From Sulfolobus sp. E5-1-F (GTDB taxonomy: Archaea > Thermoproteota > Thermoprotei_A > Sulfolobales > Sulfolobaceae): a DNA stretch of 64,000 bases. The notes below the pieces were generated by a model. It was not told where the DNA came from, ran no database searches, and was given only the letters and a program-made list of their open reading frames with translations. Shown one piece after another: positions 1-64,000 of the stretch. Both the position numbers and the translations under genes were made by a program. The DNA is taken from NCBI RefSeq assembly GCF_009601705.1, contig NZ_CP045687.1:1462001-1526000 (forward strand), in the 5' to 3' direction. How positions within the stretch are numbered: the first letter of the stretch is position 1; each line of letters starts with the position of its first letter.

Positions 1-827
1 GAATGTACATATGTACAAACTGCGGCAGTGTGATAGAAGATAACGCGATAGATCCTGGTCCAGATTGGAGAGCGTATAACGCGAAAGACAGAAACGAGAA
101 AGAAAGAGTAGGTAGCCCAGGTACTCCAAAAGTACATGACTGGGGATTTCATACTGTTATAGGCTACGGTAGAGTTAAGGATAGACTAAAAACATTAAAG
201 ATGCAAAGAATGCAAAATAAAATACGTGTGTCGCCTAAGGATAAAAAACTAGTCACCTTACTTTCTATTTTAAATGATGAAAGCTCAAAATTAGAATTAC
301 CAGAGCATGTCAGAGAAACTGCATCATTAATAATAAGGAAAATGGTAGAAACTGGACAAACCAAAAGGATAGATCAGTATACGTTGGTAGTTGCTACACT
401 ATATTACTCCTGCCAAGTGAATAAAGTACCTAGACACCTCCAAGAGTTTAAAGCTAGATATTCCATATCTTCTAGTGAACTTTGGAACGCCTTAAAGAGA
501 GTTCAATCTGTTGCACAATCAATACTTGACTTTCGACCCAAAATCAGTCCAACAGAATATATACCGAAAATAATATACAGACTAAATTTACCCCCAATTA
601 TAGGAACAAAAGCATCTGAATTAGTAGACCTGATGCATAAGCAAGGGTTGAGTAGCGGGAAAGGCTATTTATCTTTAAGCGCAGCTTCAGTTTACTTAAT
701 ATCAGCACTAATGGATATAAAAAAGACACAGAAAGAGGTTGCAGATTCGTTAGATATTACTGAAGTAACTATTAGAAATAGATATAAGGATATTGTAGAT
801 AATTTTGATATTATCGTTACATTATGA
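1..827 (+). CDS. tfb2: Transcription initiation factor TFB (TFB2 type), 5' end cut by window
   Basis: Archaeal TFIIB homologue that bridges TBP at the promoter and RNA polymerase. The visible part starts inside the N-terminal zinc ribbon: only the second Cys pair (CTNC) is present, so the first pair and true start lie before the window. A linker rich in charged residues (B-finger region, [17 protein letters not shown]) follows, then two cyclin-fold repeats covering roughly residues 75-165 and 170-270, ending with a helix-turn-helix-like segment that would read the BRE element. The complete second cyclin repeat separates it from the short TFB3 paralogue of Sulfolobales. The TFB2 assignment, rather than TFB1, rests on my memory of the S. 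solfataricus neighbourhood with TFE-beta and nop5. A T-rich stretch follows the stop. Confidence 0.85.
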
Positions 828-974
828 TTTTTATAGAATAGAGTAAAATGCTTTTGAATAGAATTTATTTCTTTTAAATCTTATTTGTGATTAAAACTAC
901 TGAAAAGTGGCCAATTATCACTAAAGTGTATTTAGCGTATCCATAAAAACAGTAAAATAAATAAGCATGGAATG

Positions 975-988
975 TATATATATATTTT
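975..988 (+). promoter_or_regulatory. TATA box of the TFE-beta gene
   Basis: An alternating TATATATATATTTT stretch is centred 27 bp before the ATG at 1009, the spacing expected for a leaderless archaeal transcript. The rest of the 181-bp gap after tfb2 is AT-rich with T tracts that may end the tfb2 transcript; I see nothing else in it. Confidence 0.6.
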
Positions 989-1008
989 AGCCAACACGGG
1001 TGTAAAAG

Positions 1009-1386
1009 ATGGAATCAGATTCAACAAATAATTATGAAGCAATAGTACATAAAAAGATAAAAGAAATGGGAGAAAAAGGAATTTCACAACAAGAACTTGC
1101 TAAATCAGTTGGTTTGCCTATAAGAGAAATTAGTAGCATTATAAAAAGATTAGTTGAGAAGAAGCTAATTATTAAAAAGGCTGTGAAAGAAAATGGAAAA
1201 AATATAGTTAAATTGTTTGCAGTCGATAGTAATTATAATATAAACATTTATATAAATCTTAACGGTTTAGATGAGATTCCCTGCTTGAGTTGTAAGAGCT
1301 TAACCAAATGTGGAAATGGAATACATGTAAGCCCACAGACTTGTAATAAATTATCAGGCTGGATCTTAGAAAAAGCTTTATCTTAA
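1009..1386 (+). CDS. Transcription factor E beta subunit (TFE-beta, RPC39/34-like)
   Basis: A 125-residue protein with an N-terminal winged helix (about residues 8-75, with the pattern [13 protein letters not shown]...[15 protein letters not shown]) and a C-terminal cysteine module with Cys92, Cys95, Cys101 and Cys112. In Sulfolobus TFE-beta and its eukaryotic RPC39 relative this module holds a cubane 4Fe-4S cluster. TFE-beta pairs with TFE-alpha and helps RNA polymerase open promoter DNA. The gene is leaderless and lies just downstream of tfb2. Its last 9 bp overlap the 3' end of the convergent trm1. Assignment is by domain order and the Cys pattern; a generic B-block winged-helix protein is the alternative. 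Confidence 0.8.
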
Positions 1387-2514
1387 ATTCTTAATGCACC
1401 TTGTTATTTCTTCATACTCCCTATCAGTCCTTATCCCAGTAGGAACAAAATGAGTCCTAGAAGCGTCCCCTAGACATTCTAAAATCGAATTAATTGGAGG
1501 AATAGCTGAGATTTTTAATTTAGATGCAAGCTTACTAATATTGTAAAATACACTTTTATATTTTGCTTCCTTTTCTATTACATTAAGTAGCTTCTGTATT
1601 CTGTTAAAAGAGGACAAGTAATTAAAATCACTGTATGTATCAGTTATTCTTTTTAAAAATTCCATATTGTGAAGAGGTCCACTATATAGAGGACCGATAA
1701 TGATAAAAATTTCGCCACAGACTGGGCACTTAATCTTACAATTCTCGTCTACGAAAGACTGAAATCCACAGCGGGGACATTCCCCGAAATATTTAAGATT
1801 CTTATTAATGTTCTCATCTGCTTTTCTAGCGCCACTTTCCACTCTTACAAATAGTCTATAATAATAGTCTGCATAAAAAGAGAATAACGGATACACGGTC
1901 TTTTCTAATATTGCAGCTTCTCTAATTATCTTACCAATAAGTATTCTTAATCCAAGCTCCTTTGACGAGGATAGTTTGTAGTTAATAGCATCATATTTTC
2001 GCCTACAAGAAGTTCGTGAAGAACCCTCAAGTGGAGATAAATCAGTTGCTGTAAACGCTACTATTCCATTTCTTATCGTGGCATTTATGGATGAAAGAAT
2101 AAACGGTGCTGGAGATCCAAAGGGATCTATATCAATGTAATCGCTCTTTATTTCGTAGAGTAATGCATTCGCATCCTTATTATAAATTTTAGCATTTTCA
2201 ATTCCATTATTTTTCACATTTATTTGAATTAGGGAAGTAGCAGTTGAATTTTTGTCGTTAAGAATTAGTTGTTCACTTTTCCAAGATTCAACATAATATC
2301 TAATTCCTCTTATACCCGTTGCACTTAATGTATCTAGTATTATTTTAGGCTTTAATAGATTAACCACGATTACGCTGAGGTCTCTGTTAAAAGTCATTTT
2401 AGAATTGTAGAATACTGGAGCCCACGATGGGTCAAATTTCCCCTCTATCATATATTCTTTAGGATCTGGTACAAATACTCTAACTTTGCCTTCCGTTACT
2501 TCCTTTAATTTCAT
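1378..2514 (-). CDS. trm1: tRNA (guanine26-N2)-dimethyltransferase Trm1
   Basis: SAM-dependent enzyme that makes N2,N2-dimethylguanosine at position 26 of tRNA. The N-terminal part has the family start ([11 protein letters not shown]...MTFNRDLSV), a Rossmann methyltransferase fold with [13 protein letters not shown] as SAM motif I, and the [11 protein letters not shown] motif IV typical of Trm1. Around residues 240-270 two Cys pairs (CPRCG and CPVCG) form a zinc-binding insert. At 378 residues it is normal archaeal length. It is the last gene of the minus-strand run nop5-flpA-DUF61-HTH-trm1 and overlaps the HTH gene by 35 bp, so the two are probably translationally coupled. Confidence 0.95.
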
Positions 2515-3412
2515 CTATTAAAGAATGTATATCATTTTCTTCATAAGCTTTATATCCTAGATCTTCACATTCCCTTAACATCTTTGAAGTCCTTATGATT
2601 ATAAATAATTCAGATTTAGTATAAGATGCAAGTTTCTTAGCTTCATAAAATTTCTTCATTGACTTATTATAATCCTTGTTCTCTATTGTAACTAAATATC
2701 TATTATTATCGTTGTCTTTAACTATCAAATCTGCAGCAGTTAATTTCAATGATAGGACATTTAATCCACTTTCTTTCAATTTATATATCAACTTTGATTT
2801 AAAATTCTCCGGAGAAAACTCTATTATATCATCTTCAATGACTTCTTTTTTACTTTTTATAGAATCCCATATTACATCACCTATTATATCATCCCCGAAC
2901 AAATCTATCAACTTCTCTGCAACTTCAAGCGATACGTCAGAATCTCCTTTCTCGTAATCGTAAATGGCCTTTCTAGAAACGCCAAGATATTTAGCTACAT
3001 CTCCTATACTATATCCCATTTCCTCCCTCTTATGTTTTAATATGTTATTTCTGATCTTTATGAATATACCTCCTCTAGTTCTATAAAGGAAAATTTTCTC
3101 ACCATTAATTAGTCTCTTAAATCCTTCAGGCGAGACTGCAAAAACATTATCAGCCTTAACTGAGACAATATCCTCCTCTTCTTCATTAGTAACTACTAAT
3201 GACGCAGTTAACGTAGATACTGCAATCTTCTTCAAATCTGAAATTTCCTCTTTGGTCACTTTATCCTCAGATACTCTAATTAGAGTGGGTTCCTTAGAGT
3301 TGAGAACGATATCTACGGATTTTCTATTATGTTCTGGATATTCAATCATTGTATAAGTATAGTTTTTATCCTTCAATATGTCTATAACCTCGTCAATAAT
3401 TCTTTTACTCAT
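2480..3412 (-). CDS. Putative HTH-type transcriptional regulator, archaeal conserved family
   Basis: A 310-residue protein with a Cro/C1-type helix-turn-helix at about residues 123-172 ([22 protein letters not shown]). The regions before and after are alpha/beta and look like two related nuclease-like or sensor-like domains ([19 protein letters not shown] near the N-terminus; a K/E-rich ADLIVKDND...LVTIENK segment near the C-terminus). This architecture is widespread in archaea and has no experimentally assigned regulon that I know of. Its place between DUF61 and trm1 in the C/D-RNP operon may reflect simple linkage. The start gives the typical MSKRIIDEV.. N-terminus and sits 18 bp after DUF61. 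Confidence 0.75.
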
Positions 3413-3430
3413 ACCTTACATCTCACTTAA

Positions 3431-3835
3431 TTATTCTGTTTCTTCTGTATAACTTGTAATGGGGCTAAGAATTATAAATATTAATGATGTATATTCCCTT
3501 AATAGCTTCTCGACATCCACATTTAATATTACATCAGATATTTCTCTCCCAAGTAAAATTGAAATTGCCTTTCTGTTCCATTGTTCACCGCTAATGAAAT
3601 ATTCACCAACTTCGGGTGATTTAATAAATGTAAAGGGAATTTTTACTAAGGACCATAAATAAAGTGGAATTTTACTGGAAAGCCTTTCCACTTCGTCTTT
3701 TTTTATTTCATGATAAAAATTATTATTTAATCTAATTTTTAGTTTACCTTCCAATGCATCTTTAATGGTAACGTATTCAGCTGGAGAAGAAGAGAATATG
3801 TCTTTAAGTCCAAATTCAAAAATCTTGTCTATCAA
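3431..3835 (-). CDS. DUF61 / UPF0216 family protein
   Basis: A 134-residue archaeal conserved protein of unknown function. Recognisable family features are the segment giving a basic beta strand after TIKDALEGKLKIRLNN and the later IPLYLWSLVKIPF and WNRKAISILLGR blocks. No catalytic motif, signal peptide or membrane segment is evident. It follows flpA by only 4 bp and is cotranscribed with nop5 and fibrillarin, so a role linked to RNA modification is possible, but this is inference from context only. Confidence 0.7.
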   Translation of the reverse strand: MIDKIFEFGLKDIFSSSPAEYVTIKDALEGKLKIRLNNNFYHEIKKDEVERLSSKIPLYLWSLVKIPFTFIKSPEVGEYFISGEQWNRKAISILLGREISDVILNVDVEKLLREYTSLIFIILSPITSYTEETE

Positions 3836-3839
3836 ACTC

Positions 3840-4538
3840 CTACCCTTTATATCTACTTAGAACTATTGCATGGTCTTTATCGTATGGATCTAGATTAATA
3901 ATTTGGATTGTCTCAAAATTAGAATTTTCCAGTTTTTCTACTTCCGATTTATATATTTCTTTAGGGTCTTTAGTAACATCAATACTTCTGGCTTTAATCA
4001 CTAAGAGCATATGTCCATTTAATTTAAGAAAGAATCTAGCATTATATATAGCTATGTCTGTCTGATCTGGTTGAGCAATATCGACGTAAAGTACGTCAAC
4101 GTTCTCTACTACTGACTTATAGCTCTGAGGGAATCTGGCATCCGCCAATATTGGAAAGATATTAGGCCTCCTTTGAGCTACTAATAATAATTCTCTTACA
4201 ACTCTTGGAGAAAATTCTACACCATAAGCCTTACCATTTAACTCTATAATATCAGAGACATGACTTATTGTAGTTCCGGAAGCAGCTCCTAAATATAAGA
4301 CCTTAGTGCCTTTCCTAATAGGATTACTCTTAAGACCTTTAAGTATCGCTCCTGCTAATTTACTTCTAAATGCATTCCATTCCCTATATTCAACACCCTC
4401 ATACTTGATTAGTCTTTCACCATAAACATTAAAGCCTGATACCAGGTTTCTTGTACATAACCTAAAGCTACCGTCGTTAAATTCGCATTCGTAAATATTT
4501 TCCATATTGGTCTGTTTTACGGTAACTACTTCAGACAT
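3840..4538 (-). CDS. flpA: Fibrillarin-like rRNA/tRNA 2'-O-methyltransferase
   Basis: Catalytic subunit of the archaeal C/D box ribonucleoprotein; it transfers methyl groups from SAM to ribose 2'-OH at positions chosen by the guide RNA. Motifs: the SAM site [18 protein letters not shown], the acidic [13 protein letters not shown], and the catalytic core [12 protein letters not shown] and [11 protein letters not shown] chose the ATG at 4538 (MSEVVTVKQ) because GTGAT, complementary to the 16S 3' end, sits four bases before it; a GTG at 4547 overlapping the nop5 stop is the alternative. It directly follows nop5, its structural partner. Confidence 0.95.
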
Positions 4539-4543
4539 TTTTA

Positions 4544-5782
4544 TCACTTTCTTTTACCTCTTCTCTTTTCACCTTTTTTACCTTTTGCTTGCTGTTTTTG
4601 TGGTTGCTGTGGCTTTTGTTGTTGTGGCTTTTTAGGTGGAGGTTGAGCGAATTTCTCCTTAATCTCATCTATTCTCTTCTTTAATTGTTCATTTAGTTGA
4701 TCTCCTATGAATCTCCCACTAAAAGCATCAACTCTGGCTGCTATTGCCAATTTAGCCGCTAAAGCTCTGGCAATCTTGCCTCTTTGCCATCTGGGTGATG
4801 TGTGAATAGCAGGATACTGAAATATCACACCATGTTTAGGTGGTCTTCCTCCACTTCTTAACGCCCTGAATAAGGCTTTTTCAGCACCCAATACCTGGAT
4901 CGTACTAGCCGGCATTTTAGCTAACTCTTCCAGACTTCCTGATATACTCAATAATCTAGCACCTAATGCTGGACCAACTAAGGCCGTTATATTTGGTGCA
5001 ACTTCTTTCATTACACCTTCTAGATAATTATTAAGGTTTCTCCTTATATTATACAGTTCTAAAATGGTGTTTGCAATCATCCTCATTGCAGATAAATCAT
5101 CTTCTGAGATATCTGCACCTATACTTTTCTTTGCAGCATCGACTATCCTATTTATTCTTTGCTCATTGAAACCTAATTCCTTTAGAGCATCAGTAGTTAC
5201 GAGTCCTCTATCACCAAACTTGGACACTATGGTTGCGTATTCTTCATGGTCCTCAATAAGCTTATCTAGCTCTGGAAAATGAATACTATACCATTCTCTT
5301 AATCTTTCTGAGAAAAGATTTATGGTCTTATCTATATCATCCATTGCCCTTACTGCTTGAATAGCCAAAAGATCTCTTTTTTGAGCTGCAGATCTTAGCT
5401 TCCTTCTAGTATACTCTAACGAAAGTTCATGAAGAAAATTATAATACTCCTCTTCATTACTTACAAATTTTATATCTATAGCTACTTTAGGTAATGATTC
5501 CCTAAATATCCTCGAAATCTTACTATATGGTTCATATGTAACCCTATAACCTAGGGCTTGTAATTTAGGAACTTCAGCTTCGTTCTCGACTACTACTTCT
5601 TGTGGGTTAACTTTCTTTAACAACTCAACTGTTGCATTAAATGGTATGCCCTTTTCATTATTTAAAAGCTCCTCAGTTATTTTTCCCAAATCTCTTGGAT
5701 TTGTAATATAGTCTACAATATTACCATTTTCATCGTAAGCAATTGCTCCAATAACATGCTCGATTAGGTATATTTTCATCAT
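4544..5782 (-). CDS. nop5: Nop5 (Nop56/58 homologue), C/D RNP core protein
   Basis: Scaffold protein that binds L7Ae-bound C/D sRNA through its Nop domain and recruits fibrillarin through its N-terminal domain. The 412-residue protein has the N-terminal fibrillarin-binding domain (about 1-120), a central coiled coil (about 125-260), and a Nop domain containing [42 protein letters not shown] (given in part: conserved GAxxL and [11 protein letters not shown] blocks at about 270-315). The tail is rich in Lys, Gln and Pro. It is the first gene of the operon; its TATA element is in the 65-bp space shared with the divergent S30e gene, and the ATGATG start lies at the expected leaderless position. 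Confidence 0.95.
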
Positions 5783-5804
5783 CTCTCACTACAAACCTAT
5801 CTGA

Positions 5805-5824
5805 CAAATTTTTAAGTTTAAATG
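5805..5824. promoter_or_regulatory. Divergent promoters for nop5 (-) and S30e (+)
   Basis: Two overlapping TATA-like elements occupy this short spacer. CTTAAAAATTTG read on the minus strand is centred about 27 bp before the nop5 start; GTTTAAATG on the plus strand (5816-5824) is centred about 27 bp before the S30e ATG. Both genes would be leaderless. Transcription complexes on the two boxes could compete because the elements abut. Confidence 0.55.
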
Positions 5825-5847
5825 CTCAAGTTATAATAAGAGTTAAT

Positions 5848-6006
5848 ATGCCTTCGCACGGTTCGTTAACCAAGGCGGGAAAGGTTAGAAGTCAAACACC
5901 CAAAATACAACCTAAAGAAAAACATAAAGAGGTACCAAGAGTAAGAAATAGAAAGGAATATGAAAAGAGAGTAGTAAAAGCTAGGCAACAAGCTCCCGCT
6001 AGATAA
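5848..6006 (+). CDS. rps30e: 30S ribosomal protein S30e
   Basis: A 52-residue, very basic protein starting [20 protein letters not shown] and ending [11 protein letters not shown], matching the archaeal/eukaryotic S30e family (the ribosomal half of eukaryotic FAU). It is a small-subunit protein near the decoding region. It is divergent from nop5 and lies just upstream of gatD, with a T-rich segment (ctatttttgc) after its stop that may be a terminator. Confidence 0.9.
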
Positions 6007-6039
6007 TAAACTATTTTTGCTATTACCTAATCTTTTTCT

Positions 6040-7380
6040 GTGCAAGAAAATTATAAAGGAAAGGCTTATGATATTTTGAAAAATCTAAATATAGAGGAAG
6101 GGGACCTAATAGAGGTTAAGAAAGGGGACCTAAGAATAAGAGGTATACTGTTACCAAGTTACTCGAAAGATGAAAGAATATTCGTAATAAAATTAGATAA
6201 TGGCTATAATATAGGAATATCCATAGATAATGTATCTGAGATTAAACTAATCACAAAAAATTCAAGTAAAGCTCAAGAGAAGAGTGAAAGAAAGGATACT
6301 AGTCGTGATGGCACTAAAGGTGAAATAAAGATAATCAGCACAGGAGGTACAATAGTAAGTAAAGTTGAGTACGAAACTGGTGCAGTCAGACCCGCGCTAA
6401 CCACTGAAGAAATAGTACAATTTCTGCCAGAAATAAACGAAATAGCAAAAGTTGATGCAGAGGTACTTTTCTCGATATTAAGTGAAAACATGAAACCCGA
6501 ATACTGGGTTAAGATAGCTGAATCAGTAAAGAAAGCGTTTGATGAGGGAAACAGTGGAGTAGTTATTGCTCATGGTACGGATACTATGGCATATACAGCA
6601 TCTGCGTTAGCTTTCTCTCTAAGATCTTTACAAGGACCGGTTGTGCTGGTGGGTTCGCAGAGAAGTAGTGATAGACCTAGTAGTGATTCGGCAATAAATC
6701 TCTTATCTGCAGTTATCACAGCCAAATATACACCATTTGGAGAAGTAGTAGTAAATATGCACGCTGAGTCCTCAGACTCTTACGTATTAGTACATAGAGG
6801 AGTAAAGGTTAGAAAAATGCATAGTAGTAGAAGAGATGCCTTTCAGTCAGTAAACAATAAGCCTTTAGCTAAAGTTCTTTGGAAAGAAAGGAAAGTGGTA
6901 ATGCTTGACAATAATTATATAAGCAAGAAAGACGAGACTACACTTGACGCTAAATTTGATAATAGAGTATTTTTACTATACTATTATCCTGGATTAGATA
7001 GAGAGTTCTTAGAGCACATTTTAACTAATACTAAAATAAGAGGTATTATAATAGCTGGTACTGGTTTAGGTCATACTTCATCAGATTATGTGGAATTATT
7101 CAGAAAAGCTACTAAAGATGGCATATTTATAGGAATGACAACACAGTGTTTATTTGGAAGAGTTAATATGAATGTGTATACTACCGGAAGACAGTTACTC
7201 GATGCTGGTGTTACCCCATTGGAAGACATGCTACCAGAGGTCGCATTAGTTAAATTAATGTGGGTACTTGCACACGAGCAAGATTTAGAAAAAATACGAA
7301 GCCTAATGATATCAAATCTAGTGGGGGAGATAAATCCTCGTCACACTTTAGATCTTTTCCCAAGGTGGTTATATGAGTGA
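6040..7380 (+). CDS. gatD: Glu-tRNA(Gln) amidotransferase subunit D
   Basis: Glutaminase/asparaginase-like subunit of the archaeal GatDE enzyme, which converts Glu-tRNA(Gln) to Gln-tRNA(Gln) using ammonia released by this subunit. An N-terminal beta domain (about 1-75) is followed by a charged linker and an L-asparaginase type I domain with both threonine motifs: STGGTIVS at about 100-107 and [11 protein letters not shown] at about 178-188. Length 446 residues is normal. Translation starts at GTG 6040 ([10 protein letters not shown]). Its last 8 bp overlap gatE, so the two subunits are coupled. Confidence 0.95.
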
Positions 7381-9274
7381 GTTAAATTATGAAGAGCTAG
7401 GATTAAAAGTAGGATTAGAAATTCACCAACAGCTTAACACATCTCACAAATTATTCTGCAACTGTAGTACTAATTTGGAAGAAGATTATAAGCTAACCTT
7501 AGAGAGGTATTTAAGACCTGCATTAAGTGAATTAGGGGAAGTCGATGTTGCTGCGTTGTTTGAGTGGAAAAAAGGTAAAAAATACGTATACAGAATACCT
7601 ACAACAACAAGTTGTCTCGTAGAAGCTGATGAAGAGCCTCCACATGCAATAAATGAAGAAGCGTTAAAAATAGCATTAGCTATTGCCATTGCACTAAACA
7701 GCAACATAGTAGACGAAATTTACGTCATGAGAAAAATTGTAATAGATGGTTCAAACACTACTGGATTCCAAAGAACCGCAATAGTAGCACTTGGTGGAAT
7801 GCTAAAAGATGAGGGAGTTACAATACAAACTATTGCAGTTGAGGAAGATGCTGCAAGGAAGATAGATGAAGGAACAGATCAAGTAACCTATTCGCTAGAT
7901 AGATTAGGGATTCCATTAATAGAAATTTCAACTGGACCGGATATAAGGAGTCCAGAGCAAGCTGAAAGAATTGCACTAAAGATTGGCCAATTGCTTAGAA
8001 TGACCGGTAAAGTTAAAAGAGGTATAGGCACAATAAGGCAAGACCTAAATATCTCTATAAAAGGTGGTACAAAGATAGAAATTAAAGGAGTACAAAAACT
8101 AGAATTAATACCGGATATAGTTAGATATGAAGCAATGAGACAATTTAACTTGCTTAAGATAAAAGAGGAATTATATAAAAGAGGTGTGAGTAAAGATCTA
8201 ATTTTATCCAATTTTGTTGTGAAAGATCTCACAGAACTTTTTAAAAAGACAAATAGTAAAATCATTAAAAGCGGAATAGAAAAAGGAGGATTAGTATACG
8301 GAATAAGAGCGTACAAGTTAAAGGGAATATTAGGTTGGGAACTAATACCAAAAAAGAGAAGATTTGGAACAGAAATTGCGGATTACGTTAGAGCACTTGC
8401 AGGATTAGGTGGACTTTTCCACTCTGATGAGCTACCCAATTACGGTATAACTGAAGAGGAGATAGGCAAAGTTAGAGAAGCCCTTGGTGCAACAACTGAA
8501 GATGGTTTCATTCTAATTGTTGGCGAAAGAGAGAGGTTGAATAAAGCTGTAGAAGTAATAAGGGACAGAATATTACTCGCATTTGAGGGTGTTCCTAAGG
8601 AAACTAGAGGAGCGTTAGATGATGGAACCACGAAATTCTTAAGACCACAGCCAGGCTCAGCTAGAATGTATCCAGAAACTGATATTCCACCGAGAAGAAT
8701 AGATGAAAAACTCCTTGAGGATGCTAAAAAATTGGTTCCGGAATCGCCAGAGTCTAAAATGAAAAGGTATATCACATTAGGTTTAAGTGAGGAACTAGCT
8801 AAGGAGATAATTAGAGATCCCAGACTCGACCTATTTGAAGAATTAGTTAACAAATATTCCCCAAAGGTCTCTCCAGTTATAATAGCTAGTACAATCACCA
8901 ACACACTAAAGTATGTTAAGTCAAAAGGTGGTGATATATCAAAGATAAATGAGGAAGATATAGAGGAGCTAATAAAAAGCGTTTATGAGAACAAAATTAG
9001 CAAGGATTCAATCTCGGAAATACTCCTAGAATACACTACTAATAAAAATGTAGAACTAAAGGATATCATACGTAAATATGAGACATTACCAATTGAGGAA
9101 TTAGAAAAGATAATAGATGATGTAGTTAGTTCTAATCTAGTTGAGATAAAGAAAAGAAAAGATAAAGCGGTAAACCTAATAATGTCAAAAGTAATGAGTA
9201 AAGTAAAAGGAAGAGCTGATGGGAAAGTTATATTAGAATTAATAAAGTCAAGACTCAAGAATGTTATAGAGTGA
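7373..9274 (+). CDS. gatE: Glu-tRNA(Gln) amidotransferase subunit E
   Basis: tRNA-binding kinase/amidotransferase subunit of GatDE (633 residues). It carries the GatB/E N-terminal signature ([14 protein letters not shown]) with a Cys pair nearby (CNCS), the VEEDAARKI and LIEISTGPD segments of the ATP-dependent domain, an AspRS-like insertion typical of GatE rather than GatB (about 280-420), and a C-terminal helical/YqeY-like tail ending in [19 protein letters not shown]. Because archaea lack glutaminyl-tRNA synthetase in almost all cases, this pair is expected to be essential. A tRNA-Gln(CTG) gene lies about 4 kb downstream. Confidence 0.95.
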
Positions 9275-9346
9275 AGAATTACCCTCGGACAGATTATTGA
9301 TGAAGAGAAGGCATTTGTCGGATTTAAATGATGAGCTTGACCACTT

Positions 9347-10390
9347 ATGAAGCTAGATGATATAATAAAGGTAGCCGCTGAGTACCCATTTAAAAATCTT
9401 AGTGAAAATATAGAGTTACAAGATGAAATGCTTAGCATAGAACAACTTCCACAATTGTTAACTATTGGTGGAGTTAAAAGAATAAAATGGAAGTATAAGG
9501 CAAAAATTCTTGGTCCCGATCTCTCTACAATATCAACTGAAGGCGAAGAAAATAGCGAAGAATTAATAATGAGGACGCCATTAAACAAGACTTCAATTCC
9601 TTGGACCTTTACCAGGTTAGACACAAACTCATTGAAAAAGCTAGTAGAATATTTAATACCTTGTAAAGAAGGAACTTCACTTTTTAACGTCTCTCCTTGG
9701 TCAAGATATTACTTTACCAGAAATAGAACTATAGAATTAAAGGAGGGTGAAATTGGGAATGGCAGGAATGTTGAAATGCAAGGAAATATGAAATTAGTAG
9801 AAAACCAGATTAGTATAAACACGAAATTCTTAAATCCACAATTCTTCTACATAAATCCATACTACATAGAAAGTGATTATAATTCAGTATTCAATACCTT
9901 TGCTGCAAGCTTAGAACTCACAGAAGCATATTCTTTTGTAAGTAATTCGCTCCTTGACTTAAAATTTGAGCTAGGGAAAATTAGTGTAGAAACCAATGGA
10001 AAAATTTTAGTTTCAAAGACAAAGACTTTTGCTGAATCTAAAATCCATAGATTATTATGGGATATGATGAACGATGTGATAGAGATAGACTGTAGTCCAC
10101 AATTTCCTCTTTCACTATATCGAATCGAGCCTTCTGCTGTAGTCCCGTTATATATAAAATTTGATGAGAAAACCAATATCTTACAAATGGTATTAGAAAA
10201 CTTCAGCAATAATCCAGTTATAGCTACAGTTTATCTCTCAGCAAGAATAACTAAAATAATAAAGCCGAATAATACGATAACAACTGAGTACGATAGAATT
10301 AAAATTCCTATCAGAAGGTGGGGAATCATCAATTTAGAACTAGAAATAAAAAAACTACCAGACTTATTACTTAAAAGAAAAGCTATTTAG
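9347..10390 (+). CDS. Conserved hypothetical protein, Sulfolobales type
   Basis: I do not recognise this 347-residue protein. It starts MKLDDIIKVAAEYPFKNL, is mostly beta-strand-like with no membrane segment, signal peptide, nucleotide-binding loop or clustered cysteines, and contains a WSRYYFTRN patch around residue 125 and a basic C-terminus (LLLKRKAI). A TTTAAA element at 9323-9328 lies about 21 bp before the ATG, slightly short for a TATA box but probably the promoter. It ends in an 8-bp convergent overlap with the HTH regulator gene. The surrounding genes do not suggest a function. Confidence 0.6.
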   Translation: MKLDDIIKVAAEYPFKNLSENIELQDEMLSIEQLPQLLTIGGVKRIKWKYKAKILGPDLSTISTEGEENSEELIMRTPLNKTSIPWTFTRLDTNSLKKLVEYLIPCKEGTSLFNVSPWSRYYFTRNRTIELKEGEIGNGRNVEMQGNMKLVENQISINTKFLNPQFFYINPYYIESDYNSVFNTFAASLELTEAYSFVSNSLLDLKFELGKISVETNGKILVSKTKTFAESKIHRLLWDMMNDVIEIDCSPQFPLSLYRIEPSAVVPLYIKFDEKTNILQMVLENFSNNPVIATVYLSARITKIIKPNNTITTEYDRIKIPIRRWGIINLELEIKKLPDLLLKRKAI

Positions 10391-10751
10391 GTTCAACTGT
10401 AGTCTCATATAGGCATAGGCTTAGATTATACCCATGCTTTGTAAGAACTTTTTTACCTTCAGAACATAAAATACAATAATATACAGAAAGATTAGAATTT
10501 GAATTTAAAATTCTTTCCATAACTTCATTGACGAGGTCCATAAATTTTTCATCTTTCTCAAGAAGAGATCTTAAATTACTACCTCTTCTACTCTTAAGAT
10601 AATTTGAGACCGCTGCTGGTGTTAAACCCATTAAATTCGCTGCCTTATACTCAGATAAATTTCTCTCCTTTATCAATTTTTGAGCCACTATACTTCTAAC
10701 TGCTGGTAAAATCTCCCTAACGGAAAATTCACATGGTAACTGTAATGACAT
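10383..10751 (-). CDS. HTH transcriptional regulator (predicted, COG2522-like)
   Basis: A 122-residue protein with a helix-turn-helix at about residues 28-60 (LSEYKAANLMGLTPAAVSNYLKSRRG), preceded by an amphipathic helix and followed by a region with Cys residues (YYCILCSEG and a later LCLYE) that could bind metal. Similar small regulators are widespread in archaea, but I cannot assign targets. It lies downstream of the ribonucleotide reductase gene on the same strand, separated by 53 bp holding its own TATA-like element (TTTATATTATA on the minus strand), so it has its own promoter. Confidence 0.65.
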   Translation of the reverse strand: MSLQLPCEFSVREILPAVRSIVAQKLIKERNLSEYKAANLMGLTPAAVSNYLKSRRGSNLRSLLEKDEKFMDLVNEVMERILNSNSNLSVYYCILCSEGKKVLTKHGYNLSLCLYETTVEPK

Positions 10752-10804
10752 GTTAATACACTTCGGTCCAATATAATATAAAAAACCGATAAATAAAAAT
10801 GTTT

Positions 10805-13321
10805 TTATAATTCACACGTCTTACATCCACCAGCATAAGTCTCCGATACTTCGACAAATTTCTTTTCCATCCTTAAACCAGAAGGAAGTAACTGAGTTTT
10901 CTTTATCTCCTCTTCTTTTTTCTTCTCGTATTCTTCCCTTTCTTTTTTAACTCCGAAGTAGATCACTTGTTGTTGCTTACTTTTATCTCTATAGACAGTT
11001 ATACCTTTTATACCCAGTTTCCACGCTAACAAGTAAACCTTCTCTACAGTCTCTGGTGGTTCTTCTGACCTTAAGTTAATAGTCTTAGAGGTTCCAGAGT
11101 CATTCCACTGTTGCCAGGCCGCTTGATGTAGAACATGATAAATTGGTAGAACCTCATGAGCAGTTCTGAATAATCTTCTTAATGACTTTGGCATAAATAC
11201 GTTATCTCCGATCATTCCACTTTCAGCTATCTTCTGAATGACTTCCGGATCATCTAGCTCATATTTTCTGAGATATTCTAAGAAAAGTGGATCAATCTCT
11301 ATAAACTTTCCTACTGCAACATTTCTGACAAACGCTAACGCAAAGAGTGGTTCTATTGAAGATGAGGTTCCGGCTATTATTGAGATAGTACCTGTTGGGG
11401 CTATAGAAACTACAGTGGAATTCCTTAAACCATATTTTAACCTTTCGCTTTTTAGCAAATCAAAATCTAACTTATCTACTACACTAGTTAGCTTTTTAAC
11501 ATAATCTGATGGTTTATCAACAACTTCAGCAATTTGAAGTAGTGAATTGAAATCCAATGCACTCTCCCAAATATCTCTATACATTTTTGGATCATAGGCA
11601 GGGAATGAACCCTTCTCCTTAGCGATTTCGACAGATGCCTTATACGCGTGATAGAATATAAACTTAGCTAATTGGTATGATAAGTATATAGCGTCTACAC
11701 TATCATAAGCAATACCCAATTTAATAAACATCCTTGCTAATCCCATAACACCTAAACCAACTTTCCTGGTTCTCTTGGTTGCATCTTCAATTTGCTTTAA
11801 TGGGTAACGATTAGCATCAATTACATTATCTAAGAACCTTACTCCATAACTAATAATTTCTGCTAATCCGTCCCAATCTATTTCAGCTTTACCATTTCTC
11901 TCTATAACAAATTTCTCTAGATTTATAGAACCTAAATTACAACTCTCCCAAGGTAATAGTGGTTCTTCACCACATGGATTAGTAGCGTTAATCTTACCTA
12001 AATACCATACTGGGTGCCTTCTATTAATAGTATCAATAAAGAGAAGGCCAGGATCACCGCTGTCCCAGGCTCCTTTAACGATTTCATCGAATAGCGATCT
12101 AGCATTAACATATCTTACAATAGCACCCTCCTTTGAAGCTATTACGAGAGCTTCGTCAACTGTAATAATTTTACTCTCATCTAGTGAAACAACTCCACCT
12201 TTTTCTTCTAGTTCTGATAAGATAACCTCTTGAATCCATTCTTCATTCATATAACCTCTAGCCTTTGTAATATAATATTCGTGGTCCTTTCCGGCTATTT
12301 TAGTCTTTCTAGGGTTAACCAAAGGTACACTCTCACCCTTCACAACAGCCTCCATAAAGTAGTCATAAGCACCTACAGAAATATTGAAATTCTGTAACTG
12401 AACATCCTTTAATTGTCCAGTTTTAGCCTTTATAAAATCCTCAATATCGGCATGCCATGCGTGCATAACTCCCATATTAGCTCCTCTTCTCTTTCCACCT
12501 TGCTTTATGACATCAGTAGAGGCATCAAATACTTTCATAAATGATACCGGGCCAGAGGCTACACCCGCAGTCGAAGCAACAACATCACCCTTAGGTCTTA
12601 ATTCCGAGAAATCGAACCCAGTTCCTCCACCTTGTTGATGAACCAGTGCAGTAGCTCTTAATGCGTCATATATACCATCTCCTTCTGGTGTTGTCATAGC
12701 ATCTTTAACCGGAATTACGAAACACGCTGATAGGATGCCTAATCTAGTTTCGCTATTCATTAACGTTGGTGAATTAGGCACAAACTTTAAGCTGCTTATC
12801 ATTTCGTAAAACTTCTCTTCTAACTGTTTAACTTCAGCCTCAGACTTACTATACTTTCTCTCAACTGACGCAAGAAATCTGGCTACTCTTCTGAATAACA
12901 TCTGTGGTGTCTCAATATATCTTAAGGTATTAGGATCTTTCAATAAGTATCTAGCCTCTAATACTTTTAATGCATTGTAAGAGAGAAGTAAATCTTTTTC
13001 ATTGAAATCTTTCCATTTTCCTTTACCGAAAACGTGATTGTAAATTCTAGCTAAGACATATCGCTTTGCTAATTCCATTAAAAAAGGATACTTTAGGGAG
13101 TTCTCTATGAGATTTCTTTCCACTATATCAGCAATTACTCTAGTATCTATAGCATTATCTTTAACATTAGCCTGAACATCATTAGCTATACCATCTATTA
13201 CCTCATCTGGCACAGAAGAAAGTTTAGATAATATCTTCTCTAGTTTAAACTCGTCAATCCTCCCATCTCGTTTAATTACTTTAATCTTTCTTAAAGATGT
13301 AGAGTATAGTAACTGCTCCAT
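10805..13321 (-). CDS. nrdJ: Class II (adenosylcobalamin-dependent) ribonucleotide reductase
   Basis: Reduces ribonucleotides to deoxyribonucleotides for DNA synthesis, using a B12-derived radical. The 838-residue protein has an N-terminal ATP-cone (about 12-100, [16 protein letters not shown]), the ten-stranded barrel with the substrate region [29 protein letters not shown], the finger-loop N-x-C-x-E (NPCGEE) and [18 protein letters not shown], and a C-terminal redox pair CKTCEL at the last six residues. No class I small subunit or class III activase is nearby, which supports class II. A minus-strand TATA element (AAATTATATTG) lies about 30 bp before the ATG. Confidence 0.93.
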
Positions 13322-13499
13322 TGTCTTCTATACTTATTATAGCTTACATCAATATAATTTTATTCTATACGTGAGAAGAGTATTACCTCGTCATATTTCA
13401 AAAAGATAATATCTACTTTTTCAGAACTCAAAATTTAAAGGCAATTGCGAAGTAACTGAATAATTTAGAGCAAGAACTTCCTATATTCACTAGCTAGGT

Positions 13500-13571
13500 A
13501 GCCGGGCAGGGATTCGAACCCTGGTCCCAGGGGCCAGAGCCCTGGATCCTTGACCACTAGACTACCCGGCT
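13500..13571 (-). tRNA. tRNA-Gln (anticodon CTG)
   Basis: A 72-nt cloverleaf on the minus strand: acceptor AGCCGGG pairs with CCCGGCT, anticodon stem CAGGG/CCCTG, loop CTCTGGC giving anticodon CTG (reads CAG, glutamine), and T arm CAGGG-TTCGAAT-CCCTG. No intron and no encoded CCA (the next bases are ACC). A minus-strand TATA element AAATTTTTAAGTAA (13591-13604) sits about 27 bp before the 5' end. Its substrate role links it to GatDE upstream. The 178-bp stretch between this gene and nrdJ shows nothing else beyond the nrdJ promoter. Confidence 0.95.
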
Positions 13572-13590
13572 GTATTTAAATAGGGGAACA

Positions 13591-13604
13591 TTACTTAAAA
13601 ATTT
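13591..13604 (-). promoter_or_regulatory. TATA box of tRNA-Gln
   Basis: On the minus strand this reads AAATTTTTAAGTAA, centred about 27 bp upstream of the mature tRNA 5' end, the usual archaeal box A spacing. Confidence 0.6.
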
Positions 13605-13695
13605 ATTACCACGTAGATAAGAAAGACCTAGATAGAAAAGACAATAAGAAAAACAAGAATTGGAAAAAGTTACTCCTTCCCTTAACCGCAATAAG

Positions 13696-13705
13696 CTTTA
13701 AATCC
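13696..13705 (+). promoter_or_regulatory. TATA box of tRNA-Thr
   Basis: CTTTAAATCC is centred about 30 bp before the tRNA 5' end, which would place initiation a few bases upstream of the mature terminus and leave a short leader for RNase P. Confidence 0.55.
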
Positions 13706-13728
13706 TTATTATATGATAGTTTTCTTAG

Positions 13729-13818
<90 letters not shown>

Positions 13819-14026
13819 TTCTTCCAAATATTTTTCTATAGCTATTCTAATTACTTCACTTCTACTCATTCTACTATTTAACGCAAACAGATCTAGCTTT
13901 ACTAAAAGTTCCTCCTCTGCTTTAAAAGTGATTACTCTAACCAATTTTCCTCTTTTATAAATCGGCTAAGTAGTATATTATAGGAAAATTTCTATTATAA
14001 GCAAATAGAGAGGGAGTTGAGCGAAA

Positions 14027-15196
14027 CTAATATCCCAAAGATTTCAAGATTTCTTCTATCTTATTCTTAAGCGTCTCTGGATCTTGCTCCTCAATTATAA
14101 ATCCCCTTATTATAATCCCTTCGGCTTCTCTTTTATTTAGTCCCCTAGTTTGTAAATAGAAGATTTGATTTTCGTCTATCCTACTTATTGCAGCAGAGTG
14201 TTTAGCCATAACTACTCTGCCAGTTTTTACTTCAAGCATGGGAGAAACTACTGCTTTAGCATCTTTTCCTAAGACTAATGATCTGCCAACTATCGACGTG
14301 GAAGAGTTAGTTGCAGTCTCATCTATAGTTGCCACGCCCCTTACCACAGTAAACGCTTGATCGTTAGAGATTGCCTTCATAAAGCCATTGCTTGCACTCT
14401 TCTGGCCTAAATGAATAACATTGTTAACTACATCTATTTTATTGCTATGCGTCCCAAAAGCTCTTGATGAAAATTCACTCACACTGCCCTCCTCTAGTCT
14501 AGTGTTAAACTGAACATGACCCATCTTATTACCGTTTACAAATATTGATGAATGCATTGTACCTTTTATGTTAGCCTTAATGTAAGAGAAAAGAAGACTG
14601 TTGTCACCAGAGAAATTTACAAATTGGAAATCTAAAGTAGAACCATCTTCTATATTAACAGATATAATTGGAATCGTTAGGGATCCTTCACCTAGATTTA
14701 GAACTTCATAAATTACCTTAATTTGCTTATCTTTAGGTACGTTAATTATTAGATGCGAAGGAGAAAGATATTTATTTCTATTGACGACGTGCTTAACATG
14801 ATACTCTCCTTCATTGCTTATTGTTATCCGCCTAGAGAGAGAATAGGCCAGTGATACTAATTTATGCTCATCGCTACTAATAACATCATCATTCAGTAAG
14901 TCATCTATTTGTATATTATTTTTCGGAATTCTTATAGTATCATCTATAATTTCAGTTATATTTTCAGTTTCACTATATTTTACTTCTTGCCTAGAAATAT
15001 CATTGAGGTTTAATGACTCATATAAATCCCATTCAGTATAGTGCTTGATTGTTGGCGAATCATGTATTAATTGATATGGCTTAGAAAGATACAAAGAAAA
15101 CGCTTTTTCTCTCTCTCCTCTATCTTGTGTAAAGTTTTCATTAATTATTTTTTTAGCTGATTGTATATCAACTACTCCCAACTTAAGCCACTGCAC
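14027..15196 (-). CDS. sufD: Fe-S cluster assembly protein SufD
   Basis: Scaffold partner of SufB in the SUF iron-sulfur cluster system. The 389-residue protein has the SufBD beta-helix core with HSNKIDVVNNVIHLG, the block KDAKAVVSPMLEVKTGRVVMAKHSAAISRID with the conserved His, and the C-terminal FYLQTRGLNKREAEGIIIRGFI motif. It overlaps sufB by 14 bp and is the last gene of sufC-sufB-sufD. TFE-beta and several metabolic enzymes of this organism need Fe-S clusters. Confidence 0.9.
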   Translation of the reverse strand: MQWLKLGVVDIQSAKKIINENFTQDRGEREKAFSLYLSKPYQLIHDSPTIKHYTEWDLYESLNLNDISRQEVKYSETENITEIIDDTIRIPKNNIQIDDLLNDDVISSDEHKLVSLAYSLSRRITISNEGEYHVKHVVNRNKYLSPSHLIINVPKDKQIKVIYEVLNLGEGSLTIPIISVNIEDGSTLDFQFVNFSGDNSLLFSYIKANIKGTMHSSIFVNGNKMGHVQFNTRLEEGSVSEFSSRAFGTHSNKIDVVNNVIHLGQKSASNGFMKAISNDQAFTVVRGVATIDETATNSSTSIVGRSLVLGKDAKAVVSPMLEVKTGRVVMAKHSAAISRIDENQIFYLQTRGLNKREAEGIIIRGFIIEEQDPETLKNKIEEILKSLGY

Positions 15197-16622
15197 CTAG
15201 CTTATCTAATTCTAGCTTTATAACCTTATTTAACATGGTAGCGTACTCAAATGGCAGTTCTTTCATGATCTCGTCTATGAACCCTAATACTAGCATTGAA
15301 GTTGCCTCCTTTTCATCTATACCCCTTGTCATTAGATAGAAGAGTTGATCCTCATTCATTCTGAATGTATGAGCTTCATGTGCTACATCTGCGTCCTCTT
15401 CTAACACTTGATTATGTGGATATGTATAAGCTTTTGTTTTATCATCAAGCATTAAAGAGTCACATTTAACAAACGCCTTAGAACTTACTGCCCCTTTATT
15501 TACTTTAATTAATCCTCTATATACGTTAACACCTCCATTGAAACCTATATTTTTGTTTACCACTTTACTCTTAGTATAAGGTGCTGCATGGATCATTTTC
15601 GAACCACTATCTTTCCACTCACCCTCTCCACTGGTCATTGTAACTACTAAACTGGTAGATGAAGCGTTTTTCCCTCTAAGGATAGTTGATGGGTATACAA
15701 AACTGTACTTGGAACCCAATGACCCCTCAACCCATTCCACAGTTGAATTTTCGTCAGCCCATGCTCTCTTATTATTGAAATTAATCACGTTTTTGCTCCA
15801 GTTCTGGATTGTAGTAAACTTTATGTAAGCATTCTTTTTGGCATATAATTCTACCATACCATCATGGAATGAGTACTTCTTAAGTTGCGGTGCTGTACAG
15901 CCTTCAATAAAGTGGATATACGACCCCTCGTCAGCTATTAGTAAAGTATGCTCAAACTGTCCTTCAAGCTCTGATCCTATTACGAAGAATCCTTCTACTG
16001 GTGTTGTTATCTTCACGTTCTTTGGAACATATACGAATACACCCCCACTCCATAATGCACCATGTAAAGCTGCAAACTTGTGATCAGAGGCTGGAAATAT
16101 TTTCATAAAGTACTCCTTCATAAGGTCCGGATATTTAGTCACAGCCTCATCTATTGGTAGCATTACTACTCCTTTTTTCATTAGTTCAACTTTAACATTA
16201 GAATAAATGGGTTCCGATTCTAATACTGCTACAAGACCTCCTAAGAACTTTTTCTCGCTTTCAGGTATACCTAACTCATCATAATATTTTCTTATTTCTG
16301 GTGGTAGTTCTTCCCAGCTTTGGGCTTTGTCGACACCAGGCTTAACGTAAAGTTCTAATGCTGAAATGTCTAAACTTGATAAAACGTCTGGTAACCAATT
16401 CGGTGTGGGTAACTTTTCGAATAATTCCAAGCTCTTTAATCTTAATTTTAACATCCATTCTGGTTCTTTCTTTATTCTGGAAATTTCCTCTATCGTAGAC
16501 CTACTTAATCCTGATTCTACTATTCTCCTATGAAATTCTAATTGATTAAGCTTGTTGTATTTGGCATCTATGGTAGCATTTATTATCTCATGCAGGTCTA
16601 ATGATATCTTATCTTCTTGCAT
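15183..16622 (-). CDS. sufB: Fe-S cluster assembly protein SufB
   Basis: Main scaffold of the SUF system (479 residues). The N-terminal region carries SRSTIEEISRIKKEPEWMLKLR, typical of SufB; later blocks include FVIGSELEGQFEHTLLIADEGSYIHFIEGCTAP with the conserved Cys, NWSKNVINFNNKRAWADENS, and the C-terminal DADVAHEAHTFRMNEDQLFYLMTRGIDEKEA. It follows sufC by 65 bp; that spacer has a T-rich stretch then a weak TATA-like CTTATATTCG, so partial independent transcription is possible. Overlap with sufD couples the two. Confidence 0.95.
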   Translation of the reverse strand: MQEDKISLDLHEIINATIDAKYNKLNQLEFHRRIVESGLSRSTIEEISRIKKEPEWMLKLRLKSLELFEKLPTPNWLPDVLSSLDISALELYVKPGVDKAQSWEELPPEIRKYYDELGIPESEKKFLGGLVAVLESEPIYSNVKVELMKKGVVMLPIDEAVTKYPDLMKEYFMKIFPASDHKFAALHGALWSGGVFVYVPKNVKITTPVEGFFVIGSELEGQFEHTLLIADEGSYIHFIEGCTAPQLKKYSFHDGMVELYAKKNAYIKFTTIQNWSKNVINFNNKRAWADENSTVEWVEGSLGSKYSFVYPSTILRGKNASSTSLVVTMTSGEGEWKDSGSKMIHAAPYTKSKVVNKNIGFNGGVNVYRGLIKVNKGAVSSKAFVKCDSLMLDDKTKAYTYPHNQVLEEDADVAHEAHTFRMNEDQLFYLMTRGIDEKEATSMLVLGFIDEIMKELPFEYATMLNKVIKLELDKLGAVA

Positions 16623-16687
16623 ACTTATAACCTATTCTTTAACTCTGTTAAAGACGAATATAAGTCTATCTTTAATAAAAAATAAAC

Positions 16688-17434
16688 TCATGAATTCCTC
16701 TCTAGGACCACTTCATATCCTTTCTCGTCAATTAATTTGGCTAGTTCCATTCCCCCTTCTGCTATAATCTTCCCTTTATATAATACGTGAACTTTATCTG
16801 CACTTATATGATCTAAAATTCTCCTATAATGAGTTATTATTAAATAACCAACATTTAATTCATTCTTAAGCTTATTTATAAAATACGAAATCATTCTAAG
16901 TCCATCAACGTCTACACCAGAATCTGGTTCATCTAAAATAGCTATCTTAGGCTTTAATAGAAGCATTTGCAGGATTTCTACTCTCTTCTTTTCACCACCA
17001 CTAAAGCCCTCAAAGACTCCCCTATTTAATAGAGAATCTGCTATCCCAACTTCTTTGCTAATATTTTTAACTTTTGATATTACCTCCATTACTGAAGCGT
17101 TAGTACCACTTACCTTATTATACTCTGCAACTAGGAGTGTTGATAATCTAACTCCTGCAATTTCTATCGGATTTTGAAAGGCCAAGAAAAGACCTCTTCT
17201 AGCTTTCTCATGAGGTTCTAAATTAGTTATATCCTCGCCATCTAATGTTATTCTTCCCTTAGTAATTTTATATTTAGGATGTCCCATTAATGCTAAGGAT
17301 AGTGAGGTCTTGCCGCTCCCATTTGGACCCATTAATGCATGTATTTCTCCGCTCTTAACTTCAAGATTTATACCCCTAAGTATTTCTTTGCCTTCAACCT
17401 CTACATGTAAATCCTCTATTTTTAGTGTTACCAT
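16688..17434 (-). CDS. sufC: Fe-S cluster assembly ATPase SufC
   Basis: ABC-type ATPase that binds SufB and SufD and drives cluster assembly in the cytoplasm. In 248 residues it has Walker A GPNGSGKT (about 36-43), the Q-loop FLAFQNPIEIAGV, signature SGGEKKR, Walker B IAILDEPDSGVDVDGL and the switch His in LIITHYRRIL. Normal length for SufC. First gene of the suf operon; it begins 16 bp after the PhoU-like gene, so it may be partly cotranscribed with it. Confidence 0.95.
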   Translation of the reverse strand: MVTLKIEDLHVEVEGKEILRGINLEVKSGEIHALMGPNGSGKTSLSLALMGHPKYKITKGRITLDGEDITNLEPHEKARRGLFLAFQNPIEIAGVRLSTLLVAEYNKVSGTNASVMEVISKVKNISKEVGIADSLLNRGVFEGFSGGEKKRVEILQMLLLKPKIAILDEPDSGVDVDGLRMISYFINKLKNELNVGYLIITHYRRILDHISADKVHVLYKGKIIAEGGMELAKLIDEKGYEVVLERNS

Positions 17435-17450
17435 ACTCTATCCTCTCCTT

Positions 17451-18452
17451 TTACGCTGTTAAATCTTTTTCTATCCAAGGTAAGTCCTCTAAGAAAATCC
17501 CACACATAGAATTGTTTAGAGCATTTTCTAATAGATTTACTAAATCTTCTAAATACAAACTAAACGAATTCGGTAAGGAATCTTTGATTTTTATGAAGTT
17601 TTGCCTTATTTGCGATATCAGATTGAATCCATTTGATATTCTTTTTACGCTAGGGAATAGGATACTCATCACTATCTCATCTAATACGTCATTTATGCTA
17701 GTGAAAATCGATTTTAACATATCCGTGTGGTTAGGGCTAATATTAAAGTTACCTCTAATTTCATAAATTTTTGATACTATATAATCTATATTTATCAAAA
17801 TAGATATATTAAGCAAAATAAATGAATTTCTATAATATTCCATACTACTGGACTGATACTTATTTCCTATTATTCTCCTAAGTAACATCAAGTATATTTT
17901 CCTTAAATCATCAGCATTAGTTATAGCACTTTGATAAGCTAGATTAGAATTAGTTAGAAACTTAGATACTTCATCAATTCTTTTTGAAATAATATTTAAT
18001 ATACGTCTCAATAAGGATTCAACTCCGACTTTCTCCGTATCTAGTAAACATTCTAATTTGATTTTTTTCTCGGAATTCTCAACAACTTCTGCTCCAACTA
18101 GATGTTTAGATATGTAAAGAATATCTTCGAAATCCTTTTTGGTGAAATCTTTCTTTGTTTCAAAAACTATTTCATCAAATCCCAAAATGTACAGACATGG
18201 AATTATATTAATGAGTGGCTGCTTTAGCGAGTCCGCGTCAACTAATATTGTCTTTTTTCCTGCGTTAGTCTTAGCCTTTTCTGCTATTAATCTTAAGCTA
18301 CCGTCATCTAAGGCCTCAAGAATTACCTTATCACCAGGCTTTATGCTCCATTTATTTATCCATTTTTTCGGGAGTGTGATAAATAATGATGAAGAACCTA
18401 ATTTCTGGACCTTTCTAGTCTCTATATCCCTAGCTACTTTTTCCTCACTCAA
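17451..18452 (-). CDS. PhoU-domain protein with N-terminal SpoVT/AbrB domain
   Basis: Predicted phosphate-uptake regulator (333 residues). The N-terminal 55 residues form an AbrB-like swapped-hairpin domain (VQKLGSSSLFITLPKKWINKW and KPGDKVIL...DGSLRLI), which binds DNA in relatives; the rest is helical PhoU-like, in two repeats. Such AbrB-PhoU proteins are common in archaea. The TTG start at 18452 is supported by GAGGG seven bases upstream and a TATA element (CTTTTATAAAC on the minus strand) about 45 bp upstream. No phosphate transporter is nearby, so the target is unknown. Confidence 0.75.
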   Translation of the reverse strand: MSEEKVARDIETRKVQKLGSSSLFITLPKKWINKWSIKPGDKVILEALDDGSLRLIAEKAKTNAGKKTILVDADSLKQPLINIIPCLYILGFDEIVFETKKDFTKKDFEDILYISKHLVGAEVVENSEKKIKLECLLDTEKVGVESLLRRILNIISKRIDEVSKFLTNSNLAYQSAITNADDLRKIYLMLLRRIIGNKYQSSSMEYYRNSFILLNISILINIDYIVSKIYEIRGNFNISPNHTDMLKSIFTSINDVLDEIVMSILFPSVKRISNGFNLISQIRQNFIKIKDSLPNSFSLYLEDLVNLLENALNNSMCGIFLEDLPWIEKDLTA

Positions 18453-18524
18453 AAATAGTCCCTCTATATTATTTTCTTAAACAGTGTTTATAAAAGTCTT
18501 TCAAACTCTTAGAAAAACGAGTAC

Positions 18525-18896
18525 TTAATCTTTTCTTCGCTTTACAGTAATTTTAACTAACCATTTTACTCTTGTAACAGATAAACTATCAATATCAGCA
18601 TCTTCTGGTACCTTTATATTTAGAGTATACTCCCGATTACTTTTATCTTTACAACTGATTTTCATACTATTATTGTTTTCAACTTTCACGTATATTGTAG
18701 ATGTATCGACATTAGGAATATCGATCAAGTAGTAATAGAAATCCTCAGATTCGTAAAAGGAATATAATGGGGCATTATATTTTTCAATTTCCTCTTTAAT
18801 TTCACTCTCTATCCTTCGGAATTCTTTCTCCATCCTGCTTATTTCCTTTTCTATTATCGACTTTACCAGGTCGTATAAGTCCTTATATGCAGGCAT
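18525..18896 (-). CDS. Hsp20/alpha-crystallin-like small protein
   Basis: A 123-residue protein with a charged coiled-coil N-terminus (about 8-40, many Glu/Arg/Ile) and a beta-rich half resembling an alpha-crystallin domain: YYYLIDIPNVDTSTIYVKVEN, MKISCKD, REYTLNIKVPEDADIDSLSV and a last strand WLVKITVKRRKD. It lacks the usual C-terminal I-x-I anchor, so it may not build large oligomers as classic small heat-shock proteins do. It follows the PAC2 gene by 6 bp and closes the gcvT-gcvH-PAC2 run. Confidence 0.6.
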   Translation of the reverse strand: MPAYKDLYDLVKSIIEKEISRMEKEFRRIESEIKEEIEKYNAPLYSFYESEDFYYYLIDIPNVDTSTIYVKVENNNSMKISCKDKSNREYTLNIKVPEDADIDSLSVTRVKWLVKITVKRRKD

Positions 18897-18902
18897 TGAA
18901 GA

Positions 18903-19658
18903 TCACGCATATGTATACGGACGCAATCCAGAATAGTTAGGAAGTTCTTGTCTTGTCTGTTGCATTAAACCCTTTATTCTTCCTCTAATTTCCTCTGCTT
19001 CTTTAAGCAAAGAGGAAGTATCAACTTTAAATCCTAACAATTTAGACACTACATCTAACGCTACTGCAGCAGCTTCTGGATCAGGTAAATCTAGAAATGA
19101 TTCAACTATTATAACCAGGTTTCTGATAAACTTTTTAGCGGATTCGAATAAAATGGGGGCATAGGGCCCAGTTACGTAGCCTTCTACAAATTTCTTCATT
19201 AAATTCAAACTATCTAACTCTTTAGCGAAATCTTCAGAGCTAACAACCCAATAGGGGGTGGGTTTCTCTAGCTCTAATCTATTTGACACTGGAACTCCAG
19301 TTATCGATATTATTGTCTGTATCCCGTATTTCTCTGCATAGTCTACAACTAAATTTGCTAAATGATATATACTATTTGCTGGGATTGCAACCCAAGAATG
19401 AAGTAAAAGGAAATTATCATAGTGATATAAACGTATAGGTGACTTAGCTACTCCGTTAACTACATGAGAAATGGGAGGTAAATATTTACGTGAATAAACT
19501 TCTCCATACTCTTTTAAATTTAGATAATTAATCAAAAATTCCCCAGATATACTACCTACTAAGCCAGCATCTGGTAAGCTTACTAGCAAATACGAGGGTC
19601 TACCTATCTGAGGAACGTATCTTTCCCTAATTTCAAATGCTTCACTCAACTCATCCAC
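18903..19658 (-). CDS. PAC2-family protein (archaeal proteasome assembly chaperone-like)
   Basis: A 251-residue protein of the PAC2 family (COG1938), with [40 protein letters not shown], and the conserved [10 protein letters not shown] core. Relatives PbaA and PbaB in archaea help proteasome assembly. The protein ends in PYTYA, giving a penultimate Tyr that resembles the HbYX motif used to dock on the proteasome alpha ring. It overlaps gcvH by 8 bp, so it is translated with the glycine cleavage genes, which is probably operon linkage rather than a functional tie. Confidence 0.75.
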
Positions 19659-20064
19659 CCTTTATTTTTTCAATATACTTTTCTGGGCTAAGTAGTTTTT
19701 CTTTTTCTTCTGATAACCTGGATGGCCTTAACTTGAAAATCCAGCCTTCACCATATGGATCCTTATTTATTATCTCTGGATGCTCGAGTAATTTACTGTT
19801 TACCTCAACTATTATTCCACTTAACGGAGAGAAAATGTCTGCTGCTGCTTTAACAGATTCTATAACTCCTACAGATTCTCCGGCTTTAACCTCTTTCTGC
19901 AATTGAGGTAACTCAATTCCTACTATATCTCTTAACTTCTTCTGTGCATAATCAGTTATTCCAATCACTACTAAGTTATCACTAGAAACTACTACCCACT
20001 CATCAGTCTCTGTATACAATCTATCTGTCAGAACTACATATCTACCTACTTTTATCTCACTCAT
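19651..20064 (-). CDS. gcvH: Glycine cleavage system H protein
   Basis: Lipoyl carrier protein that moves the aminomethyl group between the P, T and L proteins. The 137-residue protein has the lipoyl-attachment hairpin [19 protein letters not shown] with Lys72 as the modified residue, and the typical N-terminal [19 protein letters not shown]. Located 11 bp after gcvT and overlapping the PAC2 gene; gcvPA and gcvPB are divergent nearby. The L protein is not in the window. Confidence 0.95.
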
Positions 20065-20075
20065 ACAATATTCAC

Positions 20076-21116
20076 CTAGATAAATGGAAACTCATCGATT
20101 TTTATATCATACTGTCTACCCCTAATTTCAACTGACAAATTATAGCCTAGATAGAAGTACTTGGGATTTACGTAACCCATGCCTATAACTCTATTTAAGT
20201 AAGGAGAAAAGGTACTACTCGTTACATATCCTGCCTCATTTCCAATTGAGTATATCTTAGAGGAATGCCTAGGTATAGCTCTTTCACCTTTTTTCATCTT
20301 AAAGCCAATCCTAACTTTCTCAATGCCACTCTTTATGCGTTCAACTAAACTATCTTTTCCTATAAAATCCTTTTCCAGCGAGAAAACCCAATATCTTGCT
20401 TCAACCGGAGTAGTGGTCTCATCAATGTCTTCTCCATAAAGGACAAAACCCATCTCTTGCCTTAAACTATCTCTTGCAATTAAACCAGCAGGCTTTATTC
20501 CGATTTTCACTAACTCCATAATTAGTTGTCTACCAACATCTAATGTAACCCAAACTTCTAATCCATTCTCGCCTGTCCATCCAGATCTGCTAATTAAAAA
20601 GACTTCATATCCCATAAATTTAGTATTAAGCTTAAATTCTAACAGTTTTAATTCATTTTTACCTAAAATTTCTTCTAATTTCCTACCTTGTATAGCAATC
20701 ATACCATACTTGAATGTTAAGTCTTCTACATCCAAATTCGAATTAGATTTTATCCAATTTACAATTTTCTCCCTATTTACTGCATTGGTTACAATTAACC
20801 ATTCATTCTCAGATACTTTATAAACCATCACATCATCTTTAAAGCCAGCCTTATCATTCAAAAAAGCAGTAGGCCCTATCATATTTCCAGAATTTGCCTT
20901 ACTAACTTCCTTAGCTACTAACATTTCAAACTCCTTTGGATTACCTTTAACCCTTAATCTGCCCATATGAGATAAGTTAAAAAACGCTACTGAGCTCCTC
21001 ACACTCATGTGCTCTTCTGCGTAACTGTTGAAGTTCATTGGCATTTCCCAGCCAGCGAACTCTCCAAAATTAGCTCCCAATTTTTCCTCAAGGTCATGAA
21101 AAGGTGAAACAAACAT
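20076..21116 (-). CDS. gcvT: Aminomethyltransferase, glycine cleavage T protein
   Basis: Transfers the one-carbon unit from the H protein to the tetrahydrofolate-type cofactor (in Sulfolobus a modified pterin) and releases ammonia. The 346-residue protein shows GcvT landmarks: [29 protein letters not shown], the pterin-contact region [14 protein letters not shown], and [34 protein letters not shown]. The start at ATG 21116 is only 34 bp from the divergent gcvPA start. Confidence 0.95.
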
Positions 21117-21150
21117 ATATTACAAATATCTTAGAGTTGTATTAAGGCTT
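21117..21150. promoter_or_regulatory. 34-bp divergent promoter gcvT / gcvPA
   Basis: The whole spacer between two opposing ATG codons is 34 bp. On the plus strand ACAAATATCT centres near -26 of gcvPA; on the minus strand CTTAATACAAC centres near -26 of gcvT. Each TATA element lies close to the other gene's start, so both transcripts must be leaderless and the two initiation complexes cannot sit side by side freely. Confidence 0.5.
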
Positions 21151-22518
21151 ATGTATAAACATCCATGGCTTCCAAACCTAGACCTAATAGATGAGATGCT
21201 GAAAGAGATAGGGGTAAAGTCTCTTGACGAGTTGTTTAACGATATACCGGCTGAAATTAAAATAAATAAATTGTTAAATGTAGCAAAAACCAAACCGCTA
21301 TCAGAATATGAGATTGAAAAAGAAATTAATGAAAAAGTGAAGAAGAACGTGGAGCTAGAAGCGCCACCTTTTATTGGAGCTGGTATTTGCCCCCATTATA
21401 TCCCTAATGTCGTGAAATTTATCATAAGTAGATCAGAGTTTTATACATCCTATACTCCGTATCAACCAGAAATTTCTCAAGGCCTATTACAAGCATTGTT
21501 TGAATATCAAAGTTTAATGGCTGAACTACTAGAGATGGATGTAGTTAACGCCTCAATGTATGATTGGGGTTCAGCATTAGCTGAGGCCGTACTAATGGCT
21601 AATAGGATAAACGGGAAAAGGACTGTATTGGTACCTGAAAACGCTAACCCGTTTCATAAAGAAGTACTAAGAACTTGGATACAAGGAAAGGGGATAAAAA
21701 TAGAGGAAGTTAAGTATGATAAGAATTCTGGTGAAGTTGATATAGAGGATCTAGATAAGAAATCTAATAATGATGACATATCTGCAATATATATACAACA
21801 ACCGAATTTCTTTGGGATCTTCGAAAGTAATATTGAGCATATTATCGATACTGCTAAACATAAAAGAGCGTTAAGTATTGTGGGAGTTAATCCACTTTCG
21901 CTTGGTCTAATAAAGCCACCTGGAAGCTACGAAGCTGATATAGCTGTGGGTGATGGTCAAGAGTTAGGGCTTCCGTTAAATTTTGGAGGACCCTTAATGG
22001 GATTATTTGCAGTAAGATGGGATATGAGTTTAGTAAGACAAATGCCAGGTAGAATAGTGGGAATTACAAAAGACGTAAATGACAAAACAGGGTTTACACT
22101 AATTCTTCAAACTAGAGAACAATTCATCAAAAGGGAAAAGGCAACATCTAACATAACTACAAATGAAGCCTTACTGGCCATAGCTAATGCGATCTATTTA
22201 AGCTTGTTAGGCAAAGAAGGAATAAGAGAGCTTGCAGAGGAGATTTACTTTAGAAGTCATTACGCTTCTAAAAAGTTGACTGAAATAGATAACGTAAGCA
22301 TGGCATTTAGGTCTGACTTTTTTGAAGAATTTGTAATTAAATTTCCTATAGAATATGATAAGATAAGTAATAAACTAAAAGAAAGAAGACTGCAAGGAGG
22401 ACTAAAATTGTCCGATTATACATCCCTCTTCTGTGTGACAGAAGTTCATGATAAGAAGTCAATAGATCTATTAGTATCGACGATACAAGAGGTGATAAAT
22501 GGTGTGGAGGCAAGCTAA
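21151..22518 (+). CDS. gcvPA: Glycine dehydrogenase (decarboxylating) subunit 1
   Basis: N-terminal half of the split P protein, which decarboxylates glycine with PLP and loads the H protein. The 455-residue protein has the family regions PFIGAGICPHYIPNVV, YTPYQPEISQGLLQALFEYQSL and GDGQELGLPLNFGGPLMG; it has no PLP lysine, as expected for this subunit. The last 20 bp overlap gcvPB, giving strong translational coupling of the two halves. Confidence 0.95.
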   Translation: MYKHPWLPNLDLIDEMLKEIGVKSLDELFNDIPAEIKINKLLNVAKTKPLSEYEIEKEINEKVKKNVELEAPPFIGAGICPHYIPNVVKFIISRSEFYTSYTPYQPEISQGLLQALFEYQSLMAELLEMDVVNASMYDWGSALAEAVLMANRINGKRTVLVPENANPFHKEVLRTWIQGKGIKIEEVKYDKNSGEVDIEDLDKKSNNDDISAIYIQQPNFFGIFESNIEHIIDTAKHKRALSIVGVNPLSLGLIKPPGSYEADIAVGDGQELGLPLNFGGPLMGLFAVRWDMSLVRQMPGRIVGITKDVNDKTGFTLILQTREQFIKREKATSNITTNEALLAIANAIYLSLLGKEGIRELAEEIYFRSHYASKKLTEIDNVSMAFRSDFFEEFVIKFPIEYDKISNKLKERRLQGGLKLSDYTSLFCVTEVHDKKSIDLLVSTIQEVINGVEAS

Positions 22519-24028
22519 ATGGGATGAGCCTTTAATATTTGAGCTAAACAATAGTGGTGCAACTAGACAAGGTTTCTTGATAAATAAGGATGATGAGATA
22601 AGAAGCGAGATAAAGGAAATGAAAATACCTAAAAATCTACTAAGGGAAACTGGACCTGATCTGCCTAGTTTAAGTGAGCTAGAGATAGTAAGGCACTTCG
22701 TCAGATTATCTCAGATGAGTTTTGGTGTAGATAATGGAATTATGCCACTAGGCTCATGCACAATGAAATATAATCCAAAGATTGAGGAAAAAGCCACAGC
22801 AATTACAGAATCGCATCACCCTTTAGAAGATGAGGATAATGTTCAAGGAATACTAGAGATGATTTACGAACTCCAAAATTGGTTTAGTGAAATAACTGGT
22901 ATGGATGAGTGTAGCTTACAAGTACCTGCTGGATCTGCTGGTGAGTTTGCGGGAGTGCTAATGATTAAAAAGTATCATGAGGAGCACAATAGAAATTACA
23001 AAGATACTATGCTGGTTGCAGATACTGCTCACGGAACCAATCCTGCAAGTGCTGCAATGGCTGGATATAAAGTTATATATGTGAAATCAAATGGAGAAGG
23101 GCTTATTGATATGGATATCTTAAGAGAGATCGTAAATGATAAAACTGCAGGTTTTATGCTAACTAATCCAAATACGTTGGGATTATTCGAAGAGAATATT
23201 CTAGAAATCTCTAAGATAATACATTCAGCAAATGCAATACTATACTATGATGGAGCCAATTTAAATGGAGTGTTAGGAATTGTGAGACCAGGGGATATGG
23301 GATTTGATATTGTGCACTTAAACCTACATAAGACATTCGCAGTTCCGCATGGAGGTGGTGGACCTGGGGCTGGAGCGATTTGCGCAAAGGGTGAGCTTGT
23401 TAATTACCTCCCATATCCAATGGTTGAGAAGGTAAATGGAAAGTATAAATTAAGTAAGATTCCGAAGAATAGTATTGGTAAGATAGCTACATTTTACGGT
23501 AATGTGGGCAATTTAGCGCGTAGTTTTGTATACCTATTAGGACTAGGACCTCAAGGTGTTCAAATGGTAGGAAAAATGAGTACTTTAGCGACCAATTATC
23601 TCATAGCTAAGCTAAGAGACGTTAAAGAGCTGGAGCTGATTGCACCAAATAGACACAGGAAGCACGAGGTAGTGTTCAGCGTGAAACAGTTAATGGAAAA
23701 TTACGGAGTAAGCGCTAACGATGTTGCCAAAGCCCTACTTGATAGTGGATTTTACGCTCCAACTATATACTTCCCACCAATTGTCGAAGAAGCGCTAATG
23801 ATAGAGCCTACGGAAACAGAGACTAAAGAAACTTTGGATATGTTTGCCGAAGCTCTCAAAAAGATTGTAGAGAATGCTAAAAGAAACCCAGAACAACTTC
23901 TAAAGAGTCCTACTAATACAAGTGTTTCAAGATTAGATCAAGCTTATGCTAATCATCCTTCTACTATAACGCCAACGTATAGAGTGTTAAGGCTGAGAAG
24001 GTTAGGTAAAATAAATTACCTTAAATAA
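22499..24028 (+). CDS. gcvPB: Glycine dehydrogenase (decarboxylating) subunit 2
   Basis: PLP-carrying half of the split glycine decarboxylase (509 residues). Landmarks: GIMPLGSCTMKYNPK, SLQVPAGSAGEFAGVL, DTAHGTNPASAAMAGY, and NLHKTFAVPHGGGGPGAG with the PLP-binding lysine in HK. Starts at ATG 22499 inside the gcvPA 3' end. The 3' end overlaps the convergent signal peptidase gene by 8 bp. Confidence 0.95.
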   Translation: MVWRQAKWDEPLIFELNNSGATRQGFLINKDDEIRSEIKEMKIPKNLLRETGPDLPSLSELEIVRHFVRLSQMSFGVDNGIMPLGSCTMKYNPKIEEKATAITESHHPLEDEDNVQGILEMIYELQNWFSEITGMDECSLQVPAGSAGEFAGVLMIKKYHEEHNRNYKDTMLVADTAHGTNPASAAMAGYKVIYVKSNGEGLIDMDILREIVNDKTAGFMLTNPNTLGLFEENILEISKIIHSANAILYYDGANLNGVLGIVRPGDMGFDIVHLNLHKTFAVPHGGGGPGAGAICAKGELVNYLPYPMVEKVNGKYKLSKIPKNSIGKIATFYGNVGNLARSFVYLLGLGPQGVQMVGKMSTLATNYLIAKLRDVKELELIAPNRHRKHEVVFSVKQLMENYGVSANDVAKALLDSGFYAPTIYFPPIVEEALMIEPTETETKETLDMFAEALKKIVENAKRNPEQLLKSPTNTSVSRLDQAYANHPSTITPTYRVLRLRRLGKINYLK

Positions 24029-24446
24029 TAGATGAGAAAAGTATAGAGATATACCCAAGATAGGGTATTGAAAATGTAAAGTTACCAAACTCTATTATCT
24101 TTCCTACCACTAAATTTTCCGGTATACCACTAGGTGGTTCTAACCCAATCCTATTATCTGGTATTGGATTAGTTATTTTGTCTATACCTTGAGTAATATA
24201 ATAACCATTGTTTGTAGCTACGACTCTATGAATTACGTAATTATTAAAATAAGGCGATTTATATATTATCACATTACCTACGTTAATCGAAAATGGTTTA
24301 ACGTAAAAAGTTAATGCACCGTTTTGAAATATTGGATACATTGAAACTCCTTCTACGCTCGCACTTTGAACGACATTAGAAAACATCAAAATATAAATCA
24401 ATGCAATAAATAAGATAATGACTATATCACTCTTCTTCATCTTCAT
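24021..24446 (-). CDS. Signal peptidase I, archaeal Ser-His-Asp type
   Basis: Membrane protease that removes signal peptides. The 141-residue protein has an N-terminal membrane helix (about 6-27, DIVIILFIALIYILMFSNVV), the catalytic Ser in EGVSMYPIF (about 35), His in NYVIHRVV (about 73), which replaces the bacterial Lys, and Asp residues in GIDK and PDNR. A second hydrophobic stretch closes the C-terminus. Its start overlaps the zinc-ribbon gene by 20 bp; an alternative in-frame ATG lies two codons later. Confidence 0.9.
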   Translation of the reverse strand: MKMKKSDIVIILFIALIYILMFSNVVQSASVEGVSMYPIFQNGALTFYVKPFSINVGNVIIYKSPYFNNYVIHRVVATNNGYYITQGIDKITNPIPDNRIGLEPPSGIPENLVVGKIIEFGNFTFSIPYLGYISILFSSII

Positions 24447-24756
24447 CTAAATCACTTAGGTCTAATTCTATAACCTCTCCTTCATTAGCTTTTTCCTCTG
24501 AATCCTTAGATTCTATTTTCTTAACACCCTTCTTACCTTCAATCTCTACTGAAGAACCTCCTGCTTTTATCTTAGATACCACAGATTTCCATTTATGGGC
24601 GCAATTCGGACAAACAAAAGAACCCATAACTGTTATTGTAATTCTACCGTAAGAATCTGGAAGAGGTGAAACTAACTGCCATGTCTTCTGAGCCTTCTCT
24701 ACCTTTGTCCCACAATTTGGACAAACGTATGGGTCAATTTGTTTCTTTTTTGGCAT
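24427..24756 (-). CDS. Zinc-ribbon protein with acidic C-terminal tail
   Basis: A 109-residue crenarchaeal conserved protein of unknown role. Two Cys pairs (VCPNCG at about 11-16 and VCPNCA at about 48-53) make one zinc ribbon. The region after it is Lys/Ser/Glu-rich and the last 20 residues are almost all acidic (DLSDLDEDEEE). A zinc ribbon followed by a flexible acidic tail suggests a nucleic-acid- or basic-protein-binding accessory factor, but that is inference. It sits between a small membrane protein gene (6-bp gap) and signal peptidase (overlap). Confidence 0.7.
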   Translation of the reverse strand: MPKKKQIDPYVCPNCGTKVEKAQKTWQLVSPLPDSYGRITITVMGSFVCPNCAHKWKSVVSKIKAGGSSVEIEGKKGVKKIESKDSEEKANEGEVIELDLSDLDEDEEE

Positions 24757-24761
24757 CAGTT

Positions 24762-25070
24762 CTATAATCTAGTTAAAGGATTAATAAATATCTGTATAAT
24801 TACTGCCATAAATAAGAACGTAACTCCTGAGTATATAATTCTAAATTTCCCTTTATAAACAATAAATAAGTTAATGGATAAGGATATCAAAACTAACAGT
24901 GTGATTAAAACAGAAGGTGAATATATTAAACCTACCAGATGAGGAGCTAAAGACCATGCAACTAGAAATAGTCGTTCATTACTTATTTTATCTTTGAAAA
25001 GTCTAGAGAAAATAATAGAAAGTAAACCGTATGCTAAAAATACTATCGAGGCCATGCTAGGAGTTAACAT
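24762..25070 (-). CDS. Small membrane protein, unknown function
   Basis: A 102-residue very hydrophobic protein with about four predicted membrane segments (about 5-22, 35-50, 53-70 and 80-96) separated by short charged loops (SRLFKDKISNERL, VYKGKFR). No known family motif. First gene of the run leading into the zinc-ribbon protein and signal peptidase, divergent from enolase with only 29 bp between the start codons. Confidence 0.6.
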   Translation of the reverse strand: MLTPSMASIVFLAYGLLSIIFSRLFKDKISNERLFLVAWSLAPHLVGLIYSPSVLITLLVLISLSINLFIVYKGKFRIIYSGVTFLFMAVIIQIFINPLTRL

Positions 25071-25099
25071 TTAATTATTGCTAATTCGCTATAGTAAAT

Positions 25100-26359
25100 A
25101 TGCTTAACCGTTTTATCATAGAGAAGGTTAAGGGATTAGAAATCATAGATTCTAGGGGCAATCCCACTATAAGAGTTTTCATAAGAACTAGTGATGGTGT
25201 TGAATCCTTTGGAGACGCACCGGCAGGGGCTTCTAAAGGAACAAGAGAGGCAATTGAAGTTAGGGATGAAAATGGGCTTACGGTAAAGAGAGCTGTCGAC
25301 ATAGTAAACTACATAATAGATCCTGCGTTACACGGAATTGATGTAAGAGAACAAGGTATAATCGACAAAATACTAATAGATATGGACTCAACTGAAAATA
25401 AGTCTAAATTAGGAGGAAACACAATAATTGCAACATCTATAGCTGCACTAAAAACAGCTTCTAAGGCCTTAGGCTTAGAGGTTTTTAAATACATAGCTGG
25501 GCCTCGATTACCGAAAATCCCAATACCTTTACTTAATATAATAAACGGCGGCTTACATGCTGGAAATAAGCTAAAAATACAAGAATTTATTATAGTACCA
25601 ATTAAGTTTAATACTTTTAAAGAAGCTTTTTTCGCTGCCATAGAAGTATATAGAACTCTGAAAGGGTTAATAACAGAAAGATATGGTAAAATTTATACAG
25701 CAGTTGGGGATGAAGGAGGATTCTCTCCACCTTTAGAAACAACTAGAGAGGCCTTAGATCTAATATATACTTCAATAAGTAATGCAGGATATCAAGGAAA
25801 AATATATATGGGAATAGATGCTGCAGCAAGTGATTTCTACGATAGTAAAAAAGAGAAATATATAATTGATGGTAAAGAATTGAATCCTACTCAATTACTA
25901 GAATTCTATCTAGAATTAGCTAAGGAATATCCCATAATATACTTAGAAGATCCATTTGAAGAGAATTCTTTCGACTTGTTCAGTGAACTGCAAAATAAAC
26001 TAAATTCAACAATAGTAATAGGTGACGATTTATATACTACAAATATAAAATATCTAAAAATAGGTATAGAAAAGAGATCAACTAGAGGTGTTATAGTTAA
26101 GCCTAATCAAGTCGGTACAATATCCGAAACGTTTGAATTTACTAATCTCGCCAGAAGAAACTCAATAAAGTTAGTAACTAGTCATAGAAGTGGAGAGACA
26201 GAAGACAATTTCATAGCAGAATTTGCAGTAGGGATTGAATCAGATTTCATAAAAACTGGCGCACCGGCGAGAGGAGAAAGAACTAGCAAATATAATAAGC
26301 TACTAGAGATAGAAAACAAATTTGGATTAGAATATGGAGGAAAATATTTTTATCTTTAA
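25100..26359 (+). CDS. eno: Enolase
   Basis: Converts 2-phosphoglycerate to phosphoenolpyruvate in glycolysis and gluconeogenesis. The 419-residue protein has the enolase signature elements: [10 protein letters not shown] at the N-terminus, the flexible-loop [44 protein letters not shown] with the general-acid Glu, the Mg ligands in [15 protein letters not shown] and [14 protein letters not shown] with the catalytic Lys, and SHRSGETED. Phosphoenolpyruvate synthase lies 25 kb away in the same window. Its 3' end overlaps the 83-aa membrane gene by 4 bp. Confidence 0.97.
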
Positions 26360-26607
26360 GGCAATAATATGCCTAGGATCACAAGGAAAATTGCTATCCC
26401 TAGTAATAACAATATGAACTCCTTAGTTGACATTGATGGAACTGCTCTAGCTGCTTTCGCTAAACCATAAATTACACTACCTATTATAATAATTAGTAAA
26501 AGGGCGAAGCCTATAAGAACTAATATGTAACTTATTGGCTCTAAGTTTAGGTTGCCTACTAAATGAGAAAGCTGCGAGGATATATTACTAAGAGCTTGAG
26601 TTGACAT
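26356..26607 (-). CDS. Small two-helix membrane protein
   Basis: An 83-residue protein with two strong membrane helices (about 27-50, [20 protein letters not shown], and 64-82, [19 protein letters not shown]) joined by a polar loop [13 protein letters not shown]. The N-terminus is polar and Ser/Gln-rich. No known motif; I do not recognise a function. It is convergent with enolase and starts in the spacer that also holds the sRNA promoter. Confidence 0.6.
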
Positions 26608-26641
26608 AACTCTATTCGAAATGATAATAATATTCGCTATG

Positions 26642-26651
26642 CTTTTTAAGC
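26642..26651 (+). promoter_or_regulatory. TATA box for the C/D sRNA candidate
   Basis: CTTTTTAAGC is centred about 26 bp before 26673, just ahead of the C box. This places a transcription start a few bases before the guide RNA and separates it from the cdvA promoter, which has its own TATA element downstream. Confidence 0.45.
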
Positions 26652-26671
26652 TTGGTCACATAATATTCCCT

Positions 26672-27501
<830 letters not shown>

Positions 27502-27513
27502 CTAAACTAGTGA

Positions 27514-28299
<786 letters not shown>

Positions 28300-28312
28300 A
28301 GGGGCAATGTAG

Positions 28313-29431
28313 ATGAGCGCTCAAGTAATGCTAGAAGATATGGCTAGAAAGTACGCTATCCTTGCAGTAAAAGCTGATAAGGAAGGTAAGGTAGAGGATG
28401 CAATAACATATTATAAGAAAGCCATAGAGGTTTTGAGCCAAATCATAGTCCTTTATCCAGAATCTGTAGCGAGAACTGCATATGAGCAGATGATTAACGA
28501 ATATAAGAAAAGAATAAGTTATCTGGAAAAAGTCTTACCAGCATCTAGTGATGGTGGAGGAGATAGTGGAAATCCACCTGAGGAAGTAATAGTTACCGAG
28601 AAACCAAAGGTCTCGTTCAAAGATATAGTCGGTTTAGATGATGTGAAGGAAGCATTAAGAGAGGCAATAATATATCCCACCAAGAGACCAGATCTATTTC
28701 CCTTAGGCTGGCCAAGAGGAATTTTGTTATATGGTCCTCCAGGTTGTGGTAAAACTATGATAGCTGCTGCAGTAGCAAATGAGATAGACTCTATTTTCAT
28801 ACAATTAGATGCTGCATCAGTAATGTCAAAGTGGTTAGGAGAAGCCGAGAAGAATGTAGCTAACGTATTCAAAATGGCTAGGGAAGAATCTAAAAAGCAA
28901 AATAAACCTGCTATAATCTTTATAGATGAGTTAGACGCTTTGCTAGGAGTTTACTCTACGGAGGTAGGAGGGGAGGCAAGAGTAAGGAACCAATTTTTGA
29001 AGGAAATGGATGGGCTTTTGGATAAATCGGAAAACTATAAAGTATATGTCATAGGTGCTACAAATAAGCCTTGGAGATTAGATGAAGCCTTCTTGAGAAG
29101 ATTTCAGAAAAGAATATACGTACCGCTACCTGATTATGAACAAAGATTATCGCTATTCAAATATTATACATCGAAGGTTAAATTAGATCCTGAGGTAAGT
29201 CTAGAAGAATTAGCTAAATTAACTGAAGGATATACAGCTAGCGATATTAGGGATATAGTTCAAGCAGCACATATTAAAGTTGTTAAAGAGATGTTTAAGA
29301 ATAATTTAGGTGAGCCAAGAGCAATTACTCTCCAAGATTTTAAGGATATATTAAAGGTCAGAATGCCAAGTGTTAATCCAGAATTAATAAAGGCTTATGA
29401 GGCATGGACAGAGAAGTTTAAGGCACTATAG
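28313..29431 (+). CDS. cdvC: Cell division ATPase CdvC (Vps4 homologue)
   Basis: AAA ATPase that remodels the ESCRT-III polymer. An N-terminal MIT domain (about 1-75) is joined by a Gly/Ser linker to a AAA domain with Walker A GPPGCGKT at 141-148, Walker [11 protein letters not shown] near 200, sensor 1 IGATNKP and the arginine-finger region [19 protein letters not shown]. Length 372 residues matches archaeal Vps4. Last gene of the cdv operon; convergent with the topoisomerase gene 20 bp away. Confidence 0.97.
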
Positions 29432-29451
29432 TAATTCAGTTACCCCAGAGT

Positions 29452-31491
29452 TTACCTCATCTTTTTCAGATTGGCATGACTTTCATCATTCATATTAAGC
29501 ATATAAGTTGCTATATCTTTTACATATTTACCCGTTGATTTACTACTACTGATTCTTTTTAAAATCTTTTTATGGTCATATTTTGTCCTTTCCTCCCAAA
29601 TTTTCACAGCATCCAAAAGCTTTACTTTGGCTTCATAATGATATTTGCATAATCCATCCTTATACTGTTCCAAGTCACAAAATTTACACTTTACAATTTT
29701 TATGAGACCTAAAGCTTTAGCTAAAGATTCCCCTACCTTATCTTTATTCACTTTATATTCCTCTATAAATTTATTTAATTTTTCTATATTTTCTTTAATG
29801 ACTTCACTTTCTAGAACTTTACTAGTCTTTATCATTTCTAATTTATTTTCCATATCTGCAGTCATTTTAACATCAACAATATCTGGGAAAAATTTGTTTA
29901 ATATCTCGGCGATATAGAAACCTAATTTTGTCGGAACTACATAGCGACCACTATTAGTCAAATATCTTCTCTTCACTAGGATTTCAATTATTCTTCCTCT
30001 AGTAGACTCTGTACCTAAGTTGGAAGATTCCATCCATTTGAGTAATGAAACCTTTGTATACCTAGAAGTGGGTTTACTTAGACTAATATTTACTTTTCCA
30101 TCTAAAACTATACCCTCATCACCTTTTGAGAGAAGTATGGGATTATCTTCCCTCACATTATGAAAATGATATATATCTAGCCAATTTCTTTCTAATATTT
30201 TTGTATATGAAACTGAGAACTCTAAGGGGATATCAGTTACTTTCAAGGTGTAAGTAGTGTTAGATAGTTTAGCATCAGCAGATACTGAAGCCAAGAATCT
30301 TCTTAGTATTAGATCATATATCTTAAATTTATTAGCAGATAAATTTTTAGGAGATTCCCCTGTAGGGTGAATTGCGGGATGTGCAGGATCATCCTTAAAG
30401 CCTTGCCTAACAATATATCTACCTCTCGCAATTTTCCTCACTAAATCAACTAGCTTTCTATATGAACTATTCTCTAGACTTTTGATTATGTTATAGATGT
30501 CAATAGTAGGTGGTATTTTTTGGCTATTAGTTCTTGGGTAACTTATTAGCCCATCTAAATAAAGATCTTCTGCTATACGTTCTACATTATATGGAGATAT
30601 TCCATATATTCTGCCAGCTTCTACTTGGAGATCAGTGAGATTAAATGGAGAGGGTCTTTCCAATATCTTAATCTTATTTTCAACTTGAACGACTTTTACG
30701 GTCTTATTTATTAATTTATTCAGAAATTCCTTTGCTTCTGTAATTTTTTCGAAATCTCTATTTATCTTAATATTAAGTGAATAATCTTTAATTTTTACTA
30801 TAATTGAAACAGTAAATTTGGGTAATGGAATAAATAGGTTTCTTTCAGTTTCCGAGTTAACGACCTGAACGAGAGTTGGGCTTTGAACTCTACCCGCACT
30901 TAATATCACTCTTTTCTTTGCGAAATCTTGTAAAGAAATCATAAGAGCTCTACTAACATTAATTCCCCATAGCCAGTCAATTTTATGCCTAGCTAGTCCA
31001 GCATTTATCATATCGTAATCTAATGTAGACATATTTCTAAATGCTGACAATATATCACTCTTAGTCAACGCGGAAAATTTCATTCGTTTAGCCTTCTTAA
31101 TATCCCCTAGATATTTGATTATTAAATAGCCAATTACAGAACCTTCAATATCGTAATCACATGCATTAATAAAGCCTAAAGCATGCTTACTAAGAGACGA
31201 GATAAGTTGATAGTACCTTTTTGTATAGTAGCTATTCTTATCCACCTCCCATAAAGGTTTCCAGTCAGCATCATATATAGGAAAGCCACTTTTACCTTGT
31301 AACCCAAAAAGATGTCCTGCCGCAGGCACAATAACATATTTACTGTTATCATGATCTCTTACTACCCAATAGTTAACATTATATTTTTTACACAAAATAG
31401 GCTTCTCTGAGAGAGATTCAGCGATTTTTTTAGCTGCTTTTGATTTTTCTGCAATTATAAGGTAATAGTTGTTTAAATTGCATAAATCCAT
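29452..31491 (-). CDS. topA: Type IA DNA topoisomerase (Topo III-like)
   Basis: Relaxes negative supercoils or decatenates DNA by single-strand passage. The 679-residue protein has an N-terminal TOPRIM domain ([18 protein letters not shown], the acidic NACDYDIEG motif), the four-domain clamp with RVQSPTL, and the catalytic Tyr in [10 protein letters not shown] (about residue 317). A short Cys/His cluster near the C-terminus (CKFC...GLCKYHYE) is one degenerate zinc finger. It has no helicase domain, so it is not reverse gyrase. It follows rpoK by 5 bp. Confidence 0.93.
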
Positions 31492-31496
31492 CTTAT

Positions 31497-31784
31497 TTAA
31501 CTCTTTCTAAGAGATAATAAAATTATTTTTCCATTTGGTAATCTTCTCCTAATAGTTATTGGAAGAACCCCTCTCTTAAACTCCTCCTCAGCTATGCTAA
31601 TAACATCAGTCGAACTTAGGTTATTTATATCAATTAAAGCTGGTGCACCCATGGCTAATTGTAATGCTCTAGCACTTATTACTCTGGCAATCTCGTATCT
31701 AGTTAGTCTATTCTGCCATAAGGAAATAAAAACTTCATTAAAATGTAAATCATGGGACAAAATTTCATCCCTCTCTAATCCCAT
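31497..31784 (-). CDS. rpoK: RNA polymerase subunit K (Rpo6/Rpb6)
   Basis: Small conserved RNA polymerase subunit that holds the clamp and assembles the largest subunit. In 95 residues it shows the RpoK/omega core [27 protein letters not shown] and the C-terminal [21 protein letters not shown]. Overlap with the aminotransferase gene is 10 bp and the topoisomerase follows directly, so an essential polymerase subunit is translated from the middle of a serine/one-carbon metabolic operon. Confidence 0.95.
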
Positions 31785-32896
31785 GAAACTTCAACTTTTA
31801 ACTCTTCCGGCAACTTACATTCTTTTGGAACCTCGAACTCAACATTCTTTTTAATTATTTCACTCATACTATTAACTAATCTTCTAATTGCTCTATCATC
31901 AACTACACCTAAAATTCCTATTCTTACTATCTTATCCCTTAATTCGCCCATACCCTTAGCAATCTCAATATTTCTCTTCTTTAGCTCTAATACAAATGTA
32001 TCTAAAGGAATAGGAGGATATGCCGCAACTACCGTGTTGGAGAAATTAGTATCATCGCCTAACAATTTAAAATTCATTTCTGACATTACTCGCCTTAAAT
32101 ATATTGCACAAGATTCATGTCTCTTCCATCTATTTTCTATTCCTTCCTTATCTAATAATTCAGCAGCTCTTCTAGAAGCAAAAAATGCTCCTACTGTAGG
32201 AGTAAATGGTGTCTCTCCCTTATCTTGAAACTTTAAATGAAGAGATAAATCTAGATAACTAGGTAAATCGGACTCTATCAGTTCATTCATGCCCTCTTCA
32301 GATAAGGCAGCAAAACCTACACCTGGTATGCTCGCTAAGGCTTTCTGGCTACCAGTTACTACACAATCAATTTTCCACTGATTAACATATAGCGGATAAG
32401 CAGCAAATCCTGATACTGAGTCGATAAGAAGCTTTAATCCTGCACCTTTTACAACATTAGCTATTTTTTGAAGGTCTCTAAATGCTATACCCGTACTAGT
32501 CTCGTTATGAACTAACGCTACTGTAGTAGCATCTTTATTTTCCTCAATAGCCTTTTTTATTTCTTCAACTGTAAAGGATTCTCCTAATTTTTTATCGTAA
32601 CTAACTACCTTTGCTCCACGTCTAATTAACGATTCCTTTAACCTATATCCGAACTCACCATAAGGAAATGTTAGTACTTTTTCCTCTCTTTTTACCATTG
32701 AATAGACCATGGATTCTACAGCTAATGTGCCTGAGCCACTTAGTAGTGCAACACGAGTAGATCCAAAATGTTTATTCATCAAAAATTCTAATGTTTTTAC
32801 AGTCTCTCTAAATTTCTCTGATCTATGATTCACTAAATTAAGGGAAGCTTGTAAAACACTGTAAGGTACATTTACTGGACCGGGAATTAACATCAT
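31775..32896 (-). CDS. PLP aminotransferase (serine/alanine-glyoxylate or phosphoserine-pathway type)
   Basis: Class V aminotransferase of 373 residues starting [16 protein letters not shown], with [38 protein letters not shown] and the PLP-lysine motif [12 protein letters not shown]. In archaea these enzymes move amino groups between serine or alanine and glyoxylate/pyruvate. Its start codon overlaps the stop of serA (ATGA arrangement), so the two most likely act together in serine metabolism; the exact amino donor cannot be read from sequence. Confidence 0.85.
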
Positions 32897-33864
32897 TTGA
32901 GAACACCGATTTCCCTTAAAGCAGCAATGAGATTATCTGTTGTAACTACTGCTACTCTATGCTGTGCCTCTTTAGTTTGAGCACCAATATGAGTAGTTAC
33001 TATCACTCTCTCGTGTCTTAACAACTTAATCTCCCAATCTTCTTTAGGTGGCTCATTCCATAAAACGTCTGTAGCATAAGTTAAGTGCTTTTTATCAATA
33101 TATTCTAGTAATGCTTTACCATCTATTACTACGGCTCTACTGGTATTGATTATGATTGAATTATCTTTGATGTAATTAAATGTATCTTTATTAAGGATTG
33201 GTTTAGCGTCTTTACCTACTGTAACGTGAAAGGTTATTACGTCTGAGCTCATTAGTAATTCTTCTAAACTTTTAGCTACTTTAACCCCAAGCATATTCGC
33301 CTTTTCTTTTATATCGATAATGTCATATGCAATTACGTTCATATCCAATGCCTTACATACCTTAGCTACTTTGGCACCTATTCTACCGAATCCTACGATA
33401 CCTATAGTCTTACCTGCAAGTTCAATTCCCTCTATCTTCTTGAATAAACCCCCCTTTGCCATATTCATAGAATCATAGAGTCTTCTAGCTGCAATAATAA
33501 GTAATCCTATAGTTAGTTCCGCCGCAGAATCTGTAGAAGCTCCAGGTGCGTAAACAATTTTTATATTTCTCTTAGATGCCTCTTCTGTATCTATATTGTC
33601 TAGCCCTATCCCAGCTCTGGCTATAATCTTAAGATTTGTCCCTAAACGGATTATCTCTTTATCTACCTTAGTTCTGCTTCTTACTACTAAAACTTGGTAC
33701 TGGTTTATTATCTTTAGTAATTCCTCTCTTGAAATTTCAGGTTTATAGTCAACTGTTAATCCGATATTTTGTAAAGTTCTTATCATGTATTGATCTACTG
33801 GATCAGTTATTAATACTTTGAAATCTAATTTGTTTATAGAGTTTACACCTTGTATAGTTTCCAT
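32893..33864 (-). CDS. serA: D-3-phosphoglycerate dehydrogenase
   Basis: NAD-dependent oxidation of 3-phosphoglycerate, first step of serine synthesis. The 323-residue protein has the D-2-hydroxyacid dehydrogenase core: [24 protein letters not shown], Rossmann [14 protein letters not shown], the catalytic Arg in [10 protein letters not shown], and the Glu and His in [12 protein letters not shown] and [12 protein letters not shown]. It has no C-terminal ACT domain, so no obvious serine feedback site. The ATG at 33864 is preceded by AGGTGA at six bases; a GTG nine bases upstream is less likely. The roughly 200-bp region upstream holds a TATA-like element (ACTTTTAAGC, minus) and a pyrimidine-rich stretch. 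Confidence 0.9.
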
Positions 33865-34065
33865 ACATATCACCTAAAACTTTCAAGAATATGATTTAGT
33901 TTAACATGATGATGAGAATGAGCTTGAGAAAGATGAGGAGAATAAAATAATAATAAGAACTAATTTGCTTAAAAGTTGAGTAAATTTGAACTCCCTTTTC
34001 AGCATACTAGGGTTTTGCATTATGAGTCATATCACACTATAACTACTGGTTTATATTTTTTATTG

Positions 34066-34689
34066 CTACTTAACTATAGTATTAGTCTCATTATACCATA
34101 TAAACAAATCCAATATACCGACACTTAGATTAAAATTTGAAGCGATACTTTTCAAAACATTTTCAAAATATATATAGCGACTTTTTGATAAATGTTTAAC
34201 GTCAGTTTCTCCTATCGCACCTATTCTTTTCATAAAATTTATTAGATGTCTATCTATAATTGCCAGATCGAAATAGCCAACATTCCTAAGAAAGTGACTA
34301 GCTTCTTTCATCCCTATTCCTTTTATATTTAATAACTTCTCTCTAGCCAATTGTTGGTCATTATCTGCTAAAGGCTTTATCTCCTCTTTTAACTTTCCAT
34401 ATACCTTCTCCCTAGCCATAATAATATATTTTGCCTTTAAATTATAAAATCTATATTTACATGATTTAAGAATATTTCTAACTACTTCTTCATCGGCGTA
34501 GTAGATTTTATCTCCCAAGCAGTTTAGTGCTTGATAGGCCGAAATGAAAGATGAGTTAGCAGTTAACAAACAAAACGTGAGTTCCCTAAACCACACTTCC
34601 TCATTTGATAGATTATTTAGCTTAAATTCGTCAACTCTTTCTAGAACTCTTGCTCTTACTTTTGGATTTTGAACTAGATTTCTTAGCAC
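34066..34689 (-). CDS. ogg: 8-oxoguanine DNA glycosylase/AP lyase (Ogg2)
   Basis: Removes 8-oxoguanine from DNA and cuts the abasic site. The 207-residue protein is an Ogg2-type HhH-GPD enzyme: helix-hairpin-helix [21 protein letters not shown] followed by FDLAIIDRH with the catalytic Asp; the catalytic Lys is in the hairpin (GMKEA). The sequence closely matches the S. solfataricus enzyme as I remember it. Its first 59 bp overlap the Lys/Ser-rich tail of the upstream gene in another frame. Confidence 0.92.
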
Positions 34690-35155
34690 GCTTCTTACTC
34701 CTCTTTTTCTTCTTTTTAGCCCTCTTCTTTACATTATCTTTCTTTTCTGGAATAGGTGGATTAATATCTGACATTGATAATATTTTAGTGCCATCGTGAG
34801 TAAAGAATACTATAAATGGTAAATCTCTTTTGACCAAAACTCCGCCAATAACATCGTTTACATTTACGTCTATTCTTGTAATCTGAACTTGATCTCCATT
34901 TACAACTTGAGGAATACCTATAGAAATAACATTTAATGGACGAAAGAATTGAAAATCCGAATCAAATCTGCCATTAATATATTTCTCATTAATTCCTTGA
35001 ATTATTACAATATCATTAGCCTCATCTGGCATTATTGATTCTAAATCACTAATTCCATCTATAATCTCAGCTTCTTTAGTCCTACGTAAAGTATAGAGAA
35101 CTACTACATCATCTATTTTTAAAGGTTCTAGCTTATAATACGATACTAAGTTCAT
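34631..35155 (-). CDS. Conserved protein with long Lys/Ser-rich C-terminal tail
   Basis: A 174-residue protein of unknown function. Residues 1-140 look globular and beta-rich ([50 protein letters not shown]). Residues from about 141 are almost only Lys, Arg and Ser (e.g. [13 protein letters not shown], then repeated SKSK), which suggests binding to nucleic acid. The tail is encoded over the start of ogg. A TATA-like CTTTAAAAGAC on the minus strand about 35 bp upstream sits beside a GACT-N4-AGTC palindrome. No membrane segments or metal sites. Confidence 0.65.
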
Positions 35156-35264
35156 CTAATAACTACACCTCTTCTTAGACTATAAAGTCTTTTAAAGTAG
35201 ACAAAGGTATAACGTCGAGAATAAAAATTTAAGTTAATTTGTATGAAGTGGTAGTGGATATAAG

Positions 35265-35483
35265 ATGAGCATTAAAAATAGAGGTTCAAATGCGTATGGA
35301 CACCTAGGATGGTTAACAGTATATTGTAGAATATGTAATAGAAAACTAGTAATAGGAACGGATATCATCTATAAATGCCCTAAATGTGAAAAGAAATATT
35401 CAGCATACTTCTGCGAAGCAGATAAGAGAGGATTAAAGGGAAAGTGCCCATATTGTGGAACTGAGTTGGTACCGATTTTATGA
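35265..35483 (+). CDS. Small zinc-ribbon protein
   Basis: A 72-residue protein with several Cys pairs: CRIC (about 21-24), CPKC (about 38-41), a single Cys in YFCEAD, and CPYC (about 61-64). This fits one or two zinc ribbons. It begins MSIKNRGSNAYGHLGW. A TATA-like AAATTTAAGTTAA lies about 30 bp upstream and the leader is short. The stop overlaps the ATG of the next gene (ATGA). Function unknown. Confidence 0.65.
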   Translation: MSIKNRGSNAYGHLGWLTVYCRICNRKLVIGTDIIYKCPKCEKKYSAYFCEADKRGLKGKCPYCGTELVPIL

Positions 35484-35800
35484 CAGTAACAAACTACAAC
35501 ATTAATGGTCTAAATTTTTCTGTAATCGTTGAGAATAAAATAGTACTAGTATATATGGATGTAAATAAAGAAATAAAGAGAAGAAAACATATAGAAGATG
35601 AAGAGAGATTGATATATATGGATGTAAATAAAGAAATAAAGAATGGAATATTAAGAAAACTAGTAATATGTAACACTAAAATCTCATCTTATATTTGTAA
35701 TGCAGTAGTAGAAGTTACTAATGATAAGAAGAATATAAATGAGGAGTTACTCTTAAATCTCTATAACGAAGTAGTAAAGGCTTCCGAAATTGTTATATAA
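35480..35800 (+). CDS. Hypothetical protein with an in-frame internal repeat
   Basis: A 106-residue protein I do not recognise, coupled to the zinc-ribbon gene by an ATGA overlap. The peptide YMDVNKEIK occurs twice, 21 codons apart, because 30 bp are exactly repeated at a 63-bp distance. Without the repeat the protein would be a compact alpha/beta domain of about 85 residues (VTNYNINGLNFSVIVENKIV...KLVICNTKISSYICNAVVEV). The last 40 bp overlap the convergent 104-aa gene. No membrane segments. Confidence 0.5.
   Translation: MTVTNYNINGLNFSVIVENKIVLVYMDVNKEIKRRKHIEDEERLIYMDVNKEIKNGILRKLVICNTKISSYICNAVVEVTNDKKNINEELLLNLYNEVVKASEIVI
35550..35642 (+). repeat. 30-bp direct repeat at 63-bp spacing inside a coding region
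   Basis: The 30-bp sequence from TATATATGGATGTAAATAAA onward occurs at 35550-35579 and again at 35613-35642 without a mismatch. The period is 63 bp, so the reading frame (21 codons) is kept. It looks like a recent local duplication or slippage event. Confidence 0.85.
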
Positions 35801-36075
35801 AAACCTTGTGACCTTAACCTATTATTAACTTCTCTCATAATGTCAACAACATAAGTTGCATTATTTGACATAATTTTGAGCGACACATTCGTATCTTTTG
35901 AAAGCTGAGAACTGAAATAGATTAAGATAAGAGTATCTTGATTTGGAGCACAAATGTACGATGCTCCTATTTTTACAGGTTCGCATAGATCTTTAAATAC
36001 ATCGTTAATAGATTGTGATAAGTACTTTATTCTAAAAGTATCCTCAGCTAAAATCTTAAATCCCACTTCAAACAT
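35761..36075 (-). CDS. Hypothetical protein
   Basis: A 104-residue protein of unknown function with an alpha/beta pattern: MFEVGFKILAEDTFRIKYLSQSI, a Cys pair region (LCEPVKIGASYICAP), then LILIYFSSQLSKDTNVSLKI. The size and fold pattern resemble the convergent 106-aa protein (both have a Cys followed by ..YIC..), which raises the possibility of distant paralogy, but I cannot prove it. It lies 4 bp after the 129-aa gene. Its last 40 bp overlap the convergent gene. Confidence 0.5.
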   Translation of the reverse strand: MFEVGFKILAEDTFRIKYLSQSINDVFKDLCEPVKIGASYICAPNQDTLILIYFSSQLSKDTNVSLKIMSNNATYVVDIMREVNNRLRSQGFYITISEAFTTSL

Positions 36076-36079
36076 TTTC

Positions 36080-36469
36080 TCACTTCTTCTTATTAGTATT
36101 TATTTTCTTGAACGGAATTTTAAGTTGCTCAAAAATTCTCTTTATAATTATTACGTATTTATCATCTCCATCTATTAACTTTAACTTTAACTTTCTATAT
36201 TTCATTGTTAGTACTACCTTTCCATCATTAATTACAATTATCCTACCTATTACACGCCCGTATAGGTTTCTTAGAAGGAAAAGATAAACGTATGTGCCTT
36301 TATTTGGAATATTTACAACTTTCGCTTCACCTACCTTATATGTAGGTTTTACTGATTTTCCAGGTAATTCTATCTGTTGTATTGTCCCATTTGCATCTAC
36401 TTTAAATAGAAAGGTTCTTAATACATGCTTATTTTTCCTGCTCCTCGAATTTTCTAACAATATCTCCAT
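36080..36469 (-). CDS. Conserved hypothetical protein (beta-rich)
   Basis: A 129-residue protein with a beta-barrel-like pattern: [67 protein letters not shown], then a helical, Lys-rich end ([10 protein letters not shown]). The central part resembles a PRC-barrel or small RNA-binding barrel, but I cannot assign a family. Its 5' end overlaps the flavoprotein gene by 41 bp; a later start is possible. Confidence 0.5.
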
Positions 36470-37424
36470 TCCCTCTCACACTCTTTAGAGATTCGATTAT
36501 TCCATTCAAATCTATCTTATCTTCTAAATATGTGTCTATAAGAACATCGTTTTTAAAGAATATTCTCATAAAAGTCTTTCTTAAACTTAGACTAGAATAT
36601 CTATATAGATCTAGTAGCATTTTTTGAATTTTAATTCTTTTCTCAATAATACTGAGCTTTTCATCGAGAAACTCATCCAGATCTTTTTCTTTATATATAG
36701 CGTCAAAAGCGTATTCAGCTGAAATAGCTGATGGCCTTATACCTTCGCCACTTAGTGGAAATACAAGTCCTCTTGCCTCACCTATCCTCAGCTTCTTATT
36801 TTTAACACTTCCAACACTAATAGGAGCTCCTCTAATATCCTTAATTTCGAAATTCTTAAATTTCTTCCTCAAATAATAATAAAGTAGTTCTTTTGAATTC
36901 TTGTACTCCAAAAAACCAGCTCCAATATTATATTCATTCTCTCTGCTAGGAAATATCCAATAAAAACCTGTATAGCGAGTGTCAAATTCCAATATAGCCT
37001 CGTCGTTAAACTCCTCAGTCTCTATTATGGCTCTAGTAGTATAAACTACCTCTCTATCCATTGGATACGGTCCTCTACTATCTATTACGTAATCAAAGTC
37101 TTTAACAGTAATATCGTGAGTCACAATTATTTTTGAATTTTTTCGCATATCATTTATCCACTTCCACTTATCTATAACCAGCCACTTTGTATGTCTATAT
37201 TCAACATCGTAAATTTTTTCGCCATCTATATAGAAGGAGAATCTTCTTATACCAAAAGTTTCCTCCCAATTAAAGGGGGGTGTATAAACATTTGGGACTA
37301 TATCTCCACATGGTTTAACGTAATGTTGATTGATATCAAAGATTGTAACTTCATGACCAGTTCTTGAAAGTAGGTATGCCAATGTAGAACCTGCTACTCC
37401 TCCTCCCAAAATTGCAATCCTCAT
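36429..37424 (-). CDS. FAD-dependent oxidoreductase, geranylgeranyl-reductase-like
   Basis: A 331-residue flavoprotein. The N-terminus is a Rossmann FAD site ([28 protein letters not shown]), followed by [27 protein letters not shown] with the conserved W-x-F-P pattern, and the second FAD contact [18 protein letters not shown]. This layout matches the geranylgeranyl reductase family, which saturates isoprenoid lipid chains of archaeal membranes. The protein is shorter than classic archaeal GGR (about 390-450 residues), so the substrate is uncertain. Divergent from valS with 66 bp between start codons. Confidence 0.75.
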
Positions 37425-37490
37425 TACGAAATTTTATAAGCTATTCGAATTTATATTTATATAAAAATCGTCCAGATAGGTGGTCAGTTA

Positions 37491-39941
<2,451 letters not shown>

Positions 39942-39954
39942 CTCATCAATCTTA

Positions 39955-41163
39955 CTATCGGGAATTCATCATCTGTTCTGCAAACTCTCTAATTTTTTGT
40001 ATCCCCTCTTTAATAACTTCTTCGTTTACAGCGAAGCTTAGTCTTAAAAATTCCTTACCAATATTCAATGGAAAGACTTCACCAGGTATTGTGACTACAC
40101 CTTTCTCTTCAATTAGCTTTATTGCAAGTGATTTGACGTCGAGTCCACTTATTTTTAGTAACTTACTAACATTTGGGAAGATATAGAATGCTCCATTTGG
40201 TTTAGATACTTCAACTCCTTTAACCTTAATAAGCTCGTCATACATTACATCTCTCCTCTTCTTAAATAACTTGACCATTTCATTAACCTCATCGAAAGTA
40301 TCAAAGGCTTTTACAGCACCTTTTTGTACAAAACTCGTAGGAGCAGTGTATATATTAGCAGCCAAAACTCCCATTTTCTGGATAATTTCACGCCTAGCTA
40401 CAATATACCCTAATCTCCATCCAGTCATTGAGAAAGTCTTACTAAATCCATTAACGTAAATTAAGAAATCTCTCCAATCTGAGTCTTCAAGAGTACTTCT
40501 CATCTTACCTTCATATACAAAATTATCATAAATTTCATCAGATAGTAGGATAATTTTATTATCCCTACTTATATCTACAATTTTTTTAACATCGTTAGGA
40601 GAAAATAGAGTACCAGTCGGATTATGAGGATTATTGAATACTATCATTTTGGTTCTTTTTGAGATTTTAGACTGTAGATCATCCACATCTATTGAGAATC
40701 CTTCCTCTTTGCTCCACTTTAAATTAGTATATATTGGCTTTCCTCCGAGTAACTTAACAACCTCTGCATAAGAGTAGAATGAGGGATCTGGAAGTATTAC
40801 CTCGTCACCAGGATTAATATACAGTATGAAGACTAAGAAAAGCGCAGACTTAGCGCCAGGTGTAACTATCACTTCCTCTTTCTTCACGTCAGTAGCGTAT
40901 CTAGTATTAAGGTATTGAGCTATTTTTTCCCTTAATTCATCAATACCGAATGCCGAAGTGTAGAAAGTGAAGCCTTGATCTAGAGCCTCCTTTGCGGCAT
41001 CTCTTATACGCTTAAATGTAGGTAAATCTGGCTGTCCTATCCCAAAGTCGATAATTTTAATCTTCTTAGTCTTCTCTACGTTTCTAGCAATTTCTTTATA
41101 CAATAACGTAGTCTCTCCAGTAACTTGTGACATATTTCCGTTAAAGTCTAGTAGTGAGACCAC
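39955..41163 (-). CDS. aspC: Aspartate aminotransferase
   Basis: PLP enzyme converting aspartate and 2-oxoglutarate to oxaloacetate and glutamate; the sequence is nearly that of the well-studied S. solfataricus enzyme (402 residues). Class I aminotransferase motifs: [46 protein letters not shown] and the PLP lysine in [15 protein letters not shown]; the substrate-binding Arg is in LRLSFAVN. It follows trpC by 18 bp on the same strand and is probably cotranscribed with the trp operon. Confidence 0.95.
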
Positions 41164-41181
41164 AAGTGTATATGAAGAACG

Positions 41182-41931
<750 letters not shown>

Positions 41932-42519
41932 CTATACTCTATTCAAGAAATTATAAAGTATCTTATACCCTGATGAGGTTCCAACACTCTCTGGATGAAA
42001 TTGTACACCATATATTGGATATTCTTCATGATGTATGCCCATTATCTCATTATCTTCAGCAGATATCGCATCTACAATTAGAGGTCTATGGACCTCGTCC
42101 ACAACAAGACTATGATATCTGGTAGCTTTAAACTCCTTAGCAATACCGTAATATAGTGAAGGTGATGCGTTATTTACTATAATTATGTTACTTATTTTTC
42201 CGTGAAATACTTTTCTAGCTCTTCTTATCTTAGCTCCAAATGCATAACCTATAGCTTGATGACCTAAACAAACTCCTAGTATTGGAGTCTTTTTGCCTAA
42301 ATATTTAATCACATCTAATGATACCCCTATATCCTCTCGTTTTTCTGGTGTCCCTGGTCCTGGTGAAATTATAATCCTATCTGGGTCTATTCTCTCTATT
42401 CCTTTTACACTTATTTCATCATTTCTGATAACTATTGGATAACTCCCTAATTCTCCCACTATTTGAGCTATATTGTAAACAAAACTGTCATAATTATCTA
42501 TTATTAAGGTTATATCCAT
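41932..42519 (-). CDS. trpG: Anthranilate synthase glutaminase component
   Basis: Class I glutamine amidotransferase supplying ammonia to TrpE (195 residues). Catalytic triad: Cys in [16 protein letters not shown] (about 84), His and Glu in [13 protein letters not shown] near the C-terminus; oxyanion motif [10 protein letters not shown]. It directly abuts trpE and forms the TrpE-TrpG complex known from S. solfataricus. Confidence 0.97.
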
Positions 42520-43785
42520 TTAACTCACCCCTATTGCTGTTTTTAATGCTTTTAACTTATGTTCAGTTTCGAAATATTCAGCTTCTGGATTAGAGTCGTA
42601 TACTATACCAGCACCTGCATGTATTCGTAATAATTCTTTGTTCAGAAATGCGGTTCTTATTGCTATTGCGAACTCTGCGTTACCATTAGCTGAGATAAAG
42701 CCTACAGCACCAGCATAGGGACCTCTTTTGTACTCCTCTAACGTTTCAATTATATTCATCGCCATTGGTTTTGGTGCTCCGCTCACTGTACCTGCTGGGA
42801 AAGTAGCTGATAAAACGTTTAATGCGTTATACTTCTTCTTTAGGGTCCCAATCACTTTTGATACTATATGTTGGACATGGCTGTACTTCTCTATATACAT
42901 TAATTCTGGTACTCTCACGGTTCCGGGAACACATACTTTACCTAGATCGTTTCTAGCCAAATCGACTAACATTAAGTGCTCAGCCTTATCCTTTTCTGAG
43001 TTCATCAATTCCAATTCCAATTTAAGATCTTCTTCTTGATCAGAACCTCTGGGTCTCGTACCAGCTATAGGATAGGTTTCGACTATGTTATCTTGAACTC
43101 TGAACAGTAATTCGGGACTAGATCCTATTAAGTATCTTTCATCGAATTTAAGGTAGAACATATATGGAGAGGGATTTATTCTCCTGAGATTATAATATAT
43201 TCCTAATGGATCTCCAGCAAATAAATATCTATAAAATCTAGATAATACAACTTGAAATATATAACCAGATCTTATATATTCTAGTGATTCGGAAACAATC
43301 TTCTCATAGTTGCTCTTATTAAGAGACTCATCATAAAAGCTTATTTTAAATTCACCAATATTTCCACATCCGCCTACAGAGCTTAAATCGGCATTAACGT
43401 ATACTTTACCCTCATTATGATCATATACTATGATATTGTCTGGGGCAAAGAATTCAGCATATGGCCAATCTTCAGCTGCTGGCTTTAAGTCTCTTATTTT
43501 CTCCCAAAATCTTACTGCATCATAACTTATATAACCTATCATACCTCCTTTGAATAACCCCGGTATATCTACTAATTTCAAGTCTTTCAAATAACTATTA
43601 AGAATATTCACTGGATCATCATAAATTTTCAAATGTCCACTAGTTGACCAGGCTATCACACTATATCTTGCCTTATACTGAGGACCACCTATGCTCTCTA
43701 GTAACCCAGCTACTTTAAAGTCCCTCTCTATACACTTAAATACCTCAAATGGCGAAGCGAATTCACTTATTGGATGAACTTCCAT
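42520..43785 (-). CDS. trpE: Anthranilate synthase component I
   Basis: Chorismate-using subunit of anthranilate synthase (421 residues). The N-terminal feedback-binding motif LLES is at 28-31, so tryptophan inhibition is expected. The catalytic domain has [49 protein letters not shown] and the conserved [12 protein letters not shown]. Its start lies 23 bp inside the trpF end, giving tight coupling. Confidence 0.97.
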
Positions 43786-44380
43786 ATTTTACCATCTCAA
43801 CTATTTTTTTCACAATATTAATATCTTTTTTACCAGGATAAATCTCTACACTGCTGGAAATATCAAGCCATGCGGGATTTAGATCGATAAAGTTAGAAAT
43901 GTTATCTATACTTATTTTTCCACCTACACCTAGGTAAGGATAATCCTTAAGGAAACTCGAAACAACATTATAATCAACACCTATTCCCTTCTTTACAGAG
44001 TCTATTAATACCATGTCCACAGTATCTATAGCCCTCTCTAGGTATTTCTTATACTCGAAGGAGGCTGGTACGTATAATATAATTCTTTTTCTAAAATTAT
44101 ATGATTTAAGTAATTCTAACTCTGAATCATCCAATACTCTATGTATCTGCAAATAATCTGATAATAATAATTCTTTTTCTATCTCACTAATTTGAATATT
44201 AACTTTCACGTTAACTATAGGTTTTTCAGTATATTTTTTAGCAAATGTTAAAAACTCGCTCTTTACGAATCTTTGACTTACGGCATCGGTTATTATTCCT
44301 ATATAATCCACATTAAGTTTTGAGAGCTCTACGATATCTGACAACGTCGCATTACCACATATCTTTAGTTTAACCACCAC
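43763..44380 (-). CDS. trpF: Phosphoribosylanthranilate isomerase
   Basis: Third step of tryptophan synthesis. In 205 residues it has the catalytic Cys in LKICGN at the N-terminus and the acid Asp in [12 protein letters not shown] (about 127), plus YLGVGGKIS and the phosphate-binding [15 protein letters not shown]. It overlaps trpD by 11 bp and trpE by 23 bp. Confidence 0.95.
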
Positions 44381-45407
44381 TCTTCACCATTATTGTTTTC
44401 AATTTGGTTATATCTCCATTAAGTGAGATTATTTCGTTCAATTTAGTTATTGATTTCTCCATTAAATACTTAGCATACTCATATCCTTCCTTGAAATCAT
44501 TCACTTTATCTAATGTAAAAAGCGCAACTGCGGTGTTTATGTTAATGAATTTAGCTACATATTCATCTTTCCCTAAAAATGCTCTAACTATTTTTATTGC
44601 TGAATCCTCAGCAGAATTCACTATTAACTTGTCTATTGGAATTGATGATATACCGAAATCAGTTACATCCACTTTGACTTCTTCTATACCGCGTTTACTT
44701 ACTATTTTCATAAAAGTTTTTCCTATCGGACTTACTTCATCTATACCTGGCTCTCCATGTACTAGAATTACTTTATTAAAATCTAATTCATATGCGCTTT
44801 TCGACAATAAATCCAAATGGTCCCTGGAAAACACTCCCATTAACTGATACTTCGCATTGGCTGGATTAGTCAATGGACCTAGAATATTGAAAATGGTTCT
44901 AATCCCCAAAGTTTTTCTCACATTGGCAACGTTTTTCATTGCAGGATGATAGTATTGTGCAAAAAGGAAAACGAAATTCGTTTTATGGACTAATTCCTTA
45001 GCCCTTTCTGGAGGAACTATAATATTATAACCTAAGGCCTCAAGAACATCGGCGCTACCACTCTTACCACTTATTGCCCTATTGCCATGTTTAGCAACTG
45101 GATTAACTAAACTCAATAAAATTGCAGATGCGGTACTAACGTTTACTGTCCCTAATCCGTCGCCACCTGTACCAGCTGTGTCTATTGCGTTAGATATGTC
45201 TATTTTAATTGCTAGTTCTCTCATTGCTCTAGCAAAACCTACTATTTCATTTTTACTTTCACCTTTCATTCTTAGTGCTACTAAAATTGCTGATACTAAA
45301 ATCTCTGGAACTTCTCCTCTAATTATAGCCTTAGCTAATTCTTCAGCCTCATCAATTTCTAAATCCGTTTTATTTATGAGTTTTTTAAGAACTTCATTTA
45401 TATTCAT
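44370..45407 (-). CDS. trpD: Anthranilate phosphoribosyltransferase
   Basis: Transfers the phosphoribosyl group to anthranilate. The 345-residue protein has the PRPP/Mg site [55 protein letters not shown] and [12 protein letters not shown]. Matches the structurally studied S. solfataricus TrpD. Overlaps trpA by 14 bp. Confidence 0.97.
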
Positions 45408-46131
45408 CCAATATCACCCTAAATTTTTTAACTAAGTTTATTGCAGATTCTATGCCATTTTTTTCAATTTCTTCTATAAAAGCAGTTCCAATTGCTATTC
45501 CATCAGCACCAGCACTTAAGGCATCTCTTAAATCTGACTCAGTTGATAGGCCAAATCCTACTATCAGCTTATTCTCAACCAGATTTCTAACTCTATTAAT
45601 CAACTGCTTAACTGATACTGGTATAGGTACGCCAGTAGTTGGTCTAACACCATAATATAAGAATAAATCGCTAATCTTAGAGACCTTATGTATTAGAAAA
45701 TCTGGCACAGAAGGAGATGTAAAAATAACATTTTTTAATCCCTTATTTTTTATTGTCCTATCAATTTTATCCAAATTATCTATATAATCGATAAGTAAGT
45801 CTGGAAATAGAACTCCATCTAGTTTGACATCTCTTACCATATTTAGAAAATTATCTAGTTGATCAATCCAATCTTCTAAATAAGTAAGTGCAATTATGGG
45901 AATGCTCACATTTTTTCTAATATCCGCTATTAATGGCCAAATATCTAGGCCTCTAACTTTATCATAGCTCTTCCTTATAACTGGACCATCATACTTTGCA
46001 TATTTAGGGGGAATTCCCAGCTCTAATATGTCGGCTCCATTTTTAACTGCTCCAATAATGAAATTCTTGAAACTTTGAACATCGGGATAACCTAACGTCA
46101 TATAAACTACAAGTAATTTACCCATTTCCAT
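45394..46131 (-). CDS. trpA: Tryptophan synthase alpha subunit
   Basis: Splits indole-3-glycerol phosphate to indole. At 245 residues it is short for TrpA. Visible are [10 protein letters not shown], the catalytic Glu region [31 protein letters not shown] with the catalytic Asp, and [29 protein letters not shown]. It pairs here with a TrpB2-type beta subunit rather than the usual TrpB1, and it overlaps trpB by 14 bp. Confidence 0.95.
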
Positions 46132-47395
46132 TCAGCCTTTTCATCATTGATTCGTAATTCGATAGATCTAACAATCCATGCCCACTTAGATTAAAGACGA
46201 TAGTCTTTCTTTCATTATTCTTTCTAGCCTCTATAGCTTCGTCAACCACTGCCTTTATCGCATGGGCTGACTCTGGAGCTGGTACAATACCTTGAGTCTC
46301 CATAAATATCTTAGCAGCTTCGAAAATCTCCCTTTCATTATATTCTCTCCATTCCACAACACCCTCCTTTGTTAACAAACTTAATGTGGGTGCTACACCA
46401 TGATATCTTAACCCGCCCGCGTATATTGGTGGTGGAACGTAATCTTTACCTAAAGTTATCATTTTCACTAAAGGTAATAATCCAGCAGAGTCTGGAAAAT
46501 CATACTTATATTCCCCTTTGCTGAACTTTGGGACTTCCGCGGAACTTACTGCAATGTAACGTTTGCCTTTCTTGTTTCCGATAAAGGGATACGCGAAACC
46601 ACCAAAATTACTCCCACCCCCTACACATCCAATTAAGATATCAGCTTCTTCTCCTAGCAAATCCAGTTGAGTAATAGTCTCTTGTCCAATAACACTTTGA
46701 TGCAAAAGTACTACATCTAAAACGCTACCTACTAAGTATCTAAATTCGTTCTTAAGAGCATACTCTATTGCTTCACTCATTGCTATACCTAATGATCCAG
46801 GATGTTGTGGATTCGCCTCCAATACCTTCTTACCGTATTCAGTTAAGTTTGTAGGACTTGCATAAACATTAGCTCCATATAATTGCATTATGCTCCTTCT
46901 CATCGGTTTTTGTTCATAACTTACCTTTACCATGAATATAGTACTTTTCATATTGTACATACTAGCTGCAAGTGCGACTGCAGTTCCCCATTGCCCAGCT
47001 CCAGTTTCGGTAACTATGTGCTCAATTCCCTCTTCTTTTGCAAAATAAGCTTGAGGAATTGCTGTATTTATCTTATGAGATCCAGTGGGTGTAGCACCCT
47101 CATATTTAAAGTAGATCCTTGCTGGTGTCTTTAAGTACTCTTCTAACCTTTTAGCTCTAAATAATGGTGTTGGTCTTCCTATCGATAAATATCTATCTCT
47201 TACTTCCTCAGGAATCTTTATGTATCTTTCTATTGTGAATTGTTGTCTTAATACCTCCTTAGGTAGTATACTCCTTAATAAATCAATTCTCGAGAAATCA
47301 GCTCCTTGTGGATCCCTTGGTGGAGGTAAGGGTTTAGGTAGATCAGGAATTATATTGTACCAATACTTAGGCAAAATCTCGTCTTCTTTTACCAT
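46118..47395 (-). CDS. trpB2: Tryptophan synthase beta subunit, TrpB2 type
   Basis: PLP enzyme making tryptophan from indole and serine (or phosphoserine in some TrpB2). The 425-residue chain has the long N-terminal extension of the TrpB2 group ([20 protein letters not shown]), PLP Lys108 in [27 protein letters not shown] with the catalytic Glu, and [12 protein letters not shown] for PLP phosphate. First gene of the trp operon. A TATA element (minus strand ATTTATAG, 47420-47427) centres 28 bp before the ATG, so the operon mRNA has almost no leader. Confidence 0.95.
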
Positions 47396-47419
47396 TGGTA
47401 CATTAAAAACACCGATACA

Positions 47420-47427
47420 CTATAAAT
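47420..47427 (-). promoter_or_regulatory. TATA box of the trp operon
   Basis: Minus-strand ATTTATAG centred about 28 bp before the trpB2 ATG. With a leader of at most a few bases there is no room for a leader-peptide attenuator, so control must act at initiation or through TrpE feedback. Confidence 0.55.
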
Positions 47428-47446
47428 GTTTTTACCTTATAAACTT

Positions 47447-47719
47447 TTAGTATGTTTCAAAATCCTCAAATTCTCCTTTATATTCAGTGAACGAGTAATC
47501 TACTTTCTTCACTTCAGCTGCCGGTGGACCTTGTTTAATACGTTCCAATAATTTATTTAACGCTTCCTCATAACCTTCTGCAACTACTTCCACTGAACCG
47601 TCAGGTAAATTCTTAGCATACCCCTTTATACCTAACCTTATAGCGTGAATTTGAACAAATTTTCTAAAACCAACACCTTGCACTAATCCATACACACGAG
47701 CATACATACGCTTTAACAT
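47447..47719 (-). CDS. acyP: Acylphosphatase
   Basis: Small enzyme hydrolysing acyl phosphates. From ATG 47719 the protein has 90 residues, with catalytic Arg in [11 protein letters not shown] and Asn in [13 protein letters not shown]; the compact ferredoxin-like fold is complete to EDFETY. GAGGTG lies seven bases before this ATG; TTG 47725 is a near alternative. The S. solfataricus protein is usually given with about 11 more residues (..KKWSDTEV..); here that reading is present from GTG 47753 but is out of frame by one extra A. Confidence 0.88.
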
Positions 47720-47811
47720 TTTCAAGCACCTCAGTGTCGCTCCACTTCTTCACAGATCTGTTTTTCCCTTTCATCACAACATATTTTATCTAGTTATTTT
47801 ACTTAAAGTTG

Positions 47812-48891
47812 ATGATTCGAGTAGCAATAGCTGGCTTAGGTAATTGTGCATCAATGTTAATTCAAGGAATAGAATATTATAAATCAAAAGGCGACAATTA
47901 TTATGAGGGACTAATTACCCCGATAATTGGAGGTTACAAAATTACCGATATAGAGATCGTAGCAGCATTTGACGTTTCGAAAAATAAAATAGGAAAGGAT
48001 ATTGCAGAGGCCATATTTCAACCTCCAAATATTACACCAAAGATAGTTAACATGGAAAAGAAGGGCGTAAAAGTAAGTGCTGGGCCGGTTCTTGATGGTG
48101 TAGCTCAACATATGATTAGCGTTTTTAATCCTACTTATGATGGCACATTAGAAAAAGCATTAGATGAATTAAAGGCTAGTAAAGCAGAAATTCTACTTAA
48201 TTTATTGCCAGTTGGAAGTGAAAATGCAACGAGAACATATGCAAATATAGCACTAATGGCAGGAACTGCATTTATAAACGCAATACCCGTGTTTATTGCT
48301 AGCGACCCTTCTGGTTACTTTCCTAACAAATTTAAAGAGAAAAACTTACCGTTAGCAGGTGATGATATTAAAAGTCAATTAGGGGCTACCATATTCCATA
48401 GATCAATTACTTCACTCTTCAGATTAAGAGGAGTAAAAGTTGAGGAAACTTATCAATTAAATGTTGGCGGGAATACAGACTTTCTGAACATGAAGACAGA
48501 AGAAAGGCTAATGTCTAAAAGAATAAGCAAAACAGAAGCAGTAACTAGTACACTGGATAACGGAGAGGTAATAAAAAGTGAGGGAAAAATAAGGATAGGG
48601 CCTAGCGATTATGTTCCATTTTTAGGAAATACTAAAGTAGCTTACATTTACGTAAAAGGAAGTGCATTTGCAGGTATGCCAATTAAAGTAGAAGCTTCCT
48701 TAGAGGTTGATGATAAAGCTAACTGTGCAGCAGTATTAGTAGATGTAATAAGAGCAGTTAAGGTTGCCCTGGATAGAAAGATAGGTGGTCCACTTGAAAA
48801 AGTATCTGCATTTTACTTTAAACACCCACCAATTCAAGCTAAAGATGACGAAGAAGCCTATAGGTGGTTTAAAGAGTTCATTGAAATGTGA
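47812..48891 (+). CDS. ino1: Myo-inositol-1-phosphate synthase
   Basis: Converts glucose 6-phosphate to inositol 1-phosphate with NAD; in Sulfolobus the product feeds inositol-based ether phospholipids. The protein (359 residues from ATG 47812) starts with a Rossmann site [17 protein letters not shown], has [47 protein letters not shown] with the catalytic Lys region and [18 protein letters not shown]-like ATATTTTATC centred about 26 bp upstream fits leaderless expression. The Cys-rich gene begins inside its last codons. Confidence 0.92.
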
Positions 48892-49132
48892 AATCTGTGA
48901 AGAGAATATCTCACTTTTTAAGTGCAATTTATGTGGAAGGCAAGTGTGTAGTAATGATTACATAATGGATAAAGAAATTTGTAAAGTTTGTGAAATGAGC
49001 CTATGCAAAATTTGCCAAAAACACTTATCAATAGGCTCATGTGAAGTATGCGGAAATATAGTTTGCGAAGAGTGCACAGCGTATTTCGACGGCGCTAGAA
49101 GAATATGTAAAAATTGTTACAATAAAAAATAA
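48881..49132 (+). CDS. Cysteine-rich multi-zinc protein
   Basis: An 83-residue protein (from TTG 48881, overlapping the ino1 stop) with 15 Cys and one suitably placed His. Cys pairs are spaced as CEIC, CNLC, a single C, CKVC, CKIC, CEVC, CEEC and CKNC, enough for about four zinc sites in series, like tandem treble-clef or B-box knuckles. An in-frame ATG at 48845 would add 12 residues. Such dense knuckle proteins usually bind protein or nucleic acid. Its coupling to inositol phosphate synthase is unexplained; I do not recognise the family. Confidence 0.65.
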
Positions 49133-49138
49133 TAAAAA

Positions 49139-51529
49139 TTATCTATTTATTCTTCTTTTTCCGTTAAGGTTTCTAAGTATAATTTGTTGTTCGATAGAAG
49201 CTACTTGCCTCCTAACATTAATAACTGCATCTGGATTTACACTAATACTATCTATTCCAGCTTTGACTAAATATTCAACAACTGCTGGATAAACACTAGG
49301 TGCTTGCCCACATATTGATACTGTTTTGCCATACTTATGAGCAGCCTTGATTAGCTTTCTTATGGACTCTAAAACAGCTGGATCCCTCTCATCATAATAT
49401 CCCATCCTCGCTAGTAACTCAGAATCCCTGTCAACACCTAAAGTTAATTGTGCTAAATCGTTACTACCTACGCTGAATCCGTCAACTATCTTCGCAAATT
49501 CTTCAGCAAGAACTACAACCGATGGAACTTCAGCCATTATCCATACCTTGAAATCTGAATCTCTTCTTAAACCTTCCTCCTCCATTATTTTTATAGCCTT
49601 TTCTAGCTCCCATGTAGTTCTGACAAAGGGAAACATTACCCATACGTTCTTAAGTCCCATCTCCTCCCTTACTTTACGTATAGCCTTAACCTCTAGCCTA
49701 AATGCTGGCTCGTATTCTCTGCTTATATATCTGGATACTCCTCTCCAACCTATCATTGGATTCCTCTCCTCTGGTTCAAACTCCTCTCCACCAATCAATT
49801 TCTTATATTCATTAGTTTTGAAATCTGAAAATCTAACAACAACTGGTCTAGGGTATATTGCACTTGCTACTTTAGCTATACCCTCAGCCAACTTGTCCAC
49901 AAATAATTCCGCATTACCTATTTTTATTAGATAAAGCGGATGATATCTAATCCACTCACTTACTATAAACTCAATTCTCATAAGGCCTATTCCATCAAAG
50001 GGAAGATCCAAATATTTATCTATAACGTCTGGTTCACCCAAGTTCATATAGATTTTAGTTGCAGTAACTGGATAAAGACTCAATAGAACTTCCCTACTTA
50101 TTCCTTGAATTCCAGTAGATGGTTGGGTTTGTGTGGATACACTCTCCGTGGCCTGTAGTACCTTACCCTCATACACAATACCCCTAATTGCATCTACAGT
50201 AATCTCTTGATTCTCTTGAATTACCTTAGTTGCTTCTCTACTACCAACTATAGCTGGGATTCCCAATTCTCTGGATACAATAGCGGCATGGCTTGTCATC
50301 CCTCCCTCATCTGTTATTATTGCCCCAGCCATCTTCATTAACGGTACCCAATCTGGATCTGTCATTTTAGTAACTAAGATTTCACCCTTCTTGAACTCAT
50401 GGACTTTAGGATCTTTAATGTCAAGTATGATTTTTGCCTTACCAAAAGCAATACCTGGAGACGCTGCAAGCCCTCTAACTAATACTTTGCCACTTAAGGA
50501 AGCAGAACTCTTTTCCACAGCACTCTTAGTTTCTTTCTTTTTAGAAGACCAGAAAGTTTCTGGTCTAGCTTGAACTATAAAGATATTCTCAGGGAAACTT
50601 AGATCATTATCGATAGCCCACTCGATATCCATTGGCCTCTTGTAATGCTCTTCAATCTTAAGTGCTAATTTTGCTAGTTCTATCGCCTCTTCGTCTGTTA
50701 TACTCATTGATCTGGATTCCTTCTCATCTAAGGTAATAGTAACATTCTTCTTAAGTTGTTTATCATATACGATTTTAATATTCTTATTGGAAACCTTTTT
50801 TTCTGCAATTCTTAATGTAGATTTTTCTATTAAAACCTCATCCGGGGTAACCTCACCACCAACTACACTTTCTCCCAAACCCCAATTAGATTCTATCATA
50901 ATATACTTTTCATCTCCTGTAACTGGATGTAAAGTAAACATTACTCCAGCAGATCTTGAATTAACCATTTTTTGAATAACTACAGCTATAAGTACTGATA
51001 AATCGTCTATACCTTTACTCTTTCTATATTCTATAGCTCTTGCATTATAGAGACTAGCCCATACATCCTTAATCCTATCAATAAGTTCATCCTTAGTAAC
51101 ATTAAGATAAGTATCCTGCTGTCCAGCAAAACTGGCTGTCTCGATATCCTCTGCAGTAGCTGAAGACCTTACAGCTACTAAGATTTCTTTTCCAACTTTT
51201 TTACTCAATTCATCATAAGCTTGATATATCATGCTAACTAATTTCTCTGGCATCTTAGCGTTCTTTATCAATTGTTTTATTCTTTCACTAGCTTCCTCTG
51301 AGGTTTCATAACTCTTCAAAGTCTCTCTAATTTTGTCGAAAAGGTTGTTGTATTCAAGAAAATATTTAAAAGCTTTAGAAGTAAGTATAAAGGCTGGAGG
51401 TACTCTAACTCCAATACTCGTTAACTCCCCAAGGTTAGCGCCTTTTCCTCCAGCTAGTTGTACCATATCCTTAGTAACTTGATTTACATCGAGAATGAGA
51501 TCTTCTTCACTACTAATTGCCTCAACCAA
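49139..51529 (-). CDS. ppsA: Phosphoenolpyruvate synthase (pyruvate, water dikinase)
   Basis: Makes phosphoenolpyruvate from pyruvate and ATP for gluconeogenesis. The roughly 796-residue protein has the ATP-grasp domain ([40 protein letters not shown]), the swivelling phosphohistidine domain with [24 protein letters not shown], and the PEP/pyruvate barrel (GIGLMRIEF, [20 protein letters not shown], SICGQAPS). I prefer TTG 51529, eight bases after GGGGAG; an upstream TTG at 51544 coincides with the predicted transcript start from TTTTTTAAGG. Works with enolase in the same window. Confidence 0.95.
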
Positions 51530-51618
51530 AAGGAAACTCCCCAATATATATTACCAACCTACACCTTAAAAAACTATTTTACCGTATAAACCTTAGGGAA
51601 AAAACTATGAATCAGATA

Positions 51619-52284
51619 TTATTTCTGTTCTTGATTAGATACTTTCTGAGTAGAGGTAACGAAGCTTGGCAATTCTGGGAACTTCTCCTTCATTCTCTGT
51701 TCAGCAACAACAGAAGCTTCCTCCAATATCTTCCTTGCCTCTGGGCTTGAAGCGCCATAATTGGCTGGCGCACCGGTGAAGTCTCCTGACTCTATAACTA
51801 CCTCTTGCAATCCTTCCTCTAATTCTGCTAGCTCCAGACTTATCTCTGGCATAACTCCTTTCATCGCATTTCTTAGCTCTTTTATAACACCAAGTACTGG
51901 TATTAAATTGTTAAATACATCTCCAAGCTCAGTTATCGTCTCTAGCCTTAGTTGTACTTGCTCTAGAGCAATTTGTGTCGTAATTAATTGCCTGGAAATC
52001 TTCCTAATTTCAGCTATTTCATTAGCATACATAGCCGCTCTAGCTGTATCCTTAGACATCTGTGATTCTACAACCTTTTCGAATAGGGTCCTATCTCTCT
52101 CTTGTAATCTTGAAATGTAAACGTCAAGACGACTTACCATTGTCCTTAGTCTGTAGTTTGCCATTACCAATCTATACCTTAATGGTCGCTGTGGCTTAAA
52201 CGCATTCTTTATTCTTTCGCCGATACTTGGCTCTTGTCTACCTCCCCAGTTCCTTACGAAATCTTCCACTTTACTTGAGGCCAT
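51619..52284 (-). CDS. cdvB2: ESCRT-III paralogue CdvB2
   Basis: Short ESCRT-III protein (221 residues) that acts in the constriction phase of Sulfolobus division. It has the helical ESCRT-III core (about 35-190, [27 protein letters not shown], resembling CdvB), and a short tail with a MIM-like FPELPSF near 205, but no winged helix, so unlike CdvB it cannot bind the CdvA tail. Starts ATG 52284 with a minus-strand TATA (CTTAAAAAGC) about 37 bp upstream. It stands alone, 22 kb from cdvABC. CdvB1 or CdvB3 are alternative labels. Confidence 0.88.
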
Positions 52285-52364
52285 TTCGGCTCTAATCTAT
52301 GTCTTTGTAGTGTATGCTTTTTAAGTACGATAAGGCATAATACTCAAAAAAACTATATTCATAT

Positions 52365-52646
52365 ATGAATCCTTTCGTAGTGAAATTAACGGGAAGAATC
52401 CTTAAAATAACTAGTAATTTAGAGTATCCAGTACGAATTCTGGAAATAATTCTAAAATATAATGTCACTGTGAGTATGATAGACGATAAAATCGGCCTCA
52501 AGGCAATTACAGATAGTATAAAGGTGAATAAAGAATTAGGAAAAAACGAATCATTGGAAGTAGAGACTAAGTTAGAAGATATAAGCGAGGTTTCGATAAT
52601 ATATAGAGATACAATGATGGTTAGGAGATTTGATATCTCTTTATAA
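52365..52646 (+). CDS. Small conserved-looking hypothetical protein
   Basis: A 93-residue protein starting [36 protein letters not shown] (two blocks). The pattern beta-helix-beta with VTVSMIDD and later [18 protein letters not shown] resembles a small ACT-like or regulatory fold, but this is only a pattern. It lies divergent from cdvB2 (80 bp) and its 3' end overlaps the UbiD gene convergently by 26 bp. The overlapping minus-strand ORF at 52292-52501 is less likely to be real. No motif gives a function. Confidence 0.5.
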
Positions 52647-54066
52647 TTTTATTCAATACTTCATCTGCTTTTTTAGCGACCCTATCGTCTGATCTGACCT
52701 CTTCTGGCCATTCTTTTCCCATTTCTTCTTTAAACTTCCTAGTAGCATCTATACCCAGTTTACTACCTAATGGTGGAAATGGAACACTAGGGTCTAATGA
52801 GTCCGTAAGTGCATTTTCTATTACCCAAACATCACGCTTAGGGTCTACATTGGCTGCAATAGCGTAAATAACTTGATTAATGTCTTGAACGTTTATATCG
52901 TGATCAACAATTATTATCGTCTTTAAAAGGCTAAGCTGACCAGTACCCCATAGAGCCATCATAACTCTCTTCGCTTGGCCAGGGTAATATTTCTTTATAG
53001 AGAATATACCAATCCCAGTAAACAGACCATATTCTGGTAGATTCATGTCAACTAGTTCCGGAACTAGCATCTTGGCAAAAGGTAAGAATATCCTTTCTAC
53101 AGCTTTACCTATCCAAGCATCCTCAAGTGGTGGTTTGCCAACTGATGTCACGTGAAATATAGGGTCTTCTCTAATATACACCTTGTCCAATTTGAAAACT
53201 GGATAGTAATCTGCTGGTGTATAATAGCCCATATGATCTCCAAAGGGACCCTCTAAACGTAAATCATTCAAGTCAACATAACCAGTTAAAACTACTTCAG
53301 AATGACTAGGTACTAGTAACTTATCATCGAGTTCAGTTACGTCAACTCCCTCACCTCTCAAGATTCCCGCAAACGTATACTTATCTATTCCATAAGGGAC
53401 TGGAGAAGCTGCTGTAAATGCTATAGCAGGATCTACTCCGGTTACTATTGCAATAGGTATTTTGCTAATGCCTTTTTCTAAATATTTTTTAGCGGTAAGT
53501 GCACCTCTTTTGAAGGCTTGCCAATGAATTATTGCTTCTTTCTCGTTTAAAATTTGAATTCTATAAACACTAAGATTATGAACATCTGTCTCTGGGTCCT
53601 TTGTTATTGTTATGGAAAAAGTAAGGTATCTTCCGGCATCTTTAGGCCAAGTTTTTATTGCAGGAATCTTAGTCAGATCTAAATTATTTACCTCTTTAAA
53701 ACTAGGTGACTTAGCTTTAGGCATTACTTTTCCTAGTCCTAAAATTTCTCTAAGTGATTTAATTTTATCAAAAAATGTAATAGGCATATTTGACAAATTT
53801 GATAAAAATCCTTCCGATATCGATTCTAGTTTATTTGTTCCAAAAATCTCATACAAGCTCTCAATTGAATAAAAAACATTAGAGATTATTTTCCAGTTCT
53901 CATAATTTTTAATTCTATTGAATAAAAGAGGGGGTAAATGAGCGTAAGTTGCTTTTCTCGTGATTTCAGCTATTTCCAAATCTACGCTTACTTCCTCATT
54001 AATTTCAATTAATTTGTTCTTTTTTCTCATAAATTCTATATAGTCTCTGAGATCTTTAAAAGCCAT
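52621..54066 (-). CDS. UbiD-family decarboxylase (prenylated-FMN type)
   Basis: A 481-residue enzyme of the UbiD family, which removes or adds carboxyl groups on aromatic or unsaturated acids using prenylated FMN. Family landmarks: [55 protein letters not shown], and the active-site [19 protein letters not shown] with conserved Glu. In archaea a UbiD homologue may serve the mevalonate branch (anhydromevalonate phosphate decarboxylase), making isoprenoids for lipids. I chose ATG 54066 because TATA-like AAATATAAG lies about 28 bp upstream; a TTG at 54087 is the alternative. No UbiX partner is next to it. Confidence 0.85.
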
Positions 54067-54159
54067 GTGATTATTATACTTCAACAAAGCTTATATTTTG
54101 CAGAACAAACCACTTTAAACAGCTGGTGAATTGTTGTTGGAAACACACTAAGCGGAATA

Positions 54160-55350
54160 ATGAAGTGCTTAAGTTGTGGATATGAAACGGAAATAGATCA
54201 GAATCAGATATTATGTCCAAGATGCGGAGGGCTATTGGAAATTATAGTAGAACCCCCAAAGGATTTCTCCTTCAGCAAATTAAGAGGAAGAGGAGTTTGG
54301 AGATACAAAGAATTGATAGCAGGTAAATATAAAAATATTGTAAGTATAAATGAGGGAAACACCCCACTAATAAGGTCCTCAAATATAAATAACAATCTTT
54401 ATTTTAAATTTGAAGGACTTAATCCTACTGGAAGTTTTAAAGATAGAGGGATGACAGTAGCAGTTAGCTCTGCAGTAAGCTTAAATTATAAAACCGTAAT
54501 AGCTGCATCTACTGGAAACACTGCAGCTTCAGCAGCTGCTTACGCTGCAAGAGCTGGAATAAAGAGTTTTATCGTCTTACCTAAAGGTAAGGTAGCATTA
54601 GGTAAATTGGCCCAGTCAATACTTTATGGCTCAGTCATTTTAGAGGTTGATGGAAGTTTTGATGTTGCTATGGATGCAGTAATGAGGTTATATAAAGATT
54701 TAAAAGTAGTATATCCATTAAATTCCTTTAACCCATGGAGATTAGAAGGACAAAAGACAATCGCATTTGAGATAGCTGAAGACCTAGGAGTTCCAGATAA
54801 TGTGATAGTTCCAGTAGGCAATGCAGGGAACATCTATGCGATATGGAAGGGATTTAATGAGCTAGTTAAAACTGGGGTGATCAATACTATTCCCAGAATG
54901 ATTGGAATCCAAGCTGAGGGGGCATCACCAATAGCCACTGCGATAATCAAAGGAAAAGATTATCCAGACTTCGTGGAAAATCCAGATACTGTAGCTACTG
55001 CAATAAGGATAGGAAAACCAGTAAACTGGCAAAAAGCGATGAAAGCAATAAGAGAATCCAATGGAACCGCAATAGTGGTATCTGATTCTGAAATATTAGA
55101 TGCGCAGAAGACCCTAGCTAGAAAAGAGGGTATAGGAGCTGAGCCTGCTTCAGCAGCTGCCTTAGCCGGTTACATTAAGGCAATAAATGAAAAGATAGTA
55201 GATAAAGATGAAAAAACAGTTTTAATCTTAACAGGACATTCATTAAAAGACCCGGATAGTATGACCAAAGCAGAAGCTAAGAGAATATTAGTTAATCCTC
55301 TACATATGGAAAAAATTATCTTAGGTGAGATAAATGGCTCTAATAGTTAA
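54160..55350 (+). CDS. thrC: Threonine synthase
   Basis: PLP enzyme making threonine from O-phosphohomoserine (396 residues). The N-terminus carries a zinc-ribbon-like pair (CLSCGYETE and CPRCGG), seen in archaeal threonine synthases. PLP Lys94 is in [13 protein letters not shown]; phosphate loop [17 protein letters not shown]-terminal [10 protein letters not shown]. First gene of thrC-ask-asd, overlapping ask by 17 bp. Confidence 0.95.
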
Positions 55351-56674
55351 AATAGGTGGGTCCATACAAAAAGACGAAAAAGATTACGAACTTATCGTGA
55401 AAAAAATACAAGATTTTTCAAAGAAATCCGATAAAATCATAGTTGTAACATCGGCTATTAAAAACGTTACTAATGAGTTAATAAGTGCAACTTTGAATAC
55501 TGATAACTCTCCAAATATTGTAACTGAAATCTACGAAAGACACATAAAACTATTATCAAAATTAGCAGATGGCAAGGAGTTCGAGAACTCATTTAAGGAG
55601 ATCTCTAGGCTGAGTGATGAACTGTTTAGAGTAGCTTGGTCTATAAGAGTACTAGATGAGGTAACACCGAGAGTTAGAGACTACATACTTTCATTTGGAG
55701 AGAGAATGGCTACCTTACTTCTTTCAGCAATATTAAGAAGTAACGGAATTGAAGCAGAAGGTGTGACTACTCCTCCATTTATAACTGATGAAAATTACGG
55801 TGAGGCTAACGTAATTGAGGATCTGTCTAAAAAGGAAATCATGAGTACACTAGAGAATGTGAAAGCTAAAGTAGTGGTCCTTCCAGGTTTTATAGGGAGA
55901 ACCAAAGAGGGGAGATATACTACTTTAGGAAGAGGTGGTAGTGACTATACTGCAACCTTATTGGGTAAACTAATTGGAGTGAGAGAAGTTAGACTAGTTA
56001 CCGAGGTCCCCGGGATAATGACTGGCGATCCTAAAAAATTCGAAAATGCCAAAACGATAATTAGACTCTCTCTGGAGGAAGCTATAGAGCTCTCACAGCT
56101 AGGAGCTAAAAGGTTACATCCTAGAACTTTTGATCCAGTCTTTGGAAGTGATATGAAGGTAATTGTTGAATCCTTATATGAAGACGGATTTACAACGATT
56201 AATGGAGAATGTGAAAATAATGATGGACTTAAAGGAATATCACTCTTAGATAATACAAAATTGATAACAGTTGAAAGTACTAAGATTGTTGGGAAAATAG
56301 GATCTGCAGCAAGAATAACAAATGAAGCAAAGGAAGCTGGAGTTAACATAATATCGATTTCTCAACCGGCTAGTGAGACTACAATACAACTCGTTGTTGA
56401 CTCCCTTTCTGCAAATAGGCTGTTATCGAAATTAGAAGAGTTAAAGGGAACTTTAGTTAAAGATATCGAGGTAAATGATATTAATATCGTAGGTATAGTA
56501 GGATGTGGAATAAAGAAGAAGGAAATCTCTACTAAGGTTCTTTCAATAGCATCAAGTTATGATCCGTTAGCTATATCTAGAGGAATATCTAACGTAAGCA
56601 TGACCTTTATAGTTAATAAGGAAGAAGGAGAAAAATTAGCAAAAGAGTTGCATAAGGTGATCGTAAGTGGCTGA
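55334..56674 (+). CDS. ask: Aspartate kinase
   Basis: First enzyme of the aspartate family pathway (446 residues). The kinase domain starts [16 protein letters not shown] and includes [47 protein letters not shown] and [11 protein letters not shown]. Two ACT repeats at about 300-446 ([24 protein letters not shown]) suggest feedback control by threonine or lysine. Overlaps thrC by 17 bp and asd by 8 bp. Confidence 0.95.
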
Positions 56675-57719
56675 TAAGATAAAAGTTTCGTTGCTAGGCT
56701 CTACCGGAATGGTAGGGCAAAAAATGGTAAGGATGCTTTCAAAACATCCATATATAGAATTAGTGAAAGTTAGTGCATCACCCCAAAAGATTGGTAAAAA
56801 ATACAAAGAAGCTGTAAAATGGATTGAACCCGGAGATATTCCAGATAACGTAGCTGAGTTACCGATAGTCTCCACTGAGTACGAAGATCATAAAGATGTT
56901 GATGTTGTTCTTTCAGCACTACCTAATGAACTAGCAGAAGATGTTGAACTAAAGTTAGTAAAACAAGGAAAAATAGTTGTATCTAATGCGTCACCATTTA
57001 GAATGGATCCTGACATACCATTGATTAATCCAGAGGTAAATTGGGAGCATTTGGAACTATTAAAATATCAAAAAAGTAATAAAAACTGGAATGGACTATT
57101 GGTCAAAAACCCTAACTGTACTGCGGCAATACTTTCTATGCCAATTAAACCATTAGAAAAATTAATCAAAATTAACGCTATGTATATAGTAACTTTGCAA
57201 GCAGTAAGTGGAGCTGGCTATAGTGGTTTACCATTTATGGCAATAGATGGCAATGTTATACCTTGGATTAAAGGGGAAGAAGAGAAAATTCCCAGGGAAA
57301 TAAATAAAATGTTAGGAAAACTTGAAGCTGGAAAACTAAAATCTTCTAATTTAGAAATTCATCCAACAACTACCAGAGTTCCTGTAAAAGTTGGGCATAT
57401 GGGTGTAATTAATATTGTAACTAACGACAATGTAGATGAAAAAGAAGTTCAAAAAGTGCTAAGTAATTTTGAATCATTGCCTCAACATAAGAACTTGCCT
57501 ACTGCACCTAAGAAGCCAATTATTTTATTCAAAGATGAGGATAGACCTCAACCAGCTAGAGACTTACAATATTATGACGGAATGTCAGTGACAGTAGGCA
57601 GAGTAAAGTTCGAAGGAAATGTGTTACGATTAGTTGTTCTTGGAGATAATCTAGTGAGGGGAGCTGCTGGAATAACAATTTTAACATTAGAAGTTATGAA
57701 AGAATTAGGTTACTTCTAA
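56667..57719 (+). CDS. asd: Aspartate-semialdehyde dehydrogenase
   Basis: NADP-dependent reduction of aspartyl phosphate to the semialdehyde. The 350-residue protein has a Rossmann start [28 protein letters not shown], catalytic Cys151 in KNPNCTAA, and [10 protein letters not shown] plus [15 protein letters not shown]. Starts at GTG 56667 inside the ask end. Last pathway gene here; the PHP gene overlaps its stop by one base. Confidence 0.96.
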
Positions 57720-58378
57720 TGTTTTTTGATCTCCATGTACATTCGAGATATAGTGATGGAAAATATTTTCCTAAGGATATAATAACATATGCTAGAGCTA
57801 AAAATATATACGTGGCGATCACAGATCACGATACTTCTTTAGGTTTAAATAGTGTAAAGGAAGAAAAAGTGATCCCAGGACAAGAAGTCACTACTGAATA
57901 TGGCCACGTTGTAATATTATGCAATTTTCCACCATCTCCACCAAACAGAATAGCTGAATTAGTAGACTACGCTAAAGAGAATTCTTGCATAATATTTCCC
58001 TCACATCCTTTCGATATTTTTAGACAAGGGATTGGCGATAAGGTATTTGAATATAAATTTGATTTAATTGAAATTTATAATTCCAAGGCTCCTAAAATAG
58101 CTAATAATAAAGCTAAAGAAGCTTCTATAAAGCTGAATTTAGCTGGAGTTTCAAATAGTGATGCTCACGTAATTCAAGCAATAGGTTCCGCATATAATGA
58201 TTTATATGAGGTAATTGAGTTTAATTTGGACGATATCCTAGATAACTTAAGGAGAGGGAAAATAAGAAATATCATCAATGGATTATCATTTAGAGCTAAA
58301 TTTTCCATTTTACAATGGTATATTGAGAGGAAAATAAGAAATGCACAAAATTCCAGCAGAACTATGCATCAAGTGTAA
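57719..58378 (+). CDS. PHP-domain metal-dependent phosphoesterase
   Basis: A 219-residue PHP protein. Metal-site motifs: [11 protein letters not shown] at the N-terminus (HxH), [32 protein letters not shown], and NSDAHV near residue 150. Such proteins hydrolyse phosphate esters such as histidinol phosphate or 5'-nucleotide ends; the substrate cannot be told from sequence. It overlaps asd by one base and nreA by 38 bp, and its neighbour being a repair protein makes a nucleic-acid role possible. Confidence 0.8.
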
Positions 58379-59570
58379 GGGACATAGGAATCTTTGTGGG
58401 TTATCATACTGTCCAATAATGGAGAGATTTAGAGGCATGGTTAATAGTCTTCAGAAAATTAAAATAGATACCTCATTTAAATTGGTCGAAGGCTCTACTC
58501 CTCCTAGTGGAATTGTTGGAGAAAAAGGATATCCTAAAGTTTCACTAATTGTAAATATTCCACCCTCAGTATATGGGGAAGATGCTAGAAAATATGAGAA
58601 TGTTAAGGAGTGGTGGGGAAAGGTAAATTTAGGGGATATAATAAAGTTAAGATCGTCTTTAATCTCAAGTATAACTAGAGTTAGAGCCGAGAAAGCCACT
58701 GAATATTACAATACAGAAATACCATTAGCAATAATTTCAGATAACCCAGTAACATCTGAGGCAAAATTGAAAACATTGGAAGCAAAATTAAAGTTTGATG
58801 GAGTGATTTTACCAAGAGGACCAGGAGGAATCGCAGAGGAAATAAAAGTTATTGATAATCCTAAAATCCCAACTAAATTAGATAAACTAATCTTTGATGA
58901 TCATATAAAATCTGCTGAAGCAATCTTAGAGCTGTATAGGTATAATGTAGATTATTATAAGATAATACATGCATTATCCTTTGGGCTTCTAGGCAAGAAA
59001 AAGAGTAGAAGATTCGTACCAACTAGATGGGCAATAACTGCAGTTGATAGCATAGTTGGTAAATTTCTATATAATAAAATAATAAACTATAACGAAGTAA
59101 ATGAGATAGAAGTATATCACAGCTCATATTTAGGCAACTACTTCTACGTTGTGCTCTATCCATCGAAGTTCAATTCAATATGGATAGAAATATGGCATCC
59201 ACTAAGTTTATGGTCTCAAGACCTTACCATTTCTGAACTAAAGGAAAATTTCTGGGGAGAGTATGAATATTTAGATGGAGGATACATGGCTGCAAGACTA
59301 GCAGTGCTAGAATATTTAGAGGAAATAAAGAGACAAGCAGGAATTATAATCATTAGAGAAATAACCGAAGAATACTTTGCACCAGTTGGAAATTGGCACA
59401 TTAGAGAAACTGTAAGAAATGCTATGAAAAATAGATTAGGAAAATATGACACTCTAGATCATGCCATATCCGAAGTAAACAAAAAATTAAAAGCTAAAAT
59501 AAACTTATTTGAATTACGCACAATAAAGAGTCTATTCAAACAAAAATCTATTTATGATTTCTTTAAATAA
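58341..59570 (+). CDS. nreA: DNA repair protein NreA-like
   Basis: A 409-residue archaeal Nre-family protein. The N-terminus has a zinc cluster (CIKCKGH, then LCGLSYCP, about 9-25), then the conserved [15 protein letters not shown] and the region [19 protein letters not shown]. The last residues QKSIYDFF (401-408) fit a PCNA-interacting peptide, as described for the haloarchaeal NreA. It therefore probably works at the replication clamp in DNA repair. The start overlaps the PHP gene by 38 bp. Confidence 0.88.
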
Positions 59571-60486
59571 ATAACGAAAATACTGCCATTGCTGTATATA
59601 ATCTATTCTCAGCCTGATCCCAGACTGCACTCTTAGGTCCGTCTATTACCTCTGGCTCTACTTCCTCTCCCCTATTAGCAGGCAAACAATGCATAAATAT
59701 AGCATCCTTAACTGCATACTTCATTAAGTCTGCAGTAACCCTATAGTTTTGCAATAATTTCTTCTTATGTTCAGCAATATTCTCTTGTCCCATACTAACC
59801 CAAACATCCGTATAGACTACATGAACTCCTCTAACAGCCTCATAGGGATCCTCATGAAACTCTATAACACTACCAGTATCATCCGCGATCTCACTTATTA
59901 TCTTATATAAATCTTCTCTAGGTCTAAGTTCCTTAGGAGTTGCAACATGTAACTCTAACCCTAATTTAGCCACAATTACCATTAGGCTTAGCAATACATT
60001 ATCAGTCCCATCACCAACAAAACCTATCTTAACTAGAGTATTTCCAAACCTTTCCCTAATGGTCATTAAATCAGCTAATGCTTGCAAGGGATGAGAAAGA
60101 TCGCTTAATAAATTAAATACCGGAACGCCTGATGATTCCTTTAGTTTAACTAGGGTTAAATGATTTAGTACTCTGGCCCCTATCCCATTAACGACTCTGC
60201 CCAAAACCCTTCCAGTGTCTTCAATGGGTTCGCCTCTAGACCATTGCAAATCTTGCTTATTAAGAACAATTGGAATTCCGCCTAATAATGATACAGCTAA
60301 TTCAGTACTAACCCTAGTCCTAGTACTTGGCTTCTCAAAAAGTAATGCAACCCTCTTACCACTTAATGAACTTGGAACGTTATTATGATAAACGTAATTT
60401 TTCATCATAAACGACACATCTAACATTTTCTCTATTTCATGAGTTTCAAAATCAAGCAGACATAACAAACTTCTTCCTCTAAACAT
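59563..60486 (-). CDS. argF: Ornithine carbamoyltransferase
   Basis: Makes citrulline from carbamoyl phosphate and ornithine in arginine synthesis (307 residues). Carbamoyl-phosphate site [11 protein letters not shown] (about 50-60), [24 protein letters not shown] (ornithine loop D-x-x-x-S-M-G) and the HCLPA motif near 265. The SMG loop distinguishes it from aspartate carbamoyltransferase. It is convergent with nreA (8-bp overlap) and divergent from the DUF4443 gene. Confidence 0.93.
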
Positions 60487-60517
60487 AATTTTAATCTATC
60501 TTATCACATATTTAAAT

Positions 60518-61141
60518 ATGGATATCCAGATTGTACTTACCAAAGCTGTGGAAACCAGACAGGGTAATAAGCCTAAATTTGATGAAGGACATGTCATAAT
60601 GAGCTTAATATACATAAGCCAATTGCAACCAGTAGGAAGGATACTATTAATGAAAAAAACAGGATTATCGGAAGCATCTATAAAAACATTACTAAAAAGA
60701 CTAAGAGAAATGAAGTTAATTCAAACAGATCCAGTAGGAGGAAACACTCTTACAGAAGAAGGAAATAAAATAGTTTCATGCATTAAAAACACATCAAATA
60801 TAAAAAAAGATGCTACTCTGAAATCACTAGGTTGGAACTCATCAATGCTTATAATAAGGAGAGGCGCAGAGTTATTAAAAGAAATTCCAGTTTTAAATCT
60901 AAGGGATGAAATAATAAGATTAGGTGCGGAAAAAGTATTAGTGTGTATTAGTACAGAAGAAGGAAAAATAGAAATTCCGCCTAAGACAGAGGAGATGTCA
61001 CTTAAAGGGCTATTAGAAGAGATTAAGGAAAAATGCGAAACTTGTGGTCCTAACGATCTTATTATATTTGTAGTTCCTAATGAAGAACATCTAGGATATC
61101 TGACCTTAGCTTTCATACTTAAGGTGTTAAAGAAATGTTAA
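60518..61141 (+). CDS. Winged-helix protein with DUF4443-like C-terminus
   Basis: A 207-residue protein. The N-terminal winged helix (about 20-85, GRILLMKKTGLSEASIKTLLKRLREMKLIQTD) looks like a MarR/Lrp-type reader. The C-terminal part (about 100-207) has an alpha/beta pattern with Cys residues (CGPND, KEKCETC), resembling the archaeal DUF4443 family. The 31-bp spacer with argF holds only overlapping promoter elements. It overlaps the NAD-kinase-like gene by 7 bp, so it may regulate or sense a nucleotide metabolite; this is inference. Confidence 0.65.
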   Translation: MDIQIVLTKAVETRQGNKPKFDEGHVIMSLIYISQLQPVGRILLMKKTGLSEASIKTLLKRLREMKLIQTDPVGGNTLTEEGNKIVSCIKNTSNIKKDATLKSLGWNSSMLIIRRGAELLKEIPVLNLRDEIIRLGAEKVLVCISTEEGKIEIPPKTEEMSLKGLLEEIKEKCETCGPNDLIIFVVPNEEHLGYLTLAFILKVLKKC

Positions 61142-62205
61142 AAAAAGTTGGATTTCTTGTAAATCCGTATGCTGGTGCAGGTGGAAGAATAGGGAGAAAA
61201 GGTAGTGATGAGTTGTACCTCGAGAACCCTGAAATATCAAGTAGAGTTAGTAGATTTTTGGTCAGAGCCCCGGAAGATGCTATCTATGTAACACCAAAGC
61301 TAAAAATGGGAGAAATATATTTTATTCAAACAAAATTGAAATATGAAACTATATCCATAGGTGAAAGGGAAAAAACTACTAGATATGATACAATCAATTC
61401 TGTAAAAGAGTTTGTAAGAAGAGGGGTAGATATTATTGTATTTGTTGGTGGAGATGGGACAGCAAGGGATGTATTTGAAGGACTTCAAGGGGCGCAAATA
61501 CCAATTTTAGGAGTTCCTAGTGGCGTAAAAATGCATAGTGGTGTTTTCGCTAATACACCAGAGGCCGCTGCAATATTATTAACAAAATTTTTACATAATG
61601 AAGCAAAAATTGTAACAGAAGAAATTCTAGATATTGATGAAGAAGCCTATAGAAAAGGAACATATTCTGTTAAATTATATTATATAGCCCTTACGATTAG
61701 CAGTAATAATTTACTAACTCCAAGTAAGGAGGAAATACAATATAGTGAAGATGAACTAGAAGAAATCGCAGATTATGTAATGGATAACATGGATGATAAT
61801 ATAACCTATATCATGGGTCCTGGGAGTACTATAAAATATATAGAAAGAAAACTAATGATCAATACTCCATTTTTAGGGATTGATATAGTTAGAGGAAAGA
61901 AATTAATAAAGGGAAATGTTAATTATTTCGATTTAATCAATTTAACTGGGGAGTTAAAGATATTGCTCACCCCAATAGGCAAGCAAGGATTTCTAATAGG
62001 GAGGGGAAATCTAGAACTAGGACCGGCGTTCTTAAGAAGAGTAAAAAAGGATGATCTTATCGTAGTCTCTACTCTTTCTAAGCTTTACACTATTAACTGT
62101 TTTAGAATTGATACGGGGGATGAGAATTTAGATAAGCTCTTTTCAGGTGTCTACAATGTCATAGTAGGTTACAACAAATTTTACGCTATTAAAACTTGTC
62201 AATGA
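61135..62205 (+). CDS. ATP-NAD kinase family protein (COG3199-like)
   Basis: A 356-residue protein with the NAD kinase/diacylglycerol kinase fold: N-terminal GFLVNPYAGAGGRIGRKGSDE and the nucleotide motif IIVFVGGDGTARDVFEG, then ILGVPSGVKMHSGVFANTPEAA. COG3199 proteins are predicted ATP- or polyphosphate-dependent NAD kinases, but the phosphate acceptor is unproven. Coupled by overlap to the upstream winged-helix gene. The 84-bp spacer before whiP carries a palindrome that may act as its terminator hairpin. Confidence 0.8.
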   Translation: MLKKVGFLVNPYAGAGGRIGRKGSDELYLENPEISSRVSRFLVRAPEDAIYVTPKLKMGEIYFIQTKLKYETISIGEREKTTRYDTINSVKEFVRRGVDIIVFVGGDGTARDVFEGLQGAQIPILGVPSGVKMHSGVFANTPEAAAILLTKFLHNEAKIVTEEILDIDEEAYRKGTYSVKLYYIALTISSNNLLTPSKEEIQYSEDELEEIADYVMDNMDDNITYIMGPGSTIKYIERKLMINTPFLGIDIVRGKKLIKGNVNYFDLINLTGELKILLTPIGKQGFLIGRGNLELGPAFLRRVKKDDLIVVSTLSKLYTINCFRIDTGDENLDKLFSGVYNVIVGYNKFYAIKTCQ

Positions 62206-62234
62206 GTACTACTTAAATGAAAAATTAACTGAAT

Positions 62235-62250
62235 AATTCCAATCGGAATT
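62235..62250. repeat. 16-bp palindrome between the NAD-kinase-like gene and whiP
   Basis: AATTCC-AATC-GGAATT is a perfect inverted repeat with a four-base centre, followed by TTTT. It lies about 26 bp upstream of the whiP TATA element (62261-62272) and about 30 bp after the preceding stop codon. It could be a hairpin terminator or a binding site for a dimeric protein. Confidence 0.7.
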
Positions 62251-62260
62251 TTAGCTTGTA

Positions 62261-62272
62261 TTTTAAGTTATA
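62261..62272 (+). promoter_or_regulatory. TATA box of whiP
   Basis: TTTTAAGTTATA is centred about 24-27 bp before the whiP ATG at 62290, so the whiP transcript should be leaderless. Confidence 0.55.
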
Positions 62273-62289
62273 ATGCCTAATATAATAAG

Positions 62290-63030
62290 ATGAGTGAGGA
62301 CTATCAAAGAGATGATATAGAGGCCATAGCACAGCAGATAAGTGAGGAGGAGAAGCCAGGTAAGGAGTCACCTAGATCCAAATTGGTTGAAGCAATACTA
62401 CTCCTCCTTTACGCAAGACCATTAAGAACAGCTGAAATTGCAACTAATTTAGGTTACGAAACTAAATATATAAGTAGCTATCTCAGTTATTGGAAGAAGA
62501 AAGGTTTGGTTTATCAAGAAGGGGGAAGATGGCACTTAAGTAGGAGAGGAGAGAATATAGCTAGAGATATCATCGAATCACAAAACAATTCTAAATTCAA
62601 AGAATATTTATTACTTGCTAAGCAAGTACTAGAAAGTGAAAAAGTTTACCAGACAAAAAACAACAAAGCAGGGAAAAGAGATGACAAAAAAGCACAAGAA
62701 GTTTTGTGGTTTATTGAAGAAAAAACCAGTAAGGAGAACAAAAAACAACAAAAGTCTAATCCAACGGATTGTATAAAGGAGATTTTGGATAAGCTTGATG
62801 ATGATGAAAAAGAAATACTAAGCTATCTATTAAACAAATATAAAGAGTGGGGAACAACTTACATCTATCTCGATCAGCTTCAAGAAGAAATGAAAGCTGA
62901 TACTAGTTGGTTATTTAGAGTGCTCAAAAACTTACAAATTAAAAGGCTCCTATACGTATATCAAGATCCTAAAATGGGAGTCAGAATAGGACTTTCGAAA
63001 ACTCTAAAAGAAAAGCTATCTTCTTGCTAA
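62290..63030 (+). CDS. whiP: Winged-helix initiator protein WhiP (oriC3 initiator)
   Basis: A 246-residue protein with two winged-helix domains: residues about 30-95 ([45 protein letters not shown], given as positions 30-75) and about 165-240 ([27 protein letters not shown] and following), joined by a Lys/Asn-rich linker. This matches the Sulfolobales WhiP protein, a distant Cdt1-like factor that drives the third replication origin instead of an Orc1/Cdc6. It is leaderless. It sits directly beside a symmetric AT-rich spacer proposed here as oriC3. Confidence 0.8.
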
Positions 63031-63050
63031 CTTTCTCTTTCCCTTTTGTT
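63031..63050 (+). terminator. Pyrimidine-rich terminator after whiP
   Basis: The 20 bases right after the whiP stop (CTTTCTCTTTCCCTTTTGTT) are almost all pyrimidine with several T runs, the usual form of an archaeal terminator. Confidence 0.45.
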
Positions 63051-63175
63051 ATTATTTACTACTACTATATACATAGATTATATTATGGGGTATTGATTTG
63101 TATGTAAAAATTATACAAACTGTTTGCTTTAACATATAATATGATAAAGTCACATTAGTAGTAGTAGTAATCTAT
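63051..63175. other. Candidate replication origin oriC3 (symmetric AT-rich spacer beside whiP)
   Basis: The spacer between whiP and the next gene is strongly AT-rich and nearly mirror-symmetric. The outer arms TTACTACTACTA (63056-63067) and TAGTAGTAGTAA (63159-63170) are perfect inverted copies. Inner arms TTTGTAT (63097-63103) and ATACAAA (63113-63119) are also inverted and almost share the same centre (about 63108-63113). A third palindrome CAAAC-T-GTTTG spans 63116-63126. The space between holds AT-only stretches suitable for unwinding. Orc-type ORB elements are not obvious. Assignment rests on this symmetry and the adjacent initiator gene. Confidence 0.6.
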
Positions 63176-63219
63176 TTAATCTTTGTACTAGAAGTTATAG
63201 CAAGTAGGAGGGATAATTT

Positions 63220-63546
63220 ATGTCAACTAATAAATCAGTGAAAATGTCTGAAGATGAGATAAACAAAGCATTGGCAAAAGCCGAAAAAGAGGCGGAAAAA
63301 AAGGATCATAAGAGACAATGGATAGAACGTATGATAAAAAGCGCTAAAACTTACTACAAGTTATGTCCTTATTATGATAAGAAGAATAATAAGTGTTTTC
63401 TTACATTGGGCGATAAATGTCAGCGCGATGGTAAATATGAGACTTGTCCAATATTTATTTCATTCTTAGATAATAAGTATCAAGAAATTGTTAATAAGAA
63501 GAAAATGTTACCAATGGATTTTCAAGATTTAGCGTTAATGACTTAA
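63220..63546 (+). CDS. Small conserved-type protein with four Cys, unknown function
   Basis: A 108-residue protein beginning with a charged helix (about 8-45, many Lys/Glu/Ala) followed by a Cys module: Cys at about 51, 60, 68 and 77 (LCPYYDKKNNKCF, DKCQRDGKYETCP), spaced 8, 7 and 8 apart, which could bind zinc or an Fe-S cluster. The ATG has GGAGGG seven bases upstream and a TATA-like CTATTTAAT about 45 bp upstream, right at the edge of the proposed origin. Function unknown. Confidence 0.6.
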   Translation: MSTNKSVKMSEDEINKALAKAEKEAEKKDHKRQWIERMIKSAKTYYKLCPYYDKKNNKCFLTLGDKCQRDGKYETCPIFISFLDNKYQEIVNKKKMLPMDFQDLALMT

Positions 63547-63582
63547 GTTTTATATAAAATGGCTTTCTAAATTATAAGTAGA

Positions 63583-64000
63583 GTGCCAAGACGTAAGAAA
63601 AATGAGGAAGAAAAAGCTTCTAGTGAAAAGAATAATAAAGAGGAGATGAGGAAGAAAAAATCTTCTAGTAGTAAAAAAACTGAGAAGTATGTAGATCCAG
63701 ATAAGGTTTTGGACGAATACTTGGATGAAGTAGTAAATGCGTTAGGAATTTCCTATTTAAACCTTTCAAGAGAGGTTCTAAAGGAGGTGTTAAGAGAGCC
63801 CTTTGCCATGGCCGTTGGGGAAGTAAAAACTAAGCCTAAAGTATCTACGATAATTAATAGGCTTAGAGCGATGGGAGATAGATTAATGGAAATAATATCG
63901 TATAAACTCTTACGTTTATATGATGTGGAGAAACTCAGTGATGACCAACTAGAGTTTATAGTAACTTATGGTAAAGGAGGTTTAATTCCAATAATGGATA
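63583..64000 (+). CDS. Unknown protein with Lys/Ser-rich N-terminus, 3' end cut by window
   Basis: An open frame from GTG 63583 to the window end (139 codons, no stop). Residues 1-35 are almost all Lys, Glu, Ser and Asn (VPRRKKNEEEKASSEKNNKE..), a likely disordered tail. From about residue 38 the chain is helical and moderately hydrophobic (VDPDKVLDEYLDEVVNAL, SREVLKEVLREPFAMAV). TATATAAAAT at 63551-63560 is about 26 bp before the GTG. I do not recognise the family; the basic start and its position beside the proposed origin make DNA contact possible. Confidence 0.6.
   Translation, partial: MPRRKKNEEEKASSEKNNKEEMRKKKSSSSKKTEKYVDPDKVLDEYLDEVVNALGISYLNLSREVLKEVLREPFAMAVGEVKTKPKVSTIINRLRAMGDRLMEIISYKLLRLYDVEKLSDDQLEFIVTYGKGGLIPIMD

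Follow-up and report, generated by a model that had tools for sequence, protein, structure and literature searches.

To our knowledge, WhiP is one of the few cellular replication initiators that are neither Orc1- nor DnaA-type ATPases. In Sulfolobus islandicus and S. solfataricus, it drives the chromosomal origin oriC3 and stays bound there; it has also been reported bound at all three origins, and the oriC3 of S. solfataricus is footprinted by all three Orc1 proteins too. A short element, ucm, is present at all three origins and is bound by the protein UBP, which also interacts with MCM; this UBP site is required at oriC1, where mutation of ucm abolishes origin activity (PMC12141716) and where UBP has been proposed to help the departure of MCM. 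A 2013 study (PMC3718332) describes three 'nORB' sites around ucm at oriC3 and, at oriC1, Orc sites named 'C2' and 'C3' that are palindromic. Outside Sulfolobus, the second origin of Aeropyrum pernix has been equated with the WhiP-dependent oriC3 (PMC10769869). We found no statement in the accessible literature about how WhiP picks its origin.

We analysed a window of 64,000 nucleotides from Sulfolobus sp. E5-1-F, corresponding to positions 1462001-1526000 of its single 2.54-Mb chromosome. It contains the following features (window coordinates, with strand where one applies):

61942-61957: palindrome TTAACTGGGGAGTTAA (TTAACYGGGGRGTTAA) within the NAD-kinase gene that precedes whiP, a candidate Orc1 'C'-type site belonging to the wider origin region.
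62290-63030, + strand: whiP-type gene of 246 aa with a predicted winged helix at each end (open frame and structural model).
63031-63219: spacer, almost certainly the oriC3 core, 25% G+C (22% between the arms).
63056-63067, - strand: left arm TTACTACTACTA, candidate WhiP box, conserved and inverted relative to the right arm.
63097-63103: TTTGTAT, the inner left arm of the original prediction; present, at chance level and not conserved, and not considered a feature.
63110-63120, + strand: ucm ATTATACAAAC, a UBP-binding site by sequence match (identical to 11 bp of PMC12141716).
63156-63171, + strand: right arm TAGTAGTAGTAGTAAT, candidate WhiP box, which contains the arm originally placed at 63159-63170.
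63172-63179, + strand: TATA-like box CTATTTAA of the 108-aa gene, abutting the right arm and conserved in Sulfolobaceae.
63220-63546, + strand: gene of 108 aa adjoining the origin in Sulfolobaceae (tblastn).

Judging from its sequence and surroundings, the spacer at 63031-63219 beside whiP is almost certainly the third origin of this chromosome, oriC3. This identification, already made in the original prediction, is well supported by the WhiP-type gene alongside, the presence of ucm, the conserved architecture, a change in GC skew and the spacing to the other origins. The whiP-type gene ends at 63030 and adjoins the spacer. Its product was modelled with two H-H-H-E-E segments at residues 28-83 and 171-235 separated by a low-confidence linker, in agreement with its earlier description as a double winged-helix protein, and the gene is conserved in the order, with relatives in 106 of the 197 genomes sampled from it (a few of them weak). 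A PDB fold search with this model retrieved generic winged-helix matches only, none of them at E <= 0.001, and no specific match to Cdt1. The name WhiP rests on context, namely the double winged helix, the single copy, the origin neighbourhood and the published linkage. No WhiP was found on plasmids, phages or viral contigs among the sequences searched. One PHROG family without assigned function, phrog_30448 (246 aa), matches across the entire WhiP-type protein (E ~1e-162); perhaps it derives from a chromosomal stretch mistaken for a provirus.

At the chromosome scale, we computed GC skew on stretches totalling 664 kb around the three origins. Over 90 kb, it is -0.06 to the left of the spacer and +0.13 to the right, with the sign change near the spacer, whereas the cumulative minimum of the 264-kb stretch lies 9 kb to the left, which counts against this position. 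The three candidate origins are spaced by ~0.45 and ~0.86 Mb and a cdc6 gene lies 18 kb from whiP; the origin spacing and the cdc6 linkage match those of S. islandicus LAL14/1. More generally, the oriC3 of S. islandicus, S. solfataricus and S. acidocaldarius has the same whiP-type neighbour, a ucm, no ORB, a linked cdc6 gene at 18 kb and the same distances to the other two origins; we found no difference and consider the spacer its ortholog. For S. acidocaldarius, oriC3 has been placed at about 1,200 kb (PMC5809426) and the distances given in PMC12361140 imply about 1.225 Mb; in genome G042 of the comparison set, which may represent this species, whiP is located at 1.1975 Mb. The spacer also lacks the classic ORB and mini-ORB, as is characteristic of oriC3: its best match to the Orc1 ORB consensus of PMC4164010 was 12/20, equal to the shuffle mean, versus 20/20 at the oriC1 of this genome. 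An Orc1 ORB-type origin similar to oriC1 was discarded, since an ORB with the TCCA-GAAA core and G-string does not occur in the spacer. This is, then, an already known kind of origin, and what is new here is the deep conservation and the uniqueness of its TAGTAG pair, together with the correction of the inner arm to ucm.

The outer repeat consists of TTACTACTACTA at 63056-63067 and TAGTAGTAGTAA at 63159-63170, complementary at 12 of 12 positions and 91 nt apart. The coordinates and letters originally given for this pair and for the inner one (63097-63103 and 63113-63119) were exact, although the repeats are inverted and not mirror-symmetric, and the DNA between the arms, described as almost pure A/T, is AT-rich with 22% G+C. 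When the spacer was shuffled 300 times with its dinucleotides preserved, 6 of the shuffled sequences (~2%) contained a perfect inverted repeat of at least 12 bp; judged from this single sequence alone, the outer pair is uncommon but not extraordinary, and thus only suggestive. For the inner pair, 7-bp inverted repeats with a loop of 3-19 nt are expected 0.9 times per shuffle, which is chance level. What identifies the outer arms as a real element is their conservation across relatives and not these single-sequence statistics.

We compared whiP loci across 70 genomes. Alignment of the spacers 3' of whiP showed conservation of the outer arms, but not of the inner left arm or of the CAAAC-T-GTTTG palindrome. 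In the 11 aligned spacers, all from Sulfolobaceae, there are just three conserved islands: TACTAC(A/T)AC, the left arm; TTATACAAAC, the ucm; and GTAGTAGTAGTAAT, the right arm with the TATA-like box. Unsupervised 8-mer counts over 31 Sulfolobaceae likewise ranked ucm and the right arm as the strongest signals, the right arm being better conserved than the left in this family. In a search anchored on the best ucm and requiring both arms at >=7/9, the inverted arrangement was found in 29 of 31 Sulfolobaceae and in 17 of 23 genomes of two other families (2/2 in f4, 15/21 in f6), as opposed to 0/31 and 2/23 (0/2 in f4, 2/21 in f6) when the arms were exchanged as a control, and to averages of 1.5/31 and 0.7/23 with shuffled flanks; these genomes are related and the counts are not independent events. 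The arm pair is also highly specific to this place. A strict pattern searched in 197 genomes matched 13 Sulfolobaceae genomes, in each of them solely at the whiP spacer, and its reversed version gave zero matches in the same 13; outside Sulfolobaceae the matches were scattered and none was at whiP. Besides the left arm, exact TAGTAGTAGTAA occurs four times elsewhere in the E5-1-F genome, always within reading frames. Conservation has its limits: at one f6 locus (L050) ucm and the right arm are degenerate, and family f8 keeps WhiP and mostly ucm but has no TAGTAG arms, so that the box, on this genome comparison, is not universal. Most of seven f8 loci (L062, L066, L067, L068, L071, L077 and L079) share another inverted repeat, roughly GGTATTCTTGCCACGGGAATACC, ~50 bp after whiP, which is possibly an exchanged initiator box.

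The element between the arms could be identified by comparison with PMC12141716, which gives a ucm oligonucleotide and a mutated control: the 11 bases changed in the latter are ATTATACAAAC, present without mismatch in our spacer. Because ucm occupies exactly 63110-63120, the inner right arm ATACAAA and the CAAAC palindrome are pieces of the UBP site, and the conservation of ATACAAA follows from its inclusion in ucm. Of the two candidate WhiP sites originally put forward, the TAGTAG arms thus pass every available test on the sequences compared, whereas TTTGTAT/ATACAAA fails, with a left half that is not conserved and a right half that lies inside ucm. We discarded the latter as initiator sites, as it amounts to half a ucm plus a chance match, and the palindrome, not conserved among the aligned spacers, as a feature. 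A ucm matching at >=9/10 is found in the whiP 3' spacer of 31/31 Sulfolobaceae, 40-60 bp from the right arm (mostly 43-46). The E5-1-F genome has five exact copies, including the one at the oriC3 spacer and one beside a cdc6-type gene near 0.29 Mb; the oriC1 copy (1978605) has one mismatch. Between the arms, ucm lies on the opposite strand in families f4 and f6 compared with f1, f3 and f8. Its orientation has apparently not been fixed in evolution, while the arm-ucm-arm nesting was preserved.

The other two origins of this genome offer parallels. In the oriC1 unit ORB3-DUE(ucm)-ORB2, as in this spacer, an AT-rich region with ucm near the middle lies between inverted initiator boxes; there, the boxes are ORBs and the adjacent initiator gene is orc1-1, instead of TAGTAGTAGTAA and whiP. 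At oriC2 (G000:C1:292427-292524), inverted TTTCCTCT and AGAGGAAA lie ~45 bp on either side of an exact ucm (position 292472); the layout is that of oriC3, with other boxes. All three origins, therefore, have inverted boxes around ucm, with a different box at each, and on this basis we attribute the TAGTAG arms to WhiP as the initiator of this origin. Exact TAGTAGTAGTAA was found at neither oriC1 nor oriC2. The similarity extends to the second origin of A. pernix in that whiP 3' spacers of family f6 also carry ucm and the arms, although with ucm inverted, the arms further apart and often a palindrome after the right arm.

Our preferred interpretation is that the spacer is the core of a WhiP-dependent oriC3, where WhiP most likely binds the inverted arms around ucm in a unit resembling that of oriC1; from the sequence comparisons and the analogy with oriC1, we estimate its probability at roughly 75%. 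It builds on the observed elements, their arrangement, conservation and uniqueness in the genome and the lack of an Orc1 box, and takes from the literature the dependence on WhiP and the occurrence of ucm at all origins. The TAGTAG arms are best read as WhiP boxes that would play the part of ORB2 and ORB3 around the central ucm. WhiP made from the adjacent gene would bind the two inverted TAGTAGTAGTAA arms, which flank a ~90-bp AT-rich putative unwinding region with UBP on ucm near its centre. The two WhiP complexes, facing each other, would load a pair of oppositely oriented MCM helicases, the AT-rich stretch between the arms would melt and UBP may help MCM to leave. In this way, oriC3 would operate as the ORB3-DUE(ucm)-ORB2 unit does at oriC1, the initiator box being another one. 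PMC3718332 reports three nORB sites, versus the two conserved arms found here; these sites may coincide with the TAGTAG arms or be distinct from them.

The strongest alternative left is that the spacer is oriC3 but that WhiP recognises something else, the arms being read instead by a nucleoid-associated protein or an Orc1 paralogue. Although we regard it as rather unlikely, this possibility gains from the reported footprints of all three Orc1 proteins at the oriC3 of S. solfataricus, and the observations that fit least well with WhiP boxes also speak for it: WhiP is reported at all three origins, yet oriC1 and oriC2 have no exact TAGTAGTAGTAA, and f8 has WhiP without the arms. Against it, the arms are unlike ORB, are paired only beside whiP and follow whiP across families. 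A broader version of the WhiP-box interpretation, in which TAGTAGTAGTAA would be the WhiP box in several families and all Sulfolobus origins would consist of inverted boxes around a UBP-bound ucm with box and initiator swapped, seems to us evenly balanced between right and wrong. The plan shared by these origins suggests that origins, when captured, conform to a general scheme of the host with UBP at its centre. The conserved inverted box pair around ucm also makes the specificity of WhiP for oriC3 open to linker scanning, as done at oriC1.

We consider it much less probable that the right arm serves the 108-aa gene as an operator or promoter flank, the left arm being incidental. In Sulfolobaceae, the right arm does abut the conserved TATA-like box, which would act as promoter of the downstream gene, and is the better conserved of the two; nevertheless, the left arm is conserved too, and the pair is unique in the genome. 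Moreover, the arms are not merely a downstream-gene promoter because arms and ucm are kept even where, as in some relatives, an unrelated convergent gene follows: a proteasomal-type AAA ATPase at two f6 loci (L052 and L055) and a PCMT methyltransferase at one f3 locus (L083). Promoter overlap is a possible additional role of the right arm. The 108-aa gene always adjoins the spacer in Sulfolobaceae and is absent from the loci of other families (tblastn); its product has a cysteine-rich centre and matched no Pfam or NCBIfam family, and its putative promoter overlaps the origin. An RNA structure or transcription terminator after whiP, suggested by the intergenic position and the inverted repeats, is hardly credible given that 91 nt separate the arms here and a longer stretch separates them in f6, that the strand of ucm changes from family to family, as suits a site in double-stranded DNA, and that the spacer has no Rfam match up to E = 1. 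Likewise, a chance TAG microsatellite, despite the low complexity of the repeat and the few shuffles with an equally long one, is refuted by cross-family conservation in fixed order and orientation.

The palindrome TTAACTGGGGAGTTAA in the NAD-kinase gene is retained, with no more than one mismatch, at a similar position in most Sulfolobaceae. Its glycine column is GGG in 24/27 sequences, compared with 2-11 of about 30 elsewhere, and its glutamate column is GAG in 24/24, which indicates that this stretch is under unusual constraint at synonymous codon sites. With at most one mismatch it has 13 copies in the genome, five of them no more than ~3.3 kb from an origin; the copies cluster at all three origins, with one beside an ORB at oriC1 and another, with one mismatch, at G000:C1:1526395-1526410, which is 395 nt past the end of the window and ~1.3 kb from ucm on its opposite side. 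In several f6 genomes the palindrome adjoins the right arm. The TTAACYGGGGRGTTAA copies are candidate Orc1 'C'-type sites that may flank oriC3, and we suspect that they correspond to the C2/C3 sites of PMC3718332. Five TTAACYGGGGRGTTAA copies (<=2 mismatches) are grouped within 4 kb at G000:C1:1612647-1616550, a region that looks like an integrated element, with a 1058-aa ATPase matching phrog_7035 and several small winged-helix genes; there, the palindromes may serve the element as regulatory sites or as an origin of its own.
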